Positions 1 through 64,000 of a stretch of DNA of 64,000 bases are shown here, piece after piece. Numbering within the stretch: the first letter of the stretch is position 1; every line of letters starts with the position of its first letter. Location: the NCBI GenBank assembly GCA_010094025.1, contig ML991804.1, positions 62,001 to 126,000 on the forward strand. Reading direction: 5' to 3'. The position numbers and the translations under genes were made by a program. The notes beneath the pieces were generated by a model. The model saw nothing but the letters and a program-made list of their open reading frames with translations. It did not search any database and was not told where the DNA came from. The DNA comes from Viridothelium virens. Lineage: Eukaryota; Ascomycota; Dothideomycetes; Trypetheliales; Trypetheliaceae.

Positions 1-785
1 CACCCCTCAATTCCCAGTATCTCCAGTGAGTACAGCAAGCCCATTTCGTAAGGGAGAGTCGAAATCGGATTATCGAAGAGAAGCAACTCCCTGAGGTTGC
101 TTAACATTCCTATCTCCGGGGGGATTTCCGTGATCTGGTTGCAGGACAAGTCGAGGTAAGTCAAGTTTCGTAGCTGACCTATTCGTGGTGGAATTTGCGA
201 TATCTTGTTGAAATTGAAATACACCTTATCCAAGAAGGTGTACTCGAAGATGGCGGGAGATATAGCTTTCAAGCCTTGCGCACCAAAGTCTATAGATAAC
301 CATTCTTGCCGGATAACTTCTCGGGCTGTTGGCCTCTGTGCCTCGTCTTTCTCAGCTTCTTTCTTAGACCCATTTGTCACGGTTGCTAGCACTGCGTGTT
401 TGGCATGTGCAGTGTTACGCGCGTGATGATGAGGGGTTCGGGCTTCCAAAGCGGCTTGATAAGCTTGCAGTTGCCACTTCCAGTGCTCGTTGGGTGCATT
501 TGCCAGAGCGCTATGCGCATTATGAGGTGTACCGTTCTGTCCGTGATTATGCTGATATTGGGGTGTGAGGCCGCCGGATAGAGAGTGCTGGTGGTTTTGG
601 AAGTTCGCAGCGTGAACATTATGAGGGCCGTGATCAGGTTGTGGATGATGAGATTGGTGATTTTGATGTTGTTGGTTATGTTGCTGAAATTGTTTTCCTA
701 AGCCCATATGAACGTTGTATCGTGGATGATTGGGTCCGCCATTCATTAAGAAGTTGTGCCCTCCTTGGTGGCCTTGGTTGAACAT
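1..785 (-). CDS. ccr4: CCR4 deadenylase, N-terminal part (partial)
   Basis: N-terminal 261 codons of the catalytic exonuclease of the CCR4-NOT complex, which shortens mRNA poly(A) tails in the cytoplasm. The frame read from 785 begins MFNQGHQGG, runs through a His/Gln/Asn-rich low-complexity stretch, then a charged segment (WKWQLQAYQ, ARNTAHAKHA) and leucine-rich repeats containing IGQLRNLTYLDLS and IGMLSNLRELLLFDN, ending at the window edge in EMGLLYSLEILGIEG. This order and wording match fungal CCR4 proteins; the LRRs normally contact the NOT1/CAF1 module. The nuclease domain lies outside the window. The start is uncertain: an in-frame stop occurs at about 836, and a possible acceptor (gtcag) sits just before the ATG at 785, so a short upstream coding exon is likely, as in other moulds. 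Confidence 0.9.
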   Translation of the reverse strand, partial: MFNQGHQGGHNFLMNGGPNHPRYNVHMGLGKQFQQHNQQHQNHQSHHPQPDHGPHNVHAANFQNHQHSLSGGLTPQYQHNHGQNGTPHNAHSALANAPNEHWKWQLQAYQAALEARTPHHHARNTAHAKHAVLATVTNGSKKEAEKDEAQRPTAREVIRQEWLSIDFGAQGLKAISPAIFEYTFLDKVYFNFNKISQIPPRIGQLRNLTYLDLSCNQITEIPPEIGMLSNLRELLLFDNPISTLPYEMGLLYSLEILGIEG

Positions 786-1995
786 CCTGACCAGATATGA
801 GGCCGGCGCAGGCCGGCCACGAACAGCAGGTCTTCAAATTGTTCCCTCCCTGGATCAATGTCCAACAGATTGCCTCTTCGAGTTTGAATATGCTTTTGAG
901 GTTTCCACGCGCAATAGATATCTGTTTCGAGCTGAGCCGTCGTGAAACGCCTGCACATATTGAGAAAGCTCAGTTCATCCTCAATGGACATGTGAAGTGT
1001 GTAACAGGAGCGGTGTTGTTGTTGTGGCCCAGCGCGGTTTACTGGATGGAGGGAGAAAGGGTTGAAGAGCGAGTGCCGCAGAGTCTATGATTGTCGCACA
1101 GCTTTTGTTGCCCACGAGACAATTCGGTAGGACACAGACTGGAAGTTTGAAGGGAAGAGAAGGACACTCCGAAGTATTTCGGTGACTGGCCAGGAGTGAG
1201 AACCGTCGAATTATCGAAGACGTCGGCTTCGTGGTACGTAGAGACGAGGAGGTGTGGGCTGGCGTTTGCGATGATCACGTGCTCAGAGACAGCTCCCCGG
1301 TCTAACCCAACTGAGCGTACATTGTTGGGGACTGGCGACTAGTTCTTCATACGGAAGGATTTCCTATTACTCGCATTCTGTGGCGGATGATGTACTAGAA
1401 AAAGAATGAAGGCATAATATCTAAGGTGTTCAAGCAAGAGGCGCAAGTAAACAATAACTACGAGGGTGATCATTAAGGTTCTTGAGCTCGGACCTCCTTC
1501 ACACCATCTTCGGGGACAATCGCCTGCTAGGACAGCTTGCCTTGCCATCATATTATGAACCATACTCCCCAAGAATCGAAAGAATCCAAATACAGTACGT
1601 GCCATATTATCTATCAGAATGTCGAATCCAAGGCCCGAGACTTAGTGCATCTCATGACCACAGTAAGTACGCAAGAAACCTGGGAACAAAGGTCCGTTAC
1701 CGGTTCCATATACCTTTAAACCTAGACCTCGGATGGAGCATCCAGTCAAACCTTCAACGCTCACCCGCCCGCCTCGAGTGGAGCATCATTCTGGAGTAAC
1801 ACTTGAAGGGAAAATTGCATCAAGTGTGCTACCCATGGCTGTAGTCATTTGATTAAGTAATCTCTTGGACAAGTCTTGGTCGTCTCACCAGTCTCACCAG
1901 CCTGTAACAGGGGTTAAGACAAGGAAAATCTTGCAGGCTAAGACTCCTACGTTCCTCCTTGGCCAGATCGCAGCAATGCCAATAGAGGCGGAGGC
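786..1995. other. Intergenic region, CCR4 leader and promoter
   Basis: No convincing coding region. It should hold the 5' leader, and perhaps a first short exon, of the leftward CCR4 gene, plus the promoter of the rightward methyltransferase. A CACGTG hexamer lies at 1276-1281. Short open frames on both strands have no recognisable composition or motif. Confidence 0.5.
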
Positions 1996-3147
1996 ATGAA
2001 CACCAAAGGCACCACAATAGCTTCGAGTTCGGATTCTAGCACCATCTCCTACGCCAGGTCACTTGACGCTGCACCGTCGTTCGTCGTGCGCAACGCCCGC
2101 CAGTATCTTCGCGATTCACCCTATCCGCTACCTTGCGATTTGTCCGAGTGGCAGCGTCAAAACCTTTCGACTCGCATTCGCGCTACAGTGCTCGGAAGAC
2201 CTGTTTGCTCGCCCTGGCCGTCGGCTTCGCCACCAAAGAAAGTTCTGGAGTTAGGTTGCGGTACTGGATATTGGAGCTCGTTATGTCATGACTATTTCTT
2301 ATCCCAGGGCGTCTCCGATGTCTGGTTCACTGGACTGGATGTCATTCGAGTTGCGCCGGAGCTGGATAAACTTGGATTGAATTGGCGCTTCATCCAGCAC
2401 GACCTTCGGAGTGTGCCACTACCATTTGAAGATGACGAATTCGATTTTGTAATGATGAAGGATATTAGTCTAGTCCTATTTCAGGGTGGACAATCCCAAC
2501 GCCTCCTGGACGAGTGCGAGAGGATACTGAAGCATGGCGGCTTTCTGGAGATCTGGGAGACGGATTACACGGTCAGAAGTCTTCTGCCACATCCACCATC
2601 ATCCAAAATTGCAGACGAAAGAGACAGCGCTAAGTCGAATGGGGCTTTTCTGATGGGCCCTGGAACGCCATTTGCTAAGGCTCAGAACCCCTATCTTCAG
2701 GACTACAATGCCTGGATACACGAAGCGCTCGATCGGCGGAAGCTCTTGTCTGCACCATGCGCAATTCTTGCTCAGGTTCTATTGCAGGAATCAGAGACAC
2801 TCTCCGACTTTGGGTATCGACGAGTGGCTATTCCACTGGCTGAGATGCGCTGGGAGCATGATGTGACTGAAGACGAGACCTCCAACGAAGGTGATAGTGC
2901 CTCGGAGACATCCCTATACGGAAGACGGGCACTTGATCCTGATCAAATCGCCCTTAGATCTTCCTGTTTATTGACCGTGGTACAGATGATCGAAGCACTG
3001 GAGCCCTTGCTCAGAGACGTCAGTGGGAAGTCTGAGGACGAGTGGCAACGTTGGTGGGCTGGTATGATGTCTAGTCTGTCGGAGCAGAATGGTGCTGCGA
3101 CTGGCGAATGTCTTGAGGCGGGAGCTTGGTGGGCGCGGAAGGTGTAG
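1996..3147 (+). CDS. SAM-dependent methyltransferase, class I
   Basis: Intronless 383-residue protein. Motif I of class I methyltransferases is clear (VLELGCGTGYW, residues about 83-93), followed by an acidic residue in the GLDV segment, PFEDDEFDFVMMKD (motif IV-like) and the post-motif helix ending in LKHGGFLEIWE. These form the SAM-binding Rossmann fold in the middle third. The N-terminus (QYLRDSPYPLPCDLSEWQRQ) and the C-terminal half are typical of uncharacterised fungal methyltransferases whose substrate is unknown. There is no signal peptide or membrane segment. A region near residues 290-310 is rich in acidic residues and serine. I cannot assign a substrate; the neighbours do not suggest a biosynthetic cluster. 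Confidence 0.85.
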   Translation: MNTKGTTIASSSDSSTISYARSLDAAPSFVVRNARQYLRDSPYPLPCDLSEWQRQNLSTRIRATVLGRPVCSPWPSASPPKKVLELGCGTGYWSSLCHDYFLSQGVSDVWFTGLDVIRVAPELDKLGLNWRFIQHDLRSVPLPFEDDEFDFVMMKDISLVLFQGGQSQRLLDECERILKHGGFLEIWETDYTVRSLLPHPPSSKIADERDSAKSNGAFLMGPGTPFAKAQNPYLQDYNAWIHEALDRRKLLSAPCAILAQVLLQESETLSDFGYRRVAIPLAEMRWEHDVTEDETSNEGDSASETSLYGRRALDPDQIALRSSCLLTVVQMIEALEPLLRDVSGKSEDEWQRWWAGMMSSLSEQNGAATGECLEAGAWWARKV

Positions 3148-3846
3148 ACCTCGGGACTGATAGACTAGAAATCTACGTCATGTCTGTCCATATCGTTGCT
3201 TTAACGTTCGATATCGTTTCAAGTAGTATCTAGTGCTGTTAGTATGATACCCTGCTTGAATTGATCAAGCTACCCACAATGCTTCGATTTCTGGAAGAAT
3301 CGCATTCTATAAGCTTCAATTTCGGCTGACCGTTGCAAGACATACCCTTCTTAACGTATTGCGCTCTGCCAATAGCCTCCTTGATCTTGTCTTCATGTCT
3401 AAGGCCAGCTTGACTGGCAAAGGCTTTGTGCAATCGCGGACGGAAGTAATCATATCCCAATGGATATTCACGCCCGAGGTACAAGAGTTCTGGGTTCAGA
3501 GAGCTTCAGCATAAGCTAACAGTATCTGCGAGTCCAGGTAGAGCTCGGACAACCTTTGTAGATTCGAATCACGTCATGACGTAACGTTGAGGATGCAGCA
3601 GTCATTTTGCAGTTGTGTTGGTGCTGGATAAGACTGGATGTAATTTAGGCCATCTCAGGGAAAATCAATCCTTACAAGACGGGTTTCTGCGTCGGATCAG
3701 TAACGGTGTGGGGTGCAGGACTCCGTATCTTAGTGACGTGACGTCGATCGGCTCCGTTATCGTAGTTTTGTAGATTTCCCGAGGGTTCCCCGATGATAAA
3801 TTAGTCCATTTTCGATCTTTCATTCTGGAGAGGCCCAATTGATACT
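3148..3846. other. Intergenic region
   Basis: 3' end of the methyltransferase and promoter of the thioesterase-like gene. A doubled CRE/ATF-like element (tgacgtgacgtc) lies near 3734-3745. No coding frame that I can support. Confidence 0.4.
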
Positions 3847-4958
3847 ATGAAACATCGAGCATGGAATCTAAGACCCACGATCGGACCATCGCGACATAGC
3901 TTGTTCTCCAAACACTTTACGACAAAGTCGTCTTGTGAATCGACAAATCCACGCTGGCTCCCCGACCTACACACCCGGATAGGACGATGCATACAGTTCG
4001 GGCTCGGGAATCGACAAGTCCAGCAAGCTGGCAAAATTCTGGGGGAATTGAATCATAATTGGAGAGAGTTCATAGCTGGTAGTCAAGGATTCCTCACAGA
4101 TAAGAACCACAGAGGGCTTTACAGGCAAGAGGTCGTCTGGGGTGAGATGGTAAGCCCGGTCACACATCTACGATCGAAGAATTACAAATGTGATTTCTTG
4201 CGCTAATATCTCTGTCGCACTCTGTAGGATAGCATGGTAAGAAGCCCCGGTCGTCCCCCGACATTGTCTTCCGATTGGCTAAGAATTTACTGAAGGGTAT
4301 GCCTCACAAACCTTCACAGAATCCAACATCGTAAGCTTGGAGAACTGAAATATCACTCTAGGGCACGTGAACAACGTTACCTACAATCGTTTCGCAGAAT
4401 CTGCGCGCATCAACTGGGCCCAGAAATACGCAACTCGAATCGACCCAGCCCATCGAAAGGAGTGGAGTGAGCTGTGGACTCCGCAAGGAGATGGGTTGAT
4501 ATTGCGGAGTATTAGGACCGACTTCAAATTCGTATGCACCACTGAAGGGTCCCATTCTTGTTGCTCAAGCTATGGCAAGATCTACTAACACAGCCTGTTG
4601 GCAGCCAATGAAATGGCCCGACCGTGTCAGTGTCTATCACAAACTGCGCGAGCTTCCATCGGAGTCGACAGACTCGTTCATCTTGGACGTCATCATCCTG
4701 TCGGAGCTTCATCGGCGAGTAGCAGCGAGGTGCACGGAAGACATAGTTGTGTACGACTATCGGAATGCGAAAAAGGTACCGCTGCGACCATTCATGGTAG
4801 AAAGCTTTCAAGACACATTCAGGCTGCAAGAGCAGGCGAAGCACGAATATAGCGCCGCGATGGCGAGGTTGATGGACCAGGTTAGGGAGCTTGAGAAAGA
4901 CAGTTGGGATAGAGCGGATGCGAAGGAGGATTTTGGCAGCAGCGGTCAGGCGGCTTGA
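3847..4958 (+). CDS. Hotdog-fold thioesterase-like protein, spliced
   Basis: Four segments: 3847-4149, a micro-exon near 4228-4236, 4362-4531 and 4605-4958. Segment 1 ends in the family signature EVVWGEM, segment 3 starts GHVNNVTYNRFAESARINW (the 4HBT motif D-x-x-x-H-V-N-N) and runs to IRTDFKF, and segment 4 continues PMKWPDRVSVYHKL through RRVAARCTEDIVVYDY. Introns have good sites, including a CTAAC branch site before 4605. Members act on acyl-CoA or similar thioesters; many fungal ones are predicted mitochondrial, and the N-terminus here is basic and rich in hydroxylated residues. Oddity: the nine-base micro-exon gatagcatg supplies the expected D-S-M but leaves the reading frame one base short. 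An alternative four-base exon (4233-4236) restores frame but drops two conserved residues. The join is therefore unresolved. Confidence 0.8.
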
Positions 4959-6099
4959 GCATGGTTTCGGTGGAGTCATTGGTTCGATGAAGTAACTCTT
5001 ACCGTAGTGATTGGAGCAGCGAGGAGAAGCTAGGACCTAGCACTAACCGTCAATGAAAGCCGAAAACGTTGAATGACGGCGATAAGGTGCGATATTTGCA
5101 TGGTTGTGCGCAAGTAATGGCCAGGGCTTCCTAGGCTTCGAATACTTTGGTGCTATGATCGGGTTCTCAGTGGGGTTTATTCGTCAAACCAACCACTGAG
5201 AAAAGCTGTCGCCGGTAGAGTCACGCGCAACGAACAAGCTTAAATGCCCGTGAAATATTTTGCGCCAGCAAACCATTGATGCGCTTGCCAGGATCCTCCC
5301 GTCGCAATCACCCGGCGCCAGCGCTGGCAAGATAAGCCTAGTTAATAGTTGGCTCTGATGACGGGACCTGGTGGGAGGCCCGGGAGGGAAACAAGTGCTG
5401 GTGCAGGCAAACCTTCTGAGATGGAATGATTTAGCACGAGATAGCGCCGGTCATGGATGCAGCTGCAGAGGCGCTCTCCGACGCCTCCCGCTCGCCGCCG
5501 GTCGTGCATTGCAGCGAGCTCACTAAACGGGTGAGAAGAGTAATAGCGAGGAGGATTGGCCTCTGCTGGATCTGGAAAGCTGGAGGAGCGTCTGGCTACT
5601 GGCGCTCCGAGGTGGGCATTTGGTGGCGCCGATCTTCCAGCTGGCCGAGGTCGGCCGTGCGAGAGGGTCGGAAACGTGTGACTAGACGGTGTAGCAGTGG
5701 GCACTGGGTAACTAATCTAATGTACGGAGTAATGGGACGCATGGAGTAGGCTGGCACTTGACCAGGTACGCCAGGCTCGGGGAAACTAAGGTGATGAGGT
5801 CCCCAGACGCTGAACAGTCTTTTCGCCGTGGCCGTGCTGACTGGGCATAGTGGCATAGTGGGATAAAAATGATGTGGACAAAATGGATATGAGGCTTAAT
5901 CAGCGCACAGATCTGCTTGGCTGAGCTGCCTCCTTTGACACTTCCGACTACCAAGTTCACCACACTACCGTCCCGAAGAAATCTTCGGATTTCCCGTCAT
6001 TCCTCACAGACATCTTGACACCGTTCCTCCGCTTGGCTCGTCCCGTCTCTGGCGAGTCTGCGAGAGGGAGCGGTCTACTTTGTGCTTTAGCCAACGTTC
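4959..6099. other. Intergenic region upstream of acrB
   Basis: About 1.1 kb. The last 100-150 bases are probably the acrB 5' leader. Open frames at 5342-5749 on both strands overlap one another in GC-rich sequence, and neither has recognisable features. Nothing else seen. Confidence 0.4.
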
Positions 6100-8944
6100 A
6101 TGCCCAAGACTCGAGGCAAAGGCACCCAGAACAGGCATGAGAACGGACTTGCAGCTCCTGGCAAGCGGATTGGAAAGCAAAAGTCAAACGGAAACTTGCG
6201 CCATCAACCGAATGGCGACTCCTCTCCCACCTCGTCTCCGCCGCCTTCCTCTCCAGCTGTGACAGAACCGCCAACATTGCCGCAGACCAGCGACGCTTCC
6301 GATGGGACTGCGTCGGCAGGCACCATGGACTCCGCGACGAAGGCTCCGGATGTCGATGGACCCTCGAGCCTGCCCGACTTCTCAATCCTCTCGGGAGCGG
6401 ACGCTCAAGCTTTCGAGACAGGCTTGCTGGGGGACGCTGTCCACGGCCATGGCCGGATGGATGAGTCAGGTGGAAAGATTCTGATGGCGAGCATGGGTGA
6501 CTCTTTGATGCTAGCTGCGACCATACTCAAATCCTGTCCGCTCCGAGATGTGATTGCTATCCTAATCATCCTCTTACAACTTCCGCCGACATTTCTCACC
6601 ATTGTCAATGCTCTCTATACTCTACTTACATTCGTTCCTCCGACTCCGGGCGTTCTTCCCACTCTCCATGAGATCTTTCTTGGAGGCACTGGGGCCCCTT
6701 CTCTCGGTGTTATCATACTTATGGATGCTCTCATCTTCATGCTTTGGCTCGTGCTCTTCGAGTGGCTGCAGGATTACATCTTGGATCTATCTTCAGCTGT
6801 AATCGCAGTATCTTTAGGCGGGGCAGCTGCTGGAAAGAATGGCACAACGAACGCGTTCCTGGTCTGTGCTGCCATAGTCCTGACCTCTCATTTGAACCGA
6901 CAGAAACAAGTCCGCTATTATGGCCACCACCTCATTTGGACAACGTTGTCAAAAGTTAGTTCAGGGCGAATAAAAAGTCCGTTACAAGCGAATGCCGGTC
7001 AAGATATGGTGTGGTCACCGCGTAGTTGGATGAATAAGGGCTTTGCGATACACATCTTCAGTCAAGGAGTTTTGAGATGGATTCGACGGTCTTTATCATC
7101 TCTTGCATCACGAGACTCGTCTGCTAAACTCCCACCCAACAGCTTTAGAGATCCCGAAGCTGGCCTTTCTCCACGATCCCCGAGAAGCAACTCAATCGGC
7201 GCCGATTCGAATCCGGAAACCTCCAGCAGTGCTAGTTCCGACGGTCGACCTCCTGGACAGCCTCCAGCATCTGCAACCGCGAAAGAGAAAGATTTACATT
7301 TGAAGAAGAAAAGAAAGCATGCAAATGTCGTTCGACGATTACAACCTTTTTGGGCCGCGTTGGCGAGCACAAAAGTCACTGTTATGAAGGAAATGGAGCA
7401 AGCACAACCATCACCAGATGCGATAGAAGCAGACGCTACAGACGTCAATCACCTCGGTAATGCAAATTCCAGGGAACCTTGCCGGATATGGATTTCGGAA
7501 CTCTTACCAACCGAAATACGGTTCCAAGGCTCGGCAGTCAGAAGGACATCTCAACATAGCTCTAATACTTCACAACTCAGCGAAGATGGCAATACGAATA
7601 CAGACATAATAAAGCCGTTCTATGTGAGACTCAATGGGGCGGATTGGACCTCAACTCGGATCTATCCGATTCACGCTTCAGCCGATTCCTCCAGCGAGAC
7701 CGCCGATTCCTGGGCTGGCGAAATTTTTGGATTGACGCCGCTTTCAAGTTATTACTGTGAATTTATTCGCTGCTCGGACAATTTCGTAATCTCTGCGACC
7801 AGAATTACATCCCCACCAGCGCCCACAGCAGAGCAAGGTATGCATTTCTCGAACCGGTTTGTAAGACCCTCTAATGCTTCAAGCAGCGTCAGCACCATCG
7901 TCAGCCCAGCAGTCGTTTCGTCCATCTTCGCCGACAACAACCCTCAACAATTCCATTGTAGCTACTGATTCAACCCTTCTTGAACTCCGCAACAAGCTGA
8001 AGAAAATCCGCAAAGAGCACAAATCTTCCCTCACTTCGCTTCGCAAAGAACTAGACAGCCTCAATACGCGCTCGGAATCCGCGGGCAATAACGATGACCG
8101 CCAGCGCCAGCGAATTATACAGATGAAACACAAAATTCAGCATGCTGCAGATGCTTCTGCCGAAATGGCAGAGCAAGTCGATTCTCTCGCTGCAGTTCCG
8201 GAGGACGAGTTACGAAATTACGATGCGAAGAAAAGCCAATGGGGGGAGAGCCAAGCAAAACACAGGAGTGTTCGAGAAAGTCTTACCGAAGCTAACCGAA
8301 AAGCCGGCCAAGAGCAATCTCGACTTACCAACGACATCCTTTCTGTGACTCAAAAGCGAGACCGGCTGAAGGCCCGACTGGAGAAATTGAGCGAGCAGTG
8401 CGAGCGTCTCAACGCCGCCAGTAGCGACGGACAAAGCGCGCAAGCTCAGAAGAGCTCGGTTCGGACCCGCACAAACTTCGGGCGGGACCTAAAAGAAGGC
8501 CAGATAATATCTCAGATCGACATCCTGGACCGTGAGCGCGATCAAATCCTTCAGAGGCATACCGCTGTGCAGCAAAAGGTTCACTTGCTCCAGTCAATCT
8601 TCAGTGATCCTCGTACCTCGACGCCCACCACACCTGAAGGTGTCATCCCGAACAGTCGTAGCTTTGTCCCTGCCCATACCCCGACCTTTCCGATTGGAAC
8701 CTCCCCAGCGATGATGAACAGCACTCCCGGTGCTGTCTACCGCGAGGGCCGCGAGGCACGGGGCAGGTCGAGCTCGATGCTCAGCGACATCAGCGGGCTG
8801 ACGGATCATCAGGATGCAGAGGGGTATGAGGAGAATACAGTTGGCGCTTCTGGTATCGATGCTATTAGTCCTAGGTCACAACCGGGTTCTGTTGCGAGTG
8901 GGTATGCAAAGGCGCTGAGTCCTCCTGGGATTGCACCTCCGTAA
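6100..8944 (+). CDS. acrB: AcrB-like ubiquitination-network membrane protein
   Basis: Two exons, 6100-7837 and 7887-8944, joined in phase (931 residues); the intron has gtatgc, a CTAAT branch and an aag-cag end. The protein has a Ser/Pro-rich N-terminus (residues 1-100), three hydrophobic segments (about 150-181, 201-222 and 231-262), a basic and Ser-rich linker, and a long coiled coil (about 605-790, LLELRNKLKKIRKEHKSSL onward), ending in a Ser/Pro-rich tail. This layout is that of Aspergillus AcrB, a membrane protein linked genetically to acriflavine resistance and to the CreB/CreC/CreD ubiquitination network. The biochemical role is not established. The second exon also opens with an ATG at 7874 inside the intron, which could mislead gene callers into making two genes. 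Confidence 0.85.
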
Positions 8945-10112
8945 TTGTCACCAATAACGTAGCTGGGTAGTCAGGCTTCAATCACATTCATTGCTTTCTG
9001 ATGATATAAACATTCCTCATGCATTTCATGTTGATCTCCACATCCGTTATGACTCGTGTACCGCGTATCGTTGATATATCGTCCATGCGCAAGTCAACCC
9101 ATTTCTTCGACGTTGAAGAGCGTAAGGCTGGTGAGTATCAGGTGTATAACACCCGAAGTTTCCCGTACTGCCAATTCACCACCTCCTATCTTTTACAGGT
9201 ACACACACAGCAGGCCCCTGTGTCTAGTGTCTGCGACATCTTCACTTGTAGAGATCTGAACGAGATCCATAAATTTCCTGAAGGCGACGCAATGACCAAA
9301 AACCATCCCACGATGAATCCACATCGGATGGGTCATTTAAACGCCTGAGCAAGCAACATGTCAACCAGTGGGTTGTACACATTATGCTCACCGTAGACAT
9401 CTATCATGGCAACTCTTCGCGCTTTGGGCAGCGCATTGGGTAGGGGTCCAATACTCCCACTTCTAACTCCCGCTCAATTCACTAAGGAACCCGGATAAAA
9501 GTGCTTGATGCACGCAACATGTTAGCGCAGAATCCCTCGTATCGTCTTGGGACTCAGACGATGCCGATGTCACGTTTTCTACCAACATTGGCTGATGCTA
9601 GATCATGAACCTTTCGGATCAGAATCGGTATTCTACAGCTTTTTGTGGACCGGGGGAGATACAGCGTACACAAATGAGAGGTGAAGATAAATCAAAGATG
9701 ATAGGCGGTTTGAGATCCACGCGACCTCTTCAAGATTGATCCGCTTGTCGATAAATCTGGGGTTTCTAGACTACAGTCCTTTTAAGAGTCAGTGGTGATC
9801 AGACAAAGATCTCCTTTATTGTGCATAGAGATCTGCCCCTCTATGATGATTGTATCCAGAAAGGGAACAAAACATGAGCACGTATAGAGAGGTCTAGAGA
9901 AATTCCTCCAATCACCTTCGTTTCTTCAGGCGCCATCTATGACGGTTTTGCCGGAATGTTCACCCTTGTGCTGATTAGGCTATATTGCAGAAAGCTTAGC
10001 GTAGCGACACTTCAGAGTTGACTGAAGATATATTTGAAGGAATGATTGCAGGAAAATGGCACCAAGGAATTGGGAGTCTCAGTTTGCTCTATCATTTCGC
10101 GATCAGGTAACG
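8945..10112. other. Intergenic region upstream of the GH62 gene
   Basis: No gene recognised. An in-frame ATG at 10056 lies upstream of the chosen GH62 start and would add 19 residues that spoil the signal peptide. An AT-rich element (gatatatttg, near 10026) could be the GH62 TATA box. Confidence 0.4.
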
Positions 10113-11171
10113 ATGCTGTCGCTCGTTACACTTGCCCTTGCGGTCTGCGCGGCAACTATTAGCGCGGCCCCGCTTCGGGATTCCCTAGACAAAGATGATG
10201 TTTCGGTTCCATCCGCCGCGGATGCTCTGCCTACTGGTTTCACATGGAGCTCGAGTGCTGCTTTAGTTGGCCCTAAGAATGACAGTGAAGAGCTCGCTGC
10301 AATCAAAGATCCGTCGATTGTCGAGATCAATGGCACTTACCATGTGTTCGCTAGCACAGCCAAAGAATCAGGCTACGGTCTTGTTTATTTCAACTTCACC
10401 GACTTCAGCCAAGCGAATAATGCCAAATTCAACTACCTTGATCAGACTGCGATAGGATCGGGATATCGCGCTGCTCCGGAAATTTTCTACTTCGAACCGC
10501 AGAGCATCTGGTATCTTATCTTCCAAAATGGCAATGCCGCCTACTCCACCAACCAGAACATCGGCGACCCTGCTGGTTGGAGCGCTCCCACGAACTTCTA
10601 TAACGGCACCCCTAGTATTATTACCCAGAATATCGGCAGCGGCTATTGGGTCGATATGTGGGTGATCTGCGACTCTTCCAGTTGCTATCTCTTCTCGTCC
10701 GATGACAACGGCCATCTCTACCGCTCGCAGACTCCGCTTAGTAGCTTCCCTAACGGGATGACCGACCCTGTCATTGCCCTTGCAGACTCTCAATATGCCC
10801 TGTACGAGGCATCGAATGTCTATAACGTTGGAAATGGCCAGTATCTCCTCATCGTCGAGGCTATCGGCAGTGATGGGAACCGCTATTTCCGCAGCTGGAC
10901 CTCGAACAGTCCCTCTGGTACGTGGACTGGTCTTGCGGACACCGAGGCCAATCCTTTCGCGCGTTCCAACAATGTCGCTTTCAATGGAACTGCGTGGACC
11001 AAGAGCATCAGCCATGGAGAAGTCGTGCGAACAAGTACCGATCAGACGCTGACCATCAGCCCGTGCAATCTCCGCTATTTCTACCAGGGCTTGAGTCCGA
11101 ACGCAACTGGTGATTACAATGCGTTGCCTTGGAGACTCGGCCTCCTAACTCAGACAAACTCGAATTGCTGA
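10113..11171 (+). CDS. Secreted GH62 alpha-L-arabinofuranosidase
   Basis: Intronless, 352 residues from the ATG at 10113, which begins a good signal peptide (MLSLVTLALAVCAATISAA). The body is a GH62 five-bladed propeller: FTWSSSAALVGPK, then AIKDPSIVEINGTYHVFAST (Asp of KDPS is the expected catalytic base), GSGYRAAPEIFYF, WVDMWVICDSSSCYLF with DDNGHLYRS, YALYEASNVY (Glu as catalytic acid), and ISHGEVVR near the end. GH62 enzymes remove arabinose side chains from arabinoxylan outside the cell. There is no cellulose-binding module; the mature protein is essentially the catalytic domain, with several NxS/T sites. It is flanked by long non-coding regions, and I see no other plant-cell-wall enzyme next to it. 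Confidence 0.93.
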   Translation: MLSLVTLALAVCAATISAAPLRDSLDKDDVSVPSAADALPTGFTWSSSAALVGPKNDSEELAAIKDPSIVEINGTYHVFASTAKESGYGLVYFNFTDFSQANNAKFNYLDQTAIGSGYRAAPEIFYFEPQSIWYLIFQNGNAAYSTNQNIGDPAGWSAPTNFYNGTPSIITQNIGSGYWVDMWVICDSSSCYLFSSDDNGHLYRSQTPLSSFPNGMTDPVIALADSQYALYEASNVYNVGNGQYLLIVEAIGSDGNRYFRSWTSNSPSGTWTGLADTEANPFARSNNVAFNGTAWTKSISHGEVVRTSTDQTLTISPCNLRYFYQGLSPNATGDYNALPWRLGLLTQTNSNC

Positions 11172-13881
11172 GGACATGTTGTTCAAGAAACTCCCTATGA
11201 GGAAAAGCAAAACTGTACATACCATTGATATCAACACCCCAGAGAGATAAAAAAGAACAAATGATGCAACGCACGATAAAAGGTCTTATATTCTCACGTT
11301 CTCTATTTGTAATGTTCTGACGCTTGTAGTCATTGCGTGCTCTCTCTTACTGTACCAATATTGAGCACCGAGTGGCGTGGTAGAACGCCGCAGCGGTGGA
11401 TGGAATATCCCGTATTCTGCTGCTACTGAACAGATGAAGAAGGCCGATAGGGCTGTCAAAGCCTGTCTTTGTCTCAAACTTCAGACTTTCCGCTATAAGT
11501 TTCAAAGCCCTGCGTTGGTAAAATCTATGCGTTTGAAAGATCGATCTCGATTTCCATAGCGGAACTTCTGTACGCAAGAGTTTCAGTAGGACTGTTTAGA
11601 CGCGGGCAAAGTGTGACTCCCGCGGGAAGTGCGGCTGATCATGTGTATCCTTCCCGGCGAGATTCGTATGCCTTAAGCCATCTGGATTTGTCGTATAGCC
11701 GTAGGCGTCGTACTTTCGCAAAGACCTCGTTATTAAACATGCGAATCTGCTATTTTAACTTACTTACCTCTCTGGATTGAACTTTCCACCTCGCAATGGA
11801 GTTGTCCTTTGCTATCAGTCAATCAATACAATCAAAAAAACGCCTTTGTATCGGAGAGCACAACCGCAGCAAGTTGCTAGGGTGGCTCGTAAGGTCTCTG
11901 CAACCCTCAACTATGGTGCTCGACATGCGCCGTACCGGAGGAACAGAGACGAGCAGAGCTTTAACAGGAGCCTACTTAGTGGCGGAAACAAGCTCAGCTT
12001 CAAAGGGTGGAGCATTGCATCTATGGCGATAATCCTCAATGGCTTATTCCAGCACGATGCCGACAAGGTCGTAAGACAATTTACTCTGGTCGGGAACGTT
12101 CTCATCGAGAACAGACTTCACACCGCTGCCGGTAGCTTCGGAATTCAGAAAGCATAAGAGCAAACTGAATGCGTACATCCTAGAAAGATCAAATGCGGCC
12201 AGATCATTAACAGCTTCGCAGGACCATTTTCTAGAACAAATGTTGTTTCAGCTCACACATCCAGAGTCTTACGCAAGTACGGAGCTTGAAAGTTTGAGCT
12301 GTTCAGCGACTAAAGCGTCCCGTGGCGCCCAGTATGCCGCAAGCGTAAGGCCTTCAAACGACAGAAGGAAATACATGACGGAAGTTTTCGAGCTAGCATA
12401 GGAGACGGGAGGCTTTCTAGAAATGTAAAAGAACCTCGGGGACCCGTTGGTGGATGCTGACGGCGCGTCATCCCGTTTCAGAACCACGGCTCTGGGCCAG
12501 TTCCGCGCAAGCTTCCGCTGAAATGCACCTATTCGCTCACCAGCCTAGCATCGCGCAGAATCGAATCCCTACGCCGCATGAACGCACCAACGGACCGCAG
12601 GAGACAACTATCGCTTGGCGGCTTGGTGCAGAGCGTTCCTACGAAAAGAAAATTCCTAAAAGTTTTCGATTCGGCCCCGCACCTTTTCTGACGCTGGCTA
12701 GGCACTTCCTTTCTCGTCCCACTGATGATGTTTACCGTAGCGGAATTGCGATCCTAAAGACAGCATTACGGCTCTGATACTTTTGCGAGTGTCTTGAAGA
12801 TTATCAACTTGAACATTTTCATATACAGTATACAAAAATGATAGAATATGATTGACACCAGTTCCTACGTTTTTCCACCGAAGAGGTAATAAGTGTTGTG
12901 GGTTCCCAAGGCTGAACCAGAGGAGACTCTTGATCAGCGCCCTCACCAGCACGGCCCCAAAAAAGGCAGGCCTGGAGCACCCTCGTCGGATCTGTTAAAA
13001 TTGTGAGGTGGATATCTTGTGGTTGGATCCTTGGTTCTATGCAGCTATCTAGGTCTGAGGGTTTTATGAGGCTTCGCAGGTGCGCTACACCCAATTTGAG
13101 TGGATCCAGGTTGATCTTTTAACACGATCAGTGGTGTGTCTTCTCGGTTCAGTCGAGGCTGCAGAAACAAGTTTCGGCTGCCCAAGACTGCCTTCGCAAT
13201 CTTCGCTCAATCTAGTAATATATTTCCACTCCAACAGCTCTTGAAAAGCAGAGAATAACTCTGATAGTCGGATATCGTGTCGTAGCAAAGAAGGACCTTG
13301 AGGTTCGTTCCCTTTGGTGCAAGAGCTATCATAAGTTCTCAATTCTTAACTTATTGGAGGGTTTCTACCATAATTATTAGCACAAAAGAGGTAGTAGCGG
13401 TAAGGCAGGTATTGAGGTAGCTAGGCTTCGCTTCTGCACTCCTGCTGCTGCACTCCTGCTGCTGCACCCCTGCTGCTGCAGGCCGTTGCGTCAAACCAGG
13501 TGAAACTTGTGACGGTGAAACGGTGGAGTGGTGGGTGGTGGGGACCTTGGACGGCGTGAGTGCGGATGGCCCAAGCGTCAAATGCATCTTACGCCCTGCA
13601 TTTTTCGGTCTCTGCGCAGCCCCTCCACCATCCAGTTGCATCTGAGTAGTTAAGCTGAAGAAATATATAAAGACGAAGGACACGACCTTGAATGCATGCT
13701 CTTTCATTTTGAAAACAACATAAGCCTTCTCTCCTCGGATGAAACGGAATTCAGCACCACATTTGCATGACTATTTTCTAAGTGGTATAGTTTTCACACC
13801 GTCACTGGCATCGATCCGTATAACGAGTTTTGCCAGAGAGTCTGATTGACCAAGGCCTCTTCCTGCAGGGCTACAGACATA
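11172..13881. other. Long intergenic region
   Basis: About 2.7 kb with no gene I can support. Small open frames occur (for example 11777-12157 plus and 13351-13707 minus) but show no conserved motif, no consistent splice structure and no clear codon preference. A 14-bp tandem repeat lies at 13437-13478. Confidence 0.4.
13437..13478. repeat. 14-bp tandem repeat, three copies
   Basis: Unit cactcctgctgctg repeated three times head to tail, the third copy with one change (t to c). It is rich in CTG/CAG and contains a smaller trinucleotide pattern. It lies in non-coding sequence. Confidence 0.9.
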
Positions 13882-14736
13882 ATGTCGGGCTTGGAGATCT
13901 TCACGATAGTAGCTACGGTCGCTGGCGTCATTAGCGCGTTTAACGATGGTAGTGTGATACTAAAAAAAATAAAGGATAGGAGAAGAGCAAGCAATGCACC
14001 GCCACCGACGCAATATCTCTGTGACTCACTGAAGCAAGCGCCAAGGGACATTGATGCAGAGAAGGAGCGTGGATTGGAGAGGTTTGGGATGGCCTTCGAG
14101 AGGGGTGACGGTATGCTCACGAGATCCAGAAAGAAATCAGATGTAAGGATGCTGACGACAGCCTAACTGCTAGACTTGGCAGTCATGACCCTCCAGCAGA
14201 TCCAGATCGATTTGCAGAATAAGTTGATACAGAAGCTGGTTGAAGCCTGCAAGGATGATCGAATCGTTGACTTTGCCGATCTCGTGGATGAATCGGATAT
14301 TGCCCGAGATAGGACGATGATGGCCCTGATAGACCTTCGGCAGCGGCTTCACCGGACAGTACAAGTACCAGAGCTGGATCAGAACGTCTTTCCTAAGCCA
14401 AGTGATACGAGATATCCGATCAGCATGAACCAGGAATCTGTAGGAACAAGTCCCCAGTTGGGCGGTGACAGAACACAACGGAGAAGCGTTTCGATCTCAT
14501 TGCCTTCGCTCTTCCGAAAGCGTAGGTCCTCTCGGCCTATCAGCAGTCCCAAGTGTTCCACAGAAACAGTGAGACAAGAATCAGAACTCGATCAGGGGAG
14601 AACACGGGTAACTCAGAAGTTCATTCTCCCACCGACATTGCAAGCTCAGTCTCCGGTCGAAGATGCCCTCAACGAGAATCCCTGGCAAGAGGAGAGAAAT
14701 GTTTGGCAGACCAACAACCACGATCAGAATGGCTGA
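13882..14736 (+). CDS. Small protein like N-terminal domains of fungal STAND receptors
   Basis: Two exons, 13882-14110 and 14183-14736, joined in phase 1 (260 residues); the intron carries gtatgc, CTAAC and ggcag. The start MSGLEIFTIVATVAGVISAFNDG, a hydrophobic helix followed by KKIKDRR, resembles the N-terminal helical domains that precede NACHT or NB-ARC modules in fungal STAND/NLR proteins, and also occurs alone in short fungal proteins. The middle has helices MTLQQIQIDLQNKLIQ and DFADLVDESDIARDRT. The tail (from about residue 150) is basic, Ser/Arg-rich and probably disordered. No NTPase or repeat domain follows, so this is a solo version. A role in fungal innate immunity or heterokaryon incompatibility is inference only. 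Confidence 0.7.
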
Positions 14737-15444
14737 AAGATTTTACGCAAATGCCACTTGACTTCAAGCACCACATTATCTTTTAGCATCTTCCAAACGC
14801 CACTATCATCACCATCGTCCTCGTCCAGGTCACGGCTTCTTTTAACCACCTCATTCTCTAAAAGCCCCCTGAGGCTTCCAAATAGGCGAAAATAAACCCC
14901 TTTATTGTCACGGGCAAGATACCAATGCCTTCTGAAGCCGAGCCCTCCAAATGTCATATTCTTCCAGAAAGTACATCGTGTACATACATCCCGGTGACAC
15001 TGTTTGCACGGGAGGAAGTCATTTCGCAGGATTCAGATCAAGTGGCCCTGCGTCTTCCAACTTATAGCTGCAGAGAAGAGATTAGGAGGAGGGCGTACGG
15101 ATATCGATGCCGGTTGTGCATGCTGGTAAAGAAATTGGCACTAGCATCAAGGAGGCCGAATACGCTAATTGAGCCTGTCCCGGAGGATTGTGAGTGGAAG
15201 TTGCGGAAGGCGATGATACATGAGACGTGCGACATTACGGGTCGAGTTGCTGGCGACGCCCGTGGGAGAATCTCGCTCTCGGCTTGCCCCCACTGGAGAT
15301 AGGTCAGCACAGGCTTGTATCCCATTACTTTCCCATTTGCATCTGGATGGCAGTCTCCCTATACTGCAAGACGACTTACACAAAAAGACCTTATCGACCA
15401 TACCAATAAGCTTGGAAACCCCGTATATTTTGAAATGAGGTGGT
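14737..15444. other. Intergenic region with an unexplained open frame
   Basis: A 125-codon frame at 14925-15302 (plus, MPSEAEPSKCH...) has a few cysteines (CRLCMLVKK) but no family I recognise. I do not call it a gene. The rest is the shared 3' end of the two convergent neighbours. Confidence 0.3.
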
Positions 15445-16230
15445 TCATGGATCCGCCGAGCGCCATATGCGAATGATCTGGAGCTTCTCCCAGCCGCCTT
15501 TCTTTCCACTGGATCCTACCGTGTCTGCCCTCCAAGAAGTACCCCAGTTCTGAACGCGTTGCTTGATGTTTTGGGGCTTGTTCTGTACGCAGAGCAGTAT
15601 GTAGGCAACGCCTCTTTGTGGATTCAGCAACTCAGGCAGTCTGTCCAAGAGCTTGTTGGTGACTTCCATACCCTCCATTCCACCTGCGTAGGAGAGAGCT
15701 AAGAGATGGGAATCCTGCTCAAATGTGGTTGTGCCATGGTCGAACTGATTGTAACTTTCGTGATCTGATGGGTTTGGCAGATCTTCAGTAGGGACGTACG
15801 GCGGATTGAAGACCAGCACATCGACCACGCCGGAGTGGAGCGCATCGCCGAGATTAGCATTGAGCGTATCAAGGTAGATACCATGTCCTGGGTTCAGATA
15901 TGGCGTTGATTCTCTGCACGCCGTTCTGACGGTCTCTTCTGTAGCTTTGCATGCGAAGCTGTTTATGTCAGCACCCAGAGTCAGGACATCCGGCCGTCCG
16001 AATAACTTCTTTGAATGAGCTGTGATGAAAGCAAGGAGGACTCCGGATCCTGTGCCTATCTCTAAAATGCATGGCGATGCATGGTCACCATTTGAACACT
16101 GAGCAAACCTTTGGCGGAGGAATGTGGTTTCTCGGTCACAGGATAAAGTGTCTAAAAATAAGAAGGAGTCTTCGGCCGGTTCGTACACGCGATCAAACGA
16201 AACGTGATCTGTAGACGGCGTCGGCAACAT
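15445..16230 (-). CDS. mtq2: eRF1 methyltransferase catalytic subunit MTQ2
   Basis: Intronless, 261 residues. It starts VYEPAEDSFLFLDTL, which is characteristic of the HemK2/MTQ2/N6AMT1 group. SAM motif I follows as ILEIGTGSGVLLAF (about 54-67), the acidic ribose contact as LGADIN (about 85-90), and the glutamine-methyltransferase catalytic motif as FNPPYVPT (about 141-148). The C-terminus has GGMEGMEVTNKLLDRLPELL and YILLCVQNK, also family-typical. The enzyme methylates the glutamine of the GGQ motif in translation termination factor eRF1, working with the zinc-finger partner TRM112. Length matches the family. Cytosolic; no targeting signal seen. Confidence 0.93.
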   Translation of the reverse strand: MLPTPSTDHVSFDRVYEPAEDSFLFLDTLSCDRETTFLRQRFAQCSNGDHASPCILEIGTGSGVLLAFITAHSKKLFGRPDVLTLGADINSFACKATEETVRTACRESTPYLNPGHGIYLDTLNANLGDALHSGVVDVLVFNPPYVPTEDLPNPSDHESYNQFDHGTTTFEQDSHLLALSYAGGMEGMEVTNKLLDRLPELLNPQRGVAYILLCVQNKPQNIKQRVQNWGTSWRADTVGSSGKKGGWEKLQIIRIWRSADP

Positions 16231-16995
16231 GCTCTCTCTCCCGTTCAGTCGTTGTCTGACCGCATCATCGCCGTAATCATATAGAATTCTAAGAACCTTT
16301 TCGTGTCCGGGTGGGAAGATTCCGAGATCCGGGATCGATTTTTCCTCGTAATGTAGCTTTGCTCAGGCTCGCCGGCACAAGGGAAAGCAAATCGCCCGTT
16401 TGCGGAATTCCACTCGATTGCGGAACTCCGCCCAAAGTGATGGTGCCACAGGAAGAAATTCGGATATGGCTTGACTCGCTGAGACACGGGCGGATGTTGC
16501 GCACGGAGTGCACGGGACGCTTTTCTCTTCCTACCTCCTGGCCGCTCTATCCTACTCTAACCGCATCCGGTAGCATCCAAGTAATTGAGTTGTGAACTTC
16601 AAGATACCTTATGCTTTGCCCATATTTTTGGTTCTTTCTTGGGAGCATCGACACCTTATCAGTAATGAACGATTATAGGATTTCGACTGAAAACAATAGA
16701 AATGATTGGCCGAACGTGACAGGAATGGATGGTCGTTAGATGCCTGATCTTATGCTCGAATTCGTTTTTTTGGGAAATGCAATCGGGCGCCAGTAATCCC
16801 AGCTACTAATGCAATTTGTTATTAAGCTTTGACAGTGGCGGAGGCAAGTGTCTAGGAGACGGGTATATAATAGAAGTCTATCCACCATATCATTTTCAGA
16901 AGGCGCTCAGTGAGCTTGTGGAGTTCATTTCCCACTCTATTGTTTCGTCTAAATCTTCGGTATGATAACGGCCCAATCCAGAAAAACAATCTACG
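16231..16995. other. Divergent promoter region, MTQ2 and SDR
   Basis: No gene recognised. Short overlapping frames on both strands at 16289-16595 look random. A TATA element lies near the right end. Confidence 0.4.
16864..16870 (+). promoter_or_regulatory. TATA box of the SDR gene
   Basis: tatataa, 126 bases before the SDR start codon at 16996. Spacing fits a leader of about 95 bases. Confidence 0.5.
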
Positions 16996-18162
16996 ATGTC
17001 CAACAAGAGAGGCAGAGGTGGTGTCTTGGCAAACTTCCGTGATGCTAGGAATCCTCCAAGAGAACCAACGGCGTCCTTCACTGGCAAGACCGTGTTAGTC
17101 ACTGGTGCGAATACTGGCCTAGTAAGAGCTGTCTCATTTCTTGCTCTTTATCCCTACGCCCCTCAAGTTACGTGGTTTGCTGATAAGTATCGTCCATGTC
17201 TGCTAGGGCCTTGAAGCCGCCGTCAAATTTGCTTCACTTGGGGCGGAGAACCTGATCCTTGGCGTGCGAAATCTTACCAAAGGAGAGATGGCGAAGACGA
17301 TAATCACTTCCCGTACATCTATTCCTTCCGATGCCGTGCTCCTTCGCGAGCTAGACTGCAACTCATTTTCGTCTGTGGCAGCTTTCGCGCGGAACATCTC
17401 AGGGTCCTTCTCTCGAATCGATGTTGCTCTACTCAACGCCGGCATTGCCGCACCATCATATAGCCGGAGTGCTGATGGCTGGGAGAGCACAATTCAGGTG
17501 AACCTTCTTGTAACAGCTCAATTAGCTTTGGACCTACTTCCCAAGATGCGTGACACGGCCAGGACAACGGGTATTCCTTCCATTATCAACATAGTTGGGA
17601 GCGAGGCATTCCTCGACGTTCGAGATGACTGGATCAAAGTTGGGCTCGAGGAAACCGTCCTGGAACACTTTAATAAGCAGGAAAACTTTGATATGCAACA
17701 TCAATATCACATCTCCAAAACACTTCTGATGTTCTTTCAGGAAGGAATTGTGAGGGAGATGGAAAAGAGCAAAGACGGCAATGACCCAGTTATAGTTGTC
17801 AGTACTCCAGGTATGTGTAGAACCGATATTGGCCGGGAATTCGGATTCGGGATAAGGGCCGTCTTTGCAGGAGTGCAGATGTTTATTGCCAGGTCTTCAG
17901 AGCAAGGGAGCCGAACCCTGGTTACGAGCGCAGCTCAGGGCCGTGAAGCACATGGAAGATTTTGGATGAATGATGGATATTCGAAGTAAGCATTGTCAAT
18001 TGGAAGCTTGCTGTCATGATCCACTAAAGCGATGCGTTTTGCAGCAGAGAGCCTTACCTGACAAAGGCAAAATGGGATGAGCTTCAATCGAGGACTTGGG
18101 CCGAGGTTCTTCAGGTATTGGAGAAGCATCAGCCGGATATTGCTGAAAATCTCAAAGACTAG
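16996..18162 (+). CDS. Short-chain dehydrogenase/reductase
   Basis: Three exons, 16996-17121, 17207-17985 and 18045-18162, all in phase (340 residues). It is a classical Rossmann-fold SDR: cofactor loop TGANTGLGLE (residues about 36-45, split by the first intron), NAG as LLNAGIAAP (about 119), the catalytic serine region NIVGSEAFLD, and YHISK (Tyr about 209, Lys about 213). The C-terminal PGMCRTDIGREF is the usual substrate-side loop. It resembles the retinol-dehydrogenase-like SDRs common in mould secondary metabolism, but no synthase or regulator lies beside it. The last exon is needed: without it the protein would stop right after NDGYSK and lose the final 38 residues (PYLTKAKWDELQ...). 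Confidence 0.9.
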
Positions 18163-18655
18163 TTAGTACTGCTAGGTTATGTTCAGTAGGGTCCGGTGCG
18201 TATATCACTGTCGTTTGGAGTTTGGTTGAAAGATAATCGAGTGTCTGTCCATTCAACACCCTATTGCTAGCTCTGCAAGTGCTCGTGGCCTGTCTAAGCT
18301 GATCTTCAAAGGCACCGGGACAGGCCGAACATGTACCTTGCACGCCGTTTGACGATGTGTGAGATGTTCACCAATGTGTTAGCCTGTTAATGACTGTGTG
18401 CGAAGCTCTCAGCGATCCCGCAGTACTATTGTACTCACAGTAGAGGATTCAGGGAACCGGCAGGAACCAAGCTACAAAAGGACTTAGCGTAGCTGCCTTA
18501 TGTAATTTAGCGCCAGGCAAAGGTCCGAGCCGTGCGCGCCTTGCTCAATGAGATGAGATCATCATAGAAGCTTTGGTGCTTTCGTCTTGTCCGACTTCGA
18601 GTGTATAAATTTTCTCCGCCTGCAATTACCACCGTTCAAGGTCCAAACCCCCAAG
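18163..18655. other. Intergenic region
   Basis: About 490 bases. An ATG at 18587 is in frame with the ACN9 start but gives a non-homologous 23-residue extension. Nothing else seen. Confidence 0.4.
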
Positions 18656-19218
18656 ATGCGAGCTTCACTACGTCATCTTGCGAGCCATACCCCATTGACC
18701 ACTCCAAACCTGCTAAAGTCGGAACCCGTAGCGCTGCTGCCACCGATTCCCTTGTATAGACGAGTGTTGCGGTCCCATCGAAAGCTACCTCGCAATATGC
18801 GCCTCTTAGGTGACGAGTACGTAAAGAGCGAGTTCAGAGCGCATAGAAATGTAGAGAATCCGGTTCACATTGTATGCTTTTATGCATTCACAGCTACAGT
18901 CCTCGTCCTCACAGGAGGAATTGGCTAATCAAGAATATTTACTTTAGATCGGTTTCTTGACGGAATGGCAAAGCTATGCCCAACAATTAGAAGGAGATGC
19001 CTGGCGTGATGCTAGAATGGACAAAGGCAAAATCGACAAAATGAGTGGTGAGTGTTGTTGCTCTTCGTATACCGTGGTGGAAAGGCTGAGTGAACTTGCG
19101 ATGCTGATGCGAAAGCATTGCCATAGACCAACAGCTTGGTCAGCTCTACGAACTTATGCAAACAATCCGAGAGAAAGAACTCAAGGAGAACGACCCGGAA
19201 CATCAAGGCGAACAATGA
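18656..19218 (+). CDS. sdhaf3: Succinate dehydrogenase assembly factor 3 (ACN9/SDHAF3)
   Basis: Three exons, 18656-18871, 18948-19047 and 19127-19218, in phase (135 residues, the usual family length). The N-terminus is a mitochondrial presequence (MRASLRHLASHTPL). The LYR motif is present as IPLYRRVLRSHRKLP, followed by MRLLGDEYVKSEFRAHRNV and GFLTEWQSYAQQLEG, both typical of ACN9. The protein acts in the mitochondrial matrix, helping mature the iron-sulfur subunit Sdh2 of complex II and protecting it from oxidants. The C-terminus (QLGQLYELMQTIRE) is helical and charged. Confidence 0.93.
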
Positions 19219-21211
19219 ACGACCAAGTAAAAAAGATATAACGACGCCAACACATCGTCACGCAATCGTCGGTTCAAAAAGTGCCAGCCGGATGGATACC
19301 TTTGTCCCTAGGTATACCGCGAGCGCTACTTGGAGCTTAGGACTTGGGCCTCTGGACTCTAATCCCTCGCTCTAATCAGCGCGGCAAGGCTATAGGTACC
19401 ATCTGCCCGTCAAAGTTGCGATATTTTGAGGTGCATGGCTCCCGACCCCTCCGTGCCCTCCAACGACGTCACTCTCGGCTGCAAGCTTAGGCGATGGAGG
19501 GGTATTCGTGGCTCACGAAACCTCTCGACCTCCAGATTCAATCCGCAGGACACCTCGAGCAAATCTCGGGATTGCCGTTCATGTACAGTACGAACCACAA
19601 GACAACCTTGAAATCGGTGAATATGACATCTGGTTGCTTCTACTTGCTCGGTCCATGACTATTCCCTGGGCTGACTGGTGATCACTGGTGTTGTTTGTCC
19701 CGAGGTTACTGAAGAAAATGTCTAATATGCTGTCATGGATCTCTAGTTGTCCATCAATCAAAAATTGACATACTATAACTCTCCTGAGGAAGCTTCCTCC
19801 AATGACTATACATGAACGATTGCTCTCACGATTCCCTACAAAGAACACGAGACGACCGGACCATATCTCAAGAGGATAGATTACTGCAAGTTCCACGCCA
19901 TAGCCTCAGCAACGTTCGTGCTCCCCATCTCCATCCTCACGGACACAGTCGTCGCGCATTCTCTGTCGATGTGTTACACTCAATACAATCGCTCGCCGAC
20001 TTGCCGTCATTCCTGGCTGACTCTGCTCTATTGCTGCCAAATCTCCAAGGAAAAGCCTTCCAACCTCCTCACCTGCCCCCTTCTCAACCCGCCCACCGAT
20101 CCCTACGCGCCAAAACCGAGGGAAGTTGCTCCCGCACCAAAGCTGCGTTGGGCGAAACCGTATGAGTGTCCGAGGTGTGATTACCGCGGGAAATACAACA
20201 TGGAGGAGGTCCGAATTATCCGGATGACGGGAGGAGGGGTAAAGTTTGGGAGAGGTCCAGCCAAGGGCAGGAGAGGTCTGGAGGTAGGGTGTTGGTGTAC
20301 GGTTATGTGAAAGTGTTGTTGGATGAAGAACACAGGATATTCTCACGGGCTTGGTGAGGGAGGGGAGTCTTTGCATAATATTTGGAAATATACGGATTGG
20401 ACGAGCCGGGTACAGCAACGCCGGTACAGCGCCTGAGCAGGGTTGAGTGAAGATAAACAGGAGCTGTAGGGGATTTCTGATTATCCAACATCATGCCGCG
20501 AGCGCCTGTAGATACCAAGCAGTCTCCGGTCAAGCATCAAGGTTATGTGCATTCAACGCAGTAAATGGCAAAGATATCTCCGGTCCTGTTGCGAGTTAGT
20601 GAGAACTCGATCGGATCGCCAGATTCATTGCACGTCCATAACACCTAACTCCACGCTTGAATGGCCTTTCAACGGCCTAGAGGTATAGGCGACCCTTAGT
20701 CTACTTCAATATACTAGTCTTCAATCATGTTCAAGATCGAGCCGTCCAGCACATCGCGTCCATCCACCGAAGATCTGGGCATGGAGAACCTCGCAGACCT
20801 CAACTCTTCAACATCCACCCAATCAGGATGCACCTCCATCACAACCGCCCATACCTCCCATCGGAGAGAGACGTTGGAGTTGGGAGAAGATGTCCCGAAG
20901 AAAGAGATAGTTAGATCACCTCGGTCTCAAGCAAGGTAAGGAGGCACAGAAAAACCACGTGCTCAAGATCAAAATGCATGTAGAAAAAATCCCTCCTCTA
21001 ATGGCTGGATCAAGTTCATTTCAATACCTGAAACTCTACAAAAAGGACTCGCTCAAATGATCTTGTACTATGCAAGCCCGCAGGCGATTCGATATTATGC
21101 CTACGCTTTTTTCATGCATTCAGAACAGCGAACCGAACGCCTTAGCTCTTTCACGCTCATCAGCCGTCATTCAATATTTTTTGATATAAGGGCAAACAGA
21201 ATCGATGTATA
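19219..21211. other. Long intergenic region with weak coding candidates
   Basis: Nothing firmly identified. A frame ending at 20310 (plus) contains a CPRCDYRGKYN segment that looks like half a zinc finger but has no partner, and a frame at 20727-20939 is listed separately. The rest is AT/GC-mixed without motif. Confidence 0.35.
20727..20939 (+). CDS. Possible small Ser/Thr-rich hypothetical gene
   Basis: A 70-codon frame, MFKIEPSSTSRPSTEDLGMEN onward, rich in Ser, Thr and charged residues. A good donor site (caag/gtaagg) overlaps its stop codon, so it may be a first exon; I could not identify the following exon. No homology recognised. Could be a chance frame. Confidence 0.25.
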   Translation: MFKIEPSSTSRPSTEDLGMENLADLNSSTSTQSGCTSITTAHTSHRRETLELGEDVPKKEIVRSPRSQAR

Positions 21212-23870
21212 CTACATAACAACCTAGTGCATGTCAGCAAGCGCTTATTTGAGAGATGGCTGCAAAATCACTTACGCAGTCGCTCTTCTGCTTCACCTGA
21301 GGAACACCCATTTCATCAAAAGTCTTTGGCCCTTTGCCTGGTAATCCCCCTGCGGGCTTCTGCGGACCGCCAGCCTGCTGTCCCGGCCTCTTTGTCGGCC
21401 TCTCCTTGCTCCCCGGTTCAGGATGCGCAGGCAGTTGCGGGAAAGAGTGAGACGTCTGCAATCCGCCAGACATTGGGGTGCTGGTTCTCGGGTCACGTCC
21501 CGAAGCGGGCCGTTGCTGCTGGTTTACAGGGGATTGGCGATTGGGACGGGACGGGTCTGCAGACCGACCACGGGGCGGCGCGGAATATCCACCTTGCGAG
21601 GGTGGTGTTTGAAGCCGCCCCCTGCCGGGGTCCGGCGGTGCCGAGTATCCAATGTCGAGACGGGCGTTGGAGGGTAAGGAGCCGCTGGAGGAGACTCGCT
21701 GGGTCGGAGGTGGCATGCGCCCTCCTTGAGGAGTAAAGCTTCCGCCAGGTCTGGGTGAGCCTGCTCCGCCAGCCATGTTGGAATGGCGGTTTACGGCGGG
21801 ATGTGCTGGAAGGGTCATAGCAGAGCCAGGTCTTCCATCTGCGTTGATATTGAAGGCGGAGTACGGACGTCCAGGTGGAGCCGAGGATGCATTGCGCGCA
21901 TCAGGATTGAGATATCCACCTGGCGGACTACCTCTTGGGCCAGGACCGTCACCAAGTGGATATGGTGCGGCAGAGCCTGGCCTATCATCTGAAGGATAGG
22001 GCGCGGTGGATGAGGTCCTTGGAGGCCGGACAGCACCAGGCTGCCCACTTTGGGAAAAGTCTGGAAATTCAGTAGGCTCGCTACTGATCGTTGGGAGCTC
22101 TGGTTTCTTCTGCTTGAATCTATCAGGTCTCTGTCCCCGCTTGGATCCGTATTGTGATTTTATCCTTCCAATTGCAACATTCTCATGGTCTTGCTTCGAA
22201 AGTGTGTTGGCGTTGTTGACATTGTCTATCCGAGAAATAGCATCTTGATTTCCGTCATCTGCAGCCTTCCGATACCATTCGAGAGCTTTATTGAGGTTCA
22301 CCGGCACGTACATGCCAATCTCATTGAAGTACCCCAGGGCAAACTCTGCTGTTGAGAGACCTCCCAGTGCTGCTCGTTGGGCATAATTATATGCCAGCTC
22401 CTCATTCTTTTGGAATAGCCCTTCATAGCCGCAGAGAAACCATTTGCTGATTGCCATGTCTGCATCTGGCTCTCCTTGTCGCGAAGCCAACGCATTGTAA
22501 TGTATTGAATATGCCGGATTGAAGTCACAGCCGAGAGCACATAGCTCATAGGCAGAGCCCATCTTTACCTGAGCCTTGGCGAATCCCAGGAAGGCCGCCT
22601 TCTCGATATTGACACGGGCGCCGTTCTCATCGAATGGTAGGTAGGTTTCGGGTATGCTGACTTGCGGAAGTTCGCGGGCAAGAAGCATGCCATAGACGTA
22701 CGCGCCTTGTGGGAAATTTTCGTCTGCCGTTTCTGCAGCGTGCTGGATGAGTTGGACGCCTCGATTGAAGTCTTGCGGTTGGCCATGTTGACCGAGTAGA
22801 GTCATCATTCCCAGTCGATAATGCGACGCTGAGTCTCCCATCTCAACCCCTTTGTTATAATGTATGAGCGCCTTCACAGGATCATTCGATTGTTCGTACT
22901 GCATTCCGATTCTGTATTCTGCCCTGGCATAGCCCCTGTCAGATGCCCTTGAGTAGCACCGAAAAGCCTCTCGCTTGTCAATGCGATAGCCAAATTTGCC
23001 AAATTCGAGCCACATGCCGCGCATGAATTCGGCTTTGGGATGGTGTTGGTCCGCAAGAAAGTTCACAACGTTCGTGGCATCGAGGCGCAATTGATGCTCG
23101 ACCTGCGGAGTGGGCGGTCTTCCCTGCCCAAGCGGCATCATGCGCTCCTTTAGCAAGATGGAGGCATCCACAAATTGCAATGCATCATTTGCCCATGTCA
23201 ATTGCATTTCGGGGTCATTCGAGTTGAGGACTGGCTCACGCGCACTTTCAAGCGTGGCCTCTCGATCTTCGTCAGAGGGAGGAACATTTGGTGGAGGATT
23301 CTGGAGTTTTGGGAAAGGGGATAATGTTGGCATGTCTGGTTGAGTGACGAGGAGGCGGGAATAGTCGTGCGCTAAGTCATTCTGTTTAAGCAACAAATGG
23401 TCAGCAGTGTCGCATAAAATTTCAAGAAGCTTCATCCGCCTTGAGAGAAATGAAGCGTATTGTGCGGGGCAACATACTGAAGAGTTGCCATTGAATTGGC
23501 CTTGGCCCGGGACTGGAGTTTGTGGACCAGATGAAAGACCAGGAGATGAGTAGCCGTGGCTGGGTTGGGAAGACATTGAGGAAACTCGGGAGTGTCTAGA
23601 TTCTAATTCCATATTCGCAATACCATCTTGGATATGCCCGGGGACTTCAGGCATTATGCTATGGGAGGGATTCATTAGCGGCCAGTCACCATTATGAGAG
23701 CCAGGTAGCATAGCAATCGAAGACATTGTTGCACTGTGGAGTGCTCACCGTTGAGGAGCTGGCGATACCAGCTCGGGAGACTTTGGAGGCATATAGTAGC
23801 CATCATACCCACTGGGCGTAAAAGCAGCTCCTGAATTGGGAGGAGGTCGACGTTGCTGGTAACCACTCAT
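21212..23870 (-). CDS. SKT5/CHS4-like chitin synthase activator with Sel1 repeats and CAAX end
   Basis: Four exons on the minus strand: 23749-23870, 23478-23658, 21276-23381 and 21212-21223, summing to 806 residues in frame. The N-terminus is Pro/Gln-rich (MSGYQQRRPPPNSG). Residues about 215-480 are Sel1-type repeats (AEFMRGMWLEFGKFG, AEYRIGMQYEQ, ASHYRLGMMTLLGQHG, GAYVYGMLLARE, AEFALGYFNEIGMYVP). The long tail is Pro/Gly/Ser-rich. The 12-base last exon adds V-V-M after the cysteine of KQKSDC, giving CVVM, a farnesylation CAAX box as in yeast Chs4/Skt5. The protein should recruit or activate class IV chitin synthase (Chs3 type) at membranes. Intron 2 (96 nt, phase 0, no stop) could be translated if retained. 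The 5' start is chosen at the family-like MSGY. Confidence 0.85.
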
Positions 23871-26461
23871 GACTGCTGAGGCTGAGGGTCCAATTTCCGG
23901 GTGAGAATTCCGGGCATGCAGCTGAGACGGCTTTCGTCGATTACGGTAAGCCTGGCCAGAACGGAGCAGCGTACACTCGCGTAAGCGCAACTCTGAGCAC
24001 GGAATAAGTCAAAGGCTAAAGCTCTATCAAAGATGTAGCTGTGTGGATGTCCCTAAGTAGAATGGAGTAATTAAAGAAAAGTGCTGGCGCAGTGGACCAA
24101 CCCTGACGCGTCGTTGAGCCACGAGCTCACAACTGCTGTCAGAGCAAACCCTGTGCTCCAATCAGATCAAAGCAGTTTGATCCTCCCCAGCACGATGCAT
24201 CTCCTGAGACGTTGGATGTGCTTGTTCGATGCCCTTTCTCGCCAGGGTATTCGTGGTCCGCTGGGACGGAGAACCCACTACGCCCTATTCTTAGATTCTA
24301 TCGAACGACTCCGTGCTTCCGCCATAAACTCCCAAGAGTTGACTTTGGCCTGCGACCCCCTGACTAGCTCCCAGGTCGGGCTTGATGTTCTGCCGCCTCG
24401 TCGAAAAGGTAGTAATATAATGGCGGCACGCACATGACTTCTCACTAGAACCGCTCGACACTCTCAACGTGTTCAATGGCGGACTTCCAGTGTCAGCTTT
24501 GACGAGCCTTCATCAAGCCTTTAAGCCTCTATGCAAGCATCTATCGGCATACGTCAGAAGTATAGAATCCCTCTATCCATATGCACTAAGAAACACCAGC
24601 TTTGTTCGAGCTTGCGGCCTGCGCCTTGGTGCAAGCATTCTGTTGTCCGCTGCGGCGTGCCACAATTGCGTCAAGGTGCGACACATGAGACCTTGGATGT
24701 AAGATGATTACCGCCGGAGGATTTGCTTGATTTGTGCCTACAGGACAGATAATCTTGCTTTTTATTCCTTTCAAGCAGACGGAGCGGGCCGTCTGGTTCG
24801 TCCATTGATCCTCAATCCTCTGCTCAGCCATCTGACTGCATCATTACACCCTGGAAAGCAGTCGAGGGTGACTACTAATCATCTTGATTGTTCGTTCAGC
24901 TTACCATAGAGGACAGCCCAGACTACGGATGTGCTCAGCAACGCCGACGTTCATAGTAGCAAGCTCTTCCCGTTACGCATTCCGAGCCAAATCATCGTTC
25001 ACTGACAGCATCGAACAATTTTCACTGAGCTGATCCTACACTACCGACACGGTTTTTTGACGCTTGGTCAAAAACTCAGCCTTCCTGTAGTTTGTAAGGT
25101 TCCTTCCTTCCTTGCGAGCAAACGCCTCACTGAAGAGTTTGATAAGTCACAGCACCGATCAAGTCGGTCAATATTCCAGGGCTGTGAACTTTTCATTCTT
25201 CTTTCAACAGATATTAGCAAGGCTCAGGTGGAATTGTGTGTTATTGCATTTGCCCGTTGCAAGGTGTTGTGGGTGAATCAAAGAGCTTGAAAGAAATTGG
25301 CGCTTCCATATCGTTTGCTGCGGCGATGGCCACCCCCGACGCTCTCTTACGGGAATGTTGGACATTTTGGCTCATTGACCTCATAAAGCGCCATTCTCAT
25401 ATTAAAAGACCGTCTCTGCTCGTATTCTTCTTCTGCCCTACGAATGTCATATTCAATATTTTTGACTCTCCACTTTCTCTATCCCTCTTTCGCTCATCAG
25501 TCGTCATTGTGAACTCGTTTCAAGTGCACTAGCCTTGTGCTGAAGCAACTACTATTATCATCTAATGCTGTACTTCAAGGGTCCATGCCTGACGAGGGCC
25601 TTTCTACAATAATTAGGGACGTCCCTGCGATATTGAATCGTCAGCGAGACAAAGCGACGACAATTCAGATTGATGGATGGCAGGATGCTGAGTTTCTTCC
25701 AAGCTAATCTAGGATGATCAACACGATCGCGCCAGTCAAAGCGAACATCGAGCCTCGCAGGGCGACTACATGAGTACGGCCGCGAGAGGCAACGGATATC
25801 GCAAAGAATCGACGTCGTTAAGATCTTGCTGCATAGGTTAAACAATGAGCCATAATGTGGGGTCTGCCAAAAAAAAAAGAAGAAAGAAAAGAACGTCGGC
25901 GTGCTCCACAGGACATTTGGTGCAGATTCAGAAAAGATGGCAATATCAAAAGATCCACTTGCCCTCAAGTTGATCTATCTTGAGGACCATGCCATTGCTC
26001 TCCCAAGATTTTCTCAAGTCTGTCTATATGGGCCTTCTGGCGCTCTCTGGCGCGACTAGGGTATCTCTTGTCAAAAAACTTTGACAATGATTTCCTGGAG
26101 ATCGGGATGTGACGTTGCCCAGATCTACGGTCAGCGCAATCTTCTGAGGTCACATCGCAGGTAGCGTTTTGCCCTTCAGTCGAAAGTCACAACGTACCAC
26201 GACAAAGAGATAGATCCTGTATCGGAGACGTTCACGATTGTCAGGTAGTTTTCCCTCATCGTGGAAACTCACGCTTTGTGGTCCCAACTGCAAGGCAATT
26301 ATCACAGTATGTATATAAATGGTCGCTCGTATTTGCTCAGCCTGGTCCTCACAGCACCATCCGTTATCAGCATCTTGTCCTCTCTATTTGCATCCAACAG
26401 AAAAGTCTTCTACGGCTTTAACGACTTTCGGCGAAGCTTACATCGACTAAATATATTCGAA
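23871..26461. other. Long intergenic region
   Basis: About 2.6 kb without a supportable gene. Frames such as 24081-24437 (plus) and 25558-25968 (minus) have no motif. A purine run (a-rich with aag repeats) is at about 25868-25891. A TATA-like tatataaat near 26312 may serve the chromodomain gene; the frame continues upstream of 26462 but only from a GTG. Confidence 0.4.
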
Positions 26462-27902
26462 ATGGATGCATTCAAGGGACCTGGTACCGGATACTTCGGG
26501 TTCATTGATTGGACAGAAGACGAAAGAAACTTTTTAGCTTCAGGAGTCCCCGTCGCGAGTCTCGATGCGCCTCAAGCATATCATCTCCAGGTGCCCTCGC
26601 CTACCCTGCCAACTGAGGGACTCTCGCTAGTAAATGGACAGCCGGGCGAAGATTTCTTTTCTTTCATTGATGAATCTATGCTAGATTTTGGATCGTCAGA
26701 AGAACAACTGTCATGGGAGAGAGCAGCGCTCGATGATCACATGGCTATGAACATGGACTGGGAGCCATCCAAATCCGCTTCAGAGAGTTTGTTGGGTGGT
26801 GCGATTCCTGAAACTCCATATGCGGCTAATTTTGACGGCTTCCATATGGGGAGACTAATGTCAACTGGCGAGACTTCTGGTGATGCTGAGCCTTTTAATG
26901 AAGAGCCATCCTCCGAGCCTTTCGATTTCGAATCGGAGGCACTAGGAGATCAGGGGCTCTCGCTTCCTAGCACACCAGTGACTCTGGATTTTCCAGCTTA
27001 TATGAGGCACACTCCTCGAGTGCGCTTCGCTGAGGAAGTTGTCTTCTTGCCACAAGAAAGAGATCAAGAGGTCACCAAACAACCCCTCAATATACCTGAC
27101 TGCGAGCCAGATAGTTCTGACGACTACTCCTCCGAAGCGTCAGGTAACGATTCTGGTGTCAGCAGTGCGCAGGTTGGCGAGACCGAGATGGTGGAAGATG
27201 ACGGCTCCGAGTCATCCGGATCTGCAACGTTGACTGTCTCCCGACATACTGATGCTCTACAAGCGCCCGGTAATGCCGACGAATCCGAAGACGACGACGA
27301 ATCCGAAGACGACAGTGACGATGCCAGTCAAACCTCCCAAGGGTTTGGCGAGACGAATGACGAATGGGGCTCTGGCAGCGATGGCTCCGATGCCTCCAGT
27401 GATACTTCAGACCCAGCACTTAGTACTGCTGAACCCGGAGTATTCTGGGAGCAGAACGAGGAGGGTGTGTGGGAGAAGAAGTGGCTACTGGAGAGGATCA
27501 TCGATTCACGTCGCAATCCGGATCGTAGTCTTTGGTACCAGGTAAAGTGGGCAGGCTCTAGTGCCCCTCAGTACACCACCTGGGAGCCATACGAGAGCAT
27601 TGCAGACTGTGTTGAGTTTCTCGCCGACTTCCACTCTCTGAACCCGAGGAAGCCCTTCAAGAAGGGGGTGCACCCGCGGTACGGAGACTTCAGGAAACCG
27701 GAAGGATGGTCGCCGCCGGCTGGAGGGGTTGCAATGAGGAGGCCCTCGTAAGTCTTTTCTCACTATTCGCGACAAGTTGTGCTGATCGTTGGGTTGGATC
27801 CCTTATTGACTTTTACATAGTTTTGATCAATTTAGAAAGAGGTTTGGCTGGCCGGACTGGCTAACCTCTGTGGAAGTTTTTAAATCAATGTTCCGTAAGT
27901 AA
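26462..27902 (+). CDS. Chromodomain protein 1, acidic/serine-rich
   Basis: Exon 1 26462-27747 and exon 2 27821-27902, in phase (455 residues). The N-terminal 190 residues contain aromatic/acidic patches (YFGFIDWTEDERNFL); residues about 195-325 are a long acidic, Ser-rich low-complexity tract (repeated ESEDD). A chromodomain follows at about 340-395: WLLERIIDSRR, LWYQVKWAG, YTTWEPYES and CVEFLADFHSLNP, with aromatic residues at the methyl-lysine cage positions (Y/W and W). After it comes RKPEGWSPPAGG. The short second exon encodes SFDQFRKRFGWPDW and a helical end; without splicing the protein stops at 27751. The nuclear chromatin role is inferred from the chromodomain. No reverse transcriptase or integrase is nearby, so it is not part of a chromovirus. 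Confidence 0.7.
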
Positions 27903-28620
27903 GACCTCAGACCTAGAAAGGGGCGAAAAAAAGTTCTTTCCGACTGATATCTTCGACGATTAGCACTGCCAGCTGTCCCGCGGGCCTGGGTAATAGTTTG
28001 CTGGTTGGGTCCAGGCTGAGCTTGATCGTCTCCACCATTGCCTTTTCCTGTGTTCAAGGTTTTGGTATGCCACAACGCATACGTGATCTTGTCATCAATC
28101 TCTCCAGAAGTTCTAGGGGCAGACTTGATATTGCGGAACCTCACGGAAAGACGTGAAGCATCGATCTATTCCAAACAAGCCCGCATCGTTCGAATTGAGC
28201 CGTTGTCAACGTCATCTCAAATGATTGAAGCGACCTTGAAGACTGGTCCCGCAGGTGTGAAACTTGCTGAGGGAAAGTGGACCAGAACAAAGGCGGTCGC
28301 CAGGATCACACCAATTTTTCAGAGTCATACGTTACTCTCGACATCCTTCCGGTCTCTTTCTATCACACTCTTGTACAGCAGGGACCTGCTTGATTTTCTT
28401 TCGGTCTGTAACCATTTCGATCCCCACGAGGGACGCCATGCATCCTTCTCCCATCATCACGATGACGAGACGATCACGGATATTTGGGGAATATGCAACT
28501 ACGAGACCAAAAACCTCCATTCGGTCGATGCCAATGGCTAAGCACATGCGTACTCGTCTCTCACAATCATACTGGCCAGAGTCACGGCGGAGACAGTCAT
28601 GGTTTCACGCATTTTCTATC

Positions 28621-28643
28621 TATATATATATATATATATATAT
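28621..28643. repeat. (TA)n microsatellite
   Basis: Uninterrupted TA alternation of about 23 bases, 135 bases upstream of the start codon of the second chromodomain gene. Confidence 0.95.
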
Positions 28644-28667
28644 CGCGATGGAGTGCAATCTCTCATC

Positions 28668-28675
28668 TATATAAG
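28668..28675 (+). promoter_or_regulatory. TATA box of chromodomain gene 2
   Basis: tatataag, about 110 bases before the ATG at 28778. It lies just downstream of the TA repeat and is more likely to fix the start site than the repeat itself. Confidence 0.5.
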
Positions 28676-28777
28676 GTGAGACATTTTAACCACTTAGTCC
28701 ATCATCTTACACCCAATCTTCCTACCAAAGCTTTTATTGGAACCTCTACGAACGTTGTAGTTACTATATCGACTACC

Positions 28778-30301
28778 ATGGCAGAGCAAAGCGAAATGCA
28801 AGCTACCGCCGCTACACTCCGTCTGGAGTGCTGCTATCGCAGGGCTAACCATTCTCTCGAAGTCCTTCGCTGCCGTACTTTGGAAAACACACCGGAGCAT
28901 CACTGCTGCAGGGACTGTGAGTTTATCTTCGTTCCAAGACTCTACAGTAGTCCTTCGGTTCAGGAAGTCTACGAATCCGGGGCATTAATGCCGTTGTGTT
29001 CCGAGCATGCTGATTTCTGGAAAAATTCTATGGAGTACGGCGAGACCTGGTGTACCTGCACGGCCTTCACAGAAGAAATGGTCTGCCCAGAGCATCGATG
29101 GGCAGATCTTGAGAGAGTTGCAACTCTCAAGCGTCAGGACATCATGAGGCGAGCAGGCTCGCCTTTCTTCGACGAAGTGCCTGTCAATGCGACTCTACCA
29201 TGTTGGTGCGGAAAATTGGCAGCATCTACGGACGAAGTTAGAGAATGCGCAGGTTGCCAAAAGCCGGCACGGTTCCCCTTCCAGCTATACCAACGACCGT
29301 GGAGGGCTCCGTTTCGCCGGGGTGCTGTCAGACGCACGAATTACGAAGTTGGAAGGGCTCCAGTTGCCGTGCCTACCACAATAGGAGGTCTTGAGCCTTG
29401 CGTTGGGTTGATCTTTGGGTATTGCCGGGGTGGCACTCAAGCACCTACTGCCGAGACCAATGACGAAGCCTGGACGGTTGGATCACCGCGGTATGCTGAT
29501 GAGGCCCAGTTTGGTGAGACTGCGGACAGCCTGTCAGCAGTTGGTCCGGCGAGTAGTACGGAGGGGGACTTGGGCCAATGTTCTTCACGCATCGCAGAGC
29601 ATCGACCCGTGTTTGCAAGGGAAAGATCAGAAGCTCAAGAACAAGCGGAAAGTGACCACAGCACAGCTTCTGGAACTTCACAGGAGAATCACCAACCGCC
29701 TTCTCGTAGGCTTCTCGACCGTAGGACCTCCGAACGTACGAGTACACAGCAGCGGCAGACCGCGCCCTCACTATCAGGCCCAGCGACGCCAAGAAAGACG
29801 GTGTCCAAACACCAGCGCGAAGCCGAAGTTCAAAGCGAGAACGACAAATTACAACGCAAGCGGCGCAAAGATAGTCCCATCACAAGACAGAGCATAAAAC
29901 AAGCAAAGCCTGACGATGCCACACGCGAAGGAGAGACAGCTCACGATATCTCCTCTCAGAAGAAGAAAACTGCACGGGCAAAAGATGGGAGTTGCTACCT
30001 CGTCGAAGAGATCTTGGATTCCCGCCGATATGAGCGTGGGAAGTACGAGTTCTTTGTCAAGTGGTTGGGCGAGCCGGCCGATCGCGACGACGACCAGAAC
30101 TGGCTTTCTTGGGAGCGGATCGGACATGCAGAGGACTTTCTGGCAGATTTCCGGCATGCACATCCGGACAGGGCCATGCCGCCTACCTTCCGACCACCCA
30201 AGGGCTGGAATTCCCTTCCAGCGGGTCAGCCTCGAGCTTGGTTGGACCATAGAAAGCCCCAGTACTTCGAGCATAATGAGGACTGGAGTGAAGAAGGGTG
30301 A
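28778..30301 (+). CDS. Chromodomain protein 2 with Cys-rich N-terminus
   Basis: Single exon from ATG 28778 (507 residues); the frame is open further upstream but across the TA repeat and TATA box, so this ATG fits best. Residues about 15-170 are Cys/His-rich: LECCYRRANH, HHCCRDCEFIF, LCSEHADFW, TWCTCTAFTEEMVCPEH, LPCWCGKL, ECAGCQKPARF. These look like metal-binding pairs, but I know no named finger with this spacing. A polar, basic and disordered middle follows. A chromodomain lies at about 407-465: YLVEEILDSRR, YEFFVKWLGEPAD, WLSWERI and EDFLADFRHAHPD, then RPPKGWNSLPAG. The chromodomain and the GW-x-PAG tail mirror chromodomain protein 1 immediately upstream, suggesting an old tandem duplication of that end. 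Confidence 0.7.
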   Translation: MAEQSEMQATAATLRLECCYRRANHSLEVLRCRTLENTPEHHCCRDCEFIFVPRLYSSPSVQEVYESGALMPLCSEHADFWKNSMEYGETWCTCTAFTEEMVCPEHRWADLERVATLKRQDIMRRAGSPFFDEVPVNATLPCWCGKLAASTDEVRECAGCQKPARFPFQLYQRPWRAPFRRGAVRRTNYEVGRAPVAVPTTIGGLEPCVGLIFGYCRGGTQAPTAETNDEAWTVGSPRYADEAQFGETADSLSAVGPASSTEGDLGQCSSRIAEHRPVFARERSEAQEQAESDHSTASGTSQENHQPPSRRLLDRRTSERTSTQQRQTAPSLSGPATPRKTVSKHQREAEVQSENDKLQRKRRKDSPITRQSIKQAKPDDATREGETAHDISSQKKKTARAKDGSCYLVEEILDSRRYERGKYEFFVKWLGEPADRDDDQNWLSWERIGHAEDFLADFRHAHPDRAMPPTFRPPKGWNSLPAGQPRAWLDHRKPQYFEHNEDWSEEG

Positions 30302-30475
30302 TCCCAGGGTTCGCAGTAGTGATTGCTATTCTGACCATCGTCTTGATCGAAGAGTAACCAGGTATTATTCGTAGTTTGAAAACTTTAATCTATTTTTCTC
30401 CTACTCAGTCATTGTGAATGTTGAATCATCGCCAATAGCAAGCACCATTAGCGCGAGGATCATAGCCCATATCTC

Positions 30476-31481
30476 TTAGCCCTTAGATGGAGCAGTAGCG
30501 ATTGGCAGTTTCCGGTGAAGCCTCGTAGCGATCTCGACAAAGTCCTCTTCATTATCTTCTCTAATGATTCCATGACGAATGAAGAAATCTATCATGACGA
30601 GCGCGCAATTGGGTTTGAACTCTGCGCGAAACATCGCCTTCTTGACCTGCTCCACATCCCACAGATAAAATTCTTGCACCTCATCGTCCCGTGGTTTAGG
30701 GACCACCCCATCTCCGAGCTCGATATCGAAGGCATAAATCAGATCCGGACAGACGAGCCCCTGCTCACCTCCAGAGCCAGGGTCGCTCATACCCATGTAC
30801 GTCAAGACGCCGCAGGACTTCGCGTCCCTACGCACCAGCTCCTCGGGCAACGACGCCTCTTCGTCCGCCTCATGAACGATGCAGTCAAAGGGTGAGTCCT
30901 CGGCCTTGACCCCGCCAGCAACCGTCGAGTCCAGCATTCCCGGATAAGTGAACATGTGTGCGCTCCTCCGCGGGACCCAGATCCGGATGTCGCCGGAGGC
31001 TGAGCAGGTGTAAGCCGTTAGGTGCGCGCCGCGTGAGATGATGCCGAACAGCGAGGAGGCGAAGCGCTCGAGGCGGACGGGATAATTGGCTCCGATGATG
31101 CGGTACATCTCGCTATGCTGGCCATGGAGAATGGAGAAGATGTCCTGGTCTATGGCTGAGTCGATGAGTTTTTGGAAGGCTGAGATGGAGGCGTTTGATA
31201 GATCGCTTCCGGTATTGAGTACTTGGACCCTTCGCGCGATGTGGTCGATGGCGAAATCCGACGTCCATGGCATCTTCCGCACTGTCGAAGGGAGCATGAA
31301 TCCGTGGGCACGGGGGTCATCAGGGAGCAAGAGCTTGTAGAAACTTGAGTAAAGTTTACCATCATCTTCCGGGGAACTGCACGAGCGATCAGTTCACGTA
31401 GGCCTGTAGTAGACAGATGCAAATTTGGAATGACCTATCGCAATTTTTGATCAAGTCCAAGTACTTTGTTCTTCTAGACAT
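30476..31481 (-). CDS. Nudix hydrolase, DUF4743/YJR142W type
   Basis: Two exons, 31435-31481 (MSRRTKYLDLIKNCD) and 30476-31376, in phase 2 (315 residues). The N-terminal half is the DUF4743-type region (LYSSFYKLLLPDDPRAHGFMLPSTVRKMPW). The C-terminal half is a Nudix fold: IRIWVPRRSAHMFTYPGMLDSTVAGGV, then the Nudix-box region DCIVHEADEEASLPEELV and, later, YAFDIELGDGVVPKPRDDEVQEFYLWD. Relatives are yeast YJR142W, plant Nudix 20/24 and the N-terminal part of S. pombe Tnr3, reported to act on damaged forms of thiamine diphosphate. The intron donor is weak (gtcatt), but branch (CTGAT) and acceptor are good and the frame fits. Cytosolic. Confidence 0.88.
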
Positions 31482-31936
31482 GTTTCCACTATCGAAGAGA
31501 GAGTGAATAGTTGGGGACAAAAGTTAAAAAGAAGGTAGGATTTTCATCCTAAATCCCAGAGCCTCATAAGGCTCACCGCAACAGCATTTGGCATATCGAG
31601 GGAGGTGACATCACTTTCAAAGCGAACGAATGAATTACGTTCGATGCGGTCTTGGATACTAGTAGGCAATCTCTGAAAAGCTACTGAGAATACAACACCT
31701 ACACAACCAGTATACATCGGATGGCCGGCGTAAACGATCACGAATGTTTTGACCAGCGCCCTTATTATTCCTGTGAGAACCTCTAAAGGACCTCTCGGGA
31801 AATATATTGCGCCGACCATCGGATGCGCCTTGACGGTGTATTCATTTTTCTTAAATTAATGCATCCCAAGACTAACTGAGCTGCTGTGCTGCAAAACAAC
31901 CTGATCTTCGGTACTTGGTGAAGCGCCCTCAAAAGA
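31482..31936. other. Intergenic region with an unassigned minus-strand frame
   Basis: A 91-codon frame (31544-31819, minus) contains hydrophobic stretches (GIIRALVKTFVIVYAGH) but no recognised family and no supporting splice sites that I can join. Not called. Confidence 0.3.
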
Positions 31937-33184
31937 TCAGTTTACAACCGCGCTGGTACTGCTCACAACAGCCTGGCCTAACTTTACGGTCCATAATCTT
32001 GTAGTCGAGAGAATGACCAACGTATCTCCTGCCAGTGCAAAATTGGCGATCGGGACCGCATCGCCTCTTTTGTCCGCCTGAAAGTATTGACCATTGAACA
32101 TTCCGAGTACCTTGCCTTGCGGATTTCTGACAACGACGCCTTCACCTTCTGCCGTCCAAACCCTTCCAGCATCATCGACATGTAGGCCGTCTGCGATGCC
32201 GAACCGTACCATGCCAAACAGGCGTTTGTTGACCGGGAACATATTCTTATCGAGATCCCAGGCATAAATATAGGGACCCAGCCAGGATGCAGCCGCAGTG
32301 CCAACCGACAAAGGAGACGTGGTATCGCTTACGGCATCGGTGTCTGTGACGTACAGCATGGATTGATCAGGACTGACACGAATACCATTTGGATTGATAT
32401 CATTGCGTCATATTACAGGCAGCAGAACTTGAGCTGACGCATCCCATCTCCAGACGTTTGATGGCATTTGTGCAGGCGTGAGGTTGCTGTAAATGTAACG
32501 GGTATAATCAAAGTCGGTGAAGAACATGTACTGGTTGTTTCCCCGAACAGCCCAAGCAATATCGTCGATGCCGTTGAAACGTAAGCCAAAGTGAGAGTTC
32601 AGTACGCTCTCCACATGTAGGGTATTCGCGTCAATGGATATGATGCCCCCACGGTAGTTTTGCTGATTCCGGTACGTGGAAAAATACACTTTGCCTTCGA
32701 AATAAGTGCCACCAGTGACATCAATGGCAGGCTCAGAGGGTTCTAGGGGTGAGACGCTCTGTGTATCTAGATTGAAGGCATAAATAGTGGAGGGAATCCT
32801 CGTTGCCTGTTGCGGAGAAGGTGTAAACCACACCTCATGTCTCTCGGGGACCCAGATGCCGGCTTCGTAGGCAAAATCATCGTCTGAAGAACGCTGCTCG
32901 ATCAACTGTGCGGTGGGATTAGGACCTAGAATGTCCAAGAATTCTCGATCGTATGCAATGAACGGAGATTGCGAAGCCGAGTACAGCAAGGAGTTGATCG
33001 AATCATTACTAGTTGTTGTGCTGTTAACAAATGTAGAGTCTAGATTTCCCAAGAAGCCTGAAGGCAGAAGATACGTGTATTCGTACGGAATGAAAACGGT
33101 GACGTTATTCACAAATTGGCCTTGAACTTGGACGCCATAGAAAATCAACAACGTGCAAAGGTACCAACCCATTTGATCGGGCAT
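31937..33184 (-). pseudogene. Secreted SMP-30/lactonase-like protein with one internal TGA
   Basis: The frame from the ATG at 33184 begins with a signal peptide (MGWYLCTLLIFYGVQVQG) and continues as a six-bladed-propeller lactonase: YEAGIWVPERHEVWFTPS, IDVTGGTYFEGKVYFSTY, GIDDIAWAVRGNNQYMFFTDFDY, VWRWDAS. After LLPVI a TGA codon (32408-32410) interrupts, and the same frame goes straight on with NDINPNGIRVSPDQSMLYVTDTD, then GIADGLHVDDAGRVWTAEGEGVVV and QGKVLGMFNG. The metal-binding and family motifs (NPNGIRVSPD, ADGLHVDD) lie after the stop. No intron that removes it keeps frame and conserved residues. It is either a recent nonsense mutation, an assembly error or, least likely, read-through. 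An upstream in-frame ATG at 33214 gives a worse signal peptide. Confidence 0.75.
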
Positions 33185-34121
33185 GATTGAACGGTCAAGC
33201 TCATCCGACTTCAAGCTTCGCGTATCGCCAATCGATCTTTCAAGTCCACAAGGTATATATAAAGTTCTCGTCCCACAGATGGCTCATTACTATGCTGGCT
33301 GAAGGCGGTCATGCGCTCTCGAGGCCCCCGACAGTGGAATTCCGGTGAGAGCAGCATTCCGGTGACTATGTAGATAAAGTCCAGCATGTTCTGCAGAGAA
33401 GTAAATCCTCGATGCAAAAGCAAGGGTTGGGGAGGAGAACGTCGAACCTTGATGGTCCGCAGGCTTGGCTAATATACCCTAGGGTTACAAATTAAGCCTT
33501 CCCCAATCGGGTTATCCCAAATCATCTTACCTACCTTATTAATAAGCCTCTACACCTCTCGTTGTTCGGGTACGCATACGAGGTACCCCCTATTACTTCT
33601 TCCAAGGTCAACGACTGTAAGGTTGTAAGCAAAGCACACTGATTGCTTATGGCGGCTTCTGAGGCAGTCCCTCGTCACTCGTAATACTCAGGTGGGCTAT
33701 TCTTCGAGTTCCATCACCACTACAACTCTAACGCTGTCGAGCAGCCTTCATCAAGGTCATTGTGAAGCCCTATCACTATTTTCGAGCACTACAGAAGTCG
33801 TCGCCGGGTACTAAAGCCGCCACGAGGCTCATAGCATCATCGCGTACAACCCTTGCTGTCCATGGCTTCAAACCTTAGTTTCGTTGTCGCCCTTTGTTGA
33901 TAGAAAGCACTCGGATCAATCGATCCCTGATTTTAAGTTCCGCCTTGTCCTATTGGTCTTCTTTCACCGCCTTACTCGACATTCACAAAGACAGATATTG
34001 ATGTTTGTTCTCTTTTCTCGCCTGAACTTCGTACCCGTGGCATGGGCACTTTGTTGGCCAACAAAGGATCTCCCAGCTTCACATGCTACAGGCCGCAAAA
34101 TAACGCTTTAAATCGAACATC
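33185..34121. other. Divergent intergenic region
   Basis: A symmetric tatatata element near 33253-33260 suits the leftward lactonase gene. No other gene or RNA recognised. Confidence 0.4.
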
Positions 34122-34722
34122 ATGTCACTTGTGAATTTGGATCACTTCCCCTTTGCACGCCGCTCAGAAAGACATTTCTGGGTCTTGCAGCTCTCAACTG
34201 GTTTGATAGTAGGCCTTCGATTGTTCTTCTTGGCTCTGTGTCTGGGTTTCGTCGCAGTCAGCCTCCATTATGAGAGGAAACTGTCAAGGTAGGTTGCTGA
34301 ACTGTCTTGAACACCCACCATGCCACAGGGGACCGGTGGAAACGCGTCCACCATCGCCACCATCACCCCCATATAGTCCTGTCGGGCACACTTTCCTCCC
34401 CAAAAAGTTGCGCCATAGGTACAGTCAACTGCCCTTCAGAGGTCCGTTCTCCGCAGCAACCCGCATAAGATGGGACGAGCCTTCTCGAAGGCCACCTGAA
34501 TCGCCACCGCGGAGCCCGAAGAGCGGTTCGCCGGAGCGAAGACCTTCGGGCCAGCGGCAGGGGTCGCAAGGTGGTTTCGCAGCCTTCATGACTGGTGTAA
34601 AGCCTCAGCAGCCGAGTGGACAGAAACCACAGTATACGACAGCGCGCCCCGGAGATAACAGCAGAAAGTCAAGAGCTCAATCCAATGCAAGGTCCAGGCG
34701 TCAAAGTGGTTGCTTGTGGTAA
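34122..34722 (+). CDS. Small single-pass membrane protein, Pro/Ser/Arg-rich
   Basis: Two exons, 34122-34288 and 34329-34722, in phase 2 (186 residues). The 40-base intron has gtaggt, a GCTGAAC branch and ccacag. Exon 1 encodes one hydrophobic segment (LIVGLRLFFLALCLGFVAVSL, about residues 28-48) after a basic N-terminus. Exon 2 encodes a tail rich in Pro, Ser, Arg and Gln (RPPSPPSPPYSP, RRPPESPPRSPKSGSPERRP) with no domain. It may be an ER or plasma-membrane anchored disordered protein. No family recognised. Support comes from the clean intron and matching phase. Confidence 0.5.
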
Positions 34723-35405
34723 TATTGTCCCCGATATCATGGGGCATACTCCGAAGGATTTTCCTCGTCATGAAATGTAACGAAGACTAACGACCAATCT
34801 TCCATGACGATTTTGGAAGGTTCCCGATTCAGGGAAAAATTGCAAGGTAAGTGGGATTCTGGCTTATCGAATCACCTTTGAATCACAAAAGTACTTTCTC
34901 CTCTAGTTCGTGCAATGAAACCTCTACTTACCTAGTCATATCGGGATGTTGACAGTTTGTCTAAGTTTTCGTGATCCAGTATTTTGTATGATGTTCTGAT
35001 TGACAATAATCACAAGGCATTATTGCACAGCTGTCACGAACATCTTATTGCGAGGTGAGTGTGATATCAAGGCCCGTATGGCCTGCCATTGCTACTCTTG
35101 CAGATAACATGAGAGGGTGGAGCAAAGCCCTACCTCTTGACTACGGCGGGGGGACTAAGCTCTACCCCGTAAGCAAAGTGTTCGATTGACCTCTTATCCG
35201 TTTCGATGCAACTCCTTTGAACCCCAACTCCATGTTGTCATCGCCCTAATCCTGACACGAAAGTGCACTCTCAAGTGTAACCTCGGCGTACTCCTACACC
35301 ATCTGAATGCATCCGAAAGCCCGTCCCATGATCAGCCCAAATCGAAGAAAGCCTCTCACGCTGTTTCCACAACGCCATCGCTGTTTCTGAGCCGTCGCGT
35401 GCCTT
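34723..35405. other. Intergenic region
   Basis: Between the 3' end of the membrane-protein gene and the 3' end of the nucleoporin gene. The open frame at 35186-35677 (plus) overlaps the antisense of the nucleoporin and is not supported. Confidence 0.4.
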
Positions 35406-37439
35406 CTAAAGATCGTACCGACGCCATTCCGTCAAGGGTGGTTCTTCAGGCATCACACTATCCTCGAATCGATCATGCTCTCGCACGTATTGGTATGCTT
35501 TTTCCAGTTCCTGTTTATTTGCAGCGTAGTCTTCTGGCGGGCCTTCTGTCTGATTGCGGTCCTGGGGCAGACGCGGCGGACCATCAGGGAACCAAATACG
35601 CTCCAATGTCCCATCATCGGGGCGCTTGTAAAAGACGTCCGACCCCTGGTACACCACGGGTTTACCTTTCCAAGTAAGAAGCCTACCGGTCGTATCCCTT
35701 GTACTATACTTCGTCGGATCCTGAGATCCAGCCCGAGCTTCATCACCAGTGCCAACTGTATGAGTAACGACGCCGCCATAGGTCATGGGTAGAGTAAAGT
35801 TTGCTGCGCTAAAAGAGTTGAAGGGGTAGGATGGTTTCGAAGTACTACTCTGCATTTGGCCGTCAGTCATGGAAGTCTCTGGCGCGGAAGTACTTTGAGC
35901 GGAGAGCTGGGCATTTGATTGAAAGGGGTTGATAGATGTTGATGATGGCTGACCGGAGCCGCCGCCAGAACCGCCGACGAGACTTGTCCCAGTTCCCGCT
36001 CGTGCAAAAGGGGATGGCTTCTGTGCAGATTGGTTGGCTTCCGCAAATGGAGAAGCTGTAGACTTGAATGCTGAAGGCTTGCCGAACGCCGATGCCTGCT
36101 GTAAGGCTGAAGGTTGCCCAAACGAGGGCTGGCCAAATGAGGGCTGACCAAACGAGGGCTTTCCGAAAGATGATGGCTGCCCTAATGCTGATGATTGGCT
36201 AGAGGACGACGGCTGGCCAAATGATGGCTTTCCGAAAGTCGAATCTTGTCCCAGTGCGGATGGCTGGCCAAAGGCTGATGGCTTGCCAAATTGAGATGGC
36301 TTTCCGAAAGTCGAGTCTTGTCCCAGTGCGGATGGCTGACCGAATGATGAACCTTGTCCCGAATTTGACGGCTGTCCAAATGGCGCTGATGGAGCAAATG
36401 GAGATGGTCTCGAGAAAGGGTTAGGTGCTTGAGCCGAAGTGGAAGGCTGGCCAAAGCTAGGAGCGCCAAACCCGGTTTTCGGAGCGCTTGTACCAGAAGC
36501 TGAAGGTTGGCCAAATGTTGAACTCGTCTGTGGACCACGAAGAAATGGATTCTGGCTGGTCTGTGGTTCCTTACGCTGGCTTGGAGCGCTGTTCTCGTCA
36601 CAAATATCGATTCGATTTGGGTGCTCCTTTTCACCGCCCAGTACATACCGAACCGCTCCCCGTGTGTCTGTCACGATACGATCGATTTGTTGATCAATTT
36701 CGAACTTGAGATTTCCTATATCTCGTTCCTGCTCCTGAAGTTAGTCAATTCACCAAAAGCATTGGAATTAAACCAACGGCCTGTTGCATTTGTCCAGAAG
36801 CTGCGCCGCGATAGTGAAGAAGTCGGATTTCTTCTGGACTCTGTTCAATCGGGAAGCCCCCGAAAAGCTGCCGAGGGGCATTTTTGCCAGGAGCATATGC
36901 TGAGAATGGCCATTCGGGTCGACTGTTTAGTAAATCCTCGTAGATATCCTCTTCTTCAATATCATAACGGTTGCTTGCAATTTTGTCAGTGTCGGACTCG
37001 TTGCAGTTTAGAGAATTACCTACCTAGTGAAGCCACTACGTCCTGATCAACACATTAGCAAGCGAATCATGACGATACGTTTTAAAAAGTTTCAGATCCC
37101 CTAGTAAGGATTATGTGAGGTTCAGGGGAGGTGTGATCGCAGGGGAAGGGCAGGAACATCAGATCAGAGATGATCTGCGTCAAGCTGAAGAAAAGGGCGA
37201 TTCACCTCGTCCGCGATCTCTAGCAGCGCTACCGGCACTATACTTGTCGCCAACATGCTCGTTCGCATATCGATTATTAATGCGATTGTTGTTGGAAAAG
37301 CTTTGGCTATGTTGAGCGGGATGCTCGTATCTGCAAGAGTCTTTGGTCGACTTTAGCCATCAATCTTATTGCAGAAGCAAGTAGATGACAAACCGCCGAA
37401 TTTACATCTGCCTTCTTGCCAGAATTTGCAGATAGCCAT
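35406..37439 (-). CDS. NUP42/AMO1-like FG nucleoporin with CCCH finger
   Basis: Minus-strand gene with several introns. The start at 37439 reads MAICKFWQEGRCKFG, the first half of a CCCH zinc finger. A separate exon reads YEHPAQHSQSFSNNN, its second half; the join between them is not resolved. A third coding stretch (down to 36778) reads DIEEEDIYEDLLNSRPEWPFSAYAPG and QLFGGFPIEQSPEEIRLLHY, diagnostic for this family. After a 43-base intron with TGACTAAC branch (36735-36777) the last exon 35406-36734 reads EQERDIGNLKFEIDQQIDRI, then about 25 FG-type units (FGQPS, FGKPS) and the C-terminal WRRYDL. The protein sits at the cytoplasmic face of the nuclear pore in mRNA export. Exon boundaries between 36780 and 37330 are only approximate. 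Confidence 0.8.
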
Positions 37440-37867
37440 ACCTGTCGTGGGATGGGGAGCATGCAAGACCACTCACGTCTTGCCAACAACACCACCCACA
37501 ATGGAGCCGAACTGTCAAACTCGACCGCCAGGTATCATGTGAAGATTCCTAAAGGATACACAAGCGAGAAAGACTTGCCACCAGTTAGGTAGGGACTGAG
37601 GGTGAGGTCATCTGGTAAGTCGAGGAAACGCGAGCACGGATAGGTGTAGGTCGATTAGAAGCGTCTGAAACAATGCAAACAAGTCCTGCGACACGACGAT
37701 TGTTTCTAAGGCGTGCACAGTAGTTCAAGAGATGTGTAAACAAAGAGTGCCAACCTTGCTCAACTGGTAAGAAAGTGAATGGGAAATTCTATATCACGTG
37801 ATAGCGCGTTTTGGTGAATTTTCCGCATCTTTGGGAGTGTGATGTCCAACAAAGACGCCACCCCACA
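37440..37867. other. Divergent promoter, NUP42-like and UTP6
   Basis: 428 bases separate the two start codons. Apart from the CACGTG palindrome listed next, nothing is seen. Confidence 0.5.
37792..37803. promoter_or_regulatory. 12-bp palindrome with CACGTG E-box core
   Basis: tatcacgtgata is a perfect palindrome, 65 bases before the UTP6 start codon. CACGTG is the core bound by bHLH factors such as Cbf1; binding here is inference. Confidence 0.5.
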
Positions 37868-39278
37868 ATGGCCGGCGCAAGCGATAAAGCACGCTTTTAT
37901 CTTGAGCAGTCGGTTCCGGAATTGCAGGATTTGGAGAGGAAAAAGATATTTTTGAAGGTATGTTTCTGATCAAGAATCCTCGACCTGTGAGATAGGACTA
38001 AATTCCAAACTCAAGGAAGAAGTTTCGTCCATTGCAAAGAAGCGTTCTGATTTCGAACATGTCCTCAACGCCAGAGGCTCCAAACCTGCCGACTATGCAC
38101 GCTATGCAGAATATGAGATGAATCTAGAGACGCTTCGGCGCAAGCGAGTCAAACGTATGAGCATCAAGTCCAAGAGCTACGCAGGATCACGTCGTATATT
38201 CTTTGTCTTAGATCGGGGCACGCGCAAGTTCCAAGGAGATCTTGGGCTATGGATGCAGTACATGGAGTTTGCCAGGAAAGAAAAATCGCACAAGAAATTG
38301 AGGAGGATCATCTCGACAGTACTGAGCTTACATCCCACAAAACCAGAGCTCTGGATATACGCTGCCCACTACGCGATGGAGGATCAGGCGGACATGCGAG
38401 TGGCCAGAGCCTATATGCAACGTGGCCTACGATTCTGCAAGAGGTCAAAGGCGCTATGGCTAGGATATGCAAAACTCGAAATGATTTACGTTGCAAAAAT
38501 TGCAGCGCGACAGCAAATCATGGGCTTGGATCATCCACAGGAGTCCAAGGTTGAAGAGTCTTCTCTAGACGAATCACATGCTGATAAGATTGCCTTGCCT
38601 GACATTACGGCCGAAGATGTCAACCCCAAGCTTGCGAACGACGAATCAGTTGACCAAACGGCGTTGCAGAAGCTTACATCTTCTCCAGCACTTACTGGTG
38701 CTATCCCCATCACAGTCTTTGATACAGCCATGAAGGAATTCGACAACGATGCAGCGCTAGCAGAAAAGCTCTTCGACATGTTCTCCGAATTCGAGCAGTC
38801 TCCCCCTGCCCTGAACATTCTCCGCCATGTTCAACATATGCTCCAAACCCATTGTCCGGAAACACTTTCCTGTGCAGTCTGCCTATTTAGACTACCTCTG
38901 ATTGCTGTGGAACCGGCCTCTGAAGAGTTCCCGGTGGCCTTGGGTCAGTCACTTGACAGGCTGAAGCAGTCTTCCAAGGAGCACCCCCAAATCAGTACAG
39001 AGTTAGCCGAGAGAGCCGTGAGAACTTTGTTACCCTTTGTGCAGTACCAGGATTTGGATGACAACATTTACCGTGTTCTCAATGTGTCTATCCGGCAAAA
39101 TTTAAAGACGATGGCACACGGGTCTGGACTGGATGAGAGAGTTATTGCTGCAATCCAACGTCTGGAGGAAGAAGGTCGTGTCAAGGATGCTTCTGCGCTG
39201 ACTTCGTATGCTCTAAAATGCTGGCCTTCGGACGCCCGCTTGCAAGAGCGAAAAATCGCGGGCTCGCCTGTATCGTGA
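37868..39278 (+). CDS. utp6: UTP6, U3 snoRNP (SSU processome) protein
   Basis: Two exons, 37868-37957 and 38016-39278, phase 0 (450 residues; yeast Utp6 is about 440). The N-terminus MAGASDKARFYLEQSVPELQDLE and the following basic segment (KRSDFEHVLNARGSKPADYARYAEYE, LRRKRVKRM) are the conserved U3 protein 6 region. HAT helical repeats follow (DLGLWMQYMEFARKEKS, PELWIYAAHYAMEDQADMRVARAYMQRGLRFC, SKALWLGYAKLEM). It works in the nucleolus in the UTP-B subcomplex for 18S rRNA processing. The C-terminal half is more divergent. The intron has a GACTAAAT branch. Confidence 0.93.
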
Positions 39279-39678
39279 AAGACTATCACACTTGTAGGCA
39301 GCGTTCGATCGAAACGGTACGAATCTAACTTTGGATACCTCGGCTTTGAGACATGGTCTAATGTGATGCTCAATAGACCATTCTCTGTAAAGCATATAAG
39401 ACGAATGTCACATCTCTTCGCTTGTGTTAATCACAGTGTTGATACCACGCGGTAGCCGGTTTAGGTGAACATGGCGCGTAGAACGCACGTCAGATAGAAA
39501 GTGAATGAATCAGACCATGAAAGTGAGGAGTGTGGCGAGTGCTGCCTATTAAAAGCACGCTAAGGCAAGGTCTAGTGGTTCAAATTCGGTTTTCTGGTTA
39601 CTTGAAGGTTGCCTTTCCATTACCTTGACTTCGCAATTCCAGCAGTGCTAGACTATTCGTTAACTATCTACCATCAAG
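39279..39678. other. Intergenic region
   Basis: Short spacer. A ggttcaaattc string near 39578 resembles a tRNA B box but no cloverleaf can be built. Nothing else seen. Confidence 0.4.
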
Positions 39679-40879
39679 ATGTCGACAACCGTTGCGTACA
39701 GTCCGACTTCTGGCACTTACAAACAAGTCAACCTCGCCACCGACTTTGATCTAACACTTCGCGTCATTGAATATGACGACGCCTTTGTCTCACCGAACAA
39801 ACCCATTCAATCCACCGTGGACTTCGAGGTTAAACGTGATCTTGTCTCCAAACAAGCTTTTTCCAAATTTATGGCAAATATGCTCAAACCTTCCAGCAAT
39901 TTCGTCGAAGGTGATCAGGATATTGTCGAGCTCAAAGATCAGTCCTGCCGGGCGATTGATCCCTTTCTACGCGAACTTCACTTCAACAAGGACCACCATG
40001 TCAAAGATGTCGATCTGGATATGGTGTGGCTTGTTCTCCACACAGCGGACTTCTTTGGGTTCAGCCTCGAGCCCCTCAGAGACTGGTTCGACAAATGCTT
40101 TCAATCCAACGTCTTTTGGGCTACGTCTTTGAACTATGCAAGGCAGACCCTGTATCCGACCTATATCTTCAACCAGGCTGCAGCCTTCACCGAGGCTACC
40201 GAAACACTTGTTTACGAAGGTGAAGGGCATCTTACTGAGTCGACTCCGTTTTTCAAAGCCAGCTTGCACTTGCCAAACCTAGTCATTCGTATGTTCTGAT
40301 CCTATTTGGCTCCCTGAACCCCCTTTGTGATAATCTGGACTTTTTTATGCTGACGACTCTCCAGAACAACTCAATGCCGCCAAAGGCAGAGTCCGTAACA
40401 TCCTTCACGACGGACTTTTTGATGCATGCCGATCCCTCCTTGACCAGTCTTGCCCCTGCAAAGAGAGGGTTTTCTTCGGGTACTTCAAGAAGATGTGTGA
40501 TCTTGAAGTTCTCCCATTTGAAACTACCTTCAAGGGGACGAGTATCTCAGACATGATCTGGCGTGCGGGGCATTTTGATTGGACACCACCTCCAGATAGT
40601 TGCGATAGCTGCCGTCGCGACTATCACCGTCTCATTAAGCTTGCGACGACGAAGGCAGAACGCTACTTCGACGGCATGTGTTTGGATTGCATGGATGCTT
40701 CAAAATCCAAGACTAAAAATGGAGATAGGCACAGTGACTATTGGATGCATAATAGGTTGCAGAGCTGGGACAAGGGTTGCCGTGTTCGGCATGGTGAGCC
40801 GAGCTGGTATTTTTCCTTCATGGGAAGAAAAGACGATCAGGTCAAGATGCTGCGGGAATTCAGACGGGTCTCGAACTGA
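39679..40879 (+). CDS. BTB/POZ-like protein with CxxC pairs
   Basis: Two exons, 39679-40288 and 40365-40879, joined in phase 1 (374 residues); intron with gtatgt, GCTGAC branch and ccag. The N-terminal 200 residues fit the degenerate BTB fold common in fungi: DFDLTLRVIEYD, FEVKRDLVSKQAFSKFMANML, VDLDMVWLVLHTADFFGF and LRDWFDKCFQS. The C-terminal part has two cysteine pairs (DSCDSCRRD and MCLDCMD) that may bind one zinc, followed by WMHNRLQSWDKGC. Proteins of this type are numerous in moulds and mostly unstudied; some BTB proteins are CUL3 adaptors, but no adaptor motif can be shown here. Confidence 0.75.
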
Positions 40880-41497
40880 TAGAGAGAGCGAAAATTTGGC
40901 TTGGGCGCTCCTAGCTTACACAATCGGAAATGGAAAATTTTACTCTCCAGATAGCGGTTCTTTTCATTGATACTTTCCAACTTTCCTGAAATTTGATGTC
41001 CTTTCAATGCCTATCTAGTCAAACGCTAACGTTTCTGAAATTGTTCCTGCGGAGTGCCCTGAATGTAGGGAAGTGTACTCCATACATGACAGAGTAATCG
41101 GGCAACTTACCTGCTTTTTCCTCAACTCGCTACCTCACACCAAAGGCTCAGCCCCACCGCCCAGCGAACCAACCCCACGACATCACCGCCTTGCCTTGGC
41201 TTCGTTATTTGCTATTCTTCGCTTAGTTTGTGCATGAGTCATCGTGGTACATAAATTCCGTGTTCCTCCCCAAAAAGCATATGAGGCCTTGCTCGCCCAG
41301 CTTTGGGACAATCGACCAGGGACTTTAGGAGGAACTTTACTAAGTCTTTGGAAGTCAGGACTTGATGCGGTCGGACATTGATAACTTCTAACTTCTAACA
41401 CAGCGGAGCGCATATACCAGTCAGCGTTAGCTGCAAGCTTCACTCTTGTTGTCTTCAAGCGTTTGGCGGAGATATTCTTCGATTGGACTCTTACAGT
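40880..41497. other. Intergenic region
   Basis: Holds the promoter of the cysteine-ladder gene. No gene or RNA recognised. Confidence 0.4.
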
Positions 41498-42009
41498 ATG
41501 ACCGAGTACGTATATTTCATACCATTCATTTTACGAGTCAGTTCAAAGCCCCTGTTCGTACCAGGGGATTAGATGATTCAGTTCCCTTTCCTTGCTTACT
41601 CATGGCAGAGACAAGTCTCTTCCACCAGAGCAGCCTCCATCCTATGAAACAACTATAGCTACCACTGGCGAACGCCAAGCCGGTGCGGAGCCTTCGGCAA
41701 GGTCTAGAGCTGCTCCGAATCCTAATGACAAGCCCAACAAGTTCAGCTCCAATTGTGGTACCTCCACAGGATGCACTATGTCATCCGCATGTAAGGAGTG
41801 CCAGGACTGCTCAATGTGCAGCAATTGCTTGCGCTGTGTGGGTTGCAAGATGTGTAAGTCTTATATGTGACGTGAGCTAGACTAAATAATGATAGACTGA
41901 CGGCTTTGAAGGCTCGAATTGCGTTGATTGCGAGGATTGCGTTGGCTGCACCAACTGCAGCGGGCTCAAGGGTGCCAAGTACTGCTCGAATGAGCATCGC
42001 GCTCTGTAA
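41498..42009 (+). CDS. Cysteine-ladder small protein (C every third residue)
   Basis: Three exons, 41498-41505 (8 bases), 41609-41853 and 41912-42009, summing to 351 bases (116 residues). Donors are gtacgt and gtaagt. The second intron splits a cysteine codon (t/gc) within the repeat and rejoins it exactly. Residues 64-100 have thirteen cysteines at a strict three-residue period (C-K-E-C-Q-D-C-S-M-C and so on). The other three cysteines (52, 58, 109) fall in the same register modulo 3. The N-terminal 50 residues are polar and disordered, with a PPxY motif (PPSY, about residues 12-15), a ligand for WW-domain ubiquitin ligases. There is no signal peptide, so it is probably cytosolic. Possible roles are metal binding or a stacked cysteine beta-solenoid; neither is shown. 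Confidence 0.8.
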
Positions 42010-43148
42010 TGAGCGCACTTACTAGCCAGCTCATTTATTATGAACGGAAGTGACAACACTCATGAAAGCCAAGCATCAAGAACGCAAGGCAGGATACGTG
42101 ACTGGAGCCATTGGCCGTTACCAGTACTTTTCACTCTCGGTTCCCATGTATTCTTATAGCTTACACCATGACCTTTGTTTGAATGCCTTTTTAACTGTGG
42201 TGTTGCGTGTATGCTCCTCAGACCGTTATAGCTGATGTGTTCCAAAACACTTCTGCGCAAAGCCAAACTACAATCGTAGCAGTTATGTTCGTTGCTCCGG
42301 CGAGTCAAGCAGAGGATCTCGACGCTGGCATTTTCAACTCCCAATGAGTGGCCTGGTTGACCTTCGATATAGGGTCGATAAGAGAAATGTCGCCCATAAG
42401 AGGGGGCCCTTGATCGTGGACTCCTCCAGGATTATGCGATTGTTACTATCTCGTTGACTGTCATGATTGTAAACAAACAACTTTGTCGAGCGGAGAGAAG
42501 TCAAAGCGGATTTGCCATTGGGTAATAACTTTACCAATCGCATTTGCTGAAAGTGCCTGTAGGCATCAGTCTCTCGAATCGTGTAAAAGGACCAAGTTGT
42601 TCGGACTTGGAACTTGAGGAATCGATTGACAGCGAGTGATTGACGCAGCTGGAAATTTCAGCAGGGATGGAGGCCAGGAAGCCCTCCGTCGGAGATCAGC
42701 CATAGATCGATTCGAAGACAATGAGACGGTCAATTTGGCTCTACATTCAAGTGAACAATCTGTGGGGAGTATTGCTTGAGACTATACGTTGAGCAAATAT
42801 TTAGCGATGCCAACGCAAAATCTAGATGAGAGTGACATCGGCCGGTTGTCATTAGCTTTCCGTCTCGGTTGGAGCTATACTTCACAGCTGAGAATAGAAT
42901 TGCATACGTGTGTGGAAAGCAAGCCGTATGCAGCTGACAGGATTGTGGCAGGAGCGTAGCTGATCTTTGCAGTGTCAGGGATCTACGATCGCCGATGTGT
43001 CTCTTGGTGTGGGTATTGTTGCAATTGATTCGAGATGATGGCTTTCAGGGAGGTTTTCTCTCCCATGGATGGCATGACACTGCATGATGTGAACCAAGGG
43101 AGATCGACAGGGGAATTGCATTGGCATAGGTTCTTTGATCTGCGGAGG

Positions 43149-43193
43149 CCCTCAGGGTAAGGAAAAAGCGTCCGAATTTGACACAGACCATCC
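43149..43193 (+). repeat. Left arm of a perfect 45-bp inverted repeat
   Basis: Begins ccctcagggtaaggaaaaag and is the exact reverse complement of 43355-43399. The arms are 161 bases apart. The match ends sharply at both sides. Transcribed RNA would form a long uninterrupted hairpin stem. Confidence 0.95.
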
Positions 43194-43354
43194 GCTCTAT
43201 CTCCTGCTCTACCTCCCCCCATTTACCTAGGTTTTTTTTATTTTCACTGCATACAATCTCCAAGAGACTATTCTGAGATGATTGTAGAATAAATGGCCAA
43301 ATAAGCCAACATTCATTCCCAAGTATATGAGGCAAGAAGCATTTGTTGTTGTTT

Positions 43355-43399
43355 GGATGGTCTGTGTCAAATTCGGACGCTTTTTCCTTACCCTGAGGG
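43355..43399 (-). repeat. Right arm of the 45-bp inverted repeat
   Basis: Begins ggatggtctgtgtcaaattc; see the left arm at 43149-43193. No obvious target-site duplication or transposon gene flanks the pair. Confidence 0.95.
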
Positions 43400-44490
43400 G
43401 GAGGATCCCCGGATGTCTTGCAGACCTCCATTGTTGTGGCAGCCAGTGATGATGGATCGAGCAGTTCTGACATGTTGCAGCTTCGCTGTTCTCGCTAGTC
43501 TTGAGGCTGAGGTCATACTATTGCTGCAGCCCTAGCACGCTTCCCTGCAGCTGCGGACCACCATCGTCTCCAGCATGCAGCTTTCAGTCGCAAAGACGAT
43601 GACGGTGATGAGGTGAGGCGGAGTAGCAGAAGGACGCGCTGGACGGATTGGATGCTGATGAGGTGCACAGCCAGACCTTTCGGTGGCTAGCCCTACGAAT
43701 CATGAGGTGGCTTGGACCTGGAAAGTAACCTCGCTAGAGTAAATAAGGGAAAGCCACGGGAAACAGAAAGCTTGGCATGAGTTTATTTGCTAGAAGTCTT
43801 TCATAAATGCGTAGTAGCGAGCATCCTATTGGAAGTTTGCGCCATGCAAGCCACGACTTGAGCGCGTGGTGGTCAAGAGTCGAAGAGACCGTTGCGTCAA
43901 GGCAGTGGCTTCTCACTTTGTACTTCGCAGGGGACTCTGCACTGTACCCTTGGAAACAAGCCTCTCTCACCGAAATTTTTCATGGGCAACTAGGCGTTGT
44001 CGGCGGTGCAGAGGTGGCTCTCGAGGGGGTGAGAGGACTGTCTACCTACCTTAGTTGGTCGGAACGCTCTGGATTTAATTCACCCTGCACTGCACGACAC
44101 CTTCCACAAGATTCAATGAATTTGATTGGACTCTTGCAGGCACAAGAGCATTCGCCGAAGATTTGTGCACGTCTAGTGGCACTAACCCAACTAACTCAAG
44201 GTACTAACTAAGCCGCTTGGACCCATCTGAGGGATTCTTCTTTGTGTCATATTACCTCCGGCCCAATACCTCGTCCTACTGCCCTACTTGGCCCTTCGAT
44301 CCTCCAACTATTTTCCATTCCCATTGTCTTGCGCAACACTTCAATTCAAAGACCACCTGCACAGCTTTGGGAGATCTTGTGCGACGCGCGATCTCGCCGT
44401 GCACCCAATTGCCCCACTTGCAAGACCTCATCGCAAGCGAGGCATCTCATAACTAATCCTTGAACCTCACAACCACGAATAGCATCCGCC

Positions 44491-46104
44491 ATGTCCTACT
44501 ACCCTGGACAACAATACCACCAGCAAGGAGGATATGGTCCTCCTCAGTATCCCCCTCAAGGATATCCTCCACAGCCTCAGTACGGGCCGTAAGTTCCGTC
44601 GCGTACCGCTTAGTGCACTTCGATGCTAATCTGTGAGAAAGGCCTCAAGGCTACGGGTACGGAACTCCTTCGCCACAACCACCACAAAATTACGGCTACG
44701 GCTCTCCTCCTCCTCCAGTAAACTATGGCGGATACAATGTGAGTTAAATCCTGGGGCGTCAATCGAGCAGATGATCTTATGAAGTTCAGAGTGGGCCGCC
44801 GCCTCCGCAATACGGCGGTTACGGACCACCGAACGGAGCTCCCCAATACAACCAAAGCTCAGGTAGGCAAGATACTCGCATCTAAAAGCCATTGCTAATT
44901 GTCACTATAGCACCTACGTATCAAAACAGCGCCTACATGCATGGCAACCATAGCGCTCCTCCACCTCCGCCTCAGCAAGCCCAGCACTTTGGATCGGGTG
45001 CTCCGGGTGGATACACTTTCCAATACTCGACCTGTACTGGTCGCAGGAAAGCGCTGTTGATTGGCATAAATTATTTCAGCCAAAGAGGACAACTCAGGGG
45101 ATGCATCAACGATGTCAAGAACATGTCAACCTATTTAAACCAGCATTTCGGCTACAAGAGGGAAGACATGGTGATTTTGACTGACGATCAGCAAAATCCG
45201 ATGAGTCAGCCTACAAAAGCGAACATCTTGCGAGCGATGCATTGGTTGGTGAAAGACGCGCAGCCGAACGATTCGCTGTTCTTTCACTATTCTGGTACGA
45301 AGATCCGGCACTTTAGAGTTGCTCAATTGAAACTGACGTCCTTTAGGTCACGGTGGTCAAACTAAAGATCTGGATGGAGATGAAGACGATGGGTACGACG
45401 AAGTCATTTACCCTGTGGACTTTAGAAATGCTGGACATATTGTTGACGACGAAATGCACCGGATCATGTGAGTCGGAATATCATTTGCTTCCTTTGAAGA
45501 AAAGATGGAGGAAGACTAATGCGGCCCACAATAGGGTTGCACCTCTACAAGCTGGTGTTCGGTTGACTGCCATTTTCGACTCATGCCACTCCGGCTCGGC
45601 TCTTGATCTCCCCTACATCTACAGCACCCAAGGTGTACTCAAGGAGCCAAACCTCGCGAAAGAAGCTGGGCAAGGTTTACTTGGGATTGTTTCAAGCTAC
45701 GCTCGTGGCGATATCGGTTCGATGCTGAGCACTGGAATGGGACTCATAAAGAAAGCGACGAGTGGCAATGATGCGTACGAAAGGAATATCAGGACCAAGA
45801 CCAGCGCAGCAGATGTAATCATGTGGAGTGGAAGCAAAGACTCACAGACTTCGTACGTCACCTCTCCGGCGACCCCCTTCTGTGGTTCTTTGACTAACGT
45901 GCCGACAGATCCGACGCGCAGATAGCAGGAGAAGCTACTGGAGCAATGTCTTGGGCTTTCGTATCAGCTCTAAAGAAGAACCCACAGCAGAGCTACGTGC
46001 AGCTCCTGAGAAGCATCCGAGACGAGCTGCAGGGCAAGTACAGCCAGAAACCGCAGCTCAGCTGCAGTCACCCCCTGAATACAGAATTGCTGTATGTCAT
46101 GTAG
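44491..46104 (+). CDS. casA: Metacaspase-1
   Basis: Seven exons: 44491-44588, 44642-44738, 44790-44862, 44911-45294, 45347-45467, 45535-45852 and 45909-46104, all phases agreeing (428 residues). The first 140 residues are Pro/Gln/Tyr/Gly-rich (prion-like prodomain typical of fungal metacaspases). The catalytic domain starts at [20 protein letters not shown]. The catalytic His is in GHGGQ (about residue 219), whose first glycine codon is split by an intron; the catalytic Cys is in IFDSCHSGS (about 275). Acidic residues [12 protein letters not shown] match the calcium-binding region. It is a Ca-dependent cysteine protease cutting after Arg/Lys, with roles in protein quality control and cell death. 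Length matches fungal casA/MCA1. Confidence 0.95.
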
Positions 46105-47117
46105 ATGCCCCTTTCATGATTTTCGTGTTCGCATTGGTCCTTGAAAATTGGCTTCATTTATTGGTTGCGACTTGGGAGCTGGGAGACATGTCTCAAATGA
46201 CGGTATGGGTATGGGTTAGGATCTACAGCACTTGCGATTGGGAACATGGAGGGTCGTGGTATACATATTGGTCGCCACAGGCGTGATGGATATCCCCATT
46301 CTTCCAAGCTCTCAACTTTCCTCTTAGTTTCATGGGAATATTCCAACTAACTACTTGATTATCATTTCAATTGAAATCCGTATTGCCAAGAAGCAGGGAT
46401 CGAATGCGTCTGGCCCTGAGTCTTGCACTCAGAGTTCTCACCAACGCGATTTAGTGGTTAGGCGTAGATTCAAGCGAGACATAAGAGACTACTACCGAAA
46501 TGATTGTCTTATCTCAGCTCAAACTACCAAGATCTGCAAGAGCAGTTTACAAGGGACCCCGTCGCTGCAGCTTATTTCCTTTCAACCATCTAACCCTTGC
46601 AACGGCGCGGTTCGTCCCGTAGTAGGTATCTGCTGAAGCTGGTGGCTACCTGAATAGGGCTTGGCATGCAAGCCTTCCGCTTAGCAGACCTGCCAATTAG
46701 ATCCACCACTGTCGAACTCCTACTCGCTCAATTTGATTGTGACATATGGGAGTGTATAGGCACGGGATACTGGTCACCGGAATCGACCCAGATTGTCACA
46801 AACTCACATCCTTGGAGACCGGTTGGAGCACACTGACAGACTCTACGAATTCACAATTGCAACTGCTTTAGGAGTTCTTATAAAATACAATGATACAATG
46901 GACTGCACAAAATGACTTGTGTCAATGCTCCCAGTCCATGTCCTATTCGCCCATCTAGATCCCAGAGTAAGAAGTTTGGTCCGTCCCGGCACTCTTACTA
47001 TACGCCTTATATCGCGCAAGTTTTTGTCCACTCGAAACACATACTCGAATGATATCGTAGCCGCAGCCTCATAGCCCTCTGCTTCACCTCTTGCTAAATC
47101 AAACTTAGTCCAAGCAC
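46105..47117. other. Convergent intergenic region
   Basis: 3' ends of the metacaspase and LETM1-like genes face each other here. No gene recognised. Confidence 0.4.
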
Positions 47118-48302
47118 TTATGTTCCTTTAGACGTTCGCGCGACACTGCCCAGATAACGCACCAGCATGCCTCTCACCTCCTCTTCCCGCTGCTGAAAGA
47201 CATCCAACCCCCTATCCTCACACGCCCTGACCCTCTCCTCCTTCGACAGCATCACAGCCACCTGCTCCAACCCACCAGCCCTCCTCGCAGCCTCCAACAG
47301 CTCTTGATCATCCGCCCTCAGAAACTCCAGATGCTGCCTCAACCGCCCGGCCAGGAACCCCCTTGCCATAAAGCCAGGTGGCGACCCAACCGCCCAGTCG
47401 AACTTCGGACTATACAGCCCCAGCACGCGACACATCGGCACCACCTCTTCGCTCTTCCCCACTAAGCCCTGCCGCACCGGCTGCTGTCCTTGCTCGCCTG
47501 ATGACGACGCCGACGCATGCAGCATCTCCCCTAGCACCTCGATCCACTCCCTCCCGCCTCTTTCCCCTCCTGGCGCGCTGCGCTCGAGCTCCTGCAGCGC
47601 GCCGACCCGCCACTCCGCCTGCTGCTTCCGCATCCCGTCTTCCTGCGCGGGGATCCGACATGTCAGCGGCACGACGCGCGGCATGAAGGGGACGAGGAGC
47701 GGAAGCCATTCCCCGACGAGGAGGAAGAGCAGTGCGAAGAAGGGGATGCGGCGCATGTCGTAGGCGCTGCGGCGAAGGAGGAGGCGGTCGGCGCGGGTTA
47801 AGGAGGACGAAGAAGAGGGGCCATGGGAGAGGCGGTCGCGGATGGCGCGGGCGGCTTTGTAGTTGGACCAGGTGTTGGAGACGCCGGTTTTGTAGAAGAT
47901 GGCGTAGGAGCGGCCGACGTGGTACCAGTAGGAGAGCTTGGACTGGTTGGGGGACTGAGTGGCGACGTGTAGATCGGGGGGAAGAGTCGTGTCTGGGGGG
48001 TTGAGAAGCGAGCGGAGGGTCGTGAGGGCTATCGGGGGTTGTCCATGGGCGTTGGGAGGAGATGACGATGCTGATTTTGTCGATAGGGGGCGAGAACGCT
48101 TAAGTGAGGTGTTTTGCGCAGGAGATCGAGCGTTCGAAGCATGTTGAGAGGAGTGAAGAAATAGTGCGTTAAATTTATAGGGTGTCTGAGAAAATGAAGC
48201 CACTGGAACTAAAGGATTGATATTTATTAATATACATGAGGAATTCTTAGTAAAGGCATTATTAGAAGCCACGGTTTGCCGACAACATGATCGAGAAAGC
48301 AT
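47118..48302 (-). CDS. Mitochondrial LETM1-domain (ribosome-binding) protein
   Basis: Intronless, 394 residues from ATG 48302. That start gives a clean presequence (MLSRSCCRQTVASNN, basic, no acidic residues); the in-frame ATG 60 bases upstream adds an acidic residue early and fits less well. The LETM1 core is YWYHVGRSYAIFYKTGVSNTWSNYK, RLLLRRSAYDMRRIPFFALLFLLVGEWLPLLVPFMPRVVPLTCR (one inner-membrane segment) and a C-terminal helical ribosome-binding domain (GFMARGFLAGRLRQHLEFLRADDQELL). Yeast relatives Mdm38 and Ylh47 bind mitochondrial ribosomes and affect K+/H+ exchange. Compared with them this protein is short and lacks the coiled-coil tail. The 47.4-48.0 kb part is very GC-rich. Confidence 0.85.
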   Translation of the reverse strand: MLSRSCCRQTVASNNAFTKNSSCILININPLVPVASFSQTPYKFNALFLHSSQHASNARSPAQNTSLKRSRPLSTKSASSSPPNAHGQPPIALTTLRSLLNPPDTTLPPDLHVATQSPNQSKLSYWYHVGRSYAIFYKTGVSNTWSNYKAARAIRDRLSHGPSSSSSLTRADRLLLRRSAYDMRRIPFFALLFLLVGEWLPLLVPFMPRVVPLTCRIPAQEDGMRKQQAEWRVGALQELERSAPGGERGGREWIEVLGEMLHASASSSGEQGQQPVRQGLVGKSEEVVPMCRVLGLYSPKFDWAVGSPPGFMARGFLAGRLRQHLEFLRADDQELLEAARRAGGLEQVAVMLSKEERVRACEDRGLDVFQQREEEVRGMLVRYLGSVARTSKGT

Positions 48303-48478
48303 CGCAAATGAAGGTATGTAGATGGAGATGGAAAATGTCCATGACGCGAGTTCGGAGGTCAAGAAAAAAAGGTCCGCAGATCCTGGCTCCGCGTTCTCAC
48401 CTGCGACTAGACTGAAGCCTCCAATTACTTTTTCTTTGGGCGAATCTTAACAACGTGAAAGCCTCATTTTCCCGGAAT
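48303..48478. promoter_or_regulatory. Shared divergent promoter, LETM1-like and IFM1
   Basis: Only 176 bases lie between the two start codons, so one compact region must drive both mitochondrial-protein genes. No TATA box seen. Confidence 0.6.
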
Positions 48479-51400
48479 ATGAGGCGTAGAGATGCATTAA
48501 GAGTATGGCGTTCCTTTGAGATATATCTAAGTGGTCTGACAAGTCTCTAGGTACCTTTACAGCCACAATTGTGTATTTTCTGCTCCTTTGGCTATGGAGG
48601 CAAGCCCGTATCCCCACTCACTCGACGCATATTGAGGGATCAACGGCGATACCTAAATCATTCACGACCACCTTATCAGTCTGCTAGCGCTGCCGCAGTC
48701 CAGGTACAAGAAAACGAAGATTCGTTTGAGCATAATAAGCAGGTCCAGAGTCCACTCGACGATCAATCTACATCGCAATTTACTCAGCAGTATGCTTATC
48801 CTCGGGCAGCACAGACGTCTGAAGAGAATCCGCAGATTGCTGCGACTTTCCAAGTCTCCGCGCAAAGTCCATTGAGTCAGCGCAAATTGTCGCCGGTCGA
48901 GGAGCGAGCAAGACAGGCTCTGTTGGCGAGAAATGGCAACGCTCCTCAGGAAGCCTTTCAGAGCGATTACACTGGACTGCAACATCAGCAAAGTCGAAGG
49001 TTGACAGCAGCAGAAGAACAGTCAAGACAAGCATTGGTCGGCGGTGCAAATAGGAACATAGGTGGAGCGACACAGTCCCAAAGGTTCGATGATGTGCAAG
49101 CACAGTCAGGAAGACTTACATCAGCGGAGCTATTGGCAAGACAAAGGCTTTTTGCTAGGACCGAAGGCACTCGTTCTGAGAATGGTCAAGAAACCGATAA
49201 GTGGACGCAGGAGCGAGATAAGAGCACGCAATCGATGTACCCGGAAAGGCTTCCTACCCGTCCACGCGTCATGCCTAGCGATCTCTATAGGAAGATCACT
49301 CCAAATAACCAAGCCTCGAACCCTATAAACCCGACTGAACGACGAGAACCCCTTTCCCCAGCTTTCCGAATTCATTATCATGACGGACGTAAACTTAGCA
49401 ACGCCTCTCAGGACGCTGTAGAACCTCCCTTTGCCTCATCTTGGCGCAACTTGCAACCACAAGCAAATCGTCGCGAAACCGGTCTACCTCAGAGTGAAAA
49501 GCCGGTGCCCGAATACCGACGGCAGCATCAACAGAGGTGGCAGTCTGCAACAGATGCCAGATTCGTATCGTTGAATGAGCAGCGACAAAATGACGCAGTG
49601 AGGGCAAGGTTTGCAAGAAGGGCCTGCTTTCGCTGTGGTAGCACTGAACATCTCGCTAAAGATTGTGCGGTGCAGAGTTCACGTATCTCGAGTCCTCAGA
49701 CGGCCTCAAGATCAAGAGACCCACCCCGACCGCAAATCTCTTCCCAATCAAGATTCGGTCAGCGTGGTCCTGAGGCAAACGAAATGAATGAACGTAAAAT
49801 GGGTGAAACTGAACGGCAGGTGCAGCAATGGCAGCAACGTACCCCAGAATTTAGAACGGGTAGCGATGCTGTCGAACGGGCACCGCGCCAGAGAGACAGA
49901 AGGGAGAAGGACCGGCGCCGTTCAAATTTTGTCTACGAAGACGAGTTTGAGGATGAGGCATCTTCGAATTGGAGACAGGATAAGAAAGCTCTGAAAGCCG
50001 AAAAGGCAGCCCGCAAAGAGAAGAAGGCTCAAGGAGCTCCAATGCAGATCTATATTCCTGCCTTCATTAGTGTCACGAATCTTGCCACGTTGATTAAGAT
50101 CCGCACAGAAGATCTCGTGGAGAAGATGGCAGATCTAGGCTACGGCGATGTGGCCCACGATGAGATACTGAATGCTGAAAATGCTGGATTGATAGCTCTG
50201 GAATACAACTGTGAGGCCATTCCTGAACGCGATTCGGCTGATTATGATCTCCTTCCGCGACCTGAGGCGGACGACAAGAGTCTCCTACCATTGCGGCCTC
50301 CTGTTGTTACAATCATGGGGCACGTCGATCATGGGAAGACAACGATTCTGGATTACCTCAGAAAGAGCAGTGTGGCTGCAAGCGAATTTGGAGGTATCAC
50401 CCAGCACATTGGTGCTTTTAGTGTATCTCTTGCCTCTGGCAAGTTAATAACCTTCCTCGATACTCCAGGGCACTCCGCGTTTGAAGTCATGCGAAAAAGA
50501 GGAGCTACCGTAACCGACATTGTCGTGCTTGTGGTAGCAGGTGACGATAGTGTAAAACCCCAAACCATCGAAGCCATCAAACATGCCAAGGGTGCCAGCG
50601 TCCCCATCATTGTCGCCATAAACAAAATGGACAAGGAAGGAGCCAACCCCGAACGCGTCAAAGGCGACCTTGCTCGCCACGGTATCGACGTCGAGGACTT
50701 CGGCGGCGACGTCCAAGTTGTCTGCGTCTCGGGCAAGACAGGTCTCGGCATCCCGGACCTCGAGGAGTCTATCGTCACCCAGTCCGAGATCCTCGACCAT
50801 CGCGGCGAAACCGACGGCCCGGTCGAAGGCTGGGTCCTCGAATCTACGACCAAGCGCGCTGGCCGTGTCGCCACCGTCCTCGTTAAGCGCGGCTCCCTTT
50901 CTCCCGGTGACATTCTCGTCGCAGGAACCACCTGGGCCCGTGTGCGAGTGCTCCGCAATGAAGCAGGCGCCCAAGTGCCCATCGCTACACCTGGGACCCC
51001 CGTTGAAGTCGACGGCTGGAGAGCTCTCCCGGCAGCGGGCGACCAGGTCCTACAGGCGCCGAACGAACAGAAAGCCACCGATGTCGTCTCCTTCCGCGAG
51101 GAGAAGGCCGAGCGCGTCAAGCTTGCCCAGGACATGGAAGCCATCAACGAGTTCCGCCGTCTCGAGCAGGACAAGCGCGAACGTGAAGCTGCTACCGCGG
51201 CTGCCGCTGCCGATGCTAAAGCTAATGGCGATGTCGCTCCTGTGCCGGCTGCGGAGGTCCAGGAGGAGAAGTCGACAGGTCCTACGCAGGTCAACTTCCT
51301 CATCAAGGGCGATGTTGCGGGCTCGGTCGAGGCGGTCGAGAACTCCATATCGGCCCTCGCGCATCCGGAAGTGCGGCCGCATGTTCTACGCTCGGGCGTT

Positions 51401-51963
51401 GGGCCTGTCTCGGAGTTTGACGTTGAGCACGCTGCAGCGGCGCAGGGATATATCGTGTGCTTCAATACGACGGTGGAGCCGGGCATGGCGCAGATGGCTG
51501 AGAGGAAGGGAGTTGGATTGATAGAGCAGAATGTCATTTATCGGCTTGTGGACGACGTGAAGGCAAAGCTGAGCGAGAACTTAAAGCCTTCGGTGTCGAC
51601 AAGGGTGCTGGGGGAAGCGGAGGTCGCAGAAGAGTTTGAAATTGGGGTGGGAGGGCGCAAAAAGATGAAGATTGCGGGATGCAAGGTCCGAAATGGGGTC
51701 GTGAACCGGGGAGTGAAGGTGAGAGTTCTAAGAGGCGAGAGAGAAGTCGTCTTTGATGGTAAGTCGTATCTCTGGACGAGTTACAAGTCAACAAATGCTG
51801 ATGATATGTAGGAATCCTGAATTCATTGAAGAATGTCAAAAAGGACGTGTCCGAGATGAGAAAAGGAACAGAATGCGGCATAGGCTTCGAGAACTGGGAG
51901 GAGTTCCAGATCGGAGACCAAATTCAATGCTACGAGGAGAGGGTAGAGAAAAGGTTCTTATAA
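48479..51963 (+). CDS. ifm1: Mitochondrial translation initiation factor IF-2
   Basis: Three exons, 48479-48502, 48551-51758 and 51812-51963, phases agree (1127 residues). Exon 1 gives the basic presequence start MRRRDALR. Residues 1-480 are polar and low-complexity with degenerate repeats (RQALLAR, RQALVGG, RQRLFAR) and a CCHC zinc knuckle (ACFRCGSTEHLAKDCA, near 365-380). The IF-2 N domain (VTNLATLIKIRTEDLVEKMADLGYG) precedes the GTPase: G1 GHVDHGKT (about 597), G3 DTPGHSAF, G4 NKMD. Domains II-IV follow, ending GIGFENWEEFQIGDQIQCY. The factor places initiator tRNA on the mitochondrial ribosome. The last exon is essential for domain IV; unspliced, the frame ends in non-homologous sequence at 51811. 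Confidence 0.95.
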
Positions 51964-52104
51964 TCCAGGCGAATCGATGGAATTTTGTAATATCATAGAG
52001 GATGGTAGAGGCTTTTTTGGGCGTAGCAATTCGTGCATGTGGCGGTGCTTGGTTCGTCCCCAGACCTGAATCACATTATGTACAAATAGATACATGCATT
52101 CTGC

Positions 52105-53155
52105 TCATACGCCATGCCTGAGCCCAGCTCCTGCCCACAACACCGGAGCAAGGTGCTTCGGTAGGTCGTAGTCTGCGACTAGAGTTATGACCCACAAGAC
52201 TGCGAACACTAGTAAAGGCGAGAGCAATAATTCCGTATGATGCAGGAAAGGTAGAGCTAAGCCTTGTCAGCTGCATTTTAGCCGGGACTGGGAGAACTGT
52301 GAAGACAAACCATTGTATCCAAGAAATGTAATGACCACATAGTAGCCCAGGGCGAGCAAATATAATGAATTACCAAAAAAGACAGAGACGTAGGCATCTC
52401 TTGCTATCACTGGCATGAGAATGAACTGAACAACGTAAAGAAAGACCCAAATCGGGAAAAAGGCTCTTATTGACACCTAGGGCAATAGTTGTCAGTAGCC
52501 GTAGGCACTCGTGAAGAAAGTCTTGCCTCACATCAAAGCAATAACCAAACTCCAATTGTTCCGTGTCACCTGGCGCAACAAACAGACCTCTTCTCCTACC
52601 AGGTAATCCCGGCACTCCAGGTCCTAATATCTGGCCGACCAAAAAATATGCAGCCGTCGCTACGAGGAGTGATACTGCGAGAAAGTGGCCGAAGATGAAT
52701 ACGGCCATTATCCGGAAGGTTCTTCCAACCCCGTCTGCATACGCCAAACCCCAACCCAACGACGTCAAAAGGAGGAAGAAGGACAGGAGATATGTGAAGG
52801 ATGGGTCAGGTCGATGCCATGTGTTCTTCGTCTCTGCAAAAGTAGTCAGCCTACGGCTGTGGAACGTGCCAGCTTAAAGTTGTCGTATTACGTTTCTGAG
52901 ATTTATTAGGTATAGCTCAGTGAAGGTCTGCAGGTCATAGCTCACATGATAGTATATTGATCGGAAGACCTTCTTGGGAGCTATTATCAAACGCGTCATC
53001 TCCCATATCGCCATTTCAAAGTCCATCTGCGGGAACTTGAATAATCTTTTGAAGAATCGGGGCATCCGGAGACCTTCGCTTCGACTCCGAGATGGGACGC
53101 TACCAAAGTTTGGCTGACCACCATGTTGCCGAGGTAGAGATATCTGGGGGTTCAT
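52105..53155 (-). CDS. UNC-50/GMH1 family Golgi membrane protein
   Basis: Four exons, 52946-53155, 52532-52831, 52311-52476 and 52105-52256, total 828 bases (275 residues). Family signatures are FPQMDFEMAIWEMTRLIIAPKKVFRSIYYH, TKNTWHRPDPSFTYLLSFFLLLTSLGWGLAY, FGYCFDVSIRAFFPIWVFLYVVQF and the membrane-buried end ALPFLHHTELLLSPLL. About five transmembrane segments. Yeast Gmh1 is a Golgi protein interacting with the Arf-GEF Gea1/2; worm UNC-50 is needed for acetylcholine-receptor assembly. The start MNPQISLPRQ is chosen by family likeness; an ATG 93 bases upstream is also in frame. The exon 2 acceptor is a tandem cag/ag site where only the second AG keeps frame. Confidence 0.92.
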
Positions 53156-53711
53156 TCTCCTCGACCTGGAAAAGTTGATTGGGGGCGGAGTGTCGAAGAG
53201 GCTTTGTTCTTTTTGGTCTGAAAGCTGACAAAAAGGATGGGCTGGCACGTGGAATCAATGTGTACATGCGAGAATGCTTTAGACGAGACTTGACGACATG
53301 AAGTAATCACGAGCCAGCATGGAAAGGAGGCAGTCCGCGAGGCCGTGAACCGTTTTCATCAATTCGTTTTCCTCACTGTAAGGACCATATTGGAGGCGTT
53401 GGCGTTGCTTAAAGCCCGGCCAAGACGGGGCTAGCGTTCCTCATTGTCTGCTGACTGTCACCTCTGGCTCTGCCTAACCTGCCGACCGTGCGACCTTGAC
53501 CTCACACCCGCTACCTCAACTTCGACATCCACACTCACCTCCCTTTGTGCATGAGGGAATCTCCGCCATCCTCCACCCTTTTCTACCTAGATTTTGCCTC
53601 AGTCCCTTCTTCAGATAATCGACGCCGATACTGCTGACTACTGTCGAACCTTCTCTGCATCCGCCACCTGCACTCTCCTGCACGGACGAACGACACCATC
53701 TTCTGGCCTCC
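53156..53711. other. Divergent promoter, UNC-50 and RNA14
   Basis: 556 bases. The part next to RNA14 is pyrimidine-rich and looks like a 5' leader. No gene seen. Confidence 0.5.
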
Positions 53712-56700
53712 ATGGATCCAGAAGCTGCTTTCCTGCAGCAGCTGCAAGCTTCAGGTGATGCTAACTACTTGCAGTCCGGCCCATCTGCTCAACCAACACA
53801 GATGGATGATGATGATGACGAGGAAGATTACGACCCTTCTGCACTGATACCTGAATCATCCTATCGCAGCGGCGATAATGCGACTCCCTACAACCCCTCA
53901 GCAATCCAAGCAAGCCAGACATCCCCCACTGTTGACACGCCAGCCCAATCGTCAACGGCGGCTTCAGCCCATCCTCCAACACAATTGTATTCTAGACCAA
54001 CAACTGCAACTCCAAACGGACAATTGGAGTCTTTGAGAGTCTCCAGTAAGCAGCCTCGCACAGTGGGGGGTTTCATAGTCGATGATGAGGATGATGAGGA
54101 TGATAATTCCTTTCAAAAACCTAGTGGGGCGGGTGCAAATGGGCTGTCGGGTGTTGCTCGATCAACTTCTACTCCTCAGCGCTCTGTATCCAAGACGCCT
54201 AACAATAATGCTTCATCAAATGTACAAATATCAAACGATGCACAAGATCAGGGTGTTTCAGATTCTGTCTCTAATGGCGCTTCAAATGCACTTTCTGCTG
54301 CTACTATTCCCGCACCAAAACTTTCCAAGCAAGATAGCGAAGAAAAAGCTCACCAGATTTCTGCTCCAGCTGAATCTTCAGATCCTGTCCCTACAATCCC
54401 TAGCATGTCTCTACCTAAAGCTCGCTTGCCGAATGATCGGGTGGGTATCTTGGAGGATAGAATTGCAGAGGATCCTCGAGGTGACCTGGATGCCTGGCTT
54501 AGCCTCATAAACGAATATCGCAACCGGGACAAGATCGAAGATGCTCGCGCAGTCTACGATCGATTCTTTGAAGTTTTCCCAACTGCTGTATGCTTATTCC
54601 AGGCCCTTTCCTCAACATCTACTAACTTTTTGTCAGGCCGAGCAATGGGTGGCATATGCACAAATGGAACTTGACAACGGAAATCTAAGCCATGCTGAGA
54701 AGATCTTCACTCGCTCTCTTTTGAACGTGCCCGACGTCGAGCTTTGGTCCACATATCTGGGCTACATTCGCAGACGTAACCCTCTAATGACAGACACTAC
54801 TGGAAAGGCTCGCCAGACTGTTTCACAGGTATATGATTTTGTTCTCAATACCATTGGAATTGACAAAGATTCTGGTCAGATTTGGCAGGAATACGTCGAG
54901 TTTATTCGTACTGGACCTGGCCAAGCTGGCGGCACAGGCTGGCAAGACCAGCAGAAGATGGATTTGCTGCGGAAGGCTTATCAGCGTGCGGTATGTGTAC
55001 CGACGGAAGTAGTAACGAAGCTTTGGAAAGAGTATGATGCCTTTGAGCGGAGTGTGAACAAGACGACCGTGAGTTTACTCGATCAACCTCACCGAATACT
55101 TCCAATAATCTTTCTCTAGGGTACCAAATTCATTCAGGAGCGATCTGCTGCGTACGTAACTGCTCGAGGTGCAAACATTGCCCTGTCGAACATCACGAAG
55201 GGTCTCAAGCGCACGACTCTACCAACGCTACCCCCGCGTCCAGGCTTCGATGGCGAGGCCGAGTATCTGGAGCAGGTCGAAATCTGGAAACGATGGATCA
55301 ACTGGGAGAAGGACGATCCACTCGTTCTGAAAGAAGAAGATGCCAATGCTTACAAGGATCGTATCGTTCACGTGTACAAGCAAGCTCTAATGGCTCTAAG
55401 GTTCTGGCCAGAAATGTGGTATGATGCTGCCGAGTTTTGCTTTCAGAATGGACGAGAACCCAAGGGAGAAGAATTTCTCAGCCAAGGCATTGCCGCTAAT
55501 CCAGAGAGCTCCCTCTTGGCGTTCTGGCAGGCCGAGCGATGTGAGCTGGCACCCGCCGAGAGTGATGCGCAACGTGCAAGAGCTGTCCGAGTGCCATACG
55601 ATAAGCTGCTTGATACCTTATACGCCCTCCATGACAAGACGAAAGCTCGCGAGGCTCAGGCTGTCACTCGTTTGAAACAGGCATCAGCCGATGATAAGGC
55701 TTTCTCGCCTCCTGCCAAAGACAATGATGACGATGATTTCAGCAAAGCTCAGTCCGAGCTTATCGCCCGCGAAGAGGCGCGTAGACTTCAGATCGCAGCA
55801 GTCCAGAAAGGATATGAGGCTGAGCTTCTAGATTTGCAAAAGCTGATATCCTCCGCCTGGATTGGATTGATGAGGGCTTCACGAAGGATCATAGGCAAGG
55901 GCGACCCCAAAGATTCAACTGGCGCCGGCGGACTACGGGCAACCTTCCTAGAAGCTCGAAAACGAGGACGCATCTTGAGCGACGTCTATGTCGCGAGCGC
56001 ACATTTGGAGTGGCAATGCTACAACGATGCTACGGCCCTAAAGCTGTTCGATCGGGGCATTCGGCTATTCAAGACTGATGAGTATTTTGCGCTGGAGTAC
56101 CTCAAATACTTGGTTGCCACCAATGATGGGTTAAGTAAGTGCAGAACAATACTCTCTATGCACATGTTGCTAATATCTTTATCAAGATCTCCGTGCGGTT
56201 TTTGAGACGTCAGTGAACCAATTAACCTCCGCCAAGCTAATCCACAAAACCAAGCCTCTCTTCAAGTTTTTTCATGACTATGAGTCCAGATTTGGAGAGC
56301 TCAGCCAGATTCGAAAGCTCGAAAAGCGTATGGCAGATTTGTTCCCGGAGGATCCGCAGCTCATGACCTTCACCGAGCGGTTCTCAACCGAGAACTTCAA
56401 CCCGATCGCGTACCGGATAAACATCTCGCCCGCCACGCAGTCGCGCCCGAAGCTTCCAAGCACTGTCGTCAACTCTATTGAAGGCGTACAACAGTCACCA
56501 AAGCCTCTCCCCACTCAACTTGCCAGATCACCGAAGCGCCCTCTTCCGTCAGACGAATCTGACAGTGAGCAACCCCGCAAGTTCGCCCGTGGTGAGTCTC
56601 CACTAAAAGGCGCAGCCGGCAGGCGTCAGCAGCAGCAGAAGCGTAATCAGCAGCGTCTCGACAACATCGCCGAAAATGGTGGTCGTTACCAACAGCCTCC

Positions 56701-57035
56701 GCCGTCCCTGCCCCAGCAGATTATGGGTATCTTGAACATCATCCCTGCTGCCCGTCATTACGACAGCATCGTCTTTGCACCAGAACGGGTTATTGCTTTA
56801 TTAAGGTCGGTCGATCCATCCCGCGCGAGGGTAGATAGGGGCCCGGCGCAGGTAATGGGCCATATGTCTCAGCCGCTGCCACCGCAAATGACCCCACAGA
56901 TGCCGCCGCAAATGCAGCAGCCCATGGCTTATGGCCAGCCAAATTGTAAGTGTTATCCCGGTTGAAACCACCTCGTGCGTAAAGAAATGAGATTGCTGAC
57001 CCGGCGTAGATGGCTATTCTTATCCCCCTCGTTGA
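53712..57035 (+). CDS. rna14: RNA14, mRNA cleavage factor IA subunit (CstF77)
   Basis: Five exons, 53712-54587, 54637-55068, 55120-56134, 56187-56945 and 57010-57035, phases agree (1035 residues). The N-terminus is acidic and disordered (DDDDDEEDYDPSALIPESSYR). HAT repeats begin near DPRGDLDAWLSLINEYRNRDKIEDARAVYDRFFEVFP and continue AEQWVAYAQMELDNGNLSHAEKIFTRSLL, VELWSTYLGYIRRRN, IWQEYVEFI, LWKEYDAFE and WKRWINWEKDDP, as in the suf family. The C-terminal monkeytail region and a Pro/Gln/Met-rich end (PPQMTPQMPPQMQQP) follow. It scaffolds cleavage factor IA with Rna15, Pcf11 and Clp1 for 3'-end cleavage and polyadenylation. The last exon codes for only eight residues and the stop. Confidence 0.95.
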
Positions 57036-58602
57036 ATAGGTTCTAGGGCGTACCAGTGCTTGGTAGTGGTGGTGGAGGAGGAGGAGGTGTAAACTGTGTC
57101 TCCATGGGGCAATCTGTGCAAGGTGTACCCCTTTCCTATTTGCTTTTATCCTCCCTTGTTCTCAAGCATCTCCAGCACTCAAAGTGGGAGCAGGAACTCT
57201 GCCTCTTTCAATTTGATATCTGATGTATGGCTTTTCTAAATTTCTCTCGACTTCGGGTTCTGCATTCATACGGGGTGGTCGCATATGCGAGCGCTGGCGT
57301 TGGGGTGAAGGGCGAGGCTCGGAGCGACTAAGGCACCTTGTCCACTGGGGCAATACCGCCAACGCTTATTCTTGTGGTATAGCGATTTCGAGGTCGGGCT
57401 TTTTGCATATGAAGGTCGACTATCGGATAAGGTATACAGCCAGTGCCATCGAAATACATTGATGTGATCTTCGAAGGAGCTTCCATGGCCCCTTCCTGCT
57501 CTGAGTTTTCAGTTAACTGCTCAGCTCAGTGATTGCATAGACTGCAATTGGAGTTCTGATCGAGTCCAGCCAAAACGTTGCTGGAGCTCATTTCCTCCGT
57601 TGCAACATTCGCCAGAGGCCTGTTTGGTAGGAGATGCCTGCGTATCCTGCCTATCTGTCTTCGAATGAAAGATACGATCCATGATTCCCTCCTGTTAAAA
57701 GTTTCTTGTCAATTGCCAATGCCATATCTGATGCCAAAGAGGCGCCTGCCGATCTCTAGAACAACAATGCCGGGCATGCAGTAGCACAGTGTTTGTTGCC
57801 ACGCATGGACGCTTGTTTGCCCAAGGGGACTATTCTTCATGTATGAAAGGCGCGTTTGTCCACCGAATGTCTCGTTGGGTCCCGCGTTGGGGGTCCCTCT
57901 AGTGCTTCTTGGTCGATTGTCATTTTCTTTTCCGACGACGTATCAGGAGTCGCCGCTGTCACTTCTTTTCGGTACGGATAGAGATATTATTTCTATTCTG
58001 GAGCTCATCGTTGTCTCTACTTATTTCACGGTTCGCGAGGGGGTCCTCAGGTCTCTTTGGTCTTGCTGGACTCTATGGTAGCTCCTCTGCACGCTCGTTC
58101 AGTCGCTTCTTTGGCCAGGACTTCGCTGCTGTTCCACGGGTCAAAGAATGCGCGGCTTTCACCTGGTGGCTCAGCCAGACATGTCTGCCTCAAGGTGGTG
58201 GTGGGGTAGGGGTGGACTTCTGATCTGTGGAGCAGGATCGTCTGGCTCGAGTCCATTCCGCCAGAAGCCTGCCTCACTAGATGTGATCATAGCAAGCACG
58301 GCTGAACTTGTAGCTTTCCTCAATCGCCTTTGCCTCGATCCAATTTGGATGCAAAAGATTGTACTCGATTGACTTTCTTGACTGGAGGTTGGCAACCCGG
58401 GCGGACACATAGGAAGCAGTCGGGCGTCTACGACAGATCTTCAGAGCTGTAGTAGGTCCCTTATCTTCCTACCTAGGGTACTCACTCTACGCCCTGAAAG
58501 TGGCTCCACCCGGCCATACCACTCACACTACTCGACGTTGAGCGTGTGAAGCGCCTCACTTCGTGACCTCGTCATTTCCTCGGTTGGCTGGGATTCCTGC
58601 CC
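57036..58602. other. Long intergenic region upstream of Argonaute
   Basis: About 1.6 kb with no gene recognised. Scattered frames on both strands (57223-57462, 57839-58223, 58171-58410) have no motif or splice logic. A G-rich run (gtggtggtggaggaggagg type) is at about 57064-57088. Confidence 0.4.
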
Positions 58603-58609
58603 TATAAAA
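58603..58609 (+). promoter_or_regulatory. Consensus TATA box for Argonaute
   Basis: tataaaa within cctataaaagg, the best TATA box in the window. It precedes a pyrimidine-rich stretch of about 800 bases that is almost free of ATG, as expected of a transcribed leader. Confidence 0.65.
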
Positions 58610-58634
58610 GGCAGCCACTCGCTCCTTCCACTTT

Positions 58635-59435
58635 CTCCTCCTTCACCTACGACCACCCACCCACCTTCAAGGTCGTCCGTCCCTCAACTTCTCTCTCCCA
58701 CTTCTGAGCCACGGTTTTCATCAAGCAAATCATCCAAGTCCTGCTCAGTTACTCTCTCGTAGACAGTGACGCGTTCACCGGCTTCGCCTACGGCGCTGCG
58801 CAGACGCTTCTGCTACCCATCGATCTCTCCACCGCTCTTCTGAGCCTTTGTCTACCACTTGCACTCTGACAACCTTCTCCTCATACCCGCTTACAGCTCT
58901 GGTAAGTCCTCATCGCACACCTGCACACCATCAGCTGCCTAGCTCTTCACCCTCTCCTTTTCCGCACTCTCCCCACAAACAGCCGCAGATCATATCTCAG
59001 TCTGCTTGGACGCAGCGAGTATTACCTCACTCTGTCCTTGTAGATCGGGGTCAGCTGCTGCCTGGCGCATCACAACCCAATCACTACCTTACGCACCACT
59101 CACTAAGCCAACCACTACCTCCCCTCCCCCATCATCTCCTTACTTCATCTCCACCTGCCACCTATACTCATCATCTCCATCTCCCGTCTCCGTCCACAGC
59201 ACTTCCACTTTGATATTCTTGTGACCCATTCAGCTCCTGCTGAAATCTCTTTGCTCTTTGTACTCTACACTACACGCGTCTCACCACATCGTTTAATGTC
59301 CTCAACCCACTCTGATTGAGGTTTAGCATTGCGTCACTTGCCTCCATCCAAAGCCTCATCACTCTCCTCTTTTCATCAACCATCTAGCTCTTTCGATTCT
59401 AATCGTTGAACTTCACAGAACAGCTACTACTCGTC
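58635..59435 (+). other. Probable long 5' leader of Argonaute
   Basis: C/T-rich, about 800 bases. The only ATG is at 59296-59298, opening an eight-codon frame including its stop. A good donor (ctggtaagtcc) is near 58901 and several acceptors follow, so the leader may be spliced. Confidence 0.55.
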
Positions 59436-62400
59436 ATGACTGGGCCTAAGCCTCAGCATAGTTCGAACCCGTCTGTGAGCTCGGCTCACCAGAGCAACAA
59501 GAGCATCTCTTCAGACGTCGGTAAGACACCTACTGAGGGGGATGCCACCAGCTCCGGGGCTTATGTACCTCGCTCTCCGCCCCGTTACGACGGGAATCGC
59601 GATCCGGATCCAGCACCATGGCAGGAATTTCCGGGAGGCAAGGCTGACCCACAGCACACCCCTATCACTTTTGACCCCCGCAATTTGGACCTCGGAGGAC
59701 AAGCTTGGACAGTTATTCGCGGAGTAAGTTATCCCTCGTTCGTCTAACATTCACATCATGCATCCGTCCGTCAGTCCTTTATGATTCAATTCTATCTGTC
59801 TGTCTTTCTCCCCTGCATCACAGTTACCAGCGCATCCGTCTCCACAATTTTCGTTCAATGAATGCTGTTTATGCGGACGGTTACTCCCTTCTCATATTTA
59901 TAGCTCACGGCCTTTGTTCGTCTGTCATGTCTTTTGTTCGATGGTGCGTTTCTGCGGACGCCAAGAGGTTCTCGTTGGCGAGCACGATCGTGTCTTGCCA
60001 CATTTTCTTTTCTCGAAAATCTTCTGCCCGTCATGTCTTCATCAATTTCGTCACGAAGCACTGGTCTTATGCGAGACTTGGATCTAACTCATCGCCAGTT
60101 CATCCCTGACTCACCACTTCCGGCAAAGCCCAAACTTAACACCAGCGGAAAGGAAGTCAAGCTCTCCTTGAACACTTGGCCAGTAACTGGGCTTCCTACT
60201 AATCCCGTTTGGCAATATGATGTAAGTTGAGATACCTAGAAGAGGATGGTTATGGCTATTGTCTAACGCATTCTCCAACCTAGGTCTTGATCGGTACTGG
60301 TGTTGAGAAACGCGGGAAAGTTATGAAGGCTTGGGAGAGCCCCACGCTCCAGAATATCCTTGGTCCGAATTGGATCTATGACGGCAACCGCATTGCATGG
60401 TATGTTACCGCGCCAGCTGTCCTTTGAGTTTGTGGAGCTAATTTGCGTCTTCCACAGGTCACCAACGGAGATGAAAGAATTACGAAAGACTCTAAACCTT
60501 GATCAGGAATATGGAAGGACCCGCAAGCGCGAAGTTCCAGACGAGGTCACTGTCGTGATTCGCCCGGCCAAGGACCCGCAGGTTAAATTCGACAAACTTC
60601 ATGCCTACCTGAACGGCCAGACTAGCTTCGACAATGGAATCCTGGAAGCCATCAGTATGTCTCCCCACACCCACAGAGCCACTGTTTATGTACTAATGTT
60701 CTGTCAGATTTTTTGGATCATCTTCTCAGGATGTGGCCAAGTTCGAGATTGACCAAGATCAAGCGGAGTTTCTTCGCTGAACCTCGAGAGCCCATCTCAC
60801 TTGGTGATGGTATCGAAGCATTTCATGGCGTATATGAGTCCATCCGTCCGGTTCATTCTCCCATGGGGCCGATCATGTCTGTCAACGTAGATGTGGCCAA
60901 TGGTACTTTCTGGTCTGAAAGCCAAGTGCTTCATACTGCTCGTGAGCTCGGGCGCTGCCGTGATGGATACGATCTCTCGATGAAATGCCAGCCGAAGCAT
61001 GACAAGCTTGGCCTTGGAGGAAGGCTTGAATCCGAAACGTTCAAACTCCTACGAGTTCTAAGGAAGGTTTCCATCACTGTCATCCACCGTGCACCGGACA
61101 AGGGCAAGCCCGAACCCAGCTATGTCATTGATAAACTCCTCAATCAATCTGCGAAGGAGTACGTACAGAAAATGCGTCACCCGAAGACTGGAAAGGAAGA
61201 GGAAATGACCATCGTCCAATACTTCCGCGAGAAATACAACATACACCTCAAGTACCCGGATATGCCCCTCATCAAGACGACGAAGAAGGATGTTGTCCTG
61301 CCACTCGAACTTTGCAAAATCAAGCCCAAGCAGCGCTACGTCTTCAAGCTGAATGATCGTCAGATTTCAAATATGATCAAATTTGCGGTGACCCCGCCTC
61401 CTCAGCGGTGGGCGCATATCAAGGAGGGTCTCGATATGTTGAAGTGGGTTCAGGACCCATATCTCAAAGCATACGGCCTCAAAATACAGTCTCAGCCACA
61501 AGCTGTCAGGGCTCACGTCCTTCCAAACCCTAAGGTCCAGTTCGGCAATGGTCCTCACAATCCCGGAACGACAGGACGCTGGGATCTCCGCGGAAAGAAG
61601 TTCATGAATGGAAACTCAAAGGAGCTCAAGGCTTGGGGCATCATGGTGGCCGAGGGTCGTGGCGCACCAGACAAAGCTGCAATCGAGCGGTTCATCGGCG
61701 AATTCATCAAGATTTACAGCCAGCACGGAGGGCGAATCGTGAATCCAAAGCCAGTCATCCTGCCCAGCGCCGGCGCCTCCGACGGAGCGAAGATGGTCGA
61801 GACTCTCTGGACCGCCACTGGAAATGCGAATAAAATGCGACCACAGATGTTGATGTTCGTCCTCCTGAGCAAAGACGCCAAACTGTACAATCGCATTAAG
61901 AAATCCACCGATTGCCGTTATGGAGTCGTCAGTCAGTGCATGCAGTCCGCTCACGTCTTTAAATGCCAAGCTCAATACATCTCGAACGTCTGCATGAAAT
62001 TCAATGCTAAGCTTGGAGGCTATACTACTCGTGCAGTTGGTGTCAAAAACAACGACAAATTTGGGTCTTTCAACAAAGCAACTCTGATCATGGGCGCGGA
62101 CGTGTCTCACGCAGCTCCTGGATCCGACGTTCCATCGACGGCGTGCATGACCTTCTCATTAAACCTCTTGTGCACTCGTTACGCGGCTGCGATAGACGTC
62201 AACGGCCACCGCGTGGAGATTATCGCCACGAGCAACATTGAAAAATTCATGAAACCTATGATCACCGGATGGGCCTCCAACTTGAATATGGGCAGGCTTC
62301 CAGCGAGTCTCATCTACTTCCGCGATGGTGTTTCTGAAGGTCAATATCACCAGGTCATCAATGAAGAGATCCATGACATCAAGAATTTGCTCAAAGAGAT

Positions 62401-62966
62401 CAATCCAAACACCACGACAAAAATAACAGTCATTGTGGCTACCAAGCGTCATCATATCCGCTTCTTCCCTGACCACAATGACCGTGTGGCAGCTGACCGA
62501 AACGGCAATGCCGTGCCTGGTACGCTTGTGCAGACAGGATGTACGAGCCCTTTTGAGTACGATTTCTATCTCTGTGCCCACAGTGCGATCAAGGGGACAG
62601 CCCGTCCAGTGGGTTATCATGTTCTTCTTGATGAGAACAACTACCCGGTCAACGAGTTGCAGCAGATGATTTACGATCATTCGTACCAATACATCCGCTC
62701 TACCACACCAGTTTCCATTCATCCGGCAATTTACTACGCCCATCTTGCTGCCAAGCGCGCTGTCTGTCACGAGGACAAGCCCTACGAATCCGGCCCGCAG
62801 ATGAAGGGAAAGAAGCAGAAGAAGGAGAGCAGCTTGAGTGATGACGGCGGGTACAAGCCACTCCTTCCCATGCCTGACCAGGGTGGCATTAGGTTCGAGG
62901 TAAGATTATCCATGCAATCCTCATGGTGTAGCATCTGCTAACTGCTCTCAGATGTGGTACGTCTAA
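59436..62966 (+). CDS. qde2: Argonaute, QDE-2 type
   Basis: Six exons, 59436-59723, 60099-60221, 60284-60399, 60458-60654, 60708-62899 and 62952-62966, all in phase (976 residues). The N domain (KPKLNTSGKEVKLSLNTWPV) follows a disordered start. L1/PAZ occupies the middle (IMSVNVDVANGTFW, YFREKYNIHLKYPDMPLI, LPLELCKIKPKQRY). The Mid domain includes GTTGRWDLRGKKF. The PIWI domain keeps the slicer residues: Asp of MGADVSHAAPG (about 704), Asp of YFRDGVSEGQYHQV (about 779) and His of AIYYAHLAAKRA (about 919). The last exon adds only M-W-Y-V; the family ends in this aromatic pair. Expected to bind small RNAs for quelling-type silencing in the cytoplasm. The first intron, 375 bases, is far longer than the others. 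Confidence 0.96.
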
Positions 62967-63602
62967 AGGTCGTGCCTTCGGCAACCTAACAACCACACAG
63001 CGATAGTGTCACTTTTTCTTTTCTGTTCTTTTCTTTTCTTTTCTTTCAATGACTGTACCTCTACTTTTCTGCTTATGTGGCTTCAAACGGGTAATCGGCT
63101 AGCAGATGGAGTTAGTCCTTGTCGTACGACAGTGGCACTGACCTCCTCTGGCTTGAGCATGTTCTCCAAATTCTCAATGATGATTCTCAATGATGACGAT
63201 GGGCAAAGCGACAGCAGACATGATAATGGCGGATATGAATCTCCACTCTGATTGCCTTAGGGGCACTGGCATGGTATTGACTTGCGATATTGACGGAATT
63301 TGCTTCTTGCCTTCGGGCCACACACTCATTTGCACACAGGGACACAGTTGCTCAGACTTGCTTCCATTTCCTTAGTAGATAGAACATAGAAAACAAAAAA
63401 AAGTGCCGCAAGGCCGCCAAAAATCTTCTCTTTCTCTCTCTCGCGTAAGGTGGCTACTAGATGTTGGGTACAGTGGAGGCCTGATATTACCTCGAGACGG
63501 ACAGTAATGTACAACGGCCAGGATGGCTATTAATTTATAGAGAACTACCAAAGAAAACGGGTCGACTCTACCGGAGCAAGGATTAAGGTGATTAAATCCA
63601 TA
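62967..63602. other. Convergent intergenic region
   Basis: 3' ends of Argonaute and the glutamine-synthetase-like gene. Contains a run of tttct repeats near 63013-63047. No gene seen. Confidence 0.4.
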
Positions 63603-64000
63603 TCAGTACCTCTCCATCAGCCAACGCCTTCGCTCCTCGCCACTCATAGCACCCAGCATCACAGCCTCGGCGCGCTTTAATGTAACGTAATCACTCACCA
63701 GCTTGTCACCAAGCAAAGAGGCAAGTTCGCTGTCTTCTTCTAAGAGGCTGAGAGCCGACTCAAGCTCCGCAGGCATAGCGAAATAGATGCCGTATTCAGC
63801 ACGTTGGTCAGCTGTAAGCCTACTAGGATTTGCTGCATCAGGACGTTAGCAATCAGGAGTGGTAAGGTTAAAAGACAATGGCGGCCTGGGAAAGAGCTGA
63901 GATGGAGTCGAGATTGTCGCTCAGATCCATGAGCTACGAACAGAAGAGGTGATGAATTTTTGAGATTAAGGGAAATAAGCAGCAACGTGGAGATTGAAAG
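63603..64000 (-). CDS. FluG/glutamine-synthetase-like C-terminus (partial)
   Basis: The last exon (63603 to about 63832) encodes about 76 residues: NPSRLTADQRAEYGI, MPAELESALSLLEEDSEL, LLGDKLVSDYVTLKRAEAVML and GEERRRWLMERY. This is the terminal helical region of the glutamine synthetase catalytic domain (the MP-x-S-L-x-x-AL, LG-x-x-V-x-x-Y-x-x-K pattern) as in FluG and other type I-like fungal proteins. A further upstream stretch at about 63880-63935 (MDLSDNLDSISALSQAAI) looks like the preceding exon. Active-site parts lie beyond the window, so I cannot say whether it makes glutamine or ligates another amine. Confidence 0.65.

Follow-up and report, generated by a model that had tools for sequence, protein, structure and literature searches.

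A three-exon gene on the forward strand of Viridothelium virens, a lichen-forming dothideomycete of the family Trypetheliaceae, encodes a protein of 116 amino acids in which all 16 cysteines fall in one three-residue register. Structure prediction winds this protein into a narrow rod, each turn of which holds four cysteines; we consider it rather probable that we are dealing with a small, probably cytosolic protein in which a disordered tail precedes a rigid, thiol-cored β-solenoid rod that would bind a partner. Taken together with similar unnamed proteins of phages and bacteria, the predicted rod appears to represent an undescribed kind of protein.

The gene lies at positions 41498 to 42009 of the 64-kb window, i.e. 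the whole stretch of DNA that was analysed. Exon 1 (41498..41505), supported by an identical public protein, encodes M1 and T2 plus two bases of codon 3; exon 2 (41609..41853) ends at the first base of the Cys85 codon and exon 3 (41912..42009) includes the stop codon. Both introns are of the GT..AG type: intron 1 (41506..41608, GTACGT..CAG) has 103 bases, and intron 2 (41854..41911, GTAAGT..AAG) has 58 bases and a CTRAC-like branch site at 41897, a motif not found when intron 1 was searched for it. The public V. virens protein EV356DRAFT_503222 is 100% identical over 116/116 residues, so that a separate gene model yields the same spliced product. An earlier note, made from the DNA letters, had placed all cysteines in one register and an intron inside the ladder that splits a Cys codon; both features were confirmed. 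The cysteines stand at residues 52, 58, 64 to 100 in steps of three, and 109, all of them 1 mod 3, with thirteen consecutive rungs spanning residues 64-100; intron 2 interrupts the Cys85 codon and its removal keeps the register, whereas its retention brings the frame to a stop shortly afterwards. When the protein's residues were shuffled 100,000 times, no register ever took in more than 13 of the 16 cysteines. Thirteen of the Cys codons are TGC and three TGT. A six-Cys DNA pattern allowing up to one mismatch matched five times in the window, always within the ladder gene (41790-41958), against a mean of 0.01 matches per shuffle in 100 shuffles. Two protein searches of the 30.7-Mb V. virens genome found no second copy of the gene. 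Its neighbours, with no apparent link to it, are a gene for U3 snoRNA-associated protein 6 upstream (PF08640; 37956-39278) and a caspase-domain gene downstream (PF00656; 44886-45925).

Counted in units of 12 residues from residue 52, the register region comprises five units, all on the forward strand. Unit 1 (41754..41789, residues 52-63, CGTSTGCTMSSA), which is also part of the structure model, carries C,S,C,S at its register sites; unit 2 (41790..41825, residues 64-75, CKECQDCSMCSN) carries C,C,C,C; unit 3 (41826..41919, residues 76-87, CLRCVGCKMCSN) contains intron 2 within its Cys85 codon; unit 4 (41920..41955, residues 88-99, CVDCEDCVGCTN) again carries C,C,C,C; and unit 5 with the cap (41956..41991, residues 100-111, CSGLKGAKYCSN) carries C,L,A,C, after which the protein ends with EHRAL. 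Residues 52-109 thus offer 20 register sites, filled by the 16 cysteines and by Ser55, Ser61, Leu103 and Ala106. When triplet identity was measured over residues 49-111, it was raised at a lag of 24 residues (11/26, permutation p 0.0003, or about 0.0024 after correction for the eight lags tested) and weakly at a lag of 12 (8/34, p 0.08), with no excess at lags 3, 6, 9, 15, 18 and 21; restricted to the strict ladder (64-100), the comparison gave no significance at lag 12 (p 0.11) or lag 24 (p 0.24). Among three further proteins whose sequences we judged to be eukaryote-like, P0023 showed both periods (lag 12, p 0.004; lag 24, p 0.0009), and P0041 and P0064 had no excess at either lag, P0041 showing one at lag 3 (p 0.02). 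Ninety-five pooled ladders gave no lag-12 signal and a lag-3 excess at the place before Cys (z 3.4). Two proteins therefore back the 12-residue unit, and the pool does not. The earlier note's proposal of one repeat per turn gains no support from the V. virens triplets, whose excess of identity falls at 24 and, weakly, at 12 residues rather than at 3, 6 or 9; since the pooled ladders do show a lag-3 excess, the rejection of one turn per three residues leans mainly on the structure model.

The residues between the cysteines are polarised. In the V. virens ladder, Gly, Asn or Asp stands before Cys in 8 of 12 triplets and after Cys in none of 12 (Fisher p 0.0013). Over 1,498 triplets from 96 relatives, all of which had come in through a ladder profile, these three residues make up 69% of the places before Cys and 11% of those after it; among the matches listed, 25 of 30 ladders picked by Cys spacing alone had Gly, Asn or Asp in at least half of their pre-Cys places. 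The corners of a tight coil call for the left-handed α conformation, for which these three residues have a preference. Beyond the last rung, Leu103 and Gly105 correspond to a cap that some of the viral and bacterial ladders share. This cap, an in-register Leu after the last ladder Cys followed two places on by Gly or Asn, is common and not universal: among the matches listed, Leu occurs at +3 from the last rung in 15 of 30 ladders not selected for it, and 7 of the 30 combine it with Gly or Asn at +5. Scored against a profile from 29 relatives that leaves it out, the V. virens protein reaches 87.1 bits. Swapping the places before and after Cys lowers the score to 75.5 bits, shuffling all non-Cys residues of 51-116 lowers it to a mean of 68.0 (maximum 80.3 in 300), and shuffling the cap residues leaves at most 83.5 bits in 300 trials; shuffling within columns changes little, the real score being reached by 107 of 300. 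The likeness beyond the Cys period accordingly sits in the polarity and the cap, the share of the cap being inflated since most rows were selected with C-x-x-L-x-G in the pattern.

Relatives were sought in several ways. A single-protein search among 5.8 billion proteins returned the V. virens protein only, from two candidates. A ten-rung Cys pattern matched at least 120 viral and at least 114 prokaryotic stretches, mostly low-complexity repeats or their other frames; among the matches listed, 252 arrays had 10 Cys or more, and filtering reduced these to 34 non-redundant varied ladders, 30 of which carry at least five residues past the last Cys. From 617 candidates an alignment search retained 97 (E up to 0.001), the V. 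virens protein included; the sequences of 64 of the 97 were inspected, and 96 entered the polarity statistics. Similar Cys ladders of the same polarity, often with the Leu cap, are carried by viruses (named phages among them), by mycobacteria and by a few eukaryote-like proteins. Two eukaryotes are named among the alignment-search proteins: V. virens and an insect, Adelges cooleyi. In the partial record of the latter (P0050) the Cys ladder precedes a lipocalin-like part that stays below the Pfam cut-off (E 0.0014). L179 and L031 hold ladders of another kind, in which each Cys is preceded by Pro (CGPCSPC.., CVPCRPC..) and the Gly/Asn/Asp polarity is missing.

When phage records were searched by tblastn with the V. 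virens protein, Flavobacterium phage FL-1 led at E 2e-5 and alone fell clearly below 0.01 among the best 20 of 35 records (E up to 10), Campylobacter phages appearing at 0.01 and above. A second ladder protein, L022, matched 15 Campylobacter phage records at E up to 0.001, and the mycobacterial L206 matched none in phages at E 0.01; plasmids gave six records with the V. virens protein (E up to 10, best 4e-3). PHROGs files such ladders as phrog_15341, of unknown function, which the V. virens protein matches over residues 58-111 at E 5.6e-6 (27 bits), a match that composition may drive in part. The phage members of that family have other N- and C-terminal parts, so that the likeness is mostly that of the ladder. 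Campylobacter phage CPt10_1641 has the Cys ladder in common with the V. virens protein; the depositors of the CPt10 record marked six insect-antifreeze units along it, of which four span 36 bases, and the values given (2 to 29) do not look significant. Downstream of its ladder gene (L340:1507-1932) come two genes and, after them, a radical SAM gene. In P0053, P0056 and P0060 the ladder is joined to a strand-rich-looking tail, [DN]PVFSFTSGNVLFTN.., and in L041:3751-4737 to a C-terminal part matching phrog_31265 (E 5.2e-28); joined to such differing parts, the ladder looks modular.

With E 0.001 as the upper limit, L206 has a match in 64 of the 148 Mycobacterium-group genomes sampled, a count that includes one weak match with an internal stop (G034). 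The mycobacterial ladder genes, among them L206:6380-6805, L187 and L311-L339, end mostly in CSGLR[GN]A, as do the ladders of L187, L206, L311, L312, L314 and L319. The form CSGL[KR]GA is common to the V. virens protein (with K) and to L206, L311, L312 and L319 (with R), the last four having entered without cap selection. Unlike the V. virens protein, the mycobacterial proteins carry S/T/V-type repeats upstream of the ladder; the L206 model shows the same bridge pattern as the V. virens model, with the upstream repeats at low confidence. Gene neighbourhoods were compared at 24 loci taken from the better matches among the 64 genomes. At seven of them the ladder gene lies directly behind, and on the same strand as, genes for the flavoprotein and iron-sulfur subunits of succinate dehydrogenase/fumarate reductase (identified by NCBIfam in L318 and by tblastn to L318 at the other loci), at seven it lies beside a short-chain-dehydrogenase-like gene (no SDR model reached the cut-off among the 25 NCBIfam matches listed), and at ten it lies beside neither.

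Whether these fungal, viral and bacterial ladders share descent is a matter apart from their fold. We give a little under an even chance to their being unrelated, a convergence that would leave the structural reading unaffected: a small inward residue on any three-residue side would converge on Cys-x-[GND], producing likeness without descent. Such convergence is consistent with the mere two word-sharing candidates among 5.8 billion proteins, with the Cys period giving most of the profile score (68.0 of 87.1 bits with the other residues shuffled) and with the selection of most alignment rows for the cap. Against it, the Leu at +3 (15/30) and the Leu with Gly/Asn at +5 (7/30) recur among the matches listed without cap selection, and so does the CSGL[KR]GA shared by the fungal protein and four mycobacterial ones.

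The PPxY motif to which the earlier note drew attention is present as PPSY at residues 12-15 (41634..41645, forward strand), in a tail of low model confidence. Its proposed role in ubiquitin-ligase recruitment gained nothing from our data: shuffling residues 1-51 produces PPxY in 2.3% of cases, and none of the four other eukaryotic or eukaryote-like matches (P0023, P0041, P0064, P0050) has it, so that the ligase idea stands on the motif alone. By hydropathy there is no hydrophobic N-terminal stretch, the highest 15-residue Kyte-Doolittle mean in residues 1-54 being -0.53, which agrees with the lack of a secretion signal noted earlier; we infer that the protein resides in the cytosol in a reduced state.

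The stacked cysteine solenoid proposed in the earlier note is the likely structure, judging by the predicted models and their structural matches. Two models were used, and their matches come from a second look at Foldseek's candidates, which leaves room for other folds; for the second model, L303 (collagen-like), L128, L227 and L247 were dropped from the first alignment (A4) and three others were added (A5). We infer which residues face inward, the length of a coil, the handedness and the length of the rod. In the reading that we favour, about 48-51 residues, PPSY among them, would form a disordered tail leading into a narrow β-solenoid of about five 12-residue coils. Each coil would have four sides of three residues, one inward-facing and nearly always Cys, one in a β-bridge and one at a corner rich in Gly, Asn or Asp; four thiols per coil would fill the core, and the closing coil would end with Leu, Ala and Cys. 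In the reducing cytosol the thiols would most likely serve as size-matched core packing, as suggested by the lack of a hydrophobic N-terminal stretch, by the sharing of the Cys register with Ser, Leu and Ala, and by the S/T/V-type repeats upstream of the mycobacterial ladders. The result would be a rigid rod of roughly 2.5 nm whose outer faces may bind a partner; upon oxidation or overload the thiols could cross-link or take up metal.

That the ladder is a metal-thiolate protein, binding Cu(I) or Zn as a metallothionein-like chain or as stacked centres in a solenoid and thereby buffering or storing metal, strikes us as unlikely, although the earlier note had preferred it. Sixteen cysteines in 116 residues without a signal-like N-terminus would suit such a role, and the seven of 24 mycobacterial ladders behind iron-sulfur-subunit-bearing succinate dehydrogenase/fumarate reductase genes give a weak hint of a redox or metal context; at 17 of the 24 loci, however, no such genes adjoin. 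Many metallothioneins contain CxC or CC. Both are absent from the V. virens protein, for which neither Pfam nor NCBIfam has a family, and Ser, Ser, Leu and Ala take four of its register sites, just as S/T/V-type repeats accompany the mycobacterial ladders. Doubtful too, and more so, is a broader proposal that phages, bacteria and eukaryotes share a cytosolic β-solenoid family with a core of four-thiol layers stacked without a break, in which the reduced stack itself does the work, through metal or iron-sulfur loading or by passing oxidising equivalents along the axis.

A disulfide-locked solenoid like the beetle antifreeze protein, working extracellularly or within some oxidising compartment and perhaps on ice, we regard as improbable. 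The beetle protein is the best structural match of both models, and fungal ice-nucleating β-solenoids have reductant-sensitive disulfide caps according to PMC13288671; but residues 1-54 hold no hydrophobic signal-like stretch, and the protein has no TCT and a single TxT (residue 54), whereas PMC8038014 describes a beetle ice face built of TCT. Lastly, a gene-model or low-complexity artefact, a chance or slipped repeat without function, would fit the lack of a second genomic copy in two protein searches and of a close relative among 5.8 billion proteins, but is very improbable given a ladder restored by splicing over an intron, a public annotation with the same product, the use of both Cys codons (13 TGC, 3 TGT), and a polarity and cap that agree with other ladders.

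The 12-residue β-helix is a known kind of fold. Among the papers listed by full-text searches, subscription journals and preprints lying outside the coverage, we found none on such ladders, and no 12-residue β-helix with a nearly all-Cys core and no visible export signal; the term 'cysteine ladder' is already used, in the title of a cited work, for a leucine-rich-repeat protein. A group with inward positions that are nearly all Cys and without a visible export signal would offer a natural way to test whether it is packing alone, disulfides or metal by which thiols build a fold, and one explanation would cover many unnamed phage proteins, the gene of 64 of 148 Mycobacterium-group genomes and an orphan fungal gene.

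For the V. virens protein Pfam returned no family at E up to 10, PF02420 included, nor did NCBIfam, in line with the earlier view that this is not an ordinary zinc finger. Among the 30 alignment members PF02420 is touched by three, the most of any Pfam family (best E 0.17). A CXXC zinc finger was rejected, zf-CXXC touching just two of the 30 (best E 3.9); a SWIM zinc-finger chain ranks second after 1ezg for profile A5 (E 0.032), and a collagen-like reading was set aside, the resemblance being weak and confined to L206 (E 0.24). In the available parts of the respective papers, a cold-induced Flavobacterium solenoid is described without mention of cysteine (PMC13413566) and the solenoid predicted for the mineralocorticoid receptor has its conserved Cys outside (PMC3851330), and neither was retained as a parallel. 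The Mortierellaceae ice-nucleating proteins are, like the V. virens protein, fungal predicted β-solenoids; the accessible text of PMC12978214 describes them as cell-free ice nucleators with 16-residue coils, TxT arrays, 23-42 repeats and Cys near the solenoid ends, and, in contrast to the present protein, mentions no Cys ladder. The closest known system is the antifreeze protein of Tenebrio molitor (PF02420, PDB 1ezg/1l1i), the top second-look structural match of both models, which also supplies the best PDB sequence for both profiles (E 0.0007 and 0.0076). According to PMC8038014, a coil of the beetle antifreeze protein is 12 residues long with every third residue pointing inward, and the ice face is formed by the Thr pair that each coil contributes through its TCT. 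Ice binding was set aside for the V. virens protein, which lacks the TCT array; and whereas the beetle protein has Cys at two of the four inward positions of each coil, that of V. virens has up to four.
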